A stretch of 64,000 nucleotides of DNA, from NCBI RefSeq assembly GCF_017569205.1, contig NZ_CP071870.1, positions 2,542,001-2,606,000 of the forward strand, given 5' to 3'. The DNA is from Propioniciclava sp. MC1595. Its GTDB lineage: Bacteria > Actinomycetota > Actinomycetes > Propionibacteriales > Propionibacteriaceae. Below are positions 1-64,000 of this stretch, piece after piece. The notes under the pieces are model-generated. The model searched no databases. It was not told the origin of the DNA and saw nothing but the letters and a program-made list of their open reading frames with translations. The translations under genes and the position numbers were made by a program. Position 1 is the stretch's first letter. Each line of letters starts with the position of its first letter.

Positions 1-1147
<1,147 letters not shown>

Positions 1148-1200
1148 GGGTGGTTTCCCCTCTTGTTACGTGTTGTTCGTGTTCGACTCGGGACAGGCAT

Positions 1201-1236
1201 GAAGCTCCCTCCCGCCCGGAGGCGGGAGAGAGCTTC
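1201..1236 (-). terminator. Hairpin between rpsG and fusA
   Basis: A 16-bp stem with one mismatch and a CGGA-type loop fills the gap between the rpsG stop and the fusA ribosome-binding site. There is no T-run after it in either direction, so it is more likely a partial terminator, an attenuator or an mRNA-processing/stability hairpin than a full stop. It could set the EF-G to ribosomal protein ratio. Confidence 0.55.
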
Positions 1237-1242
1237 AAGAGA

Positions 1243-1713
1243 TCACCAGCGGTAGTGCGCGAAGGCGCGGTTCGCCTCGGCCATCTTGTGGGTGTCCTCG
1301 CGCTTCTTCACGCTGGCACCCAGACCGTTGCTCGCGTCCAGCAGCTCGTTCATGAGGCGCTCGGTCATGGTCTTCTCGCGACGCTGGCGCGAGTAGCTGA
1401 CGAGCCAGCGCATCGCGAGCGTGGTCGCGCGGGCGGGCTTCACCTCGACCGGGACCTGGTAGGTGGCACCACCGACGCGGCGGGACTTGACCTCGACCGC
1501 GGGGCGGATGTTGTCCAGGGCCTTCTTGAGGGTCTGCACGGGGTCAACGCCGGTCTTGGCCCGCGTCCCCTCGAGAGCGCCGTAGACGATGTTCTGGGCG
1601 GTGGTCTTCTTGCCCTGGAGCAGGATCTTGCTCACGAGCTGGGAGACCAGCGGCGAACCGTAGACCGGGTCGACGACAATCGGCCGCTTGGGGGCCGGAC
1701 CCTTGCGAGGCAT
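1243..1713 (-). CDS. rpsG: 30S ribosomal protein S7
   Basis: S7 is a primary 16S rRNA-binding protein that organises the 30S head. The product is 156 residues, the usual bacterial length, starting [11 protein letters not shown] and ending AFAHYRW. The ATG at 1713 overlaps the rpsL stop by one base (TAATG), so translation is coupled to S12. A longer upstream reading would run out of frame through rpsL and is not credible. It is the second gene of the str operon; in other bacteria S7 represses this operon, but I see no identifiable S7 target here. Confidence 0.98.
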
Positions 1714-2084
1714 TACTTCTCCTTCTTCGCGCCGTAGCGGCTGCGGGCCTGCTTGCGGTTCTTGACACCCTGGGTGTCGAGGGAACCGCGGACGATCTTG
1801 TACCGGACACCCGGGAGGTCCTTCACACGGCCGCCGCGCACGAGCACCATCGAGTGCTCCTGCAGGTTGTGGCCCACACCGGGGATGTACGCGGTGACCT
1901 CGATGCCCGAGGACAGGCGCACACGAGCGACCTTGCGAAGGGCCGAGTTCGGCTTCTTCGGGGTCGTGGTGTACACACGCGTGCACACGCCACGGCGCTG
2001 GGGCGAGCCCTTGAGCGCGGGGGTGTTGCTGGACGACTTCTTGTCAGTGCGGCCCTTGCGGACCAGCTGCTGGATTGTGGGCAC
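1713..2084 (-). CDS. rpsL: 30S ribosomal protein S12
   Basis: S12 sits at the 30S decoding centre and affects accuracy. The protein is 123 residues with the conserved [13 protein letters not shown] and [11 protein letters not shown] blocks. Lys43 and Lys88, the two positions changed in streptomycin-resistant mutants, are both lysine, so the allele looks streptomycin-sensitive. It is the first gene of rpsL-rpsG-fusA, preceded by a leader of roughly 190 nt and a good promoter at 2283-2312. Its stop codon shares a base with the rpsG start. Confidence 0.98.
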
Positions 2085-2282
2085 CGGCTGGTATTCCTTC
2101 GTTCGAGTTGTTCTGGTCCCCCGTCAGGGGCACCAAAGCGTGGCGCACGGGGAACCTGGCGCGAGCGCAACAGGGCTCTTCGCGAGTCCCGAGGATCCTC
2201 GTGGGGTTCGTGCCCGCCGGCCACTCCAGATGGGGGCGCCGCGGCGTGCACGGATGGTTCGGTTGCCCGAACACAACGACAA

Positions 2283-2312
2283 AGACTAGTGGTAGACCAT
2301 GGGGCGGGTCAA
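2283..2312 (-). promoter_or_regulatory. Promoter of rpsL-rpsG-fusA
   Basis: On the minus strand there is a -35 TTGACC (2307-2312), an 18-nt spacer and a -10 TAGTCT (2283-2288), matching the housekeeping sigma consensus of actinobacteria. Transcription would begin near 2275, giving a 5' leader of about 190 nt before rpsL. The rest of the 2085-2446 interval shows no open frame with coding character and no obvious RNA family that I recognise. Confidence 0.6.
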
Positions 2313-2446
2313 AAGAGCGACCCGGGGCCCCTGGCCATGACTAGCCGAAGAACGTTGGGACCCACCCTACCCTGCCGCGGCCCAGCGCCCAATTCGAGGA
2401 GCAACCGGACGCCGCGGGCCCGGCCCGCACTCCCCCGGCCCGGACG

Positions 2447-2487
2447 CGAGGGGGCCCCGCACACCTGCGTGCGCGGGGCCCCCCTCG
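2447..2487 (-). terminator. Terminator after rpoC
   Basis: A very GC-rich inverted repeat (left arm GAGGGGGCCCCGC, right arm GCGCGGGGCCCCCCTC, about 10-nt loop) lies 14 bp past the rpoC stop. It lacks a long T-run, as is common for actinobacterial terminators. It separates the rpoBC unit from the rpsL promoter. Confidence 0.7.
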
Positions 2488-2500
2488 ACCTCGAATCAGG

Positions 2501-6382
<3,882 letters not shown>

Positions 6383-6501
6383 GTTTCTTCCTTCTCTCCC
6401 CTACCGGGGGATTTTCTGTTCAGACCAGTGGCCGCTGGTCCGGACGGTCCCGCCCGAGGCGCCTCGCGCGGGGGGTGCAGGGTGCGATCCCTGCGGGGTG
6501 G

Positions 6502-6533
6502 GCGGACGCCGTGGGTGCACCCGCGGCGTCCGC
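6502..6533 (-). terminator. Hairpin in the rpoB-rpoC spacer
   Basis: A near-perfect inverted repeat (one mismatch) whose outer arms are GCGGACGCCG and CGGCGTCCGC starts 13 bp past the rpoB stop. It has no T-run. Its position between two subunit genes suggests an attenuator or processing site that tunes rpoC relative to rpoB. Its arms are two head-to-head copies of the octamer GGCGTCCG that recurs through the window. Confidence 0.5.
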
Positions 6534-6546
6534 TTGGTCGGGTCGG

Positions 6547-9500
6547 TCAGACCTCTTCGATGTCGGCGAACGAGTCGGCACCCGGGCGACGGCTCAGGTC
6601 GATCCCGAACTCGTCGGCGCGGTGGTAGTCGTCCTCGGAGTCCTTGAGCTCGACGACCGTGCCGTCGGAGCTGAGCACCTCCACGTTCAGGCAGAGGGAC
6701 TTCATCTCCTTCACGAGCACCTTGAACGACTCGGGGATGCCGGGCTCGGGGATGTTCTCGCCCTTGACGATCGCCTCGTAGACCTTCACGCGGCCGGGGA
6801 CGTCGTCGGACTTGATGGTGAGGAGCTCCTGCAGCGCCCAGGCGGCGCCGTAGGCCTCCATCGCCCACACCTCCATCTCACCGAAGCGCTGGCCACCGAA
6901 CTGCGCCTTACCACCCAGCGGCTGCTGCGTGATCATCGAGTACGGGCCCGTGGAGCGCGCGTGGATCTTGTCGTCCACGAGGTGGTGCAGCTTCAGCATG
7001 TAGATGTAGCCGACACCCACGCGCTCGGGGTAGGGCTCGCCGGAGCGGCCGTCGAACAGCTGCGCCTTGCCACCGGCGTCGACGAGGCGGAGCCCGTCGC
7101 GCTGCGGCAGGCCGTGCTCGAGCAGGCCGGCGATCTCACGCTCGTTGGCGCCGTCAAACACCGGGGTCGCCACGTTGGTCTGCGGCTCGACCCGGGAGAG
7201 GCCGACGTCCTTGAGGCGCTTGGCCCAGGGCTCGTCGACGCCCTCGATGTCCCAGCCGGAGTGCGCGATCCAGCCCAGGTGCGTCTCCAGGACCTGGCCG
7301 ACGTTCATACGGCTCGGCACACCCAGCGGGTTGAGCACGATGTCGACCGGCGTCCCGTCCTCGAGGAACGGCATGTCCTCGACGGGCAGGATCTTCGAGA
7401 TCACGCCCTTGTTGCCGTGGCGTCCGGCGAGCTTGTCGCCGTCGGAGATCTTGCGCTTCTGCGCGACGTAGACGCGGACCAGCTGGTTCACGCCCGGGGG
7501 CAGCTCGTCGCCCTCGTCGCGGTCGAAGACGCGGACGCCGATGACCGTACCGGTCTCGCCGTGCGGCACCTTCATCGAGGTGTCGCGGACCTCGCGGGCC
7601 TTCTCGCCGAAGATGGCGCGCAGCAGGCGCTCCTCGGGGGTCAGCTCGGTCTCGCCCTTGGGGGTCACCTTGCCGACGAGGATGTCGCCGGTGCCCACCT
7701 CGGCGCCGATGCGGACGATGCCGCGCTCGTCGAGGTCGGCCAGCATGTCGTCACCCACGTTGGGGATGTCGCGCGTGATCTCCTCCGGACCCAGCTTGGT
7801 GTCGCGGGCGTCGATCTCGTGCTCCTCGATGTGGATCGAGGTGAGGATGTCGTCCTGGACCATGCGCTGGCTCAGGATGATGGCGTCCTCGTAGTTGTGG
7901 CCCTCCCACGGCATGAACGCGACCAGCAGGTTGCGGCCCAGTGCCATCTCGCCGTTGTCGGTGCAGGCACCGTCGGCCAGCGGGGTGCCGACCTCGACGC
8001 GGTCACCGTCGGTGACCAGCGGGCGCTGGTTGATGCAGGTGGTCTGGTTCGAGCGGACGAACTTGCTCAACCGGTAGCTGGTCTGCGTGCCGTCGTCGTT
8101 CATCACGTCGATGATGTCGCCGGACACGGCGGTGACCACACCGGCCTTGTTGGCCACGGTGACCTCGCCGGCGTCGACCGCACCGCGGTACTCCATGCCG
8201 GTGCCCACGTAGGGGGCCTCGTTGCGGAGCAGCGGGACGGCCTGGCGCTGCATGTTCGCGCCCATCAGGGCACGCGACGCGTCGTCGTGCTCGAGGAACG
8301 GGATCAGCGCGGTGGCCACCGACACCATCTGGCGCGGCGAGACGTCCATGTAGTGCACGTCCTCGGCCGGGACCTCGTCGGCGTCACCGTGCTTCACGCG
8401 GACCAGGACGCGGTCCTCGATGAACCGGCCGTCCGCGTCGATCAGGGCGTTGGCCTGGGCGACGATGTAGCGGTCCTCCTCGTCGGCGGTCAGGTAGTCG
8501 ATCTGGTCGGTGACCCGGCCGTTCTCGACCTTGCGGTACGGGGTCTCGATGAACCCGAAGGCGTTGACCCGGGCGAAGGACGCCAGCGACCCGATGAGGC
8601 CGATGTTCGGGCCCTCAGGGGTCTCGATGGGGCACATGCGACCGTAGTGCGAGGGGTGGACGTCACGGACCTCCATGCCCGCGCGGTCACGGGACAGACC
8701 ACCGGGGCCCAGGGCGTTGAGGCGACGCTTGTGCGTCAGGCCGGCCAGCGGGTTGTTCTGGTCCATGAACTGCGACAGCTGCGAGGTGCCGAAGAACTCC
8801 TTCAGCGCCGCCACGACGGGACGGATGTTGATCAGCGTCTGCGGCGTGATCGCCTCGATGTCCTGCGTCGTCATGCGGTCGCGGACGGTGCGCTCGAGGC
8901 GGCCCAGACCGATGCGGAGCTGGTTCTGGATCAGCTCGCCCACCGTGCGGAGGCGGCGGTTGCCGAAGTGGTCGATGTCGTCGGTCTCGACCGGCTCGTC
9001 ACCCAGCGTCTCCTTGCCCTCGTGCAGCGCCACGACGTAGCGGATGGCCGAGACGATGTCCTCCATCGTCAGCACCTGCTGGTCGAACGGCAGCTCCAGG
9101 CCGAGCTTCTTGTTGATCTTGTAGCGACCGACCTTGGCAAGGTCGTAGCGCTTGCCGTTGAAGTAGTAGTTGTCGAGCATCGCCTGCGCCGCCTCGCGCG
9201 TCGGCGGCTCGCCCGGGCGCAGCTTGCGGTAGATGTCGAGCAGGGCCTCGTCGGTGTTGGCCGTGTTGTCCTTCTCGAGGGTCAGGCGCATCGACTCGTA
9301 GTCGCCGAACTCCTCCAGGATCTGCTCGTTCGTCCAGCCCAGGGCCTTGAGCAGCACGGTGACGTTCTGCTTGCGCTTGCGGTCGACACGGACGCCGACC
9401 ATGTCGCGCTTGTCCACCTCGAACTCGAGCCACGCACCACGGCTGGGGATGATCTTGCAGGTGAAGATGTCCTTGTCGGACGTCTTGTCGGGGGTCTGCT

Positions 9501-10020
9501 CGAAGTAGACACCCGGGCTGCGGACCAACTGCGAGACGACGACGCGCTCGGTGCCGTTGATGACGAAGGTGCCCTTGTCGGTCATGAGCGGGAAGTCGCC
9601 CATGAACACGGTCTGGCTCTTGATCTCACCGGTCTCGTTGTTCACGAACTCGGCGGTGACGAACAGCGGCGCCGAGTAGGTGACGTCGCGGTCCTTGCAC
9701 TCCTCCACGGTGTACTTCGGGTCCTCGAAACGGTGGTCGCGGAAGCTCAGCGACATCGTCTCGGACAGGTCCTCGATCGGGGAGATCTCCTCGAAGATCT
9801 CCTCCAGACCGGACTTCGTGTTGATGTCGGTCCGTCCCTGCTCGAGCGCGTCGGCCACCCGCTGGCGCCACACGTCGTTGCCGACGAGCCAGTCGAAGGA
9901 GTCGACCTGCAGGTCGAGGAGGTTCGGGACTTCCATGGGCTCATGGATCTTCGCGAACGAGATCCGGCCACTGCTGGAAACGACGTTGGTGTTCTTCGAC
10001 GCAGTGCGCGAGACGGCCAA
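6547..10020 (-). CDS. rpoB: RNA polymerase beta subunit (natural Asn at Ser531 position)
   Basis: The beta subunit of RNA polymerase, 1,157 residues from the TTG at 10020. That start sits 8 nt after GAAGGA and gives [14 protein letters not shown], in line with relatives; an ATG at MEVPNLL would cut off a conserved start. The rifampicin pocket reads [20 protein letters not shown] followed by RLNALGPGG. Asp420 and His430 are the sensitive-type residues at E. coli positions 516 and 526, but residue 435 (E. coli 531, normally Ser) is Asn, encoded AAC. It is cotranscribed with rpoC. No second rpoB is in the window. The promoter lies at 10119-10147. Confidence 0.98.
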
Positions 10021-10118
10021 GGGTATGGTCCTTCCAAAAAGAAACCCGGCTGAAGGTTCTTTGCATGCAAAACGCCCCGCGTCAACTCGCCACGGGTCGT
10101 CAAATGGGGCAAAGCCTG

Positions 10119-10147
10119 ATACTAGCCCGCCGGAGCAAGCCACGCAA
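10119..10147 (-). promoter_or_regulatory. Probable rpoB promoter
   Basis: On the minus strand a -35 TTGCGT (10142-10147), a 17-nt spacer and a -10 TAGTAT (10119-10124) would start transcription near 10112, about 90 nt before the rpoB TTG. Between promoter and gene is a 12-bp perfect palindrome TTTGCATGCAAA (10060-10071) and a GCCCC/GGGGC hairpin followed by TTTT, which could act as a leader attenuator. The 10021-10327 gap also holds the unassigned start region of the divergent glycosyltransferase and a GGACGCC/GGCGTCC pair at 10264-10290. Confidence 0.5.
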
Positions 10148-10327
10148 GTTGGGGGCGCGCAGCCGTCCCACCCTCCGAGCGGCACCCTTGCCGTCCGAGG
10201 TGGACGCGCACAGCATAGCCAAACCCGGGCCTCCGGACGACCATCGGCGAGGCCGTGTCGGGTGGACGCCGGGCCGGGCCCGCGGCGTCCACCATCAGCC
10301 CTTGTCAGGCCGCGTACAGTGGCCGCC

Positions 10328-11083
10328 ATGCTCGTGCTCGTGCCCGCCTTCGAGCCCGACGACCGTCTCGTCCGGCTCGTCGAGGACCTGCGCCAGCACC
10401 TGCCCGAGGCCCGGGTCCTGGTGGTCGACGACGGCTCGGGTCCCGCCCACGAGGCCTTCTTCTCCGACGCCGCGGCCGCCGGGGCGCAGGTGCTGACGCA
10501 ACCGGAGAACCGGGGCAAGGGCGCGGCGCTGAAGCTGGGGTTCGCCTGGGCCGCCGAGCACGCACCCGGGTCCCCGGTCGCGACGGCCGACTGCGACGGT
10601 CAGCACACCCCGGTGGACATCGCCCGGGTGGCGGAGCGCGTCCGACCACGGACCATGGTGCTGGGTGGGCGCCGGTTCACCGGGGACGTCCCACTGAGCA
10701 GCAAGGTCGGCAACGCGATCTCCCGCTGGGTCTTCCGGGCGGTGACGGGGACGCCGGTGCACGACACCCAGACCGGGCTTCGCGGCTTCGCCGCCGACCT
10801 GCTGCCCTGGCTCCAGGAGGTCGAGGGCGAACGCTTCGAGTACGAGTTCAACCTGCTGCTCCAGGCGCGGCGGGCGGGTGTGCGCGTGGTGGAGATCCCG
10901 ATCGCGACCGTCTACCTCGACGAGAACGAGTCCTCGCACTTCCGGCCCCTGCAGGATTCCCTGCGGATCTACGTGCCCCTGGCCCGGGTCGCAGGGTCGT
11001 CCCTGGCCGGCTTCGCGGCCCTGCTGGCGTTCGTGGCGCTGGCCGGGCGGCGCATCGGTGCGGGGCGGCCACCGCGGCCGTGA
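10328..11083 (+). CDS. Family 2 glycosyltransferase (dolichyl-phosphate sugar synthase-like)
   Basis: A 251-residue GT-A fold transferase related to polyprenyl-phosphate mannose/glucose synthases, which load a sugar from a nucleotide donor onto a membrane lipid. The start [14 protein letters not shown] is followed by LVVDDGSG (residues 31-38), [12 protein letters not shown] (60-71), the metal-binding DCDGQH (88-93) and a conserved TGLRGF-type loop. A single hydrophobic segment closes the C-terminus (about residues 225-243) instead of the fused GtrA domain found in some relatives. It is the only plus-strand gene inside the ribosomal protein/RNA polymerase block, between rplL and rpoB. The donor and acceptor cannot be told from sequence. 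Confidence 0.8.
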
Positions 11084-11098
11084 ACCCCGGGCATGGCA

Positions 11099-11157
11099 CA
11101 GGGCCCGCGGGACGAATCCCACGGGCCCTGCGTGGCGCGTCGATCGAGGATCGACGC
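11099..11157. terminator. Two hairpins between convergent glycosyltransferase and rplL
   Basis: The first hairpin (11099-11130) has a 14-bp stem with one mismatch and loop CGAA; the second (11137-11157) has a perfect 9-bp stem GCGTCGATC/GATCGACGC. They fill the gap between the ends of two converging genes, so they probably terminate transcription from both sides. Confidence 0.65.
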
Positions 11158-11163
11158 ACGGGG

Positions 11164-11559
11164 TCACTTGATGGTGACGGTGGCGCCGGCAGCCTCGAGC
11201 TGCTCCTTGGCCTTGGCGGCCGCGTCGCGGGCGACCTTCTCCAGGATCGGCTTCGGGGCGGCCTCGACCAGGTCCTTGGCCTCCTTGAGACCGAGGGACG
11301 TGAGGGCTCGCACCTCCTTGATGACCTGGATCTTCTTGTCGCCGGCCGACTCGAGGATGACGTCGACCTCGGAGGCCTCCTCCTCCTCGGCGGCGGCCTC
11401 GCCACCACCGGCACCGGCCGGGGCAGCGGCGGCGACGGCCACGGGGGCGGCCGCGGTGACGCCGAAGGCGTCCTCGAACTGCTTCACGAACTCGGAGAGC
11501 TCGATCAGGGTCATCTCCTTGAAGGCCTCAAGGAGCTCGTCGTTGGTGAGCTTCGCCAT
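11164..11559 (-). CDS. rplL: 50S ribosomal protein L7/L12
   Basis: L7/L12 forms the flexible ribosomal stalk that recruits translation factors. The 131-residue protein starts [16 protein letters not shown] at the ATG 11559, after GGAAAGGAAG. It has the dimerisation N-domain, an Ala/Gly/Glu hinge (about residues 38-62) and the C-terminal factor-binding domain with [10 protein letters not shown] and [14 protein letters not shown]. It follows rplJ by 19 bp and is normally present in several copies per L10, so it should be more highly translated than its neighbour. Confidence 0.98.
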
Positions 11560-11578
11560 GTCTGTGGCTTCCTTTCCA

Positions 11579-12229
11579 TTACTCCGCGGACTCGGCCGCG
11601 GTGTCGTCTGCCTCGGCAGCGGGCGCTGCCTCGGGTGCCGAGGCAGCCTCGGCGGTGTCGGGCTTCTGGTCTTCGGCGGGAGCGGCCTGGCCGGCGCCAC
11701 CGATGAGGGACGGGTTCTCCCCCGCCGCAGCCTCCAGCGCGCCCAGGACGCGAGCGGCCTGGGAGAGCGGGGCGGCGATGAGGTAGACGGCCTTGCTCAG
11801 GTTGGCCTGCATGGCCCCCGCGAGCTTGGCCAGGAGGACCTCGCGCGACTCAAGGTCGGCGAGCTTCTTGACCGCGTTGGCGTCGAGGACGCGACCGTCC
11901 ATGACACCACCCTTGATGACCAGAAGCGGGTTGTCCTTCGCGAAGTCGCGCAGACCCTTCGCAACGGTGGCAACGTCACCGTTGATGAAGGCGATCGCCG
12001 TCGGGCCGGTGAGCTGCTCGTCGAGCCCCTCAATTCCGGCTTCCTTGGCAGCGATCTGGGTCAGAGTGTTCTTCGCGACGGCGTACGTGGCGTCCTCACC
12101 GAGAGCGCGGCGCAGGGCCTTGATGCTCTTGACGGTGAGACCGCGGTACTCGGTCAGCACAGTGGCGTTCGACGCGCTGAAGGCTTCCTTCAGCTCCTCG
12201 ACCGCGGCTGCCTTGTCCGGCCTCGCCAT
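11579..12229 (-). CDS. rplJ: 50S ribosomal protein L10
   Basis: L10 anchors the L7/L12 stalk to 23S rRNA. The 216-residue protein begins [17 protein letters not shown] at ATG 12229, eight bases after AGGAGA; an in-frame GTG 15 bases upstream is less likely. The C-terminal 50 residues are an Ala/Glu/Pro-rich acidic tail, longer than in E. coli but common in actinobacteria. It is preceded by an L10-type leader with an intrinsic terminator, so L10-L12 probably represses its own synthesis. Confidence 0.97.
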
Positions 12230-12244
12230 GGGTCTCCTTCCCAC

Positions 12245-12391
12245 TTCTTGTAGTCAGGCCCAAGACATGGAAAAACCCCGGGCGCAAGCGCACGGGGCAA
12301 ACGCTGTGAACAGCGATTCGATCGTGACACCTGCGCGGGATTTGCACTCACCCGAGGGCGAGACACCAGCGGTCTTCGGCTTCAGGGGATA
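12245..12391 (-). ncRNA. Ribosomal protein L10 leader
   Basis: The leader upstream of rplJ contains the block CCGAAGACCGCTGGTG and a downstream GCGCAGGTG segment, which fit the L10(L12)4 binding leader described for actinobacteria and other bacteria. It ends in a hairpin with stem CCCCGTGCGC/GCGCCCGGGG followed by TTTTT (12271-12298), a textbook attenuator. Binding of surplus L10-L12 would favour termination and stop rplJL expression. I recognised it by position and sequence; a covariance search would settle it. Confidence 0.7.
12271..12298 (-). terminator. Attenuator in the L10 leader
   Basis: A ten-base-pair stem with one mismatch and loop TT is followed directly by five T residues on the minus strand, 40-70 bases before the rplJ start. 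It is the clearest Rho-independent signal in the window. Confidence 0.75.
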
Positions 12392-12420
12392 ACTCTACCG
12401 GCTCTGGTCCCGATCGCGAA
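12392..12420 (-). promoter_or_regulatory. Possible rplJL promoter
   Basis: A -10 TAGAGT (12392-12397) lies just upstream of the L10 leader, with a weak -35 TTCGCG 17 nt further up. A promoter is needed here because the rRNA operon and its terminator (12631-12666) separate rplJ from rplA. The remaining 12421-12630 stretch holds no convincing gene. Confidence 0.45.
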
Positions 12421-12630
12421 ATCGGCGGCCGGCTCGGCCCCCGCGCGGCCGCTGGGACGCGATCGTCATGGAGTAAGGCGGTCGAAACCATCCTCCTGAC
12501 TGGGTTGCGCACCGCAGGACGCCGCGGAGAGAGTCAACGCCATCCACGTGCATGGCTGCGTCCGCCGGACGTCCAGGCACTGATGAGCCGGCAACCAGCT
12601 GTCCTAGGGATTCATTTCTCGCCGGAAATA

Positions 12631-12666
12631 GAGAAGAGCCCGCACCTGGTGGTGTGGGCCCTTCTT
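12631..12666 (-). terminator. rRNA operon terminator
   Basis: On the minus strand the stem GAAGGGCCCACACC/GGTGCGGGCTCTTC with loop ACCA is followed by TCTATTT, about 25 bp past the 5S rRNA. A second small hairpin CACCCCC/GGGGGTG (12671-12690) abuts the 5S 3' end. Confidence 0.75.
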
Positions 12667-12690
12667 GGGTCACCCCCTTTTTGGGGGGTG

Positions 12691-12809
12691 TGTTCGGCGG
12701 TGTCCTACTCTCCCACACCCCCTCGGGTGCAGTACCATCGGCGCTGCAAGGCTTAGCTTCCGGGTTCGGAATGGGACCGGGCGTTTCCCTTGCGCAATGG
12801 CCACCGAAA
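12691..12809 (-). rRNA. rrf: 5S ribosomal RNA
   Basis: The minus strand from about 12809 shows the 5S hallmarks: GGTGGCCATTGCG near the start, CCCGGTCCCATTCCGAACCC (loop region) and a terminal GTGGGAGAGTAGGACACCGC. Length is close to 118 nt. It is the last gene of the 16S-23S-5S operon. Ends are estimated to within a few bases. Confidence 0.95.
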
Positions 12810-12878
12810 CATTCTTGTGTTGTCGTCCCACACCTGGGGTGTGGGGGATGATCCCAATGTTTGTTGTTTGGGATATCG

Positions 12879-12895
12879 TACAGTGGACGCGAGCA
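12879..12895 (-). other. 3' half of the 23S rRNA processing stem
   Basis: This 17-nt stretch is complementary, with a single G-U pair, to 16084-16100 on the other side of the 23S gene. The two flanks can close the large stem that RNase III normally cuts to release pre-23S rRNA. Confidence 0.7.
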
Positions 12896-12939
12896 GAGCT
12901 CAAATAGTCATCTTGTGGTTGCTTGTCTTGTTTGGTGGT

Positions 12940-17948
<5,009 letters not shown>

Positions 17949-18201
17949 ATAGAAAGCAAACCCCAACCAAATAGGTTAGTTCATACTCATCTCAAAGAAA
18001 CCACCCACCACAAGTGGGCGGCAACGAGGACACACAAGAAACCAAAAGGTTCAAGTGTGCAAAACAACAACCAACAACCATCCAAAAACAGTTGAAGGTC
18101 ACTGGCATTGACCTAAGCACGCTGTTGAGTTCTCAAACTTCCGACACACACTCCGAGACCCGGATCCTTGCGGCTCCTGGGGCCCGTAGGGCACTCGTCC
18201 A

Positions 18202-18230
18202 ACTTTAGGGAGTTCGTGTTCCCGAGTCAA
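18202..18230 (-). promoter_or_regulatory. rRNA promoter P2
   Basis: The minus strand has -35 TTGACT (18225-18230), exactly 17 nt, then -10 TAAAGT (18202-18207), a strong match to actinobacterial rRNA promoters. It would start transcripts near 18195, about 245 nt before 16S. The leader holds the conserved TTTGAGAACTCAACAGCGTG (around 18120-18140) seen before 16S genes in this phylum, likely part of the antitermination or processing signals. Confidence 0.75.
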
Positions 18231-18364
18231 ATCGGCTGTTCTTGCTCCCCGTGAGACCCGTCGCTCGACCGACTCGCTTCCGCGAGAAGGCTGTCATCGA
18301 TGAGTTTCGCTGGTCCTGCAGAGGCGGTCCGGCTGAGCCGTTCCGTCCCCCCAAGGCTTGGTGT

Positions 18365-18393
18365 ACATTACGCGCCCCGGAGGGCAAGGTCAA
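18365..18393 (-). promoter_or_regulatory. rRNA promoter P1
   Basis: A second promoter lies upstream on the same strand: -35 TTGACC (18388-18393), 17-nt spacer, -10 TAATGT (18365-18370). Tandem promoters 163 bp apart are normal for rRNA operons. Both lie downstream of the rplA terminator, so rRNA synthesis is independent of the ribosomal protein transcript. Confidence 0.65.
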
Positions 18394-18459
18394 ATCGAGC
18401 TGTCGCCCTGACGGCAACCGCGGCAACGGCGTCCGGACAAGGGCGCCAGCTTCACGAGC

Positions 18460-18491
18460 GAGGGGCCCCGTCCTGGTGGACGGGGCCCCTC
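18460..18491 (-). terminator. Terminator after rplA
   Basis: A perfect 14-bp stem GAGGGGCCCCGTCC/GGACGGGGCCCCTC with loop TGGT lies 19 bp past the rplA stop. It isolates rplK-rplA from the rRNA promoters. Confidence 0.8.
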
Positions 18492-18510
18492 AGAGCGTTC
18501 GGCTCGCCGG

Positions 18511-19224
18511 TCAGTTGGCGGCCTCGTCAGCGCTGGGCTTGGTGCGCTGCGGGTCCACGGCCACGCCGGGGCCCATGGTCGAGGCGATGGTGACCTTCTT
18601 GAGGTAACGACCCTTCGCGGCGGACGGCTTGAGGCGCATGACCTCGTCCAGGGCCGCGAAGTAGTTCTCCTTGAGCTGCTCGGCGGAGAACGACGCCTTG
18701 CCCACGATGAAGTGGAGGTTGGCGTGACGGTCGACGCGGAACTCGATCTTGCCGCCCTTGATGTCCGTGACCGCCTTGGCGACGTCCATGGTCACCGTGC
18801 CGGTCTTCGGGTTCGGCATGAGGCCGCGCGGGCCGAGCACGCGGCCCAGCTTGCCGACCTTGCCCATCAGGTCGGGGGTGGCGACGACGGCGTCGAAGTC
18901 GAGGTAGCCGCCGGCCACCTTCTCGATCAGCTCGTCGGCGCCGATCTCGTCGGCCCCCGCCTCCTCGGCGGCGGCTGCCCTCTCACCGGTGGCGAAGACG
19001 AGGACCCGTGCCGTCTTGCCCGTACCGTTGGGGAGGTTCACCGTGCCACGGACCATCTGGTCCGCCTTGCGGGGGTCGACGCCGAGGCGCATCGCGACCT
19101 CGATCGTCTCGTCGAACTTGGCGGACGCACCGGCCTTGGCCAGGGCGAGCGCCTCCTCCGGGGTGTAGAGCTGCGCGGCGTCGATCGTCTCGGCCGTCGC
19201 GCGGTAAGCCTTGCTGCGCTTCAT
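18511..19224 (-). CDS. rplA: 50S ribosomal protein L1
   Basis: L1 binds 23S rRNA at the E-site stalk and assists release of tRNA. The 237-residue protein begins [15 protein letters not shown], has the conserved [18 protein letters not shown] block and ends in an actinobacterial KPSADEAAN tail. It lies 85 bp after rplK. In most bacteria rplJ-rplL follow; here the rRNA operon intervenes, and a strong terminator at 18460-18491 ends the transcript. In other bacteria L1 represses rplKA by binding the leader; I did not find a convincing mimic of its rRNA site. Confidence 0.98.
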
Positions 19225-19309
19225 GTCTGGTTCCTTTCACGTCAGCCCTCGTGGGGCTGCTACCAGGTTGTGGTGCGGGCCGCGCAGGCCCTGCCACGGT
19301 GGGGAGGGG

Positions 19310-19741
19310 TCAGCCCTCGACGGTCACGCCCATGGAACGAGCGGTGCCCTCGACGATCTTCATCGCGGCGTCCACGTCGTTGGCGTTGAGGTCGGGGAGC
19401 TTGGTGTTGGCGATCTCGCGGACCTGGTCCTTCGTGATCTTGCCGACCTTGTCCTTGTTCGGCTTGGCCGAACCCGACTTGAGGCCGGCGGCCTTCTTGA
19501 TCAGCTCGGCGGCCGGCGGCGTCTTCGTGATGAAGCTGAACGTGCGGTCCTCGTAGATCGTGATCTCGACGGGGATGACGTTGCCGCGCATGGACTCCGT
19601 CGCAGCGTTGTACGCCTTGCAGAACTCCATGATGTTGACGCCGTGCGGACCGAGGGCGGTACCGACCGGCGGGGCAGGGGTAGCCGCGCCCGCGTTCAAG
19701 GCAACCTTGACGAGCGCCGCCACCTTCTTCTTGGGAGGCAT
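19310..19741 (-). CDS. rplK: 50S ribosomal protein L11
   Basis: L11 binds the GTPase-associated region of 23S rRNA and is needed for factor response. The 143-residue protein carries the N-terminal block [20 protein letters not shown] with its conserved prolines (the thiostrepton/micrococcin-contact region is wild-type) and the C-terminal rRNA-binding domain ending [18 protein letters not shown] precedes ATG 19741. It follows nusG by 94 bp, a gap that holds a perfect 7-bp hairpin GCCCGGG/CCCGGGC (19800-19817). Confidence 0.98.
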
Positions 19742-19835
19742 GTTGGGTCCTTATTGCTTCGTGGCACGGCCGGGACGCCGCGCCTGAGTTGGTGTTGCTG
19801 CCCGGGGTGACCCGGGCGATACGAACGCCCTCGCG

Positions 19836-20639
19836 TCAGTCCTTCTGGACCTGGGCGAAGGTGAGGTCCACGGGGGTCTCCCGCCCCAGGATCTCGACCA
19901 GTGCCTTGAGGCGCTGGTGGTTCGCATTGATCTCGGTGATGGTCGCGTGGACGCCCGAGAAGGGGCCCTGGACCACCATGACGGAGTCGCCCACCTTGAA
20001 GTCGGCGACCTCGACCTTCTTCTTCTTCGGCGTGGTCGGGCCGGACGCCGCGGCGTTGGCCTTCGCGATCGCCGCCGGGGCGAGCATCTTGACGACCTCG
20101 TCGATCGACAGCGGCACCGGCTGGCTGGCGTGCGCGACGAAGCCCGTCACGGACGGCGTCTGCCGGACCGCGGACCACGAGGCGTCCGTCAGCTCCATGC
20201 GCACCAGGACGTAGCCGGGCAGCACGGTGCGGGTGACGGTCTTGCGGGTGCCGTTGCGGGTCTCGACGACCTCCTCGGTCGGCACCACGGACTCGAAGAT
20301 GAAGTCCTCCATGCCCAGCGTCTGGATGCGGGCGTCGAGGTTATGCTTCACCCGGTTCTCCATGCCGGAGTAGGTGTGGATGACGTACCAGTCACCGAAC
20401 TCGCCGGACAGCCGCTCGCGCAGCTCGGCGACCACGGCCTCGTCGTCGGAGCCGCCGGCCTCGTCGGCCGCGGGCTCCTCGTCCTCGTCCTCGCCGAGGT
20501 TGAGCACGATGTCGTCGTCGGCGTCGGTGTCGTCGCCGAAGTCGAGGTTCAGCTCCACGTCCTCGGGAGTGATGTCCTCGATCGGACCGAGGTCGATCTC
20601 GACCTCGTCCGCGGTCACATCCTTGTCGTTCTCAGCCAT
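19836..20639 (-). CDS. nusG: Transcription termination/antitermination factor NusG
   Basis: NusG binds RNA polymerase, affects pausing and Rho action, and joins the rRNA antitermination complex. The product from ATG 20639 is 267 residues. Residues 1-78 are a strongly acidic extension rich in D and E; the NGN domain starts near [19 protein letters not shown], and the C-terminal KOW domain contains [21 protein letters not shown]. coli NusG is about 180 residues, so the acidic N-terminus and the interdomain [10 protein letters not shown] linker are additions that many actinobacteria share. It follows secE by 20 bp, the usual arrangement. Confidence 0.97.
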
Positions 20640-20659
20640 GCGTCTCTCGTACCTTCCGT

Positions 20660-21193
20660 CTAACCCTCGCCGAACAGCTTCAGCATCACCCAGCCGAAGC
20701 CGAGGTCGAGCAACCCAACGTACGTGATGACGATCAGCACGAACACCAGGACGGCCCAGAAGTACTGCTGGACCTGGCTCCACGTCGGCCAGACGACCTT
20801 CTTCAGTTCCTCGACCGACTCGCCCACGAACTGCACCGGGCCGGCCGGCTTGTCGGCGACGGCCTGGGCGCTGCGGCGGCGGGCCGGGGTCGGCGCCCCC
20901 TTCGCTGCGGTGGTGGCGACGGCTGCCGACTTGCGCACCGGACGCGAGCTGCGCGCCTTCTGGGCGACGCTCTCGGCGGCGGCGAGCTGGGCGGGGTCGT
21001 CCACCTCGACGGTGTCGTCATCGGCGGGGACGGGCGCCTCGTCGGCGGCCTCCAGTTCCTCGGCCTCGGTCTCGTCCGCCGCAACCTCGTAGGGCTCCGG
21101 CTCGACCAGGTCCTCACCCAACAGCTCGCCGGGGAGGTTCTGGGGGTCGTCAGGGTTCGCCACGGACTCGCGGGAGTCATCGTTGGGTGCCAC
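20660..21193 (-). CDS. secE: Preprotein translocase subunit SecE
   Basis: SecE stabilises SecY in the membrane export channel. The conserved part is the last 60 residues: the amphipathic [20 protein letters not shown] followed by one membrane helix ([21 protein letters not shown]). The first 115 residues are an acidic, then Ala/Lys/Arg-rich, low-complexity extension, making the protein 177 residues against 60-120 in most bacteria. The ATG at 21193 is accepted because the acidic frame shows normal codon use; an internal start nearer the conserved part cannot be excluded. It lies between tRNA-Trp and nusG, the classic order. Confidence 0.93.
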
Positions 21194-21246
21194 TGCACAA
21201 CCTCACATCTGCTGATCGTTCGCCTTCCGGGCCCCGATGGGCCCAG

Positions 21247-21319
<73 letters not shown>

Positions 21320-21439
21320 TTCAGTGGTTCCCACCCTACTGCGCACCCCAGGGAGGCATGCCCGAGCAGTGGTCAGTTCCACCAAGACGGAAAGTGTACG
21401 GGTTTTCGCCCCACGCGTCGAACCGGCCCGTCAACCGGC

Positions 21440-22528
21440 TCACGGGGCCGGATCGAGGGCGACCCCGACGAACACCGGCTCGGGCACGAGCGTGACCCCG
21501 AAGCGGTCCCGGACGCCGTCGCGCACCTCGCGCGCCAGCCCCACGATGTCGGACGCCGTGGCGCCCCCGCGGTTGGTCAGGGCGAGCGTGTGCTTGGTCG
21601 ACAGGGTCGCCGGGGGCGTCCCGTACCCCTTGCCGAAGCCCGCCCGCTCGATCAGCCAGGCGGCGCTGGACTTGACCAGGCCCTCGCCCGCGGGGAACCG
21701 CGGGGCGTCCTCGGGGAGGAGGGCGGCGTCCGCCTCGGTGACGACCGGGTTGGTGAAGAAGGAACCGGCGCTCCACGTGTCGTGGTCGGCGGCGTCCAGC
21801 ACCATGCCCTTGCCCCGGCGCAGCTCGAGCACCGTGGCGCGCACGTCGGTCATCGGGGCACGCTCCCCCTGCTCGACGCCGAGGCGCCGGGCAAGCTCGG
21901 CGTACCGGATCGGCGCGCCCAGGCTGCCCTGCAGGAACTGGAAGGTCACCGACACCACCACATAGCGGCCCGGTTCGGCCTTGAATCGGCTGTGCCGGTA
22001 GGAGAAGTCGCAGTCGGCGTTCGCGAAGGTGCGGTACTGCCGGGTGCTGCGGTCCCAGGTGCGGACGCTCCAGATGGTCTGGGCGACCTCCTGGCCGTAC
22101 GCACCGACGTTCTGGATGGGGGTCGACCCCACGGCGCCCGGGATGCCCGAGAGCGCCTCGACGCCGATGTAGCCGCGGGCGACGGTCCAGGCGACGAAGT
22201 AGTCCCAGTTCTCCCCGGCCTGGACCTCGACGAGCATGCCGCCGCAGGACGCGGCGTCCTCGATGCCACCGGTTGCGTCGGCGTCGATCTCGCAGAAGGA
22301 GCCGCCGTCGTCGGAGATCCCCTTCGTGGCCACGTGCACGACGACCCCGTCGAAGCCGGCGTCGGCGACGACGACGTTGGACCCGCCGGAGAGGACGAGG
22401 ACGGGCTCACCCGCGGCGTCCGCCTCGGAGACCGCGGCGACGAGCTCGTCAGTGGTGGTGGCCTCCACCCAGCGACGGGCGGGGCCGCCGACGCGCAGGG
22501 TGGTGTGGTCGGCGAGCAGCTCAGTCAA
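21440..22528 (-). CDS. murB: UDP-N-acetylenolpyruvoylglucosamine reductase
   Basis: MurB is the cytoplasmic FAD enzyme that reduces UDP-GlcNAc-enolpyruvate to UDP-MurNAc with NADPH. The 362-residue protein has the FAD-binding SGGSNVVV, LSGIPGAVGSTPIQNVGAYG, and the catalytic-serine motif SAGSFFTNPVV, with a C-terminal LVPEPVFVG. The long insertion and the S-FF-NP motif fit the type I family. Its start overlaps the stop of hadB-like by 8 bp. The hadA-hadB-murB-tRNA-secE order is conserved in part among actinobacteria. Confidence 0.95.
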   Translation of the reverse strand: MTELLADHTTLRVGGPARRWVEATTTDELVAAVSEADAAGEPVLVLSGGSNVVVADAGFDGVVVHVATKGISDDGGSFCEIDADATGGIEDAASCGGMLVEVQAGENWDYFVAWTVARGYIGVEALSGIPGAVGSTPIQNVGAYGQEVAQTIWSVRTWDRSTRQYRTFANADCDFSYRHSRFKAEPGRYVVVSVTFQFLQGSLGAPIRYAELARRLGVEQGERAPMTDVRATVLELRRGKGMVLDAADHDTWSAGSFFTNPVVTEADAALLPEDAPRFPAGEGLVKSSAAWLIERAGFGKGYGTPPATLSTKHTLALTNRGGATASDIVGLAREVRDGVRDRFGVTLVPEPVFVGVALDPAP

Positions 22529-22937
22529 GGCGCACCTCGGCGGTGGCCGACCCCAGCACCTTGGTCTCGCCGAGCAGGGCGTCGATCGCGATGGTGGCGA
22601 TGCCGTCGGCGATAGCCTTCACGGTGCCGGTGACCTGGACCTCGACGCCGGTGTCGTCGTCGGGAACGGGCACGGGCTTGGTGAACCGGACGCCGTAGGC
22701 CACGACACGCTCGGGGTCGCCCACCCAGTCGGTGACGACGCGGAGGGCGCGGCCCATGGTGAGCATGCCGTGGGCGATGACCGACTCGAGGTTGAGGCGG
22801 GCCGCGGACCGGTCGGACCAGTGGATCGGGTTGAAGTCGCCCGACGCGCCGGCGTAGCGGACGAGGTCGGCGCGGGTGAAGACCAGGGTCAGCGGGGGCA
22901 GCTGGGTGCCGACCTCGGGGGCGTGGAAGTCCGTCAT
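22521..22937 (-). CDS. MaoC-like (3R)-hydroxyacyl dehydratase subunit B
   Basis: A 138-residue hot-dog fold protein. The catalytic signature DFNPIHWSD with Asp and His is present, followed by AHGMLTMG, as in hydratase 2 and mycobacterial HadB. It would remove water from (3R)-hydroxyacyl thioesters in fatty acid synthesis or acyl-CoA metabolism, probably as a heterodimer with the adjacent HadA-like protein, which lacks these residues. ATG 22937 overlaps the upstream stop by 4 bp (ATGA). The substrate is not known; mycolic acids are unlikely in this organism. Confidence 0.85.
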   Translation of the reverse strand: MTDFHAPEVGTQLPPLTLVFTRADLVRYAGASGDFNPIHWSDRSAARLNLESVIAHGMLTMGRALRVVTDWVGDPERVVAYGVRFTKPVPVPDDDTGVEVQVTGTVKAIADGIATIAIDALLGETKVLGSATAEVRLD

Positions 22938-23359
22938 GCCGTCGCCTCCTGCGGCCAGGTGTGGAGCAGCGTCGAGATGGCGTGGCACAGGGTCTCACCC
23001 GCAACGTCCAGGGCGACGGAGACCGTGACGAACGCGGTGTTGCCGCGGGCGCGCACCTTGTCGATCGACAGGGTGGCGGTCACGGCGTCGCCGGCGCGCA
23101 GCTGCCGGGCCCACTCGAAGCGCTGGTCGGCGTGGATCGTCTGGGAGAGCTTCATGTCCAGCTCGGCGTCACCGAACAGGTTGCCCCACGCCTTCGCTGC
23201 CAGCACGGCGGCGAAGGTCGGCGGGGCCACCGGGGACTCGCCGCGGTAGGCCGGGTTGTCGTCCCCCAACGCGTCGGCGAACTCGGCGATCTTCTCGCGG
23301 CTCACCAGGTACGGCTCCGTGGGCGGGTACGTGCGCCCCACGTGTGCGTCGCTGATCAT
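22934..23359 (-). CDS. MaoC N-terminal-domain protein (HadA-like, UPF0336)
   Basis: A 141-residue FAS1-type/MaoC N-terminal dehydratase-domain protein, with YPPTEPYLVSREKIAEFADA and VAPPTFAAVLA, typical of the HadA/HadC side of hydroxyacyl dehydratases. These subunits lack the catalytic Asp/His and shape the substrate tunnel. The 4-bp overlap with the catalytic partner argues for a stoichiometric complex. Divergent from the mshA-like gene across a 35-bp gap, which must contain both promoters or start regions. Confidence 0.82.
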   Translation of the reverse strand: MISDAHVGRTYPPTEPYLVSREKIAEFADALGDDNPAYRGESPVAPPTFAAVLAAKAWGNLFGDAELDMKLSQTIHADQRFEWARQLRAGDAVTATLSIDKVRARGNTAFVTVSVALDVAGETLCHAISTLLHTWPQEATA

Positions 23360-23394
23360 GGTCGCAGGCTATCGCGTGCGACTAGGTTGTCGCC

Positions 23395-24609
23395 GTGAGC
23401 CTGCGGTTGCTGTTCGTGTCGATGCACACCTCCCCCGCCTCCTCGCCGGGCGCCGGCGACGCGGGCGGGATGAACGTCGTCGAGCTGCACCAGGCGCAGG
23501 CCCTGGCCGCCCTGGGCCACACCGTCGACATCGTGACGCGGCGCTCGGCGCCCGACCAGCCGGACGTGACGGACCTGGGCGGGGGCGTCCGGCTGCTGCA
23601 CGTCACGGCGGGGCCGGAGGGCGACCTCGCCAAGAGCGCCATCGACGCCCACATCGGCGCGTTCTCGGCCGGGCTGGCGGCACTCGGGCCCTACGACCTG
23701 GTGCAGTCGCACCACTGGATGTCGGGGGTCGCCGCGATCCCCGTGGCGCGGGCGTGGGACGTCGCGCACGTGCAGAGCTTCCACTCGGTCGCGGCCCATC
23801 CGGGTTCGCCGCTGTCGGAGGGCGAGCCGCCCGAGTCGGGCGCACGCGTGGCCGGCGAGGCGCTCATCGCGCGCGAGTCGGACGCCATCATCGCGGTCTC
23901 CACCGCCGAGGCCCGCACGGTCGTGGAGCGCTGCGGCGCCGACCCGGCGCGCGTGGTCGTCATCCCGCCCGGGGTCGACCTGGACGTGTTCCGGCCGGCG
24001 GGGCCGGGCGAGCGGAGTCCGGCGTGCCCGTGGTGCGGCTCGCGGGCCGGCTACGTGCTGATGGCCGCCCGGCTGCAGCCGCTGAAGGGCGGCGACCTGG
24101 CGATCCGGGCGATGGCCGAACTGCCGGCGTCCGTGCGCCCCGACCTGGTGGTGGCCGGCGACGTCAGCCACGACTTCGCCGACTACCGCGCCGAGGTGGA
24201 GGCCCTGATCGACGAGCTCGGCATGCGCAACCACGTGCACTTCGTCGGCGCCCAGTCGCGGTCCGACCTCGCCGCGCTGATGCGGCACAGCCAGGCGCTG
24301 CTGGTCCCCTCGCACTCGGAGACCTTCGGGCTGGTCGCGCTCGAGGGCGCGGCGTCCGGGGTGCCGGTGCTGGCCTCGTCGACCGGCGGGCTGCGGGAGG
24401 TGGTCGTCCACGAGGAGACCGGCTACCTGATGCAGGACCGCGACCCCGCCCGGTGGGGGCGCTGCCTGTCGGAGCTCCTCGCCAACGAACCGCTGCGCGC
24501 CCGCATGGGCGTCATCGCCCGCGTGCACGCGCGCCGGTTCGCGTGGGGCGACATCGGCGTCCGGCTGGGGGCGGCCTACGAGCGGATCGCGGCCGCGCAC
24601 CGGGCCTGA
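23395..24609 (+). CDS. mshA: MshA-like glycosyltransferase (family 4)
   Basis: A 404-residue GT-B glycosyltransferase. The N-terminal SMHTSPASSPGAGDAGGMNV is the signature of D-inositol-3-phosphate glycosyltransferase, which joins UDP-GlcNAc and inositol phosphate in the first step of mycothiol synthesis. The C-terminal donor domain has RLQPLKGGDLAIRA and PSHSETFGLVALEGAASGVP with the usual ExxxxGxP pattern. Start GTG 23395. Residues 211-214 are CPWC, an insertion next to the interdomain linker not typical of MshA as I know it. No other mycothiol gene is in the window, so a different inositol- or sugar-acceptor cannot be excluded. Confidence 0.8.
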   Translation: MSLRLLFVSMHTSPASSPGAGDAGGMNVVELHQAQALAALGHTVDIVTRRSAPDQPDVTDLGGGVRLLHVTAGPEGDLAKSAIDAHIGAFSAGLAALGPYDLVQSHHWMSGVAAIPVARAWDVAHVQSFHSVAAHPGSPLSEGEPPESGARVAGEALIARESDAIIAVSTAEARTVVERCGADPARVVVIPPGVDLDVFRPAGPGERSPACPWCGSRAGYVLMAARLQPLKGGDLAIRAMAELPASVRPDLVVAGDVSHDFADYRAEVEALIDELGMRNHVHFVGAQSRSDLAALMRHSQALLVPSHSETFGLVALEGAASGVPVLASSTGGLREVVVHEETGYLMQDRDPARWGRCLSELLANEPLRARMGVIARVHARRFAWGDIGVRLGAAYERIAAAHRA

Positions 24610-24626
24610 ACTCCCTGAAGCACACG

Positions 24627-24662
24627 GAGAACGGGCCGCCCCAGCAGGGACGGCCCGTTCTC
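24627..24662. terminator. Bidirectional terminator between mshA and rpmG
   Basis: A perfect 12-bp stem GAGAACGGGCCG/CGGCCCGTTCTC with a 12-nt loop lies between two converging genes. Confidence 0.8.
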
Positions 24663-24673
24663 GAAGAATCAGG

Positions 24674-24844
24674 TCAGCGGGTCTCGCGGTGCGCGGTGTG
24701 CTTCTTGCACTTGAAGCAGAACTTCTTCAGCTCGAGGCGGTCGGGGTCGTTGCGCTTGTTCTTCTTGGTGATGTAGTTGCGCTCCTTGCACTCGGTGCAG
24801 GCGAGCGTGATCTTCGGGCGGATGTCGCCGGACTTCTTGGCCAT
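24674..24844 (-). CDS. rpmG: 50S ribosomal protein L33 (zinc-binding type)
   Basis: A 56-residue protein beginning [20 protein letters not shown] and ending [11 protein letters not shown]. The pairs CTEC and CFKC make it the zinc-binding C+ paralogue. ATG 24844 is preceded by AAGGAGGG. The tRNA-Met gene lies immediately upstream on the same strand. Actinobacteria usually hold a second, cysteine-free L33 used under zinc limitation, not seen in this window. Confidence 0.96.
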
Positions 24845-24881
24845 GACAGCCCTCCTTGAACTCGAAACTACGAACGATCGG

Positions 24882-24954
24882 TAGCGGAGACGGGACTCGA
24901 ACCCGTGACACAGCGATTATGAGCCGCTTGCTCTACCACCTGAGCTACCCCGCC
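24882..24954 (-). tRNA. trnM: tRNA-Met (CAT)
   Basis: A 73-nt cloverleaf with acceptor GGCGGGG paired to CTCCGCT (two G-U pairs), D-arm GCTCAGGTGGTAGAGC, anticodon CAT in GGCTCATAATC and T-arm CGGGTTCGAGTCCCG. The first acceptor pair is G-U rather than the mismatch typical of initiator tRNA, so it is probably elongator Met; a CAT tRNA modified to read Ile cannot be excluded by eye. Confidence 0.92.
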
Positions 24955-24981
24955 GACAGCCGTCGGCGGACCGGCGACCAG

Positions 24982-25054
24982 AGCCCCCATGCGGAATCGA
25001 ACCGCAGACCTTCTCCTTACCATGGAGACGCTCTGCCTACTGAGCTATAGGGGC
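24982..25054 (-). tRNA. trnT: tRNA-Thr (GGT)
   Basis: A 73-nt cloverleaf: acceptor GCCCCTA/TGGGGGC, D-arm GCTCAGTAGGCAGAGC, anticodon GGT in the loop ATGGTAA, and T-arm GCGGTTCGATTCCGC. It reads ACC and ACT codons. It lies 27 bp upstream of tRNA-Met and is probably cotranscribed with it and rpmG. Confidence 0.95.
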
Positions 25055-25139
25055 CAGACAGCGGAGAACAACCTACAACAGGTGCGGGCCGTTCCCCAAA
25101 TCGGTGCCGCTCGGACGCCGGGGCGTCCGGAAGCACCAA

Positions 25140-25159
25140 GGCCCGGCATCAGCCGGGCC
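25140..25159 (-). terminator. Hairpin after tRNA-Tyr
   Basis: A perfect 8-bp stem GGCCCGGC/GCCGGGCC with loop ATCA directly follows the tRNA-Tyr 3' end on the minus strand. An adjacent pair GGACGCC/GGCGTCC (25116-25129) forms another small inverted repeat. Confidence 0.5.
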
Positions 25160-25162
25160 CTG

Positions 25163-25244
25163 TGGCAGGTGAAGGATTCGAACCTTCGAAGGCATTGCCG
25201 ACGGTTTTACAGACCGCTCCCTTTGGCCGCTCGGGCAACCTGCC
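25163..25244 (-). tRNA. trnY: tRNA-Tyr (GTA)
   Basis: An 82-nt class II tRNA with a long variable arm: acceptor GGCAGGT/ACCTGCC, anticodon GTA in GGTCTGTAAAACC, variable loop around GTCGGCAATGCCTTCGAA, T-arm AGGTTCGAATCCT. Divergent from yajQ. Confidence 0.95.
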
Positions 25245-25313
25245 ATGCTGATTGCTCAGCGGGGAGATACTCTAGCAAGCCCTCCGCCCGTCCTTCCAAA
25301 TCGAGAGGTAACC

Positions 25314-25805
25314 ATGGCATCCGACAGCTCGTTCGACGTGGTCAGCAAGTTCGACGCCCAGGAGGTCGAGAACGCGATCAACATGGCGGCCAAGGAGGTC
25401 GGGCAGCGCTTCGACTTCAAGGGCACCGACTCCTCGATCCGCAAGTCGGGCGACCACATCGAGATGGAGTCCAACGGCGAGGAGCGTGTGAAGGCGGTCC
25501 TGGACGTGTTCCAGAGCAAGCTGATCAAGCGCGGCATCTCCCTGAAGCAGCTGGACGCCGGTGAGCCCCGGCTGTCGGGCAAGGTCTGGAAGATCACGGC
25601 GTCCATGCAGGCCGGCATCAGCCAGGACAACGCCAAGAAGATCGCCAAGCTGATCCGCGACGAGGGCCCCAAGGGCGTCAAGACCCAGATCCAGGGCGAC
25701 GAACTGCGCGTCTCGAGCAAGAAGCGCGACGACCTGCAGGCGGTGCAGAAGCTGATCCGCGACGCCGACTACGACTTCGCGGTGCAGTTCACCAACTACC
25801 GCTGA
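25314..25805 (+). CDS. YajQ family nucleotide-binding protein
   Basis: A 163-residue protein of the YajQ family, some members of which bind cyclic di-GMP and act as regulators while others bind tRNA or rRNA in vitro. It begins [25 protein letters not shown], has [10 protein letters not shown] and the C-terminal [25 protein letters not shown] block. ATG 25314 follows GAGAGGTAACC. Length and motifs match the family. It is probably first in a short run with the truncated gene at 25810 and DUF2461 gene. Confidence 0.92.
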
Positions 25806-25809
25806 CCGC

Positions 25810-25992
25810 GTGCGGCTCTGGTCGCTGGACCCGGCCCACCTGGACCGTCAGGGGCTGGTGGCGTGCTGGCGCGAGGCCCTGCTGGCGCAGGCGGTCCTGG
25901 CCGGACGAACGCGCGGCTACCGGCACCACCCCCAGCTCGAGCGGTTCCGCGTCATGCCCGGGCCGGTCGAGCCCTGGGAGCGCCACGGCTAG
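25810..25992 (+). pseudogene. Truncated pyrimidine-dimer DNA glycosylase (Pyr_excise) remnant
   Basis: Sixty residues from GTG 25810 read MRLWSLDPAHLDRQGLVACW then REALLAQAVLAGRTRGYRHH PQLERFR, the N-terminus of the T4 endonuclease V-like pyrimidine-dimer DNA glycosylase family, including the Arg/Trp-rich opening and the RTRGYRHHPQLERF block. Family members usually run to about 150 residues or more; here the similarity stops after LERFR and the frame ends 15 codons later. The next gene starts 11 bp beyond. I see no continuation in other frames, so this is a deletion remnant or a very short variant. Confidence 0.65.
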
Positions 25993-26002
25993 GCTCGGGC
26001 GC

Positions 26003-26629
26003 ATGTTCACCGGGTTCCCCGAGGCCGCCCTGCACTTCTACGACCGGCTCGAGCTGGAGAACACCCGCGAGTACTTCACGGCGTACCGCCACGTCTACGA
26101 CGAGGCGGTACGCGGCCCGATCGTCGCGCTCGCCGAGGAGCTGGAGGCCGAGTTCGGCCCGGCCAAGGTGTTCCGGCCGAACCGGGACGTGCGGTTCCGC
26201 GCCGACAAGTCGCCCTACAAGACCCACCAGGGCGCGTTCGTGCGGGTGGGCGAGGCCCTGGGCTACTACGTCGAGGTCTCCTCGTCTGGGGTGCGCGCGG
26301 GCGTCGGTTTCTACCGCGCCGATCCCGACCGGCTCGCCGCCTACCGCTCGGCGGTGGCCGGGCCGGCCGGCGACGTCCTCGCCCGGCTCGTCGCGGACGC
26401 CGTGGGTTCGGGCCTGGTCCTCACCGGGGACACCCTCAAGACCGCGCCGCGCGGTCATGACCGCGACCACCCGCGCATCGACCTGCTGCGTCACCGGTCG
26501 CTGACGCTGATGCGCGACCACGGGTTCGCCCCGATCATCCACACCCCCGAGATCCTCGACCGGGTGCGCGCGGACTGGCGCGCGGGGCGTCCGGTCGTGG
26601 AGTGGCTGGAGGGCGCGCTCGCCGTCTGA
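26003..26629 (+). CDS. DUF2461 family protein
   Basis: A 208-residue protein of the DUF2461 (TIGR02453) family, function unknown. It shows the family pattern: FPEAALHFYDRLELENTREYF near the start, FRPNRDVRFRADKSPYKTHQG, the GVGFYRADPDRLAAYR helix and late LTGDTLKTAPRGHDRDHPRIDLLRHRSL. Soluble, no signal peptide. It starts 11 bp after the truncated glycosylase and converges on the DUF1349 gene. Nothing in the context points to a role. Confidence 0.85.
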   Translation: MFTGFPEAALHFYDRLELENTREYFTAYRHVYDEAVRGPIVALAEELEAEFGPAKVFRPNRDVRFRADKSPYKTHQGAFVRVGEALGYYVEVSSSGVRAGVGFYRADPDRLAAYRSAVAGPAGDVLARLVADAVGSGLVLTGDTLKTAPRGHDRDHPRIDLLRHRSLTLMRDHGFAPIIHTPEILDRVRADWRAGRPVVEWLEGALAV

Positions 26630-26634
26630 CCCGC

Positions 26635-27222
26635 TCAGCCGTGGAGCGCCGCGTCGGCGGGCCCCGTCGCCCACCGCGTGAAGCGAACCACCAGCCCGGC
26701 GCGGGTGGGGGCACAGCAGTACGGCCCCGCCTCGACGGCCGCGTCGGCGGGGAACGGCGCCACCCGCACCAGCCGCAGCGGCTCGCCCGCGATCCCGGCC
26801 CGGATGGTCACGGCGTCCCCCGAGCGGGAGGCCCGCACGGTGACGCTCCTCCCGACCCACGCGGGCACCGGCCCGACCGACCAGTCGCTGACCGGGTTCG
26901 TCACCACCGCACCCACCTGCGGGACGCCGTCGGCCACCTCGACCCCGGCCTTGATCCAGCGGTCCTCGGCCGCGCGCAGCAGCACGCCGGCCTGGTCGAA
27001 CTGTTCGGCGTAGTCGACCACGAAGGTGACCTCGACCGCGGCGTCCTGCGGGAGGGGCGCCAGCAGCCCGTGCTCGGAGTCGTGCGTGAACCCGTAGGAC
27101 GTGACCCGCCACGCGTCGCTGCCCTCGACAGCCCCGACCACCAGGGCACCGCCCTCGACGACCACGGACGCCGGCGCGTGCGTCCACTCCCCCACGGCCC
27201 AGTCCACCGGAGTCATGTCCAT
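26635..27222 (-). CDS. DUF1349 domain protein
   Basis: A 195-residue single-domain protein of the DUF1349 family (concanavalin A-like beta-sandwich; a yeast homologue is called regulation of enolase 1). Typical features are DYAEQFDQAGVLLRAAEDRWIKAGVE and the late PYCCAPTRAGLVVRFTRW. No signal peptide. The ATG at 27222 is used; a second ATG two codons later would do equally well, and neither has a strong ribosome-binding site. Divergent from the membrane protein gene at 27248 across 25 bp. Function unknown; a carbohydrate-binding role is only suggested by the fold. Confidence 0.8.
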   Translation of the reverse strand: MDMTPVDWAVGEWTHAPASVVVEGGALVVGAVEGSDAWRVTSYGFTHDSEHGLLAPLPQDAAVEVTFVVDYAEQFDQAGVLLRAAEDRWIKAGVEVADGVPQVGAVVTNPVSDWSVGPVPAWVGRSVTVRASRSGDAVTIRAGIAGEPLRLVRVAPFPADAAVEAGPYCCAPTRAGLVVRFTRWATGPADAALHG

Positions 27223-27247
27223 GGCGCCAGCATGGCAGGCTGGGGGC

Positions 27248-27685
27248 ATGACGCCGACCGAGTTGACCCCCGCCCGCGCGAACGTGGCCCAGGCCGCCGT
27301 CATGGGCCTGACCACCGTCGCGTGGTACGCCCTGCCCGACCTGATCCGGTCCCGTGCCGCGCGGACCGTGCTGAAGACCGGCCTGCTCACCGCCGGCGGC
27401 GTCGGCTGGGTGCTCGCCCGGCCGCAGAAGGCGGCGCCGACCGGGCCGCAGGGCCCTGACGCCTTCGACGAGGTCTTCGAGGCCGTGCGCACCGAGCCGG
27501 CGAAGTCGGCGGCCGTCGGGGCCGCCATCGTCGGGCTGACCACCGCGTTCTCGATCGCCGGGGAGAAGGCGATCTTCCGGTTCGGCGAGAAGCGCCGCGC
27601 GCGGGGCGCCACCGGTGCGCACACCGTGCCCGCGCTCGTGCTGGGGGCTCTGGGCGCCGCCTCGGCGGCCGTCCCGCTCCCGTGA
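27248..27685 (+). CDS. Small membrane protein of unknown function
   Basis: A 145-residue protein with about three or four hydrophobic segments (around residues 12-30, 42-58, 88-106 and 127-142), short basic loops and the motif GEKAIFRFGEKRRARG. I do not recognise a named family. The stop overlaps the GTG of the exonuclease III gene by 4 bp, so the two are translationally coupled. Confidence 0.7.
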   Translation: MTPTELTPARANVAQAAVMGLTTVAWYALPDLIRSRAARTVLKTGLLTAGGVGWVLARPQKAAPTGPQGPDAFDEVFEAVRTEPAKSAAVGAAIVGLTTAFSIAGEKAIFRFGEKRRARGATGAHTVPALVLGALGAASAAVPLP

Positions 27686-28512
27686 CCGACGCGCTCCGCG
27701 TCGCGTCGTTCAACGTCAACGGCATCCGGGCGGCCCAGCGGCGCGGCTTCGGCGACTGGCTGCACGACCGCCGCCCCGACGTCATCGCCCTCCAAGAGAT
27801 GCGCGCGCCCGCGAACCACGTGCCCGAGGGCGTCTTCGGCGACATGCACGTCGCCTACCACCCCGGAAACCTGCCCGGACGCAACGGGGTCGCCGTCGTC
27901 TCACGGGTCGCCCCCACCGCCGTGCGGCAGGGGTTCGGCAACCGGACCTTCGACCCCGAGGGGCGCTACATCGAGGTGGACCTGGACCTGCCGCGGCGTC
28001 CGCTGACCGTGGGGTCGGTGTACGTCACCAAGGGGGCCCCCGTGGTCGGCCCCGAGGCCGACCTGCCCAAGTACCGGCGCAAGATGCGGTTCCTGGCGTC
28101 GCTGCGCGCCTACCTCGTGACCGCGCGGCGCACGGCCGCCCGCGAGGGGCGCGAGTTCCTGGTGATGGGCGACTTCAACGTCGCGCACGGCCGGCAGGAC
28201 CTCAAGAACTGGCGTGGCGCCAACCAGAAGGAGGGCTTCCTGCCCGAGGAGCGGGCGTGGTTCGGCTCACTCCTCGGCCCGCGCACCTTGGTCGACGTGG
28301 TGCGGTCGCAGCACCCCGAGGCCGACGGGCCATACTCGTGGTGGTCCTGGATGCCGGGCGCGTTCGACCGCGACTCGGGCTGGCGGATCGACTACCACCT
28401 GGCCTCCCCCGGGCTCGCCCGCACGGCCGTGGCCGCCGGGACCGATCGCGAGGCGTCCGCCGACGCGCGGATCAGCGACCACGCGCCGGTCGTCGTCGAC
28501 TACGCGCTCTGA
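27682..28512 (+). CDS. xthA: Exodeoxyribonuclease III (AP endonuclease)
   Basis: A 276-residue member of the exonuclease/endonuclease/phosphatase superfamily that cleaves DNA at abasic sites in base-excision repair. Catalytic motifs are in order: SFNVNGIRA (residues 9-17), ALQEMRA with the metal-binding Glu, GRYIEVDL, MGDFNVAH with Asp/Asn, and ISDHAPVV with the terminal Asp-His. GTG 27682 overlaps the previous stop. Length matches XthA. The stop lies next to the end of the convergent hydrolase gene. Confidence 0.93.
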   Translation: MTDALRVASFNVNGIRAAQRRGFGDWLHDRRPDVIALQEMRAPANHVPEGVFGDMHVAYHPGNLPGRNGVAVVSRVAPTAVRQGFGNRTFDPEGRYIEVDLDLPRRPLTVGSVYVTKGAPVVGPEADLPKYRRKMRFLASLRAYLVTARRTAAREGREFLVMGDFNVAHGRQDLKNWRGANQKEGFLPEERAWFGSLLGPRTLVDVVRSQHPEADGPYSWWSWMPGAFDRDSGWRIDYHLASPGLARTAVAAGTDREASADARISDHAPVVVDYAL

Positions 28513-28513
28513 G

Positions 28514-29452
28514 TCACGCGAAGCAGGCGAGCACCTCGTCGCGGGTGACGTCCTCGACCCGGGCGTGCTGCCAGACCGGGTTGCGGTCCTTGTCGACCAG
28601 CTGGGCGCGGACGCCCTCGAGGAAGTCTGGGCGCGGGATCAGGTGGCGCGCCACGGTGAGGTCCTGGGCCAGCACCTCCTCGACCGAGGCCATGCCCTCC
28701 GCCCGGCGGATCGCCTCCAGCGTCACCGCGACCGACAGCGGGCTGCGCTTGCGCAGGTCCGCGGCGGCGGCGTTCGCGTCGGGGTCCGCGTGCGCCTCGA
28801 GGCGGGCGAGCACCTCGGCGGGGTCGTCGGTGGCGTAGCACTCGTCGATCCAGCCCTGCCAGGCCGCCAGCTGCGATGCCGGGGCCTCGCCGTCGGTCTC
28901 GTCGATCTCGTCGGCCAACCCGACGAGCACGGCGTCCGTGGCGTTGATCGGGTTGCCGGTGAGGGCGACGTGCGTGCCCAGCTCGCCGGGCGCCTGGGCC
29001 AGGTAGTAGAGGATGCCGACGTCGGGGATGAAGCCGATGATCGTCTCGGGCATCGCGAAGGCCGAGTCGGGGTAGGCGATGCGGCGCGAGCCGTGCGCCG
29101 AGACGCCGAGGCCGCCGCCCATCGTGATTCCGCGCATGTGCGCGATGTACGGCTTGTTGAACGCCTTGATCGCGGCGTTCATCGCGTACTCGACCTCGAA
29201 GAACTCCATGTGGTCGCCGCCAGTGAGCACGTGCTCGCGCAGCGCGCGCACGTCGGCGCCCGAGCACAGGCCGCGCTCGCCGGCACCCGAGATCTCGACC
29301 CGGACGATCGAGCCCTCGTCGCTCCAGTCGTCCAGCGCCTCGTGGATGCCCCGCAGCATCGCGGGGGTCAGCGCGTTGATCGCCCGGGGGCGGTTGAGCA
29401 CGAGGTGGCCGACGCCCTCACGGGCCTCGACGATGAGCTCGTCGGTGGTCAT
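28514..29452 (-). CDS. 3-Hydroxyisobutyryl-CoA hydrolase (enoyl-CoA hydratase family)
   Basis: A 312-residue crotonase-fold enzyme. The fused features FNKPYIAHMRGITMGGGLGV, then AMPETIIGFIPDVGILYYL, and a C-terminal PLSVAVTLEAIRRAEG are those of 3-hydroxyisobutyryl-CoA hydrolase, which frees 3-hydroxyisobutyrate in valine breakdown. The longer C-terminal part (RPDFLEGVRAQLVDKDRNPVW) separates it from plain enoyl-CoA hydratases. RBS AAGGAGA precedes ATG 29452. No other valine-degradation gene is nearby. Confidence 0.87.
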   Translation of the reverse strand: MTTDELIVEAREGVGHLVLNRPRAINALTPAMLRGIHEALDDWSDEGSIVRVEISGAGERGLCSGADVRALREHVLTGGDHMEFFEVEYAMNAAIKAFNKPYIAHMRGITMGGGLGVSAHGSRRIAYPDSAFAMPETIIGFIPDVGILYYLAQAPGELGTHVALTGNPINATDAVLVGLADEIDETDGEAPASQLAAWQGWIDECYATDDPAEVLARLEAHADPDANAAAADLRKRSPLSVAVTLEAIRRAEGMASVEEVLAQDLTVARHLIPRPDFLEGVRAQLVDKDRNPVWQHARVEDVTRDEVLACFA

Positions 29453-29473
29453 GGTGGTCTCCTTCGATCGGGT

Positions 29474-31036
29474 TCAGGCTACGGGGTCGGACGCCGCGGG
29501 CCCGGCTCCGCGGTGGCGCGGCGCGATCTGCGCCTCGTGCGCCGAACCGACGGGCACCTCGCTGGGGATGCTGGGCTCGACCGGCAGGACGGTGCGGCGG
29601 GCCCGGGCACGGAGGACCAGCCAGACCAGGGCGGCGGCGACGGCCGCCAGCGCGAGGGCGACCGCGTCGTTGCGCCAGGCCAGGTTGCCGGCGCCGTAGA
29701 CGAGCATGACCGAGGTGACCGCGGCGGCGCGGCGCAGGGTGCGCGAGCTGGTGTGCGCCAGGGGGAGGAACACCGCACCCCACAGCAGGTACCACGTGTG
29801 CAACGCGGGTCCGAACACGGCGAAGGCCAGGTAGGCCCAAGCCAGGAACGTGATCGGCCGGGTCCGCGCGAACCGGACGCCGAGCCAAGCGATCAGACCG
29901 AACGCGATCACGTACGACAGGGTCTGCACGAACGGCGGGATCGCGGCCGCGGCACCCGTCATGCCCAGCGCGACCAAACCCTGCTGCAGCGCCCAACCCA
30001 GCAGCGACAGGGGTGCCAGGGTCACGATCATGCTCGGCACGCCCATGGCGTTCAGCCACCCGAACCCGAGGCCGGTCAGCGCCGAGATGCCCGCGAACAC
30101 CCCGACCACGCCGGCCAGCACCAGCAGGGCTCGGGGCAGGAAGCGCAGCACGTCCCGCAACCGCCAGGACGCCCAGCCCGACCCGATCACCGCCACGGGG
30201 ACGGCCGCCAGCAGGGCGGGCTGCTTCACCGCCATGGCCACTCCCACGGCCAGGATCGCCACCCAGAACCAGCCGCGGTAGGCGCACCAGATCGCCAGCA
30301 CGACCAGTCCCAGCATCAGCGCATCGTTGTGGGCACCGCCGACGAGGTCGATGACCATGAGCGGGTTGATGGTGGCGAACCACGCGGTGCGGCGCGGGTC
30401 GAGGCCCATCTGGCGGGCGATGCGCGGCAGCAGGTGCACGATCAGGCCCACCCCCACCAGCGCGGGCAGCCGCTGCAGCACCGCCGAGTAGTAGGGGTTG
30501 AGCCCGGCGAGGTCGACCAGCCAGTGCGAGATCTGCAGCCCCAGGGGGCCGTACGGCGCGGGGGTGTAGCGCCACAGCCAGGCGACCTGGTCGGCGAACG
30601 GCCCGGGCAGCACCGACGGCGACACCTCGTAGGGGTTCAGCCCGTTGTGGATCAGCCAGCCCTGCGCGGCGTAGGAGTAGGCGTCGTGGCTGAAGATCGG
30701 CGGGGCGACCAGCAGCGGGATCGACCACCACGCCAGCACCGCCCAGTGCTTCACGTCGCGGTACACCGCCGGGCGTAGCCGGTACCACGCGAAGATCAGC
30801 AGCCCCACCGCACCGATGACCATGACGGTGGCCAGCGCGCGGGCCAGCCAGGTGTCCAGGCCCAGCGCACGCATCGTCGGCCAGTACGGGGAGGCCTGCG
30901 GCAGGTAGGCCGGCGACAGCGAGCCGAGCGCGAGCAGGATGGTGCCGACGAGCCCGATCCGGACCGGGCGCAGCCGGAACGCGGCACCCATGTCGGCACC
31001 GAGCACGGCCAGCCGTGCCCCCACAGCGCGGAACAC
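29474..31036 (-). CDS. MptB-like alpha-(1->6) mannosyltransferase (GT-C)
   Basis: About 520 residues with some 12 or more membrane helices. The first extracytoplasmic loop carries the catalytic-type motif FSHDAYSYAAQGWLIHNG and YTPAPYGPLG, as in the polyprenol-phosphomannose-dependent mannosyltransferases MptA/MptB that extend lipomannan. The Asp in HDAYSY is the likely base. I prefer the GTG at 31036, six bases after GGGAGGAGG; an ATG at 31063 would add nine residues. The tail (last 40 residues) is cytoplasmic and low in complexity. It fits a cell envelope with lipomannan-type polymers but the acceptor is inferred. Confidence 0.82.
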   Translation of the reverse strand: MFRAVGARLAVLGADMGAAFRLRPVRIGLVGTILLALGSLSPAYLPQASPYWPTMRALGLDTWLARALATVMVIGAVGLLIFAWYRLRPAVYRDVKHWAVLAWWSIPLLVAPPIFSHDAYSYAAQGWLIHNGLNPYEVSPSVLPGPFADQVAWLWRYTPAPYGPLGLQISHWLVDLAGLNPYYSAVLQRLPALVGVGLIVHLLPRIARQMGLDPRRTAWFATINPLMVIDLVGGAHNDALMLGLVVLAIWCAYRGWFWVAILAVGVAMAVKQPALLAAVPVAVIGSGWASWRLRDVLRFLPRALLVLAGVVGVFAGISALTGLGFGWLNAMGVPSMIVTLAPLSLLGWALQQGLVALGMTGAAAAIPPFVQTLSYVIAFGLIAWLGVRFARTRPITFLAWAYLAFAVFGPALHTWYLLWGAVFLPLAHTSSRTLRRAAAVTSVMLVYGAGNLAWRNDAVALALAAVAAALVWLVLRARARRTVLPVEPSIPSEVPVGSAHEAQIAPRHRGAGPAASDPVA

Positions 31037-31109
31037 CGCTCGCCTCCTCCCGCATGTCTCCATCGGACCGGTCCCAGCCTAGTGGGACGGCCTGTGGCAG
31101 GCTGGGGCG

Positions 31110-31508
31110 GTGCGGTACTACGACTGGTTCGGCGACGGTTTGCTCGTCGTGGGCGCGATCGGCCTGGCCTGTTGCGTCGTCGAGACCGACGCCGCCACTG
31201 CCGGACGCCCCGAGGTCGCCTCCCCGCCCGACGGCGCGCGCGTGTTGCTCGCCGTCGCCGGCACCGTGACGGACGCCGTCGCCCCGGCCGTCGCCCGCAT
31301 CGTGGCCGCCCACCCCGGCGCGTCCGTGGTGTCGTTCGGCGCGTGCGCGAGCGCGGGGGGGCCGTACTGGGACTCCCCCGTCGTCACCAAGGGCGTCGAC
31401 CAGCTCGTCGCCGTCGACCACTACCTTCCCGGCTGCCCACCCTCCCCCGAGGCGCTGTCGGCCCTGATCGAAGCCCACTACTCCACGGCGGGCCGGACCG
31501 ATGGCTGA
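31110..31508 (+). CDS. NuoB-like [4Fe-4S] subunit, short paralogue
   Basis: A 132-residue protein related to the complex I subunit NuoB. All four ligands of the N2 cluster are kept: the tandem pair in GLACCVVE, the third in SFGACASAGGPYWDS, and the fourth in HYLPGCPPSPEAL. The tandem CC marks it as NuoB-like rather than a group 4 hydrogenase small subunit (CxxC). Ordinary NuoB is 160-220 residues, so this one is stripped to the core. It overlaps the NuoC-like gene by 8 bp. The main nuo operon is at 52-64 kb, so this is a paralogue. Confidence 0.82.
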   Translation: MRYYDWFGDGLLVVGAIGLACCVVETDAATAGRPEVASPPDGARVLLAVAGTVTDAVAPAVARIVAAHPGASVVSFGACASAGGPYWDSPVVTKGVDQLVAVDHYLPGCPPSPEALSALIEAHYSTAGRTDG

Positions 31509-32052
31509 CGAGGTGCGGCGCGTGGACGCCGCGGGTTGGCGTCCGGCGGTCGAGGCCGCCCTGGCCGAGGGCCACACCTGGTTCGACTGGCTGGGCGCGG
31601 TCGACGAGATCGGGCGTGAGGACGCCATTCGCGTGGTGGTCCGCATGGCCCCGGACGCCGACAGCGAGGGCGTCCGGGTCGAGGCCCTGGCCCCACGGGA
31701 CGGGGGCTCGCTGCCCAGCCTGGGTGACCTCGTCGCCGGCGCGACGTGGCACGAGCGCGAGGTGCGCGACTTCTTCGGCCTCGACTTCGACGGCGGCGAC
31801 AACCGCCCGCTGCTGCTGCGCGAGGGGGCCGTCGGGCACCCGCTGCGCCGGGACGCCGTCCTGGCCGCCCGCGTGGTCCGGCCCTGGCCGGGCGCGAAGG
31901 AGCCCGGCGAGACGGTCGCGGCCGGGCGGCGGCGGATGGTGCCCCCGGGCGTCCCGGACCCCGATGTGTGGGGCGAGCGCGAGGGCGGGCCCGCGTCCCC
32001 CGAGGAGGTCGCGGCGTCCGTGCAGGGCGGCCGGGTCAGGAGGCGGCGGTGA
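31501..32052 (+). CDS. NuoC-like 30-kDa subunit paralogue
   Basis: A 183-residue protein of the complex I 30-kDa (NuoC) family. The signature is ATWHEREVRDFFGLDFDG, followed by DNRPLLLREGAVGHPLRRDA, matching the usual ERE-x-DLFG ... GHPLRKD. A charged tail of about 60 residues, rich in Pro, Glu and Arg, follows. It sits between the NuoB- and NuoI-like genes with overlaps on both sides (8 bp and 4 bp). No NuoD-like (49-kDa) partner is present nearby, which is unusual, because NuoC normally works beside NuoD. Confidence 0.82.
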   Translation: MADEVRRVDAAGWRPAVEAALAEGHTWFDWLGAVDEIGREDAIRVVVRMAPDADSEGVRVEALAPRDGGSLPSLGDLVAGATWHEREVRDFFGLDFDGGDNRPLLLREGAVGHPLRRDAVLAARVVRPWPGAKEPGETVAAGRRRMVPPGVPDPDVWGEREGGPASPEEVAASVQGGRVRRRR

Positions 32053-32396
32053 CCCTTCGACAGGCTCAGGGACCCGACCGACAGGCTCAGGGATCGGGTC
32101 CGGCCCACCGGTCGATCAAGCTCATCTACGACAAGTGCACCTCGTGCATGATCTGCGTGCGCGAGTGCCCCGCCTGGTGCATCGCGCTGAGCAGCCACGC
32201 CGAACCGATCCCGGGCAGCCCGCCCGGGCCGCGACAGCGCACCCACAACATCCTGGACGCGTTCTCGATCGACTGGTCGTTGTGCCTGTACTGCGGCATC
32301 TGCATCGAGGAGTGCCCCTTCGACGCCCTCGAGTGGAGCGACGACTTGCCGAAGCCCGCGGCGTCCGCAGGCGACCTGGTCGAAGAGCTCGCGTAA
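32049..32396 (+). CDS. NuoI-like 2x[4Fe-4S] ferredoxin subunit
   Basis: A 115-residue protein with two 4Fe-4S motifs: CTSCMICVRECPAWC and CLYCGICIEECPFDAL, each CxxCxxCxxxCP. Spacing and the DALEW ending fit NuoI-like subunits of complex I and related complexes. The first 18 codons after GTG 32049 come from two copies of the dispersed repeat CCCTTCGACAGGCTCAGGG, reading LRQAQG and RQAQGS. The start overlaps the NuoC-like stop by 4 bp (GTGA). It is the last gene of the trio and is followed by the cysteine leader region. Confidence 0.82.
   Translation: MTLRQAQGPDRQAQGSGPAHRSIKLIYDKCTSCMICVRECPAWCIALSSHAEPIPGSPPGPRQRTHNILDAFSIDWSLCLYCGICIEECPFDALEWSDDLPKPAASAGDLVEELA
32053..32098 (+). repeat. 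Two adjacent copies of the CCCTTCGACAAGCTCAGGG repeat
   Basis: Copy one (32053-32071) reads CCCTTCGACAGGCTCAGGG; copy two (about 32076-32098) is a variant with GACCGACAGGCTCAGGGA inside an outer CCCGA/TCGGG frame. Both are translated in the start of the NuoI-like gene. This short imperfect palindrome is widespread between genes in many high-GC actinobacteria. Confidence 0.75.
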
Positions 32397-32445
32397 AGGT
32401 GCCCACATGCTGGACCGCCAGTTCGTGACCGGCCGCGCAGTCCGT

Positions 32446-32457
32446 TAGCGTTCAACC
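32446..32457 (+). promoter_or_regulatory. -10 element placing transcription start at the leader-peptide ATG
   Basis: TAGCGT (32446-32451) matches the TAnnnT -10 pattern and lies six bases before the ATG at 32458, so transcription would start at or next to that A, giving a leaderless mRNA. The -35 region is weak (TTCGTG at 32422-32427, 18-nt spacer). The interval 32397-32445 holds nothing else that I can identify. Confidence 0.5.
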
Positions 32458-32544
32458 ATGCTGAATCGGATGCCGAAGCTCGTGGGCCGCCCCCACGTGG
32501 ACTTCGCGCGCGTCCGTTCCTCGCAGTGTTGTCGCGGCTGCTGA
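32458..32544 (+). CDS. Cysteine-rich leader peptide (attenuator)
   Basis: A 28-codon frame, from ATG 32458 to TGA 32542-32544, containing RPHVDFARV and ending SSQCCRGC, so three of its last five codons are Cys. It has no Shine-Dalgarno sequence and appears to start at the transcript 5' end. A terminator-like hairpin follows (32571-32601), then the sulfite reductase gene. Short leaderless frames ending in Cys runs are known in mycobacteria as cysteine-sensing attenuators, and similar H-hydrophobic-R-V...C leader peptides precede sulfur genes in other actinobacteria. Inferred role: when charged tRNA-Cys is scarce, ribosomes stall on the Cys codons and the downstream structure changes so that the assimilation operon is expressed. 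Confidence 0.75.
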   Translation: MLNRMPKLVGRPHVDFARVRSSQCCRGC

Positions 32545-32570
32545 CGCGCCCGCACCTCTCCATCTGACCG

Positions 32571-32601
32571 CCGGGCCGCGTTGCCCGGACTCCCCATTTT
32601 T
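32571..32601 (+). terminator. Terminator-like hairpin after the cysteine leader
   Basis: The stem CCGGGC/GCCCGG (32571-32576 with 32583-32588, loop CGCGTT) is followed by ACTCCCC and then a run of five T (32597-32601). It starts 26 bases after the leader stop. A second hairpin GCCCAAG/CTTGGGC (about 32608-32625) follows and may be part of an alternative fold. Confidence 0.6.
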
Positions 32602-32666
32602 CGCCATGCCCAAGCCACCCTTGGGCGTGCGTCCGGTCAGCGGGGCCGCAACCCGAGGACACCACC

Positions 32667-34388
32667 ATGAGCACCGACACCTCCGTGCACTCCGCCGCCC
32701 TGCCGGGCGCGAAGGTACGCCCACCCCGCGAGGGCCGCAGCAACGGCCAGTGGCTCGTCGACGGCCACGACCCCCTCAACCACAACGAGGAGTTCAAGGC
32801 CGCCGACAACGGCCTGAACGTCCGTGAGCGCATCGAGACGATCTACGCCCGCGAGGGCTTCGCCTCCATCCCGCACGACGACCTGCACGGCCGCATGCGC
32901 TGGTGGGGCCTCTACACCCAACGTCGCCAGGACATCGACGGCGGCCGCACCGGCAACCTGTCGGCCGACGAGCTGTCCGATGAGTACTTCATGCTGCGCG
33001 TGCGCATCGACGGCGGCGCCTTGACGCTGGACCAACTGCGCGTCGTCGCCCAGATCAGCGTCGACTTCGCCCGCGACACCGCCGACATCTCCGACCGGCA
33101 GAACATCCAGTACCACTGGATCCGGATCGAGGACGTCCCCGAGATCTGGCGCCGGCTCGAATCGGTCGGGCTGCAGACCACGACCGCGTGCGGCGACACC
33201 CCGCGCGTGATCCTCGGCTCGCCGGTGGCCGGCATCGCCGCCGACGAGATCATCGACCCCACCCCCGCCATCACCGAGATCGTCGACCGGTTCATCGGCG
33301 ACCCCGAGCTGACCAACCTGCCGCGCAAGTTCAAGTCCGCGATCACCGGGCACCCCAGCCTCGACGTGGTGCACGAGATCAACGACGTCTCCCTGGTCGG
33401 CGTCGTGCACCCCGAGTTCGGGCCCGGCTACGACCTGTGGGTCGGCGGTGGGCTGTCGACGGCCCCCCGCCTGGCCGAGCGGCTGGGCGTCTGGGTCGCC
33501 CCCGACCGGGCCGCCGACGCGTGGCACGGCGTGGTGCGGATCTTCCGCGACTACGGCTACCGCCGGTTACGCAACAAGGCTCGCCTGAAGTTCCTGCTCG
33601 CCGAGTGGGGGCCGGCCAAGTTCCGTCAGGTGCTCGAGACCGAGTACCTCGGCTATGCCCTGCCCGACGGCCCGGCCGCCGTGGCCTCGGGTGGGGACGC
33701 CGACCACGTGGGCGTCCACGAGCAGAAAGACGGACGCCGCTACGTCGGCCTCGCGCCCGTCGTGGGCCGCTCGTCGGGGTCGACGCTGCTGAAGCTGGCC
33801 GACGCCGCCGAGGCGGCGGGGTCGGGCCGCATCGCCTTCACCCCGCACCAGAAGGTCGTCGTGCTCGACGTCGACCCCGCGCGGTTGGACGCCCTGCTCG
33901 CCACCGCCGAGGAGATCGGACTGACCGCCAACCCGGGGGCGTTCCGGCGCAACACGATGGCCTGCACCGGCATCGAGTTCTGCAAGCTCGCCTTCGTCGA
34001 CACCAAGGACACCGCGACCGCGGCCGTGGAGGTGCTCGACAACCGGCTGGCCGACCTCGGGCTCGACGTGCCGATCACGCTCAACGTGAACGGCTGCCCC
34101 AACAGTTGCGCGCGCATCCAGACCGCCGACATCGGCCTCAAGGGCCAGATCGCCAAGAGCCCGGACGGGGCCGACGAGTTCGCGTTCCAGGTGCACCTGG
34201 GCGGCGGGCTGGCTTCGGCCGACCGCGAGGAGGCCGGCCTGGGCCGCACACTGCGCGGGCTGAAGATCACCGCCGAGGAGATGCCGGACTACGTCGAACG
34301 CGTCACCCGCCGGTTCGCCGCCGAGCGCACGCCGGGCGAGTCGTTCGCCACGTGGGCCCACCGCGCCGACGAGGAGGCACTGCGATGA
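32667..34388 (+). CDS. sir: Ferredoxin-dependent assimilatory sulfite reductase
   Basis: A 573-residue siroheme/[4Fe-4S] enzyme that reduces sulfite to sulfide using six electrons from ferredoxin. The cofactor cysteines are C433 and C439 in ACTGIEFCKLAF and C477 and C481 in NGCPNSCAR. The first half-domain has DISDRQNIQYHWI and TACGDTPRVILG. Nitrite reductase of the same family cannot be excluded on sequence, but location just before cysH-cysD-cysN and after a cysteine leader argues for sulfite. It overlaps cysH by 4 bp. RBS GAGGACACC precedes ATG 32667. Siroheme would be completed by the chelatase gene at 38434. Confidence 0.93.
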   Translation: MSTDTSVHSAALPGAKVRPPREGRSNGQWLVDGHDPLNHNEEFKAADNGLNVRERIETIYAREGFASIPHDDLHGRMRWWGLYTQRRQDIDGGRTGNLSADELSDEYFMLRVRIDGGALTLDQLRVVAQISVDFARDTADISDRQNIQYHWIRIEDVPEIWRRLESVGLQTTTACGDTPRVILGSPVAGIAADEIIDPTPAITEIVDRFIGDPELTNLPRKFKSAITGHPSLDVVHEINDVSLVGVVHPEFGPGYDLWVGGGLSTAPRLAERLGVWVAPDRAADAWHGVVRIFRDYGYRRLRNKARLKFLLAEWGPAKFRQVLETEYLGYALPDGPAAVASGGDADHVGVHEQKDGRRYVGLAPVVGRSSGSTLLKLADAAEAAGSGRIAFTPHQKVVVLDVDPARLDALLATAEEIGLTANPGAFRRNTMACTGIEFCKLAFVDTKDTATAAVEVLDNRLADLGLDVPITLNVNGCPNSCARIQTADIGLKGQIAKSPDGADEFAFQVHLGGGLASADREEAGLGRTLRGLKITAEEMPDYVERVTRRFAAERTPGESFATWAHRADEEALR

Positions 34389-35215
34389 GCCAAACCCAAG
34401 CCCTCGGCGTCCGAAACCCAAGCCCTCGGCAGGAAAAAGTGGAGCCCTCGGCGCTCGGGGTGGTCCCGGCACCGCACGGTCCCGGACGCCGGCGCTCGCC
34501 CGCCGAGCTGGAGGCCCTGGCCCGCGAGGCGTCCGTGCGGTTCGCCGACGCGAGCGCCGACGAGGTGCTGGCGTGGGCGTCCGAGACGTTCTCCGACGCC
34601 CTGGCCGTGGCCTGCTCGATGGCCGCCGACACGGTCGTGCCGCACCTGGCGGCCCGGCACCGCCCGGGGGTCGACGTGCTGTTCCTGCAGACCGGGTACC
34701 ACTTCCCCGAGACGATCGGCACCCGCGACGCCCTGGAGGCCACCAGCGACGTCACCATCGTCGACGTGTGGCCCGTGCAGACGGTCGCCGAGCAGGACGC
34801 CACGTTCGGCGCCCAGCTGCACGACCGGGACGCCCGGCAATGCTGCGGCCTGCGCAAGGTCGAGCCGATCAACCGCGAACTGGCCAGCTACGAGGCGTGG
34901 GTCACCGGCCTGCGCCGCGAGGACTCCCCGCTGCGCGCCGACACCCCGCTCGTGGAGTGGGACACCGCCCACCAGATGGTCAAGATCAACCCGATCGCCG
35001 CCTGGACCCACGACGAGGTGCTCGACCACGCCGCGGCACACGGCGTCCCGGTGAACCTGCTGCTGGCCGAGGGGTACCCGTCGATCGGGTGCGCCCCCTG
35101 CACCCGTCCCGTCGCCCCCGGCGAGGACCCCCGCGCCGGCCGCTGGGCCGGCCTGGCCAAGACCGAGTGCGGATTGCACGTCACCACCACCCACCCCGAG
35201 GAGGACCCCAAGTGA
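34385..35215 (+). CDS. cysH: Adenylylsulfate (APS) reductase
   Basis: A 276-residue thioredoxin-dependent reductase that turns APS into sulfite and AMP. The [4Fe-4S] ligands C153-C154 (RQCCGLRK) and C236/C239 (GCAPC) are present, so the substrate is APS rather than PAPS; the catalytic Cys is C262 in TECGLH. Residues 2-30 are an odd extension built from two 17-bp direct repeats (AACCCAAGCCCTCGGC core at about 34391 and 34413). ATG 34385 overlaps the sulfite reductase stop (ATGA). The stop overlaps the cysD GTG. Confidence 0.94.
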   Translation: MSQTQALGVRNPSPRQEKVEPSALGVVPAPHGPGRRRSPAELEALAREASVRFADASADEVLAWASETFSDALAVACSMAADTVVPHLAARHRPGVDVLFLQTGYHFPETIGTRDALEATSDVTIVDVWPVQTVAEQDATFGAQLHDRDARQCCGLRKVEPINRELASYEAWVTGLRREDSPLRADTPLVEWDTAHQMVKINPIAAWTHDEVLDHAAAHGVPVNLLLAEGYPSIGCAPCTRPVAPGEDPRAGRWAGLAKTECGLHVTTTHPEEDPK

Positions 35216-36183
35216 GCACCACCCAGGTCTCGACCGGCACGACCACCGACGAACCGACCACCGAGGTCTCGACAGGCTTGGCCCCCGTCCGCCAGCTCAG
35301 CCACCTGCGCGAGCTGGAGGCCGAGGGCATCCACATCATCCGCGAGGCCGTCAGCGAGCTGGAGCGCCCCGTGCTGCTGTTCTCCGGCGGCAAGGACTCC
35401 GTTGTCATGCTGCACCTGGCGCTGAAGGCGTTCTGGCCCGGACGCGTGCCGTTCCCGGTCATGCACGTCGACACCGGGCACAACTTCCCCGAGGTGATCG
35501 CCTACCGCGACCGCGTCGTCGAGCAGTACGGCCTGACCCTGGTCGTCGCCTCGGTGCAGGACTACATCGACGACGGCCGCCTGCTGGAGCGTGCCGACGG
35601 TACCCGCAACCCGTTGCAGACCCAGCCCTTGCTGGACGCCATCGCCGAGCACCGCTTCGACGCCGTCTTCGGTGGCGGACGCCGTGACGAGGAGAAGGCC
35701 CGCGCCAAGGAGCGCGTGGTCAGCCTGCGCGACGAGTTCGGCCAGTGGGACCCCCGCAACCAGCGCCCCGAGCTGTGGACGCTGTACAACCCGCGGCACC
35801 GGCCCGGCGAGCACGTGCGCGTGTTCCCGCTGAGCAACTGGACCGAGCTCGACGTCTGGCGCTACATCGAGGCCGAGCGCATCGAGCTGCCCGACCTCTA
35901 CTACGCCCACGACCGCGAGGTCTTCCTGCGCGACGGCATGTGGTTGGCCACCGGTCCGGTCGTCGAGCCGCGGGCTGGCGAACGGGCGCAGACGCGGCGC
36001 GTCCGCTACCGCACGGTCGGCGACATGAGTTGCACGGGCGCCGTCGAATCCGACGCCGCCACCATCGCCGACGTCATCACCGAGGTGGCCGCCACCCGCA
36101 TCACCGAGCGCGGGGCCACCCGCGCCGACGACCGCCTCACCGAGGCCGCCATGGAGGATCGCAAGAAGGAAGGGTACTTCTGA
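35212..36183 (+). CDS. cysD: Sulfate adenylyltransferase subunit 2
   Basis: The catalytic subunit that activates sulfate with ATP to APS. The 323-residue protein has the PP-loop SGGKDS at 58-63, HVDTGHNFPEV, and FGGGRRDEEKARAKER, and a C-terminal GDMSCTGAVES and KKEGYF, all as in CysD. The first 25 residues (MSTTQVSTGTTTDEPTTEVS) are low complexity and encoded by two copies of GGTCTCGACnGGC, a repeat-like motif. GTG 35212 overlaps the cysH stop. It forms a heterodimer with CysN. Confidence 0.96.
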   Translation: MSTTQVSTGTTTDEPTTEVSTGLAPVRQLSHLRELEAEGIHIIREAVSELERPVLLFSGGKDSVVMLHLALKAFWPGRVPFPVMHVDTGHNFPEVIAYRDRVVEQYGLTLVVASVQDYIDDGRLLERADGTRNPLQTQPLLDAIAEHRFDAVFGGGRRDEEKARAKERVVSLRDEFGQWDPRNQRPELWTLYNPRHRPGEHVRVFPLSNWTELDVWRYIEAERIELPDLYYAHDREVFLRDGMWLATGPVVEPRAGERAQTRRVRYRTVGDMSCTGAVESDAATIADVITEVAATRITERGATRADDRLTEAAMEDRKKEGYF

Positions 36184-37526
36184 TGGCTTCGACAAGCTCA
36201 GCCACCACCGTGACAAGCTCAGGCACCACGCTGCTTCGCCTGGCCACCGCCGGATCCGTCGACGACGGCAAGTCCACGCTCGTGGGGCGCCTGCTGTACG
36301 ACTCCAAGTCGGTGCTGACCGACCAACTGGACGCCGTGGAGCGGGTCTCCCGGGCCAAGGGCCTGGGCCACGTCGACCTCGCGCTGCTCACCGACGGCCT
36401 GCGCGCCGAGCGGGAGCAGGGCATCACGATCGACGTCGCCTACCGCTACTTCGCCACCGCGAACCGGACGTTCATCCTCGCCGACTGCCCCGGTCACGTG
36501 CAGTACACGCGCAACACCGTCACCGGCAGCTCGACCGCCGACGTGCTGGTGCTGCTCGTCGACGCGCGCAAGGGCGTCCAGGAGCAGACCCGCCGCCACC
36601 TCGCGGTGGGCCAGCTCCTGCGGGTGCCCACGATCGTCGTCGCGGTGAACAAGATGGACCTGGTCGACTTCGACCAAGCGACCTTCAACCGGGTCTCCTC
36701 CGAGGTCCGCGCCGTGGCCTCCGAGCTGGGCGTGGACGCCGTGCACACCATCCCGGTCTCGGCCCTGGAGGGCGACAACATCGTCGAGCGCTCGGCCCGG
36801 ACCCCGTGGTACGAGGGGCCCGCCCTGCTGGAGTTCCTGGAGCACGCACCCGCGGGTGCGGAGTTCGCCGACCTGCCCTTCCGGCTCCCGGTGCAGTTGT
36901 CGATCCGACCCCAGGACGCCGCGCCCGAGTTCCGGGAGTACCGCGGGTACGCCGGACAGGTCGCGACCGGCGTCGTCCGGGTGGGCGACCCCGTGGTCGT
37001 CCTCCCGGCCGGCCGACGCACGACGGTCACGGCCATCGACACAGCGGACGGGCCCCTGACCGAGGCGTTCGCGCCCCAGTCGGTGACCCTGCGGCTGGCC
37101 GACCCGATCGACACCACGCGCGGGGACCTGATCGCCGCGGCGTCCGATGCCCCCGAGCCCACGCAGGACCTCAGCGGCCTGGTCGCCTGGCTGGCCGAGA
37201 AGCCCCTGCGCGTCGGCGCACGCGTGCTGGTCAAGCACGGGACGCGGACCGTCCAGGGCGTCGTGCAGGACATCACCGGCCGGCTCGACCTGGACGCGCT
37301 CGCGCCCGTCCCGACCGACACACTGGAGTTGAACGACATCGGCCGGGTCACACTGCGCCTGGCCTCGCCCGTCGCCCCCGACGACTACACCGTGTCGCGG
37401 CGGACCGGCTCGTTCCTGCTCGTCGACCCCCAGACCGGCGGCACCCTGGCGGCCGGCATGGTGCGCGCCTTCGGGGACTTCGACGAGGCCGCCGAGCAGG
37501 CGGCCACCGTGAACTGGTCCATCTGA
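36183..37526 (+). CDS. cysN: Sulfate adenylyltransferase subunit 1 (GTPase)
   Basis: The 447-residue GTPase partner of CysD; GTP hydrolysis drives APS formation. It has the P-loop GSVDDGKST (residues 24-32), DCPGHVQYTRN, NKMDLVD and a late VSAL box, then the EF-Tu-like barrel domains. It ends without the fused APS kinase (CysC) domain, which fits a route through APS reductase. Residues 2-16 (ASTSSATTVTSSGTT) come from two degenerate copies of the TTCGACAAGCTCAG repeat. ATG 36183 overlaps the cysD stop by one base. Confidence 0.96.
   Translation: MASTSSATTVTSSGTTLLRLATAGSVDDGKSTLVGRLLYDSKSVLTDQLDAVERVSRAKGLGHVDLALLTDGLRAEREQGITIDVAYRYFATANRTFILADCPGHVQYTRNTVTGSSTADVLVLLVDARKGVQEQTRRHLAVGQLLRVPTIVVAVNKMDLVDFDQATFNRVSSEVRAVASELGVDAVHTIPVSALEGDNIVERSARTPWYEGPALLEFLEHAPAGAEFADLPFRLPVQLSIRPQDAAPEFREYRGYAGQVATGVVRVGDPVVVLPAGRRTTVTAIDTADGPLTEAFAPQSVTLRLADPIDTTRGDLIAAASDAPEPTQDLSGLVAWLAEKPLRVGARVLVKHGTRTVQGVVQDITGRLDLDALAPVPTDTLELNDIGRVTLRLASPVAPDDYTVSRRTGSFLLVDPQTGGTLAAGMVRAFGDFDEAAEQAATVNWSI
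36185..36226 (+). repeat. Two degenerate copies of the dispersed repeat in the cysN start
   Basis: GGCTTCGACAAGCTCAGCC (36185-36203) keeps complementary ends (GGC/GCC); GTGACAAGCTCAGGCAC (about 36210-36226) is a shorter relative. Both are translated within the first 16 codons of cysN. Confidence 0.6.
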
Positions 37527-38437
37527 TGAAGAAACTCCTACTGCTGGCCGTCGTCGGATTCGGCGCCCAGCTCGTCGACGGCGCCCTGGGCATGGGCTAC
37601 GGCGTCACGTCCACGTCGCTGCTGCTCATCGTCGGGCTGTCCCCCGCCCTGGCCTCGGCGTCGGTGCACCTGGCCGAGCTTGGCACCAACGTCGCCTCGG
37701 GGGTGTCGCACTGGCGGCTGGGCAACGTCGACTGGCGGCTCGTACTGCGGCTGGGCGTGCCCGGCGCGCTGGGCGCGTTCGCCGGTGCGACCTTCCTGTC
37801 GCACGTCTCGACCGCGCTGGCCAAGCCCCTCATGGCCGCGATCCTGGGCGGGTTGGGCATGTACATCCTGCTGCGCTACGCGTTCCGGCCGCCCGAGGTG
37901 GCCCAGGCACGCCGCTCGCCGCACACCGCGCGGTTCCTCGTGCCCCTCGGCCTGGCCGGCGGGTTCGTGGACGCCACCGGCGGCGGTGGCTGGGGGCCCG
38001 TCTCGACGACGTCGCTGCTCAGCGCCGGCCGGACGGCCCCGCGCACCGTGATCGGGTCGGTCGACACCTCCGAGTTCCTGGTGTCGCTGGCCGCCTCGCT
38101 CGGGTTCGTCCTGAACCTGGGGCTGCTCGGCATCGACTGGGGCATCGTCGCGGCCTTGTTGGCCGGCGGCCTGTTCGCCGCGCCCATCGCCGCCTGGCTG
38201 GTCTCGCGGATCCCCGCGCGCATCATGGGCGTGGCCGTGGGCGGGCTGATCATCATGACGAACCTGAAGACACTGTTCGACGCCACAGCACTGACGGGCG
38301 AGCAGGTCACCGTCGGGTTCACCCTGTTCGCCGCGGCCTGGCTCGGCCTCACCGCCTGGACCGCCTGGCGCCACGAACGCGCACGCCGGCAGGCGCTGGC
38401 CATCCGCGAGGCAGCAGAGACGGAGTGGTCGATATGA
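37526..38437 (+). CDS. TauE/SafE family permease
   Basis: A 303-residue membrane protein with about eight helices, of the TauE/SafE anion permease family. The family repeat is visible twice: AQLVDGALGMGYGVTSTSLLL and GFVDATGGGGWGPVSTTSLL. Members move sulfite, sulfoacetate or other organosulfur anions; within a sulfate-assimilation operon it could export surplus sulfite or import a sulfur source. The ATG at 37526 shares a base with the cysN stop. No ABC sulfate transporter is in the window, so import is a real alternative. Confidence 0.85.
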   Translation: MKKLLLLAVVGFGAQLVDGALGMGYGVTSTSLLLIVGLSPALASASVHLAELGTNVASGVSHWRLGNVDWRLVLRLGVPGALGAFAGATFLSHVSTALAKPLMAAILGGLGMYILLRYAFRPPEVAQARRSPHTARFLVPLGLAGGFVDATGGGGWGPVSTTSLLSAGRTAPRTVIGSVDTSEFLVSLAASLGFVLNLGLLGIDWGIVAALLAGGLFAAPIAAWLVSRIPARIMGVAVGGLIIMTNLKTLFDATALTGEQVTVGFTLFAAAWLGLTAWTAWRHERARRQALAIREAAETEWSI

Positions 38438-39129
38438 GTCCCACCGACACCCTCGTGCTGGCCTGGCACGGCAGCCGCAACCCGGCGGGCAAGGCCCTCA
38501 TCGAGCGCATCACGGCCCGCGTCGCCGGCCTCCTGCCGGGCGTGGCCGTGCACACCGCATGGGTCGACATCGAGCCCGAGCTGTTGCCCGAGACCCTGGC
38601 CCGGGTGGGAGAGTGCACGGTCGTGCCCTGCTTCCTCGCCTCCGGCTACCACGTCACCCACGACGTGCCGCAGGCCGCGGCGTCCGTGCCCTGGCCCGTG
38701 CGGGTCACCCCGCACCTGGGCGGGTCCCTGCACCGCGCCCTGCTCGACCGGGTCGCCGAGGCCGGCGGGCCCGGCGACGCGGTGGTGCTGGCCGCGGCCG
38801 GGTCGAAGAGCCCCGCCGCCCTGGCCGAGGTGGACGCCGTGGCGGCCCGGTTGGCCGCCGCCCTTGGCGTACCGGTGACGGTGGGCAACATCTACCTGTC
38901 CGAGCCGTCGGTGGCGGATGCGGTGGCCCTTCGACAAGCTCAGGGAACCGATGTCCTGGTGCTGCCGTACACGCTGGCGCCCGGGCTGTGGTGCGAGCGG
39001 GTCGCGGGCCTCGGCGTCCGGGTGGCGGAGCCCCTGGGCGACCACGCCGACGTGGCCGCAGGCATCGCTGGGCGATACCTCACCTCCGATTCCTCCGACG
39101 TGCGACTACTGTTGCCCCTTGAGTCTTGA
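38434..39129 (+). CDS. Sirohydrochlorin chelatase (CbiX/SirB type)
   Basis: A 231-residue class II chelatase made of two similar halves (LVLAWHGSRNPAG at the start; VVLAAAGSKSPAAL in the middle). The first half keeps the metal-binding His in HGS and a second in SGYHVTHDV. It would insert iron into sirohydrochlorin to give siroheme for the sulfite reductase of this operon. Residues 165-171 are encoded by a complete dispersed repeat (38927-38945), replacing or inserted in a surface loop before TDVLVLPYTLAPG. ATG 38434 overlaps the previous stop by 3 bp. Cobalt (B12) instead of iron is an alternative. Confidence 0.85.
   Translation: MSPTDTLVLAWHGSRNPAGKALIERITARVAGLLPGVAVHTAWVDIEPELLPETLARVGECTVVPCFLASGYHVTHDVPQAAASVPWPVRVTPHLGGSLHRALLDRVAEAGGPGDAVVLAAAGSKSPAALAEVDAVAARLAAALGVPVTVGNIYLSEPSVADAVALRQAQGTDVLVLPYTLAPGLWCERVAGLGVRVAEPLGDHADVAAGIAGRYLTSDSSDVRLLLPLES
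38927..38945 (+). repeat. Intact dispersed repeat inside the chelatase gene
   Basis: A perfect CCCTTCGACAAGCTCAGGG lies in frame in the chelatase gene and reads ALRQAQG. It has self-complementary ends (CCCT/AGGG). This is the same sequence family as at 32053-32098 and 36185-36226. Confidence 0.75.
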
Positions 39130-39149
39130 GTCCAGAAAGTAGCGCTCCC

Positions 39150-41000
39150 GTGACAGACGTCCAAACACTCGACCGCGTGGTGATCCGCTTCGCCGGTGAC
39201 TCCGGCGATGGCATGCAGTTGACCGGTGACCGGTTCACCTCCGATTCGGCGAGCCTCGGCAACGACTTTGCGACCCTGCCGAACTTCCCGGCCGAGATCC
39301 GCGCCCCGCAGGGCACGATCGCCGGCGTGTCGAGCTTCCAGCTCCACTTCGCCAACGACGACATCAAGACCCCCGGCGACAAGCCCGACGTGCTCGTGGC
39401 CATGAACCCGGCGGCCCTCAAGGCGAACCTGGCCGACCTCAAGCGCGGCGGCCTGATCATCGCCGACACCAACGAGTTCACCAAGCGCAACCTGGCCAAG
39501 GTCGGCTACGCCACCAACCCGCTCGAGGACGGCTCGCTGGTCGACTACCAGCTGCACGCCATCGACCTCACCGGCCTCACCGTGGCCTCGGTCGAGCAGT
39601 TCAAGCTCGGCCGCAAGGACGCCTCGCGGGCCAAGAACATGTTCTCCCTCGGCCTCCTGACCTGGCTGTACACCCGCCCGGCCGAGCACACGCTGGAGTT
39701 CCTGGACAAGAAGTTCTCCGGCGACCCCGACATCCGCGACTCGAACAAGGCCGCCTTCCTGGCCGGGCACGCGTACGGCGAGACCACCGAGACGTTCGCG
39801 GTGCGCTACGAGGTGGCCGCGGCCCCCGTGCCGCCGGGCACCTACCGGCAGATCACCGGCAACAAGGCGCTCGCGCTGGGCCTGATGGCCGGTGCCGCCA
39901 AGGCGAACCTGCCGCTGTTCCTGGGCGCCTACCCGATCACGCCGGCCTCCGACGTGTTGCACGAGCTGAGCCGCGCCAAGGACCAGGGCGTCACGACCTT
40001 CCAGGCCGAGGACGAGATCGCCGCCGCCGGCGCCGCGCTGGGCGCCTCCTACGCCGGGCACCTGGGCGTGACCACGACGTCGGGCCCGGGCATGGCGCTG
40101 AAGTCGGAGACGATCTCGCTGGCCGTGATGCTCGAGCAGCCCTTGGTGGTGTGCGACATCCAGCGCGCCGGCCCGTCGACGGGCATGCCGACCAAGACCG
40201 AGCAGGCCGACCTGTTGCAGTCGCTGTTCGGACGCCACGGCGAGGCCCCGCTGCCGGTGCTGGCCGCCCAGTCGCCGGCCGATTGCTTCGCGACCGCGGT
40301 CGAGGGCGTCCGGATCGCGCTGCGGTACCGCACCCCCGTGATCGTGCTGTCGGACGGTTACCTCGCCAACGGCGCCGAGCCCTGGCTCATCCCCGACCTG
40401 GCCGCGATGGACGTCATCGACCCGGGCTTCGCCACCGAGCCGAACGGCCCCGACGGCACCTTCCTGCCCTACCTGCGTGACGAGAAGCTCGCGCGGGCGT
40501 GGGCGATCCCGGGCACCCCCGGGCTCGAGCACCGCGTCGGCGGCATCGAGAAGGCCGACGGCACCGGCAACATCTCCTACGCGCCCGACAACCACGAGAA
40601 GATGGTGCGGCTGCGCCAGGCCAAGGTGGACGGGATCGTCGCCGACATCCCCGACCTGGTGGTCGACGACCCGAGCGGCGAGGCGTCCGTGCTGGTGCTG
40701 GGCTGGGGCTCGACGTGGGGCCCCATCGCGGCCGCCGCCAAGCGCGTGCGCGACACCGGCCGGAACATCGCGGTGACGCACATCCGCCACCTCAACCCGC
40801 TGCCGGCCAACACCGGCGAGGTGCTGCGCGCCTACGACCGCGTGGTCGTCCCCGAGATGAACACCGGCCAGCTGGCCATGATCCTGCGCGCGAAGTACCT
40901 GGTCGACGTGCAGTCCTACAGCCGCGTGCGCGGGCTGCCGATCAGCCCGGCCGAGCTGGCCCCCCACCTGGTCGACGTGATCGACGGAAAGGACGCGTGA
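39150..41000 (+). CDS. korA: 2-Oxoglutarate:ferredoxin oxidoreductase subunit alpha
   Basis: A 616-residue fused gamma-alpha subunit of a 2-oxoacid:ferredoxin oxidoreductase. The gamma part opens with VIRFAGDSGDGMQLTGDRF and APQGTIAGVSSFQ; the alpha part has GAYPITPASDVLHEL and TTTSGPGMALKSE. With KorB it would decarboxylate 2-oxoglutarate to succinyl-CoA and reduce ferredoxin. I prefer the GTG at 39150 (MTDVQTLDRVV) because it matches relatives; a TTG at 39126 overlapping the chelatase stop adds eight residues. The product ferredoxin could serve the sulfite reductase upstream. The substrate assignment follows the close pair KorAB of actinobacteria. Confidence 0.92.
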   Translation: MTDVQTLDRVVIRFAGDSGDGMQLTGDRFTSDSASLGNDFATLPNFPAEIRAPQGTIAGVSSFQLHFANDDIKTPGDKPDVLVAMNPAALKANLADLKRGGLIIADTNEFTKRNLAKVGYATNPLEDGSLVDYQLHAIDLTGLTVASVEQFKLGRKDASRAKNMFSLGLLTWLYTRPAEHTLEFLDKKFSGDPDIRDSNKAAFLAGHAYGETTETFAVRYEVAAAPVPPGTYRQITGNKALALGLMAGAAKANLPLFLGAYPITPASDVLHELSRAKDQGVTTFQAEDEIAAAGAALGASYAGHLGVTTTSGPGMALKSETISLAVMLEQPLVVCDIQRAGPSTGMPTKTEQADLLQSLFGRHGEAPLPVLAAQSPADCFATAVEGVRIALRYRTPVIVLSDGYLANGAEPWLIPDLAAMDVIDPGFATEPNGPDGTFLPYLRDEKLARAWAIPGTPGLEHRVGGIEKADGTGNISYAPDNHEKMVRLRQAKVDGIVADIPDLVVDDPSGEASVLVLGWGSTWGPIAAAAKRVRDTGRNIAVTHIRHLNPLPANTGEVLRAYDRVVVPEMNTGQLAMILRAKYLVDVQSYSRVRGLPISPAELAPHLVDVIDGKDA

Positions 41001-42028
41001 TGAGCACCGGACTCGCCGGCATCCCGTTGGCCCTCGAGCCCCTGAACCGCAAGGAGTTCGTCTCCGACCAGGAGGTGCGCTGGTGCCCCGGCTGCGGCGA
41101 CTACGCCGTGCTGGCCGCCTTCCAGTCGCTGATGCCCGAGCTGGGCGTCAAGCGCGAGAACACCGTCATCGTGTCGGGCATCGGCTGCTCGTCGCGATTC
41201 CCCTACTACGTGGACACCTACGGCCTGCACTCGATCCACGGCCGCGCGCCGTCGATCGCGACCGGTGTCGCGATGGCCCGGCCCGACCTGGCCGTGTGGG
41301 TGATGACCGGTGACGGCGACGCGCTGTCGATCGGCGGCAACCACCTGATCCACGCGCTGCGCCGCAACGTGAACATCACGATCATGCTGTTCAACAACCG
41401 CATCTACGGCCTGACCAAGGGCCAGTTCTCGCCGACGTCGGAGGCGGGCAAGGTCACGAAGAGCTCCCCGGCCGGGTCGGTGGACCACCCGTTCAACCCC
41501 GTCACGCTGGCGCTGGGGGCCGAGGCCTCGTTCGTCGCGCGCACGATCGACTCCGACCGCAAGCACCTCTCTGGCGTGCTCAAGGCCGCGATCGAGCACC
41601 GCGGGGCGTCGCTGGTGGAGATCTACCAGAACTGCCCGATCTTCAACGACGGCGCGTTCGACTCGCTCAAGGAGCAGAACACCCCCACCGTGATGCCGCT
41701 GGTGCACGGCGAGCCGATCACCTACGCCGGCGGCCAGCTGTGCGTGGTGCGGGGCGCCGACGGCCGGCTGGCCGTGAAGGCGACCTCCGACGTGGACCCG
41801 GCCTCGATCGTCGTGCACGACGCGCACGCCGCCGACGCCACCCTCGCCTTCGAGCTGTCCCAGCTGACCGACACGCAGAACCTGTCGGCGTCCCCGATCG
41901 GGATCTTCCGCAACGTGTCGCGCCCGGTGTTCGACGACGAGGCGCGGCGCCAGGTCTCCATGCCCGCCGACCGCGAGGCCGCCCTCCAGCGGCTGGTGTC
42001 GGGCCCCGACACGTGGACGGTCATCTGA
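41000..42028 (+). CDS. korB: 2-Oxoglutarate:ferredoxin oxidoreductase subunit beta
   Basis: A 342-residue thiamine-diphosphate subunit. The first cluster cysteines are in RWCPGCGDYAVL, a further one in GIGCSSRFPYY, and the ThDP/metal motif is TGDGDALSIGGNH with NNRIYGLTKGQ. The ATG at 41000 overlaps the korA stop by one base, so the pair is coupled. It ends the plus-strand redox block; the next gene is convergent. Confidence 0.94.
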   Translation: MSTGLAGIPLALEPLNRKEFVSDQEVRWCPGCGDYAVLAAFQSLMPELGVKRENTVIVSGIGCSSRFPYYVDTYGLHSIHGRAPSIATGVAMARPDLAVWVMTGDGDALSIGGNHLIHALRRNVNITIMLFNNRIYGLTKGQFSPTSEAGKVTKSSPAGSVDHPFNPVTLALGAEASFVARTIDSDRKHLSGVLKAAIEHRGASLVEIYQNCPIFNDGAFDSLKEQNTPTVMPLVHGEPITYAGGQLCVVRGADGRLAVKATSDVDPASIVVHDAHAADATLAFELSQLTDTQNLSASPIGIFRNVSRPVFDDEARRQVSMPADREAALQRLVSGPDTWTVI

Positions 42029-42161
42029 GCGTGCCGGGGGCGCGCCCGGGGTTCACTCCCAGGTGCGGCTGCCGGGCGTGACGCTGAGCTGGTCGGCGGA
42101 CGGCCACGACCAGTCGACGGTCTCGGGGTCGAGGTCCTCGTCGTCACCTGCCCAAGCGGTG

Positions 42162-43376
42162 TCAGGCGCTGGGGTCGGCCACCACGCCCACGAACAGCGG
42201 CGTGGCCGTGGCGAGGTGCACCAGCGCGTAGCCGAACGGGCGGTCGCAGGTGAGCTGCTTGGGCGGGCCGGCGGAGCCGCCGGCCTCCATCCCGATCGCC
42301 GTCGCCGCCGCGGCCTCGATGCCCTTCTCGTCGATGGCCACCACCGCCTGGTGCTGGACGAACCCGATGTGCAACCGCTCACGGTCGGTCATGGGCGAGA
42401 ACTCGGCCCGGTCGGGGTCGAAGGCGTCCCGGACGCCGATCGCCGCCAGCGCGTCGGCCAGCGCCGCCTCGGTGCGGACCTCGAACTTCGGCAGCCCGAC
42501 CGAGACCGGCGCGGTCTCGGCGCGCAGCAGAGCGGCCAGGGTCTGCGAGGTCAGCACGTCGGCGACCGGGGTGCCCTCGGCCGGCAGCACCAGGGCGAGC
42601 CCGAACCCGCCTCCGCGGATGGGCAGGACGGTGGCCGCGGCGTCCGGGCCGTCGACCCAGGGCAGGCCCATGCCGCCGCCGACGAGCCACGGCACCTGGA
42701 CCGTGCCGCCGGGCGCACGGAAGGGCGCCTCCCCCTGGTCGAACAGCGGGCGCAGCCACGGCCCCGCGAACCGGAGCGCGTTGACGAGCACCATGCGGGT
42801 CATGGCGGTGACCAGCCCGGGCGGCAGCAACTCGGGGATCTTGTCGTGCGTGACCTCCTTCACCCACGCGTTGACCTGCGCGCGCGTGCCTTCGGGGTCG
42901 CCGGCGATGTCGCGCTCCTGCAGCGGGGCGCCGAACGCGGCGAGCGCGTCGAGGTAGGGCTGCTTCCAGCCGTGGTCGCGCTGGGCCCAGATCGCGTTGG
43001 CGCCGTCGAGTTCGACGCCCTCCTCGCCCGTCATCGCCTGCCAGGTGGTGTTCACGGCGGCGGCCAGCGTCGAGGCGTCCAGCCCCAGCACCTCGTCGAG
43101 CTCGGACGCCGTCCCCCCGGCTGCGCCCTGCCGCACCATCGCGAGGGCGGAGCCGATCGAGAACGGCGAGAGCGCCAGGTTCTCGGTGTCGGTGGCCAGC
43201 TGGGACACCAGCGCGTCGCCGAGGCGCCCGAACAGGCTGCCCGGGGGCTCGGGGAGGGTGGGGCCGACCCCGAGGGTGACGTCCACGCGGCCGCCGGGGG
43301 TGCCCGACGCGCACCCCGTGGCCCACGCGGCCAGCCCGAGCGCCAGAGCGGTGCGGAAGAGATCGCGGCGGTCCAT
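42162..43376 (-). CDS. Serpin-family protease inhibitor lipoprotein
   Basis: A 404-residue serpin. The N-terminus MDRRDLFRTALALGLAAWATG ends in a lipobox (ATGC, Cys22) and has twin Arg, so it is probably exported by Tat and anchored as a lipoprotein. Serpin landmarks are LALSPFSIGSALAMVRQGAAG, NALRFAGPW and the C-terminal DRPFGYALVHLATATPLFVG. The hinge EKGIEAAAATA (350-360) keeps the small-residue pattern of inhibitory serpins, so it should trap a serine or cysteine protease by loop insertion. The reactive loop (about 361-376) is IGMEAGGSAGPPKQLT; P1 cannot be fixed by eye. Serpins are patchy in bacteria. Confidence 0.88.
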   Translation of the reverse strand: MDRRDLFRTALALGLAAWATGCASGTPGGRVDVTLGVGPTLPEPPGSLFGRLGDALVSQLATDTENLALSPFSIGSALAMVRQGAAGGTASELDEVLGLDASTLAAAVNTTWQAMTGEEGVELDGANAIWAQRDHGWKQPYLDALAAFGAPLQERDIAGDPEGTRAQVNAWVKEVTHDKIPELLPPGLVTAMTRMVLVNALRFAGPWLRPLFDQGEAPFRAPGGTVQVPWLVGGGMGLPWVDGPDAAATVLPIRGGGFGLALVLPAEGTPVADVLTSQTLAALLRAETAPVSVGLPKFEVRTEAALADALAAIGVRDAFDPDRAEFSPMTDRERLHIGFVQHQAVVAIDEKGIEAAAATAIGMEAGGSAGPPKQLTCDRPFGYALVHLATATPLFVGVVADPSA

Positions 43377-43477
43377 GGGGGCTCCTTCGAGAGTCCGTCA
43401 CCGGATCCACGCTCCGGAGGGGCACCGCGTTGCAGTCGCCGCAGGCTGTCGGCGGCCGGAAGGCGGGCTGTGGGCGG

Positions 43478-44914
43478 TCAGCCGGCGGCGATCAAGCGCT
43501 TGAGGGCGTCCACGTCGTTCGGCAGGGCCAGCACGTGGCGGGGCAGGTCCTCCAGGCCCGCGAAGCGCTCGGGGCGCTCCACGTCGTGGCCCAGGGCCTC
43601 GACGATCGTGGCCGAGAACTTCACCGGCAGGGCGGTCTCGAGCACGATCACCGGGCCGGTGACCTCGCCGGCGGCGAGCAGGTCGCGGGCGACCTTGACC
43701 CCGTCGGCGGTGTGCGGGTCGACCACGTAGCCCGAGCGGGCGGCCTCGGCGCGGATGGTCTCGAGCCGGTCGGCGTGGGTCGAGGAGCCGGCCACGAAGC
43801 CGAAGCGCTCGCGCACCTCGACGAACTCGGGCAACCCGGTGAGGATGAACAGCCCGTCGCGGGACAGGTCACGCCCGAACAGCCGCCGGATCGCCCACGC
43901 GTCGCGGCCGATCAGGTCGAAGACGAACCGCTCGAAGTTGGAGGCCTTCGAGATGTCCATGGACGGCGACGAGGTCTCGAGGGTCTCGGCCGTCCCGCGC
44001 ACGCGGTAGACGCCGGTGGCGAAGAACTCCGCGAGCACGTTGTTCTCGTTGGTGGCGAGCACGAGGGTGTCGATCGGGATGCCCATCTCGCGGGCGATGT
44101 GGCCGGCACAGATGTTGCCGAAGTTGCCCGAGGGCACGGCGAACGTGACCCGCTCGTCGTCGCGCTCGGTGGCGCGCAGCCAGAGCGCGACGTAGTAGAC
44201 GACCTGCGCCACGAGCCGGGCCCAGTTGATCGAGTTGACGGCGCCGAGGGAGTGCTCGGCCTTGAAGGCCAGGTCGGCGTTGACCTCCTTGACCAGGTCC
44301 TGGCAGTCGTCGAAGACGCCGTCGAGGGCGATGTTGGTGATCGCCGCGTCGTCGATGCTGAACATCTGCGCCTGCTGGAACGGGCTCATCCGGCCCGCGG
44401 GGGTCAGCATGAACACCCGTACGCGCTCCTTGCCGAGCATCGCGTACTCGGCGGCCGACCCGGTGTCGCCCGAGGTGGCGCCCAGGATCGTCAGCGTGCG
44501 GTCGCGGCGCTCGAGCTCGTACTCGAACAGCTCACCGAGCAGCTGCATCGCCATGTCCTTGAACGCGGCGGTCGGCCCGTTGCTCAGGTGCCCCAGCGAG
44601 ACGCCGTCACCCAGATCCGTCAGCCCCACGATCGCGGCGTCGGAGAACTTCTCGGCGGTGTACGCACGCTCGCAGATCGCGCGCAGGTCGGCGTCGCCGA
44701 TGTCGTCGACGTACAGCCCCAGCACGGCCGCGGCGAGCGCCGGGTAGCCCTCGTCGGCGAGCAGGGCACGCCACGAGGCCAGCGTCGGGGCGTCCACCCT
44801 CGGGTAGCTCTCGGGCAGGTAGAGGCCGCCGTCGGGGGCCAGGCCCTCGAGCAGGATGTCGCAGAACGGCAGCGGGGCCCGGCCGTCGACGTCGCGGGTG
44901 GAGATGTACTTCAC
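43478..44914 (-). CDS. thrC: Threonine synthase
   Basis: A 478-residue PLP enzyme that converts O-phosphohomoserine to threonine. The lysine for PLP is K119 in SNGPTAAFKDMAMQLL; LGATSGDTGSAAEYAM and FAVPSGNFGNICAGHIAREMG bind the cofactor phosphate and substrate. Length and motifs match the larger (E. coli/yeast-like) threonine synthase class. The start is GTG 44914 (MKYISTRDVDGRAPLPF), which matches relatives although no strong ribosome-binding site precedes it. No other thr genes are nearby. Confidence 0.95.
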   Translation of the reverse strand: MKYISTRDVDGRAPLPFCDILLEGLAPDGGLYLPESYPRVDAPTLASWRALLADEGYPALAAAVLGLYVDDIGDADLRAICERAYTAEKFSDAAIVGLTDLGDGVSLGHLSNGPTAAFKDMAMQLLGELFEYELERRDRTLTILGATSGDTGSAAEYAMLGKERVRVFMLTPAGRMSPFQQAQMFSIDDAAITNIALDGVFDDCQDLVKEVNADLAFKAEHSLGAVNSINWARLVAQVVYYVALWLRATERDDERVTFAVPSGNFGNICAGHIAREMGIPIDTLVLATNENNVLAEFFATGVYRVRGTAETLETSSPSMDISKASNFERFVFDLIGRDAWAIRRLFGRDLSRDGLFILTGLPEFVEVRERFGFVAGSSTHADRLETIRAEAARSGYVVDPHTADGVKVARDLLAAGEVTGPVIVLETALPVKFSATIVEALGHDVERPERFAGLEDLPRHVLALPNDVDALKRLIAAG

Positions 44915-44958
44915 GAGGCAGGAGCCTACCGGCGGGTCGCCCCGCCGGCCGGGCCCGA

Positions 44959-46443
44959 TCAGCCGTCGGCCTCGTGCGCCTGCAGGAAGGTGTACACCTC
45001 GGTCTCGTCGACGCCGGGGAAGGCGCCCGGCGGCAGCGCGGCCATCATGTGCGTGCGCGCGCGGGCGCTCGGCCACACCTGCCCGCCCCACGCGGCCAGC
45101 AGGTCGGTCGGAGGGCGCCGGCAGCAGGCCTCGTCGGGGCACGTCGAGCGCGTGCGGACCCGGGTGTCCCGGCCCCGGAACCACTTGGCGTTGACGAAGT
45201 CGGTGCCCAGCGCGATCGAGTAGCGCCCGCCGGCGGTGCGCTCGACCCGCACGCTGTCCCAGTAGGTGCCCGCCGGGGTGTCGGTGAACTGGTGGAACGC
45301 CTCGCCCTCGGCGACGCCCCGCTCGAACACCTGCCGGGAGGCCCACTGCCGGCACACCGGCTGGCCCTCGATGGCGCCGGTCGGGTCCATGGGGAAGACG
45401 ATGCCGTCGTTCTCGTACGCCTTGTACACGGTGCCGGTCTCGTGCACCTTCGCGAAGTGCAGCGGGAACCCGAGGTGGCGGGTGGCCAGGTTGGTGACGC
45501 GGTGCGCCGCGGTCTCCCACGACACCTTGAAGGCGTCGGCGATGTCGCCCACGTCGAGGTCGCGCGCGTCGGCGCCGGCGCGCAGCATCGCCACCACCCC
45601 CGCCTCGGGCAGGGTGATCGCGCCGGCCAGGTAGTTGGTCTGCACGCGCTGGGCGAGGAACTCGGCGTAGTCGGCCGGCGGCGTGTGCCCAAGCACGTGG
45701 TGGCCGAGCGCCTGCAGGAGCACCGAGCGCTGGTCGTGGCCGACCGTGGACGCCTGCCGGGCCAGGTAGATCCGGTGGTTGCGCAGGTCGATCACCGACC
45801 GGGTCGAGTGCGGCAGGTCGTCGACGTGCCGGACCTCGAAGCCCAGGTGGCGCGCGAGCGCGTTGACGTCCTTGGTCGTGAACGGCCCGCCGTCGTGCCG
45901 CACGGCCCTCAACAGCTCGGACGCCTTGGCCTCCAGTTCGCCGTAGTGGTTGCCCCGGTCGCGCATCTGGCCGCGGAGGACCGTGTTCGCCCGACGCGCC
46001 TCCTCGGGCGTGGCGATGTGCTGCTCCGAGAGGCGAAGCACCTCGCGGTGGAGCGCGACCATCGCCTCCAGGACGTCGTTCGGGGTGCGCGGCCCGACGC
46101 GGATCGGCGGGAGGCCCCGCGAGGTCGCCAGCGGCGAGCGCATGAACCCGTCGAGCTCGATCTCGAGCTGGGTCCGCTTGGTGGTCGGGCCAGCCAGGAG
46201 GGCGTCCAGCGTCACGCCGTACAGCTTGGCCAGCGCCTGCACGGTGGAGAGCTTGGCCTCGCGCTTGCCGTTCTCGATCAGCGACAGCTGGGAGATCGCG
46301 ACGCCGATGGCCTCCGACACCTGGGCGAGGGTCATCCGGCGGCTCTTGCGCAGGGCGTTCAGCCGCCTCCCGAGGGTGAAGGCATCGTCCATCGGGTCGG
46401 GTTCAGGAGCGTTCTGGCGGCGCTGCCAGGGCGACGAAGTCAC
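44959..46443 (-). CDS. ramB: RamB-like XRE/ImmA-IrrE family transcription regulator
   Basis: A 494-residue regulator with an N-terminal helix-turn-helix (about 24-80, TLAQVSEAIGVAISQLSLIENGKREAKLS split over two helices), a middle ImmA/IrrE-like domain in which the protease motif is degenerate (QALGHHVLGH), and a C-terminal part with a Cys cluster (CPDEACC). This layout is that of RamB, the acetate-metabolism repressor of Corynebacterium that controls aceA and aceB, and of short-chain fatty acid regulators. It is divergent from aceA. The GTG 46443 lies six bases after a -10 TAGACT, suggesting a leaderless transcript; an ATG at MDDAFTLG is the alternative start. Confidence 0.87.
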   Translation of the reverse strand: MTSSPWQRRQNAPEPDPMDDAFTLGRRLNALRKSRRMTLAQVSEAIGVAISQLSLIENGKREAKLSTVQALAKLYGVTLDALLAGPTTKRTQLEIELDGFMRSPLATSRGLPPIRVGPRTPNDVLEAMVALHREVLRLSEQHIATPEEARRANTVLRGQMRDRGNHYGELEAKASELLRAVRHDGGPFTTKDVNALARHLGFEVRHVDDLPHSTRSVIDLRNHRIYLARQASTVGHDQRSVLLQALGHHVLGHTPPADYAEFLAQRVQTNYLAGAITLPEAGVVAMLRAGADARDLDVGDIADAFKVSWETAAHRVTNLATRHLGFPLHFAKVHETGTVYKAYENDGIVFPMDPTGAIEGQPVCRQWASRQVFERGVAEGEAFHQFTDTPAGTYWDSVRVERTAGGRYSIALGTDFVNAKWFRGRDTRVRTRSTCPDEACCRRPPTDLLAAWGGQVWPSARARTHMMAALPPGAFPGVDETEVYTFLQAHEADG

Positions 46444-46502
46444 AATTTCAGTCTAGTGAAAAACGTCAGAAATTGACATGGGAACCCTCTGGCGGCTGTA
46501 TC
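46443..46502. promoter_or_regulatory. Divergent ramB-aceA control region
   Basis: Plus strand: -35 TTGACA (46473-46478), 18 nt, -10 TGTATC (46497-46502) for aceA. Minus strand: -10 TAGACT (46450-46455) for ramB, with start at its GTG. Two dyads overlap both: CAATTTC (46443-46449) with GAAATTG (46469-46475), and TTTCA (46446-46450) with TGAAA (46457-46461). A protein bound here would block the aceA -35 and the ramB start at the same time, as expected for an autoregulated repressor. Operator function is inferred. Confidence 0.5.
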
Positions 46503-46563
46503 TCGACGTCGAGAAGATGAAGTCACGGAGGCAACGCAGCCACCGACACATAAGGAGAAGAGC

Positions 46564-47844
46564 ATGTCGGAGATCACCGCCGAATCCCTGGCCAACGACT
46601 GGGCAACCAACCCCCGCTGGAAGAACGTCCGTCGCGACTACTCCGCCGAGGACGTCATGAGCCTGCGTGGCAAGGTGCAGGAGGAGTTCACCCTCGCCAA
46701 GCGTGGTTCGGAGATCCTGTGGGACGAGGTCAACAAGGGCGACGGGTACTACATCAACTCGCTCGGCGCGCTGACCGGCAACATGGCCGTGCAGCAGGTC
46801 AAGGCCGGCCTCAAGGCCATCTACCTGTCCGGCTGGCAGGTCGCCGGTGACGCCAACCTCTCGGGCCAGACCTACCCCGACCAGAGCCTGTACCCCGCCA
46901 ACTCGGTGCCGGCCGTCGTCCGCCGCATCAACAACGCGCTCATGCGCGCCGACCAGATCGAGCACCTCGAGGGCATCTCCACCGTCGACAACTGGCTCGT
47001 CCCGATCGTGGCCGACGCCGAGGCCGGCTTCGGTGGCCCGCTCAACGCGTACGAGCTCATGAAGGGCATGATCGCCGCCGGTGCGTCCGGCGTGCACTGG
47101 GAGGACCAGCTCGCGTCCGAGAAGAAGTGTGGCCACCTGGGCGGCAAGGTGCTCATCCCCACCAAGCAGCACGAGCGCACCCTGAACGCCGCTCGCCTCG
47201 CGGCTGACGTGTCCGGCGTCCCGTCGGTCATCATCGCCCGCACCGACGCCGAGGCCGCCACGCTGATCACCTCCGACGTCGACGAGCGCGACGCCAAGTG
47301 GATCACCGGTGAGCGCACCTCCGAGGGCTTCTACAAGGTCAAGAACGGCATCGAGCCGTCGATCGACCGCGCGATCGCCTACGCCGACTACGCCGACCTG
47401 ATCTGGATGGAGACGGGTACTCCCGACCTCGAGTACGCCCGTCAGTTCGCCGAGGCTGTCAAGGCCGAGAAGCCCGACCAGCTGCTCGCCTACAACTGCT
47501 CGCCGTCGTTCAACTGGAAGAAGCACCTCGACGACGCGACGATCGCCAAGTTCCAGCGCGAGCTGGGCGCCATGGGCTATGCCTTCCAGTTCATCACGCT
47601 GGCCGGCTTCCACGCGCTCAACTACTCGATGTTCGACCTGGCGCACGGCTACGCCCGCGAGGGCATGACCGCCTACGTGAAGCTGCAGGAGGAGGAGTTC
47701 GCCTCGGAGTCCCGCGGCTACACCGCCACCAAGCACCAGCGCGAGGTCGGCACCGGCTACTTCGACGCCGTCGCCACGATCGTCAACCCCGAGAGCTCCA
47801 CCACGGCGCTGGCCGGCTCCACCGAGTCCGAGCAGTTCCACTGA
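46564..47844 (+). CDS. aceA: Isocitrate lyase
   Basis: A 426-residue enzyme that splits isocitrate to glyoxylate and succinate in the glyoxylate shunt, allowing growth on acetate or fatty acids. The catalytic motif KKCGHLGGK places the active cysteine at C189; ADAEAGFGG and [12 protein letters not shown] bind metal and substrate. RBS AAGGAGAAG precedes ATG 46564. It is followed 31 bp later by aceB, and a RamB-like gene is divergent, so all three shunt components sit together. Confidence 0.98.
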
Positions 47845-47875
47845 CAGGCAGCCCCAACCGGGAAGGGAAAAACAC

Positions 47876-49483
<1,608 letters not shown>

Positions 49484-49505
49484 CCGCCACGGGGCAACCC
49501 AGAAC

Positions 49506-49553
49506 GGCCCCCTCTCCCGCGTGTAGCTCCTTATGCGCGCGGGCGAGGGGGCC
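49506..49553 (+). terminator. Terminator after aceAB
   Basis: Outer stem GGCCCCCTC/GAGGGGGCC with an inner CCCGCG/CGCGGG pairing forms a long hairpin 23 bp past aceB. It also faces the end of the convergent amidase gene and may serve both. Confidence 0.75.
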
Positions 49554-49583
49554 CTCTGTGTTCCGGGCCCGGACGCCGCGGAC

Positions 49584-50978
49584 TCAGGCCAGCGGCGCCA
49601 CCGGTGGCCACGGGTGGGCGGACTCCAGCTGTGCAGCGAGCCGGAGGAGGACGTCGTCGCGCCCGCGGCGGCCGGTCAGCATGACGCCGATGGGCAGGGT
49701 CTGGCCGTCGACCTCGGCCCGCACCAGCGGCAGGCTGATCGACGGACGCCCGGTGAGGTTGGCCACCGACGTCCAGGGCGTGTGGTCGATCTGGGCGGCG
49801 AAGTCTGCGGCCGGGTCGGCGTCGTTGCGCAGCGCCCCGACGAAGGCTGGCGGCTGGGCGAGCGTGGGGGTCAGGACGACGTCCAGGCCGGCCCAGTTCT
49901 GGTCGACCTCGTACTCAAGCAGCTGGATGGCGGCCATCGCCTGCGCGTACTCGGCCCCGCTCACGCGGCGCCCCCGCGATCGCAGCCAGGACGTCATGGG
50001 GGTCAGCTCGTCCTCCACCTCGGGCGGCAGCGGGATCGAGGCCGCCCCCGTTGCCCAGACCGCGTCGAAGGCCGCCCAGCGCTCGGCGGGGAAGGCGCGC
50101 GGGGCGTCCGAGACCTCGTGGCCGAGGTCGGCCAGCCAGCCGGCCACGGTGGTCGCGGCCGCGACGCAGGCCGGGTGGACCGCGGCGGTGTCGGAGATGA
50201 CCGGCTGGGTGGTCACGCCGATGCGCAGGCGGCCGGGCTCCCGGTCGAGGGCGGCGAGGAGGCTGCCCCATGGGGCGTCCGGGGCCAGCACGTCGAGGCC
50301 GAGCGCCGTGTCGGCGACCGTGCGGCTGACGACGCCGTCACAGACCAGGCCGGGGCCGGGCGTGCGGGTGGGGAGAGTGCTCACGACGCCCCGGGAGGGC
50401 TTGAGCCCGACGATGCCGCAGGACGCCGCGGGGATGCGGATGCTGCCGCCCCCGTCGGAGGCGTGCGCGATCGGGACGATGCCGGCGGCCACAGCCGCGG
50501 CGGCTCCCCCGGAGGAGCCGCCGGCGCCGCGCCGCGTGTCCCAGGGGCTGACGGCCGGGAGGCGGCCGGCCGGTTCGGTGTAGGCCGGGAAGCCGAACTC
50601 GGGGGCGGCGGTGGTGCCGAGCGTGGTGGACCCTGCGTCGACGAGTCGCTGGGCGACGGCGTCGGTGCGGCGGCCGATGTTGCCGACGAGCGCGCGGCTG
50701 CCGGCCTCGAAGGGGAGGCCCTCGACCTCGGTGAGCTCCTTGATCGGCACCGGGACGCCGGCCAGCGGCCCGGGGTCCTCGCCGCGCGCCACGGCCGCGT
50801 CGACCGAGGCGGCCTGCGCGAACGCCCGCTCGCGGGTGATCGCGGCGAACGCGCCGAGGACGGGGTCGAGGCGTTCGGCTGCGGCGAGCGCGGTGCGGGT
50901 CACCTCGACCGCGCTCCACTCCCCCGCCCGGACGCGCCGGGCGACCTCGACTGCGGGGGCGTGCGGATCGATGCTCAT
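49584..50978 (-). CDS. Amidase (amidase signature family)
   Basis: A 464-residue amidohydrolase with the Ser-cisSer-Lys triad: K80 in PVPIKELTEV, the cis-Ser in GAGGSSGGAAAAVAAG (155-156), and the nucleophile S179 in SDGGGSIRIPAA. It will hydrolyse a carboxylic amide, but the substrate cannot be read from sequence. It is not next to gatB/gatC, so it is not the tRNA amidotransferase GatA. Upstream on the same strand lies the 66-bp palindrome that separates it from the prenyl synthase gene. Confidence 0.88.
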   Translation of the reverse strand: MSIDPHAPAVEVARRVRAGEWSAVEVTRTALAAAERLDPVLGAFAAITRERAFAQAASVDAAVARGEDPGPLAGVPVPIKELTEVEGLPFEAGSRALVGNIGRRTDAVAQRLVDAGSTTLGTTAAPEFGFPAYTEPAGRLPAVSPWDTRRGAGGSSGGAAAAVAAGIVPIAHASDGGGSIRIPAASCGIVGLKPSRGVVSTLPTRTPGPGLVCDGVVSRTVADTALGLDVLAPDAPWGSLLAALDREPGRLRIGVTTQPVISDTAAVHPACVAAATTVAGWLADLGHEVSDAPRAFPAERWAAFDAVWATGAASIPLPPEVEDELTPMTSWLRSRGRRVSGAEYAQAMAAIQLLEYEVDQNWAGLDVVLTPTLAQPPAFVGALRNDADPAADFAAQIDHTPWTSVANLTGRPSISLPLVRAEVDGQTLPIGVMLTGRRGRDDVLLRLAAQLESAHPWPPVAPLA

Positions 50979-51014
50979 GCGCCCAAGCTAGCGCGTCGGG
51001 GCGTGTGACGGTTC

Positions 51015-51080
51015 CCGTGACATTTCCGGGTGGCAGGACCCCAAGGATCCTTGGGGTCCTGCCACCCGGAAATGTCACGG
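51015..51080. repeat. 66-bp perfect palindrome
   Basis: Positions 51015-51047 are the exact reverse complement of 51048-51080, centred on GGATCC, with no unpaired bases and no T-run on either side. It begins 4 bp past the prenyl synthase stop and 36 bp before the amidase start. It could be a terminator, an mRNA stabiliser, a protein-binding site or a miniature repeat. Arm length is far beyond that of an ordinary terminator. Confidence 0.9.
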
Positions 51081-51084
51081 CGGC

Positions 51085-52068
51085 TCAGTGGGAGCGGGAG
51101 ACCACCTGGTCGCAGAGGGCCGACAGTGCGTCGCGGGCGGGCCCCTCGGGCAGGCGGGACAGGTAGCCGCGGGCCACCTCGGCCCGGCGCTCGACCTCGG
51201 CGCGGGCCTCCTCCAGCACCGGGTGGGCGCGCAGGGCGGCGAGCGCCTCGGCGACCTCGTCCTCGTCGGTGATCGGCCGCGACGTCAGCTCAAGCAGGCG
51301 CGCGTCGTCGGCGCCGGCCGACGCACGCAGCATCAGCACGGGCAGCGTCGGGACGCCCTCCCGCAGGTCGGTGCCCGGCGTCTTGCCCGACGTGTCGGAC
51401 GCGATGTCGATCAGGTCGTCGCTCAGCTGGAAGACGACGCCGATCTCCTCGCCGTAGGCGGCCAGGGCGTCCAGCACCTCCTGCGGGGCGCCGCAGACCA
51501 TGCCGCCGAACACCGTGGACGCCGCGATCAGCGACCCGGTCTTGTCGGCGACCACCTCGAGGTAGTGCTCGAGCGGGTCGTCCTCGGCGCCGGGGCCGCG
51601 GGTCTCGGCGATCTGGCCCTGCACGAGGCGGGCGAACGTCTCGGCCTGCAGCAGCACGTAGTCGGTGCCCAGGGTCGCGACCGTGGAGGACGCGCGGGAG
51701 AACAGGAAGTCGCCGACCATGATGGCGACGGTGTTGTCCCACCGGCTGTTGGCCGAGGGGACGCCGCGGCGCATCTCGGCCTCGTCCATGACGTCGTCGT
51801 GGTACAGGCTGGCGACGTGGGTGAGTTCCATGACGACCGCCGCACGGTCGATGGCGGACGCCTCGGCGCCCGGGTAGAGCTGGGAGGCCAGGACGACCAG
51901 CAGCGGCCGGAACCGCTTCCCCCCGGCCGCCAGCAGGTGCTGGGCGGCGTCGGTGGTGAAGGCGGTCTGGGCGGCCGCGGTGTCCTTGAGGCGGGTCTCA
52001 ACAGCGTCGAGGCGGTCGCGCACGACCGCCTCGAACGCCGGATCGACGTCGACGTTGAGCGAGGTCAC
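51085..52068 (-). CDS. Long-chain polyprenyl diphosphate synthase
   Basis: A 327-residue trans-prenyltransferase. The first aspartate-rich motif is HDDVMDEAEMRRG (D91, D92, D95), the second is LSDDLIDIASD (D217, D218, D221), with GGKRFRPLL at 49-57. The residue five places before the first motif is Ala, which usually permits long chains. With the start (GTG 52068) overlapping the nuoN stop by 4 bp, it is part of the nuo operon; it probably makes the menaquinone side chain, the electron acceptor of complex I. Product length is inferred. Confidence 0.9.
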   Translation of the reverse strand: MTSLNVDVDPAFEAVVRDRLDAVETRLKDTAAAQTAFTTDAAQHLLAAGGKRFRPLLVVLASQLYPGAEASAIDRAAVVMELTHVASLYHDDVMDEAEMRRGVPSANSRWDNTVAIMVGDFLFSRASSTVATLGTDYVLLQAETFARLVQGQIAETRGPGAEDDPLEHYLEVVADKTGSLIAASTVFGGMVCGAPQEVLDALAAYGEEIGVVFQLSDDLIDIASDTSGKTPGTDLREGVPTLPVLMLRASAGADDARLLELTSRPITDEDEVAEALAALRAHPVLEEARAEVERRAEVARGYLSRLPEGPARDALSALCDQVVSRSH

Positions 52069-53645
52069 CGCAGGAAGCCGCCTGCGAAGGTGGCGAGCTG
52101 CATGACCTGGTCGGGCACGAGGCCCAGCCAGACGGTGGCGACCGCGCCGATGACCACGGGGATCCACGTCCACGCGCTCGCGTTGCCGACGTAGACGCCC
52201 TTGGCCGCCGTGCCGCCGAACATGACCACGATCACGCGGAGGTAGAAGTACACCGCGACGAGGCTGGCCAGGACGGCCACGACCACGAGCCACCAGTAGC
52301 CGCCGCGCCATGCCGCCGTGAACACGGCCCACTTGCCGATGAAGCCACCGGTGAGCGGGATGCCCGCGAAGCTCAGCATGAACAGCGAGAACAGGCCGGC
52401 CACCCACGGGTTCTTGGCCGCCAGGCCGGACCACCCGGCGATGGTGTTCTCCTCACCGGCCGCGTTGCGGACCATCGTCACGATGGCGAAGGCGCCGACC
52501 GTGGCGAAACCGTAGGCCGCGAGGTAGAACATGATCGCGGAGGCCGAGGTGCCCTGGCCCGCCGGGACGACCTGCGTCGCGCCGACGATCGCCACGAGGA
52601 TGAAGCCCGCGTGGGCGATGGAGCTGTAGGCCAGCAGGCGCTTGATGTCGGTCTGGGTGAGGGCGCCGATGATGCCCACGACCATGGTGAGGACCGCGAG
52701 CACCGCGAACAGCGGCTGCCAGGTCCAGCGCTCGCCGTCGAGGGCGACGTAGAACACGCGCATGGTGGCGCCGACGGCGGCGAGCTTCGTGGCGATGGCC
52801 ATGAAGCCGGTGACCGGGGTCGGGGCACCCATGTAGACGTCGGGCGTCCAGCTGTGGAACGGCACGACGCCGACCTTGAACAGCAGGCCGATGGCGAGGA
52901 ACGCCAGGCCGACCAGCACCAGGCCGTTGCTCCCCGCGTTGGCCGCGATGGCCTCGTGGATGCCGCGCAGGTCGAGCGAGCCGCTGAACACGTACAGCAT
53001 CGCGATGCCGAAGAGGAAGAAGCCCGAGCTGAAGGCACCCAGCAGGAAGTACTTCAGCGCGGCCTCCTGGCTCAGCAGGCGGCGACGACGCGCCATGCCG
53101 GAGAGCAGGTAGAGCGGCAGCGAGAAGACCTCGAGGGCCACGAACATGACGATCAGGTCGGCCGAGGCCAGGAAGACCATCATGCCGCCGAGGGCGAACA
53201 GGCCCAGCGGGAAGACCTCGGTGTGCTCGTAGCGGGCGGCCGTGGCGTCCGACTCCTCGAGGGAGCCGGGCACCGACGCGGCGGAGGCCGCGAACGCGGT
53301 CACACCGCCGTTGAGCTGGCGCTCGGAGAACACCATGAACGCCAGGGTGCCGAAGACCAGCAGCGCGCCCCACATGAAGTAGGTCGGGCCGTCGAGCATG
53401 AGCGAACCCATCGCCATGCTGCCGCCGTACTGGCCGCGCCAGTTGATGACCAGGAAGGCGATCGACACCACGACGGTGGCGAACACCAGGGTCATCTGGG
53501 CGAGGAAACGGTACGCCCGGGGCAGGACGGCCTCGAGCAGGATACCGACGCACGCCGCCGCGAAGACGAGCAGGACCGGGGCCAGCGCGCGCCACTCAAG
53601 CGTGGGCGCCGCCATCTCCAGGACCGGCATGAGGAACGTCGACAT
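52065..53645 (-). CDS. nuoN: NADH-quinone oxidoreductase subunit N
   Basis: A 526-residue antiporter-like membrane subunit with about 14 helices, one of the proton channels of complex I. Typical motifs are YFLLGAFSSGFFLFGIAMLY, PFHSWTPDVYMGAPTPVTGFM and YSSIAHAGFILVAI, with conserved Lys residues in membrane segments. The ATG at 53645 overlaps the nuoM stop; a GTG one codon earlier is also possible. It is the last nuo gene and overlaps the prenyl synthase. Confidence 0.96.
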   Translation of the reverse strand: MSTFLMPVLEMAAPTLEWRALAPVLLVFAAACVGILLEAVLPRAYRFLAQMTLVFATVVVSIAFLVINWRGQYGGSMAMGSLMLDGPTYFMWGALLVFGTLAFMVFSERQLNGGVTAFAASAASVPGSLEESDATAARYEHTEVFPLGLFALGGMMVFLASADLIVMFVALEVFSLPLYLLSGMARRRRLLSQEAALKYFLLGAFSSGFFLFGIAMLYVFSGSLDLRGIHEAIAANAGSNGLVLVGLAFLAIGLLFKVGVVPFHSWTPDVYMGAPTPVTGFMAIATKLAAVGATMRVFYVALDGERWTWQPLFAVLAVLTMVVGIIGALTQTDIKRLLAYSSIAHAGFILVAIVGATQVVPAGQGTSASAIMFYLAAYGFATVGAFAIVTMVRNAAGEENTIAGWSGLAAKNPWVAGLFSLFMLSFAGIPLTGGFIGKWAVFTAAWRGGYWWLVVVAVLASLVAVYFYLRVIVVMFGGTAAKGVYVGNASAWTWIPVVIGAVATVWLGLVPDQVMQLATFAGGFLR

Positions 53646-55153
53646 CACTTGGCTCCCTTCACGACCGGGGCCGGGTCGGTGGTACCGACGTAGGCCAGGG
53701 TCGCCTTGGCGGTGGGCTCAACGAGCTGCACGGCGGGCTGCGGGACGAACCCGAGGAACAGCAGGATTCCGATGATCGGGACCATGACCGCCTTCTCGAC
53801 GCCGGTCAGGTCGCGACCGGTGAACTGGGCGGCGGTGGCCTCGCTGATCGGGCCGGTCATCGTGCGCTGGTACATGCGGAGCACGTACACGGCGGCGAGC
53901 ACGACACCGATGATCGAGACCGCGGTCACGATCGGGTAGCGGCTCCACGTGCCGGCGATCACCATGAACTCGCTCACGAACGGCCCGAGGCCCGGCAGCG
54001 ACAGGACCGACAGGCCCGAGACCAGCAGGACGCCCGCGGTGACCGGGGCCACCTTCTGGACGCCGCCGTACGCGGCGATGTCGTAGCTGCCGGTGCGCTT
54101 GGCCATGAAGCCCACGACGAGGAACATGGCGGCGGTCGAGAAGCCGTGGTTGAGCATGTAGAGGATCGAGCCGCTCATCGAGGCGGTGGTGAAGGCGTAG
54201 ATGCCCAGCACCATGAACCCGAAGTGGCTGACCGAGGTGTAGGACACCAGGCGCAGCAGGTTGCGGCTGCCGATGGCACCCAGGGCACCCCAGATGATCG
54301 AGACGACCGCGAACCACACCATGAACGGGGTGATCCACAGGGACGCCTCGGGGAACAGGCCCAGGCAGAACTTGATCATCCCGAAGGTGCCGATCTTGTC
54401 GAGCACGCCGACCAGCAGGGTCGAGGTGCCCGGGGTCGCGTTCTCGGCGGCGTCCGGCAGCCACGTGTGCAGCGGGACCATGGGCGCCTTGATGATGAAC
54501 GCGATCAGGAAGCCCAGCATGAGCCAGCGGCCGAGGTCACCGTCGAAGCGGATCGCGGCCAGGTCGGGCACGAGGTAGGAGGGCACGCCCTGGGCGGCGC
54601 CCACGACGTACACACCGACGACCGACGCCAGCATGATGAGACCACCGGCGAGGCTGAACAGCAGGAACTTGACCGCCGCGTAGCTGCGCCGCACGCCGCC
54701 GAAGCCGACGATCAGGAAGTACGTCGGGATCAGCGTCGCCTCGAAGAAGAGGTAGAACAGCAGGACGTCGTTGGCCATGAAGACGAACAGCGAGAGGCCC
54801 TCGAGGATCAGCACCAGCGCGAAGAACGCCTGCGCGCTCCAGCGGTTGGCCGGGGGCTCCCACTCCGCGATCAGGACCAGCGGGGTCAGGATCGCCGTCA
54901 TCAGCACCATCGCGATGCCCATGCCGTCGACGTCGAGGGCCCACCAGGCGCCGAACGCGCGGATCCAGGGCACCTGGACCGCGAGGTCGGTGCCGCCGGC
55001 GTGGAGCACCGCGACGGTGATCGCCACGGCCAGCGTGATGCCGGTGAAGACCAGGCCGAGCGCCCGCGCCGCACCCTTGCCCATCGGCAGGAGCAGCAGC
55101 ACACCGCCGATCAGCGGCAGCAGGCCGAGGAAGGTCAACCAGGGGAATGTCAT
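53645..55153 (-). CDS. nuoM: NADH-quinone oxidoreductase subunit M
   Basis: A 502-residue antiporter-like subunit with about 14 helices. It carries the family blocks LFYLFFEATLIPTYFLIVGFG with the channel Glu, PMVPLHTWLPDAAENATPGTS and LVSYTSVSHFGFMVLGIYAF. RBS GGGAGGAG precedes ATG 55153, 13 bp past the nuoL stop, the only clear re-initiation site among the distal membrane subunits. Confidence 0.97.
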   Translation of the reverse strand: MTFPWLTFLGLLPLIGGVLLLLPMGKGAARALGLVFTGITLAVAITVAVLHAGGTDLAVQVPWIRAFGAWWALDVDGMGIAMVLMTAILTPLVLIAEWEPPANRWSAQAFFALVLILEGLSLFVFMANDVLLFYLFFEATLIPTYFLIVGFGGVRRSYAAVKFLLFSLAGGLIMLASVVGVYVVGAAQGVPSYLVPDLAAIRFDGDLGRWLMLGFLIAFIIKAPMVPLHTWLPDAAENATPGTSTLLVGVLDKIGTFGMIKFCLGLFPEASLWITPFMVWFAVVSIIWGALGAIGSRNLLRLVSYTSVSHFGFMVLGIYAFTTASMSGSILYMLNHGFSTAAMFLVVGFMAKRTGSYDIAAYGGVQKVAPVTAGVLLVSGLSVLSLPGLGPFVSEFMVIAGTWSRYPIVTAVSIIGVVLAAVYVLRMYQRTMTGPISEATAAQFTGRDLTGVEKAVMVPIIGILLFLGFVPQPAVQLVEPTAKATLAYVGTTDPAPVVKGAK

Positions 55154-55166
55154 GTCAACTCCTCCC

Positions 55167-57086
55167 TCAACCCAGCTGGGTGAGGATCAGAACGGCACCC
55201 ACGACCAGTGCTCCCAGCACCATGGTGAGGGCGTAGCTGCGGGCGTACCCGGTCTGCAGGCGGCGCATCTGCGTGGACAGGCCACCGAAGGCCTGCGCAC
55301 CGCCGTCGACCATCCGGTCGATGCCCTTGGCGTCCGTGGTGTCGACGGCCGTGGCCATCGCGGTCGCCGGGGTCACGAACAGGAAGTCGTTGACCTGGTC
55401 GCCGAACAGGACGTTGCGTCCGGCCAGCGTGATCGGGTTGTTGGTCGCCGGGGCGGTCACCGGGATGGAGCCGCGGCCGAAGACCAGCCAGGCGGCCACC
55501 ACGCCGAGGGCCACGACGGCCATCGTCATCCAACCGACCGGGGTCGGGACGAGGCTGAGCTCGTGCGGGTGGTTGCCCACCGCGGGGGCCAGCCACTCCT
55601 GGATCCAGAAGTTCATCACGATGCCGGACACGATCGACAGGGCGGCGAGGATGATCAGCGGGATCGTCATCACCTTCGGCGACTCGTGCGGGTGGACCCC
55701 GGGCTGCCAACGCTTCTCGCCGAAGAACGTCATCAGCATCAGGCGCGTCATGTAGAACGCGGTGATGCCGGCGCCGATCAGCGCGCACACACCGATGAAG
55801 GTGTTGTCGGCGAAGGCGGCCTCGATGATGTGGTCCTTGGAGAAGTAGCCCGAGAAGAACGGGAACCCGATGATCGCCAGGTAGCCCATGGCGAACGTCA
55901 GGAACGTCACCTTCATGACCTTGCTCAGCGCGCCGTAGTGGCGCATGTCCACGTCGTCGTTCATGCCGTGCATGACAGAACCGGCGCCGAGGAACATGTT
56001 GGCCTTGAAGAAGCCGTGCGTGAGCAGGTGGAAGATCGCGAACGCGTAGCCGGCCGGCCCGATGCCCGCGGCGAGCATCATGTAGCCGATCTGCGACATC
56101 GTCGAACCGGCGAGCACCTTCTTGATGTCGTCCTGGCTCGTACCGATCCAGGCCCCGGCGAGCAGCGTCACCGTGGCGACGACCACGACGGCCATCTGGG
56201 CGGTGGGCGCGGCCTCGAACAGGGCGTGGCTACGGACGACCAGGTAGACACCGGCGGTGACCATCGTGGCGGCGTGGATGAGCGCCGACACCGGGGTCGG
56301 GCCCTCCATGGCGTCCAGGAGCCAGGCCTGCAGCGGGACCTGCGCGGACTTGCCGCACGCGCCCAGGAGCAGGAACAGGCCGATGAGGGTGGCCCACAGC
56401 GGCTCGGTGCCGGCGGCGCCCGCGTTCACCTCGGTGAACTTGGAGCTGCCGAACATGGCGAGCATGGTGCTGATCGCCATCAGCATGCCGAGGTCACCGA
56501 CGCGGTTCATGACGAAGGCCTTGGTGCCTGCGGCGGCGGCGGACGGCTTGTGCTGCCAGAACGAGATCAGCAGCATCGATGCGAGGCCCACGCCCTCCCA
56601 ACCCACGAAGAGGATCAGGTAGTTGTCGGCGAGCACCAGCAAGAGCATGGCGGCCACGAACAGGTTCAGGTAGGCGAAGAACCGGCGGCGGCGCGGGTCA
56701 TGGCTCATGTAGCCGATCGAGTAGACGTGGATGAGGCCACCCACGCCGGTGATCAGCATCGCGAAGAGGATCGAGAGCTGGTCGACCAGGAGGCCGACCT
56801 GGAAGCTCCACTCCCCCACGGTGAACCACGTGTACACGGGGGCCGACACCGCGCGCTCGGTGGCCGGGGCCAACAGCTGCTCGGCGAACAGGCACACCGC
56901 GATCGCGAACGACCAGAACACCGCCGCGGTGGCGACCAGGTGACCCCACGCGTCGGACAACTTGCCCGCCAGCAGGAGGAGGCCGGCCACGACCGCCGGG
57001 ACGGCGATCATCGTCCACGCCCAGGTGAACATCCCGGTCGCGGCGACCGGTTCGGCGATGGTTTCGAGAAGGATCACGTCGCCCAC
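55167..57086 (-). CDS. nuoL: NADH-quinone oxidoreductase subunit L
   Basis: A 639-residue antiporter-like subunit with about 16 helices and the long C-terminal lateral helix that spans NuoM and NuoN. Family motifs include LFVGWEGVGLASMLLI, SAQVPLQAWLLDAMEGPTPVSALIHAATM and AGSTMSQIGYMMLAAG. GTG 57086 follows the nuoK stop by 1 bp. Confidence 0.97.
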   Translation of the reverse strand: MGDVILLETIAEPVAATGMFTWAWTMIAVPAVVAGLLLLAGKLSDAWGHLVATAAVFWSFAIAVCLFAEQLLAPATERAVSAPVYTWFTVGEWSFQVGLLVDQLSILFAMLITGVGGLIHVYSIGYMSHDPRRRRFFAYLNLFVAAMLLLVLADNYLILFVGWEGVGLASMLLISFWQHKPSAAAAGTKAFVMNRVGDLGMLMAISTMLAMFGSSKFTEVNAGAAGTEPLWATLIGLFLLLGACGKSAQVPLQAWLLDAMEGPTPVSALIHAATMVTAGVYLVVRSHALFEAAPTAQMAVVVVATVTLLAGAWIGTSQDDIKKVLAGSTMSQIGYMMLAAGIGPAGYAFAIFHLLTHGFFKANMFLGAGSVMHGMNDDVDMRHYGALSKVMKVTFLTFAMGYLAIIGFPFFSGYFSKDHIIEAAFADNTFIGVCALIGAGITAFYMTRLMLMTFFGEKRWQPGVHPHESPKVMTIPLIILAALSIVSGIVMNFWIQEWLAPAVGNHPHELSLVPTPVGWMTMAVVALGVVAAWLVFGRGSIPVTAPATNNPITLAGRNVLFGDQVNDFLFVTPATAMATAVDTTDAKGIDRMVDGGAQAFGGLSTQMRRLQTGYARSYALTMVLGALVVGAVLILTQLG

Positions 57087-57087
57087 C

Positions 57088-57387
57088 TCAGAGCTTCAGC
57101 AGGTTGGCGTCGTCGACCGAGGTCGAGCGGCGCGTCTTGTAGATCGAGACGATGATGGCCAGACCCACCACGACCTCGGCTGCGGCCACGACCATCACGA
57201 AGAAGGCCGTGGTCTGACCGTCGAGGGTTCCGGTGATGTGGGCACCGGCCACGAACGCCAGGTTGCAGGCGTTCAGCATCAGCTCCACGCAGAGGAACGC
57301 GACGAGCGCGTTGCGGCGCAGCATCACGCCGATGGCGCCGATGACGAACAGGATGGCGGCCAGGAAGAGGTAGTTCTCCGGGTTCAT
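57088..57387 (-). CDS. nuoK: NADH-quinone oxidoreductase subunit K
   Basis: A 99-residue subunit with three membrane helices; the conserved Glu residues in [13 protein letters not shown] and [11 protein letters not shown] lie on the proton path. The ATG at 57387 ([13 protein letters not shown]) matches relatives; a GTG one codon earlier is possible. It sits between nuoJ and nuoL with almost no spacing. Confidence 0.96.
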
Positions 57388-57395
57388 CACGGTGA

Positions 57396-58211
57396 TCAGT
57401 CCTCCTCGTCCTCGTCGCGCACGGCCTCGATGGCCGCGAAGGTGCTGCCGGTGACCTGCGTGAGCGGGGCGGGGTCGATCGTGGCGCCGCGCATGACGAG
57501 CGTCTGGCTGATCGACTTCTCCGACACCGTGCCGTCCGGGAGCAGGGCACCGACGCCGATGGCGTTGCTGCCCGCGTACACGCCCGAGTTGGGCAGCGAG
57601 CCGGGGTGCTCGCCCTTGGTCTTGTAGGCGTACATGCGGTCGGCGGCGAGCTCGGGCTGGCCCTTGCGCGGGCGGACCCGCTGGCCGTGCGCCAGCAGCA
57701 TCGCGCCGACGGCGGCCACGATGAGCAGGGCGGCCGAGAGCTCGAACACGAAGACGTAGCGACCGAAGAGCAGGTTGGCCAGCCCCTCGACGTTGCCCCC
57801 GAACTCGCTGTTCGCCGCGGCCACCGTGGCCGGCTCCGTGTGGAGTGCGCCGCCGATGGCGAAGAACAGGAAGGCCAGGATGCCGATCCCGCCGAGGATC
57901 GCCAGCGGGCGCTGGCCCTTCAGCGTCTCGACCGTCGAGTCGGGCGTGGTGATGCCGACCATCATGAGGACGAACAGGAACATCATCAGCACCGCGCCGG
58001 TGTAGACGATGATCTGCACCATCGCCAGGAACGGGGCGTCCAGCGACGCGTACAGGGCGGCGAGGCCCATCATCGTGACCGCCACCGACAGGGCCGCGTA
58101 CACGGCGCGCCGGCTCAGCACCAGACCGAGGGCACCGAGGATGGTGAGCGGGGCCACCACCCAGAACGTCACCTCCGCCCCGGTGACGAGGGGAACGAGC
58201 AGGGTGTTCAC
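57396..58211 (-). CDS. nuoJ: NADH-quinone oxidoreductase subunit J
   Basis: A 271-residue subunit with five membrane helices; the conserved [22 protein letters not shown] and an acid tail follow. The C-terminal 90 residues past the last helix (from [17 protein letters not shown]) are a soluble extension not found in E. coli NuoJ (about 184 residues) but usual in actinobacteria. GTG 58211 overlaps the nuoI stop by 4 bp. Confidence 0.95.
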
Positions 58212-58768
58212 GAGGCGACCTCCTCGGTCTCGGCGGGGCCGGTGCGCGTGTCCGGGACGCCGGTGGGCGGCAGGCCGAGGAAGTAGTCCTTCTCGTCGTT
58301 GCCCAGGCGCCGCGGGTGGGGCGGCTCCTCCATGCCCGGCAGCAGCGGGGCCAGGAGGCGGTCCTTGGTGTAGATCATCTTCTCGCGGGTCAGGTCGGCC
58401 AGCTTGAAGTCGTTGGTCATCGTCAGCGCGCGCGTCGGGCACGCCTCGATGCACATGCCGCAGAGGATGCACCGCAGGTAGTTGATCTGGTACACCGAGC
58501 CGTACCGCTCGCCGGGCGAGTAGCGGGCCTCCTCGGTGTTCGAGGCGCCCTCCACGTAGATCGCGTCGGCGGGGCACGCCCAGGCGCACAGCTCGCAGCC
58601 CACGCACTTCTCCAGGCCGTCGGGCCAGCGGTTCAGCTGGTGGCGGCCGTGGAAGCGCGGAGCCGTGATCTTCTCCTGCCCCTTCTCGGGGTAGCCCTGC
58701 GTGAAGGTCTTCCGGAACATCGTCCGGAACGTGACGCCGAAGCCGGCCCAGCCATCGAACAGGCCCAT
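58208..58768 (-). CDS. nuoI: NADH-quinone oxidoreductase subunit I
   Basis: A 186-residue subunit with two [4Fe-4S] clusters (N6a/N6b): [19 protein letters not shown] and [16 protein letters not shown]. It links the peripheral arm to NuoB. The ATG at 58768 overlaps the nuoH stop by one base. Compare the much shorter NuoI-like protein at 32049-32396, which lacks the N-terminal membrane-associated helix. Confidence 0.97.
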
Positions 58769-60075
58769 CACTCCACGTCCTTCCTGTCGTCGGTCTCGGT
58801 CGTGCCGTGGACCACATCGGCGAGCTCGGGCAGCGTCTGGCCGGGCATCGGGGGCACCGGGTAGCCGCCGGCGAAGGCGTCGAAGGGCTCGTCCACGTCG
58901 GCCATGCCGTCCACCTTGCCGTTGCCACCGCCGAGGAACATGACGGCGAGCAGGAGGGCGAAGACGACGCCGATGATGATCCAGAGCATCGGGCCCTGGA
59001 GCAGGCCGTGGTTCGTCAGGCCGCGCAGCAGCGCGATGACCATGACCCAGGCCAGCGAGATCGGGATGAGCCACTTCCAACCCAGGTTCATGAACTGGTC
59101 GTACCGGAAGCGCGGCAGCGACGCGCGCACCCAGACGAAGAAGAAGATCATCAGCTGGACCTTGATCACGAACCAGAGCAGTCCCCACCAGCCGGTGTCG
59201 GGGATGATGAAGCCCAGCGGCCAGATGGCCTTGTAGCCACCGAGGAACAGCGTGGTGACGACAGCCGACAGCGTCGTCATGTTGATGTACTCGGTGAGGT
59301 AGAAGATCGCGTACCGGAAGCCGGTGTACTCGGTGATGTGGCCCGAGACCAGCTCGGACTCACACTCGGGGAGGTCGAACGGCACGCGGTTGGACTCGCC
59401 CAGCATCGAGATCACGTAGATCACGAACGACGGCAGCAGGAGCAGCCAGTACCATTGCTGCAGGCCGAGCGGGTTCGCGCCGAAGAGCGGCAGGCCCTGC
59501 GCCTCGACGATCTGGCCGGTCGACATCGAGCCGGCGTAGAGGAACACCGCGACGTAGGACAGGCCCATCGAGATCTCGTAGCTGATCATCTGCGCGCTGG
59601 AGCGCATCGAGCCGAGCAGCGAGTAGGGCGACTGCGACGAGTAGCCGGCCAGCACGAAGCCGTAGACGGCGGTCGAGGCGGCGGCGAGCAGCACGAGCGC
59701 GGAGACCGGGAGGTCGGCGACCTGCAGGCGGGTCTCCACCCCGAACATGGTCACCTGGCCACCCATCGGGATCACCGACCAGGCGGTGAAGGCCGACACA
59801 CCGGCGATGACCGGGGCCAGGGTGTACAGGACCCTGTCCACCATGCCGGGGGCGAAGTCCTCCTTGAGGAGGAACTTCAGGCCGTCACCCAAGGTCTGCC
59901 CCAGGCCGAACGGGCCGTTCATGATCGGGCCCTTGCGCTGCTGCATCTTGCCCAGCACTCGGCGCTCGAACCACACGTTGATGATCTGCCAGGTCAGCAC
60001 CAGGATCACGATGCCGATGGCCTTGATCGCGACGATCCACCACGGATCGTTCATGACGAAGGGTTCAGGGGTCAT
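58768..60075 (-). CDS. nuoH: NADH-quinone oxidoreductase subunit H
   Basis: A 435-residue membrane subunit with eight helices that joins the arms and shapes the quinone site. It has [32 protein letters not shown] and EVSMGL-type and [19 protein letters not shown] blocks. The C-terminus extends about 80 residues beyond that of E. coli with an acidic soluble tail, as in other actinobacteria. ATG 60075 overlaps the nuoG stop (ATGA). Confidence 0.97.
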
Positions 60076-62468
60076 GCCGCACCTCCGGTGACAGTAACGG
60101 TCTGGCCCGCCGTGACGCGGAGCTCCCCGAGCCCCTCACCCAGACGGTTGCCGGGGATCCACACGACCCCGTCGACCATGGAGTCCTCCACGAACAGCGG
60201 CAGGGTCACCTGTCCGCCACCCGCGGTGATCGTGACGTCGTCGCCCTCGGTGAGGCCGAGACCGGACGCCGTGGCCGGGCTGAGGCGCGCGACCAGCGGC
60301 TTGGCGGTCGCCTTGAGCGCGTCCGCGCCGTCGTTGGCGGCCGAGCCGTCGATCAGCAGGCGCCACGAGGCCAGGACCAGGCCCTCGCCCGCGGGGGCAA
60401 CCGGCAGGTCCTCGTTCGGGGCCGCCGCGCGCTCGCCGTCCCAGATGCCGAGCTCGTCGAACTCGGCCTTGGCGGCCTTCGCGGTGCGGACGCCGAGGTC
60501 CGAACCCAGCGCGTCGGCGAGCATCGCCAGCGCGCGCAGGTCGGTCATCGGGGAACCGTGCGCCTTGTCGACGCGGTTGACCCGGCCCTCGCGGTGCTCC
60601 CAGTTCAGGAACGTGCCGGCCTGCTCCTCCAGCAGGCCGACCGGCAGCACCACGTCGGCGCGCTCGGTGACCTCGGAGACGCGGGTCTCGAGGCTCAGGA
60701 CGAAGCCGGCCCGCTCGATGCCCTCGCGCGCGGCGACGGCGTCGGCGAAGTCGGTCGGCTGGACGCCGGACACGACCAGGGCGGCCAGGTCGCCGTTCGC
60801 GGCGGCGTACAGCATCGCCCCGGCGTCGAGGCCCGGCGTCGCGGGCAGCGAGGAGACGCCCCACGCGGCACCCACGTCGACGCGGGCACCGGCGTCGGTG
60901 ACCAGGCGGCCACCGGGCAGCAGGTTCGGCAGGCAGCCGGCCTCGATGGCGCCCCGGTCACCCGCACGCCGCGGCACCCAGGCCAGGCGTGCCCCGGTGC
61001 GGCGGGTGAGGTCCACCAGCGCGGACAGCGTCGCGCGCGACCCGGCGGCACGCTCGCCCACGAGGACGATCGTGGTGGCGTCGGCGTCCAACTTGGCCAC
61101 GACCTCGGCCTCCGTGCCGGGCACGGTCGGGACGAGGTGGGCGGACAGCTTGGCCTGGCCGTTGGTCAGGTACGGGGCCACCGCGACGACCTTGAGGCCC
61201 TTCTTGCGCGCCGCCTTGCGCAGGCGCAGGAAGACGATCGGGCTCTCCTCCTCGGGCTCGAAGTCCACGCAGATGACCTGCTTGGCCTGCTCGAGGTCGG
61301 CGTAGGTGACGCCGTCGCCGAGGCGCTTGCCGGCCACGGCGTGGGCGAGGAACTGGCCCTCCTCCACGGAGTGCTCGCGGGCCCGGAAGTCCACGTTGTT
61401 CGTCCCGAGCACGGCGCGGGCGAACTTGGCGTAACCGTAGGCGTTCTCGAGCGTGAGGCGTCCACCGGTCAGGACGCCGACGCTGCTGCCGGCGGCCTTG
61501 AGGCCCGCCACCGCGGCGTCGATGGCCTCGGGCCAGGACGCGGGGCGCAGGACGTCGCCGTCGCGGACCAGCGGGGTCGTGACCCGGTCGGCCTGGCGGC
61601 CGGAGCGGAAGGCGAAGCGACCGCGGTCGCAGTTCCACTCCTCGTTCACCTCGGGGGCGTTGCCGGCGAGGCGACGCTTGACCTGGAAGTGGCGGTGGTC
61701 GGAGCGCAGCTGGCAGCCGGCGGCGCAGATCTCACAGGTGACCGGCGTCGACACGAGGTCGAACGGACGGGCCTGGAAGCGGTAGTCGGCGCTGGTCAGC
61801 GCGCCCACCGGGCAGATCTGGACGACGTTGCCGGAGAAGTAGCTGTCGTACGGGTCGTCGGCGTAGATGCCGACCTGCTGCAGCGCACCGCGCTCGACCA
61901 GGGCGATGAACGGGTCACCGGAGATCTGCTCGGAGAAGCGGGTGCAGCGCGCGCACAGCACGCAGCGCTCGCGGTCGAGCAGGATCTGCGCGGACACCGA
62001 CACCGGCTTGGGGAAGGTGCGCTTGACCCCGTCGTAGCGCGACTCGGCGTAGCCGTGGCTCAGGGCCTGGTTCTGCAAGGGGCACTCGCCGCCCTTGTCG
62101 CAGATGGGGCAGTCGAGCGGGTGGTTGATCAGCAGGAACTCGAGCATGCCCTTCTGGGCCTTCTCGGCGACCGGCGAGCTCACCTGCGTCTGGATCTGCA
62201 TGTTCGGCGCGACCTCGAGCGTGCAGGACGCCTGCGGCTTCGGCATGCCGCGCCCGTTGCCCATGTCGGGGACCTCGACCATGCACTGGCGGCAGGCGCC
62301 GACCGGGTCGAGCAGCGGGTGGTCGCAGAACCGCGGGATGTCGATGCCGATCATCTCCGCGGCACGGATGGCGAGGGTGCCCTTGGGCACCTGCACCTCG
62401 GTGCCGTCGATGAACACCGAGATCAGGTCGCTCTTCTCGACGGCTCCAGCCTTGGCGTCGACGCTCAT
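60072..62468 (-). CDS. nuoG: NADH-quinone oxidoreductase subunit G
   Basis: A 798-residue iron-sulfur subunit. The [2Fe-2S] cluster uses C48, C59, C62 and C82; next are HPLDCPICDKGGECPLQ and CVLCARCTRFSEQISG, then CEICAAGCQL, giving the N4/N5/N7-type set. A molybdopterin-oxidoreductase-like domain fills the rest, including GTFLNWEHREGRVNR. ATG 62468 overlaps the nuoF stop by 4 bp. Confidence 0.97.
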   Translation of the reverse strand: MSVDAKAGAVEKSDLISVFIDGTEVQVPKGTLAIRAAEMIGIDIPRFCDHPLLDPVGACRQCMVEVPDMGNGRGMPKPQASCTLEVAPNMQIQTQVSSPVAEKAQKGMLEFLLINHPLDCPICDKGGECPLQNQALSHGYAESRYDGVKRTFPKPVSVSAQILLDRERCVLCARCTRFSEQISGDPFIALVERGALQQVGIYADDPYDSYFSGNVVQICPVGALTSADYRFQARPFDLVSTPVTCEICAAGCQLRSDHRHFQVKRRLAGNAPEVNEEWNCDRGRFAFRSGRQADRVTTPLVRDGDVLRPASWPEAIDAAVAGLKAAGSSVGVLTGGRLTLENAYGYAKFARAVLGTNNVDFRAREHSVEEGQFLAHAVAGKRLGDGVTYADLEQAKQVICVDFEPEEESPIVFLRLRKAARKKGLKVVAVAPYLTNGQAKLSAHLVPTVPGTEAEVVAKLDADATTIVLVGERAAGSRATLSALVDLTRRTGARLAWVPRRAGDRGAIEAGCLPNLLPGGRLVTDAGARVDVGAAWGVSSLPATPGLDAGAMLYAAANGDLAALVVSGVQPTDFADAVAAREGIERAGFVLSLETRVSEVTERADVVLPVGLLEEQAGTFLNWEHREGRVNRVDKAHGSPMTDLRALAMLADALGSDLGVRTAKAAKAEFDELGIWDGERAAAPNEDLPVAPAGEGLVLASWRLLIDGSAANDGADALKATAKPLVARLSPATASGLGLTEGDDVTITAGGGQVTLPLFVEDSMVDGVVWIPGNRLGEGLGELRVTAGQTVTVTGGAA

Positions 62469-63784
62469 GCGTGGCCTCCAGCGGTCTTGACGGGGAACAG
62501 GGCGCTCTTGGCGTAGGGGAACAGCTCCCAGGCGGGCGTGGTGTAGCCGGCCTCGAACTCGGAGCGGAACTCCTTCACCGCCGAGGTCACGCAGGCGACG
62601 GCACCGTCGGCCAGGGCGCAGAACGACCGGCCACCGATGTTCTCGGCGACGTCGAGCATCTTCTCGATGTCGCCCTCCTGGGCCTGCCCGGCCTCGAACT
62701 TCTTCAGCATCTGCACGAGCCACCAGTTGCCCTCGCGGCACGGCGTGCACTTGCCACAGGACTCGTGCTTGTAGAACTCGATCCAGCGCAGCGTCGTGCG
62801 CACCACCGAGGTGGTCTCGTCGAAGATCTGCAGGGCGCGGGTGCCGAGCAGCGACCCCGCAGCCGCGACGGCCTCGAAGTCGAGCGGCATGTCGAGGGCG
62901 TCCTTGGTGAGGATCTGGGTCGAGCTGCCACCGGGGGTGAAGAACTTCAGCTCGTGCCCGTTGCGCATGCCGCCGGCCAGCTCGATGAGCTGGCGCAGCG
63001 TGATGCCCATCGGCGCCTCGAACTGGCCCGGGTTGGCCACGTGGCCCGAGAGGGAGAAGATGCCGTGGCCCTTGCTCTTCTCGGTCCCCATCGACGAGAA
63101 CCAGGCGGCCCCGTTGGCGATGATGGCCGGGACGGACGCGATCGACTCGACGTTGTTCACGACGGTCGGGGACGCGTACAGGCCCGCGACGGCCGGGAAC
63201 GGCGGGCGCAGGCGCGGCTGCCCACGGCGTCCCTCGAGGGAGTCGAGGAGCGCGGTCTCCTCGCCGCAGATGTAGGCTCCGGCGCCGGCGTGCACGACGA
63301 GCTCGAGGTCGTGGCCGGTGCCCAGGATGTTCTTCCCCAGGTAGCCGGCCGAGTAGGCCTCGCGCACCGCCTGCTGGAGGCGGCGGATCACGTGCAGGAC
63401 CTCGCCACGGATGTAGATGAAGGCGAAGTGCGAGCGGATCGCGTAGGCGCTGATGATGACGCCCTCGACCAGCGCGTGCGGGTTGGCCATCATGAGCGGG
63501 ATGTCCTTGCAGGTGCCCGGCTCGGACTCGTCGGCGTTGACCACGAGGTACTTGGGGTTGGGGTTGTCCTGCGGGACGAAGCTCCACTTCATGCCCGTCG
63601 GGAAGCCCGCGCCGCCACGGCCACGCAGGCCGGCGTCCTTGACCTCGTTGATGACCTCGTCGGGGGTCATCTTCAGCGCCTTGCGCAGGGCCTGGTAGCC
63701 GCCGCGGCGCTCGTAGTTGGTGATCTTCCAGGAACGCTCGTCGGCCCAGTTGGCCGAGAGGACCGGGGTGAGGGTGTCCGTCAC
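62465..63784 (-). CDS. nuoF: NADH-quinone oxidoreductase subunit F
   Basis: A 439-residue subunit that binds NADH, FMN and the N3 cluster. Family blocks are GRGGAGFPTGMKWSF, NADESEPGTCKD and the cluster ligand stretch ESCGKCTPCREGNWW. GTG 63784 overlaps the nuoE stop by 4 bp. Length is typical. Confidence 0.98.
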   Translation of the reverse strand: MTDTLTPVLSANWADERSWKITNYERRGGYQALRKALKMTPDEVINEVKDAGLRGRGGAGFPTGMKWSFVPQDNPNPKYLVVNADESEPGTCKDIPLMMANPHALVEGVIISAYAIRSHFAFIYIRGEVLHVIRRLQQAVREAYSAGYLGKNILGTGHDLELVVHAGAGAYICGEETALLDSLEGRRGQPRLRPPFPAVAGLYASPTVVNNVESIASVPAIIANGAAWFSSMGTEKSKGHGIFSLSGHVANPGQFEAPMGITLRQLIELAGGMRNGHELKFFTPGGSSTQILTKDALDMPLDFEAVAAAGSLLGTRALQIFDETTSVVRTTLRWIEFYKHESCGKCTPCREGNWWLVQMLKKFEAGQAQEGDIEKMLDVAENIGGRSFCALADGAVACVTSAVKEFRSEFEAGYTTPAWELFPYAKSALFPVKTAGGHA

Positions 63785-64000
63785 TTCTCCTCCTCGCTCA
63801 CCGGGGCCGGGACGTCCGGGGCCGTCCAGCCACGCTCGTTGGCGATCCTGAGGCCCACCAGCGAGGCACCGCCGGCGGCGGGACCCTCGTCGGCACGGCC
63901 GTCGGGGAAGCCGGCGATGACCCGCTCGGCCTCCTTCCAGCTGGTGATGGTGGCGCCACGGGTCGACTCCACCGGCTTGCCGGCGGCCAGGTCGTCCAGC
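63781..64000 (-). CDS. nuoE: NADH-quinone oxidoreductase subunit E (start outside window)
   Basis: The last 72 or so residues of NuoE are visible, ending LRIANERGWTAPDVPAPVSEEEK. This is the actinobacterial C-terminal tail; the thioredoxin-like domain and its four Cys ligands lie beyond position 64000. The assignment rests mainly on position directly before nuoF and the overlapping stop; nuoA-nuoD are expected further upstream. Confidence 0.9.
   Translation of the reverse strand, partial: LDDLAAGKPVESTRGATITSWKEAERVIAGFPDGRADEGPAAGGASLVGLRIANERGWTAPDVPAPVSEEEK

Follow-up and report, generated by a model that had tools for sequence, protein, structure and literature searches.

The locus considered here raises the question of whether the short open reading frame upstream of a set of sulfur genes is a cysteine-responsive leader peptide and, if so, by which route its translation could control the operon. 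In the window, i.e. the whole 64,000-nucleotide stretch of Propioniciclava sp. MC1595 DNA that was analysed, this frame precedes sulfate-assimilation genes as identified by their Pfam domains, which follow each other in the order NIR_SIR, two PAPS_reduct (read as cysH and cysD), a GTP_EFTU-type GTPase (cysN), TauE, CbiX and two oxidoreductase-like subunits. The ends of these genes touch or overlap (Table 1), and from the overlap it is plausible that leader control would extend to korAB. The latter 2-oxoacid:ferredoxin oxidoreductase pair, which overlaps the end of the sulfur operon, could by its inferred function deliver reduced ferredoxin to the sulfite reductase.

Table 1. Coordinates of the leader region and of the downstream genes within the window.
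Feature	Position	Strand	Remarks
Imperfect inverted repeat CCACATGCTGG, possible regulator site	32403..32413	+	upstream of promoter
-10 hexamer TAGCGT	32446..32451	+	putative leaderless start; six bases before ATG
Leader peptide frame	32458..32544	+	28 codons and UGA: MLNRMPKLVGRPHVDFARVRSSQCCRGC; from letters, translation, NCBIfam matches and relatives
Conserved core LV-x-R-x-HVDF-x-RV	32479..32514	+	R(-2) 85/85, L(-5) 83/85, R(+5) 81/85
Putative control Cys codon UGU	32527..32529	+	+11 from H; second UGU at 32530, UGC at 32539
CGCGCCCGC, proposed antiterminator strand	32545..32553	+	directly after stop; start of C-rich stretch
Hairpin CCGGGC-CGCGTT-GCCCGG	32571..32588	+	arms 32571-32576 and 32583-32588
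T5	32597..32601	+	eight bases past stem
Second hairpin CATGCCCAAG-CCACC-CTTGGGCGTG	32605..32629	+	z 2.02; sequence not conserved
GAGGAC, Shine-Dalgarno site of sirA	32655..32660	+	could pair with TCCTCG of the leader
sirA, ferredoxin-type sulfite reductase	32667..34388	+	NIR_SIR 1e-56
cysH, cysD, cysN, TauE permease, CbiX-type chelatase	34385..39129	+	names inferred from domain and order
Two 2-oxoacid:ferredoxin oxidoreductase subunits (korA/korB-like)	39126..42028	+	possible operon end

The initial annotation had described a 28-codon frame ending in SSQCCRGC, a TAGCGT exactly six bases before its ATG and the lack of a Shine-Dalgarno site, and all three are borne out by the letters: the frame runs from ATG (32458-32460) through 28 sense codons (32458-32541) to that C-terminal end and a TGA stop (32542-32544), the spacer between hexamer and ATG reads TCAACC, and inspection by eye found no purine-rich Shine-Dalgarno stretch 5' of the ATG. 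A consensus scan of positions 32300-32800 called no sigma-70 promoter. Rfam gathering matches in the window are confined to rRNA and tRNA with none at the leader, Pfam gave no match for the leader peptide, and the 3.43 Mb host genome holds no second clear copy (the other four matches have E values of at least 0.5). The window also contains a predicted tRNA-Sec gene (anticodon tca) at 19804-19895. Selenocysteine as the meaning of the UGA was considered; beyond the UGA the window frame meets no further stop before the sirA start, but the corresponding frame of the leader L086 closes after five codons (by eye), and the reading was rejected.

In order to place the frame among known leaders it was compared with two NCBIfam models, NF042936 (leader_Ms4527A) and NF042934 (cis_reg_atten, putative leader peptide). 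It shares with both an HVD-type core, a cysteine near the stop codon and a position before sulfur genes, but scores under their cut-offs (18.6 bits against 45, E 0.001, for NF042936; 17 bits against 27, E 0.0034, for NF042934). NF042934 exceeds its cut-off in 11 of 57 family genomes, five of the places lying just 5' of sirA (G054, G051, G020, G015 and G056); at 1e-4 it is found in 6 of 149 genomes of a phylum sample, all from the same class, while at E≤1 it also matches 6 of the 14 controls, though always below the cut-off. NF042936 at E≤0.001 matches 97 of 197 class genomes, ten of them over the cut-off, and none of the 14 controls.

A search of related genomes for short frames with an RxHVDxxRV...C pattern before sulfur genes, as proposed initially, finds them recurring before sirA: leaders of the form R-x-H-V-D-[LF]-x-R-V-x-S-x-x-C stand 5' of sulfite reductase in relatives. 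A sirA gene was identified in 56 of 97 family genomes, and an HVD leader in 20 of the 53 upstream regions examined, the window apart. Within 134 regions from the family, named relatives and the window, 27 harbored a short frame containing both H[VIL][DE] and Cys, from which three spurious frames (L025, L032, L109) and two copies (L006 of L088, L035 of L112) were left out. Together with three further genus members the family set comprises 25 leaders; 72 class leaders, taken from 70 stretches among the NF042936 matches listed (one of 73 rows, the second of L140, was left out), complete a set of 97 from 22 GTDB family codes. A second sample was found with the other model, NF042934 (20 of 26 places). 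Conservation of H, V, D and C in these samples is biased upward because they were chosen partly by motif, whereas neither UGU nor, among the family leaders, R(-2) (25 of 25) was selected for; the leader counts take kinship as it is.

Among proteins encoded behind the listed class leaders, 40 of 69 contain a sulfite-reductase ferredoxin-like domain and 5 of 69 PAPS_reduct. These counts are lower bounds, since the proteins are the longest frames found (for 69 of 72 leaders) and some lie in the wrong frame. Divergently arranged sirA and cysH (or sirA and a second gene) each have their own HVD leader in L163, L171, L186 and L199, the leaders being about 110-160 bases apart. In three genomes, likely of Streptomyces (G114, G135 and G153; L219-L236 and L207), five to ten HVD- or AVD-type leaders occur per genome, suggesting a leader-peptide regulon before several sulfur genes. 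Two further HVD-type leaders, L153 and L154, precede a gene for cysteine dioxygenase, a cysteine-degrading enzyme; as this enzyme is catabolic, its induction by cysteine shortage is unexpected, which counts against the cysteine-shortage reading. Where regions lack an HVD leader, 41 of 110 contain a frame with at least two cysteines in its last 12 residues, 18 of these 41 with a leaderless -10, so that in some relatives poly-Cys frames appear to take the place of HVD leaders.

The spacing of the -10 element is itself conserved. In 76 of 94 leaders the pattern -A---T precedes an in-frame ATG or GTG by 6-7 nt, compared to 4-17 of 94 at seven other spacings, and the window leader fits this spacing, from which its leaderless start is inferred. 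Further upstream, CCACATGCTGG represents an inverted-repeat-like pattern, CCACATNNTGG (or CCATCATCYGG), which was defined post hoc. This pattern is located at -80 to -95 relative to the H codon in 9 of the 25 family leaders, against a shuffled expectation of 0.07, namely in the window, L086, L087, L100, L103, L108, L136, L211 and L216; it is also found 5' of sirA in L012, L018, L073 and L133. With one mismatch allowed, the host genome yielded 33 matches versus 16 for the control. The pattern is perhaps a candidate site for a sulfur regulator.

A further feature of the leaders is the codon chosen for the key cysteine. Counted from H, the first key Cys follows at a distance of 11 in 74, 12 in 6, 10 in 2 and 9 in 10 of 94 leaders and is absent from two. 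It is encoded by TGT in 89 and by TGC in 3 of the 92 leaders possessing it; for the 85 of 94 leaders with a Cys codon at +11 the numbers are 83 and 2. At +7 of the same peptides Cys is encoded by TGC in 22 and TGT in 8 cases (Fisher p 6e-15), and the second sample has TGT at +11 in 20 of 20 and, at +4, eight TGC and one TGT. Comparing further, 47 downstream genes contain 14 TGT and 184 TGC, while sirA, cysH, cysD and cysN of the window contain no TGT and 13 TGC. The third-base GC fraction is 0.02 at the key Cys versus 0.67-0.98 at the surrounding positions (-9 to +13). UGU is read by a G:U wobble, which is known to slow decoding and would be expected to do so in the leaders. RNA pairing is an unlikely cause of the UGU choice: the surroundings of the codon show no excess complementarity to the RNA after the stop (mean z 0.02 and -0.17). 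The third base of UGU is nevertheless paired with A in single-sequence folds of 13 of 25 and 40 of 70 leaders, which leaves this cause a small probability.

Conservation is also seen in the peptide. In the 85 leaders with the +11 spacing R(-2) is invariant and yet specified by four codons (CGC 30, CGG 27, CGA 15, CGT 13), L(-5) and R(+5) are almost as constant (Table 1), and in general synonymous codons vary while the motif is fixed. The initial proposal that the HVD motif may itself matter was well placed, as this motif surpasses the rest of the peptide in conservation and a single Cys lies between H and the stop in 46 of the 97 leaders. With UGU in the ribosomal A site, H would be ten residues back from the P-site residue, a position near the tunnel constriction. 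TnaC-type arrest peptides carry conserved residues about 8-12 positions from the peptidyl-transferase centre; the likeness of the window leader to these peptides is drawn from sequence conservation. L217 and L218, which are likely mycobacterial, carry RRAVDLCRVAGCCCCCCSC, so that in a leader with a long run H can be replaced by A.

By comparison with relatives, the claim of a leaderless cysteine-type leader peptide before a sulfur operon is well supported, and by its sequence the window frame is a genuine example of an already known kind of leader. We infer a cis-acting leader that would couple the supply of cysteinyl-tRNA to expression of the sirA operon. The transcript would begin at the ATG or directly beside it; as the RNA emerges, a ribosome would translate the frame until it has to wait for Cys-tRNA at the first UGU, the wobble pairing probably making this wait long and sensitive. 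At that moment LVxRxHVDFxRV would occupy the upper exit tunnel and probably prolong the pause; this would account for many relatives making do with a single Cys codon. If cysteine is ample, the ribosome would reach the UGA, cover CGCGCCCGC and depart, so that the CCGGGC/GCCCGG hairpin could form in the C-rich untranslated RNA and fewer transcripts would extend to sirA. If cysteine is low, the ribosome would halt before the UGA, CGCGCCCGC would base-pair with the hairpin's 5' arm, allowing the operon to be read. A footprint argument suggests that a terminating ribosome would cover CGCGCCCGC and one held at UGU would not. A response to cysteine-tRNA is quite probable, and for a leader with ribosome stalling, whatever its output, we estimate a probability of roughly 0.7.

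The hairpin switch as the output is possible, though at somewhat less than even odds. The CCGGGC/GCCCGG hairpin of the initial annotation was found, and a T5 is likewise present in the letters; however, the T5 lies eight bases past the stem and the consensus scan called no terminator within 32300-32800, hence the hairpin is not a canonical intrinsic terminator. The attenuator proposed at the same time is half supported, by a hairpin conserved in Propionibacteriaceae: CGGGC-N4-10-GCCCG occurs in 13 of 25 leaders of this family (0.24 expected by shuffling) and in 1 of 71 listed class leaders (0.64 expected). The window hairpin has no adjacent U-tract, and only 5 of 25 family leaders have a hairpin followed by at least four T. 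CGCGCCCGC, which would pair with 32572-32580, is found immediately behind the stop codon in a group of 8 closely related leaders out of the 97. Across the family the pairing between the strand after the stop and the hairpin arm has a mean z of -0.83 with 4 of 21 leaders at p≤0.05 (window p 0.155), and in the wider class it is absent (mean z 0.02, 1 of 27 at p≤0.05); antiterminator pairing is thus only suggestive in Propionibacteriaceae. Covariation says little here because the stem core is invariant, and folds of three ribosome states for 10 family leaders disagreed among relatives. Judged by its sequence, the best independent case for the pairing is L034 (Tessaracoccus caeni), where a hairpin with a real U-tract is accompanied by a different but matching strand after the stop. 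That the tested mycobacterial leaders are reported, in the portions of the sources consulted, to act on translation counts against the hairpin switch.

Control at the level of translation, in which leader RNA pairs with the sirA Shine-Dalgarno site until a ribosome stalled at the Cys codons releases that site, is an unlikely output. The Ser-Ser codons TCCTCG (32518-32523) are complementary to this site, whose predicted unpaired fraction in the window is 0.18 in the free and 0.42 in the stalled state, compared to 0.35 for shuffled leaders (window rank 0.067); for L216 the values are 0.00 versus 0.46, and the M. smegmatis leaders are classed as translation attenuators in citing papers, as far as these could be consulted. 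Although appealing for the window and L216, sequestration by TCCTCG finds no general support in family or class. A first scoring covered 62 of 97 leaders and just four of the family because the stretches examined were short. With the known sirA start 23 of 25 family leaders could be scored (L136 and L137 have no usable start and the site of L211 is doubtful), giving a mean unpaired fraction of 0.295 versus 0.338 for shuffled leaders; in the class it is 0.292 versus 0.300 (mean rank 0.45, 58 leaders). Moreover, anti-Shine-Dalgarno words are depleted after the stop (33 versus 48 expected, of 96).

An output through Rho, for which the C-rich, G-poor RNA after the stop would be a loading stretch exposed as the leader ribosome leaves, appears equally improbable. 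Over the 40 nt that follow the stop, C outnumbers G in 95 of 97 leaders (24 of 25 in the family, 71 of 72 in the listed class; 20 C and 11 G in the window), with mean skews of -0.23 and -0.29, respectively, versus about 0 upstream of the leader. The 110 control regions, however, lean slightly the same way (-0.07), base composition alone is insufficient for a Rho site, and by the footprint argument a ribosome held at UGU would leave this stretch uncovered as well. Rho was proposed for cys leaders in 2005, according to the portion consulted (PMC1262725).

It is quite unlikely that the nascent chain works like the tryptophan-sensing TnaC and detects a small molecule inside the tunnel, be it cysteine or a different sulfur metabolite, the Cys codon being a mere stopping place. 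The fixed residues, their fixed distance of 11-12 residues to the key Cys and the many single-Cys leaders would suit such a sensor, but the strictness with which UGU is used argues for decoding at this codon, relatives have non-HVD poly-Cys frames at the same locus, and we know of no ligand for HVD leaders. Least of all does the frame look like one acting in trans or like a chance or decayed frame devoid of regulation, a very improbable reading favoured by its scores under both NCBIfam cut-offs and opposed by the conserved motif, its spacing, UGU, the promoter spacing and the place before sirA, since the leader and the -10 spacing recur and the hairpin exceeds shuffled expectation.

The cysteinyl-tRNA-sensing leader preferred here resembles several described systems. 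Leaderless poly-Cys attenuators of Mycobacterium smegmatis were reportedly characterized by Canestrari et al. in 2020. As far as the sources could be consulted (PMC13236596, PMC9094748, PMC9031893), these attenuators are likewise leaderless, Cys-rich and located before cysteine genes, but possess long Cys runs and are reported to attenuate translation, whereas the window leader has few Cys, a fixed motif and a hairpin behind it. Candidate Cys leaders with ribosome occupancy are also mentioned (PMC4633059, in part). The cys leaders predicted in Mycobacterium and Propionibacterium acnes by Seliverstov in 2005 share the Cys codons near the stop and the place before a cys operon in a related organism; the portion consulted gives no terminators and no conserved hairpin (PMC1262725), contrary to the conserved hairpin of Propionibacteriaceae found here. 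uORFC-8-2 before cysS of Rhodobacterales is a Cys-codon attenuator too but, in the part available, relies mainly on UGC and an intrinsic terminator (PMC8632094), whereas the window leader uses UGU and has no adjacent U-tract. Eight leader peptides, none for cysteine, are listed in the accessible part of a Streptomyces lividans study (PMC8079986). One partly available source (PMC9094748) remarks that the GC signal at the third positions of such frames is reduced by their cysteine codons; the codon is unnamed there, and the remark agrees with the UGU choice. A description of the UGU rule was not found in the portions of the literature searched, a body to which Canestrari et al. 2020 did not belong, and the search returned no paper on HVDL leader peptides, nor one combining cysteine leader, Streptomyces, sulfite reductase and attenuation.

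Descriptions of cysteine leader control in actinobacteria have so far centred on Cys runs. Across 22 GTDB family codes, the comparison presented here suggests instead that the device has at its core a single UGU together with a fixed peptide motif. A tentative extension, clearly short of even odds, is a class-wide single-codon sensor assisted by the nascent chain, in which the HVD chain would prime the ribosome and one wobble-read UGU would sense cysteinyl-tRNA; if true, it would differ from both the codon runs of trpL-type attenuators and ligand-sensing arrest peptides such as TnaC. Two questions thereby become testable. One is whether a preference for codons read by wobble serves to tune how sensitive a sensor is; the other is whether attenuation by amino acids involves the nascent chain. 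Tests would be best directed at the UGU rule and the conservation at the peptide level, and UGU plus the HVD motif may serve as a rule for finding and annotating such frames.
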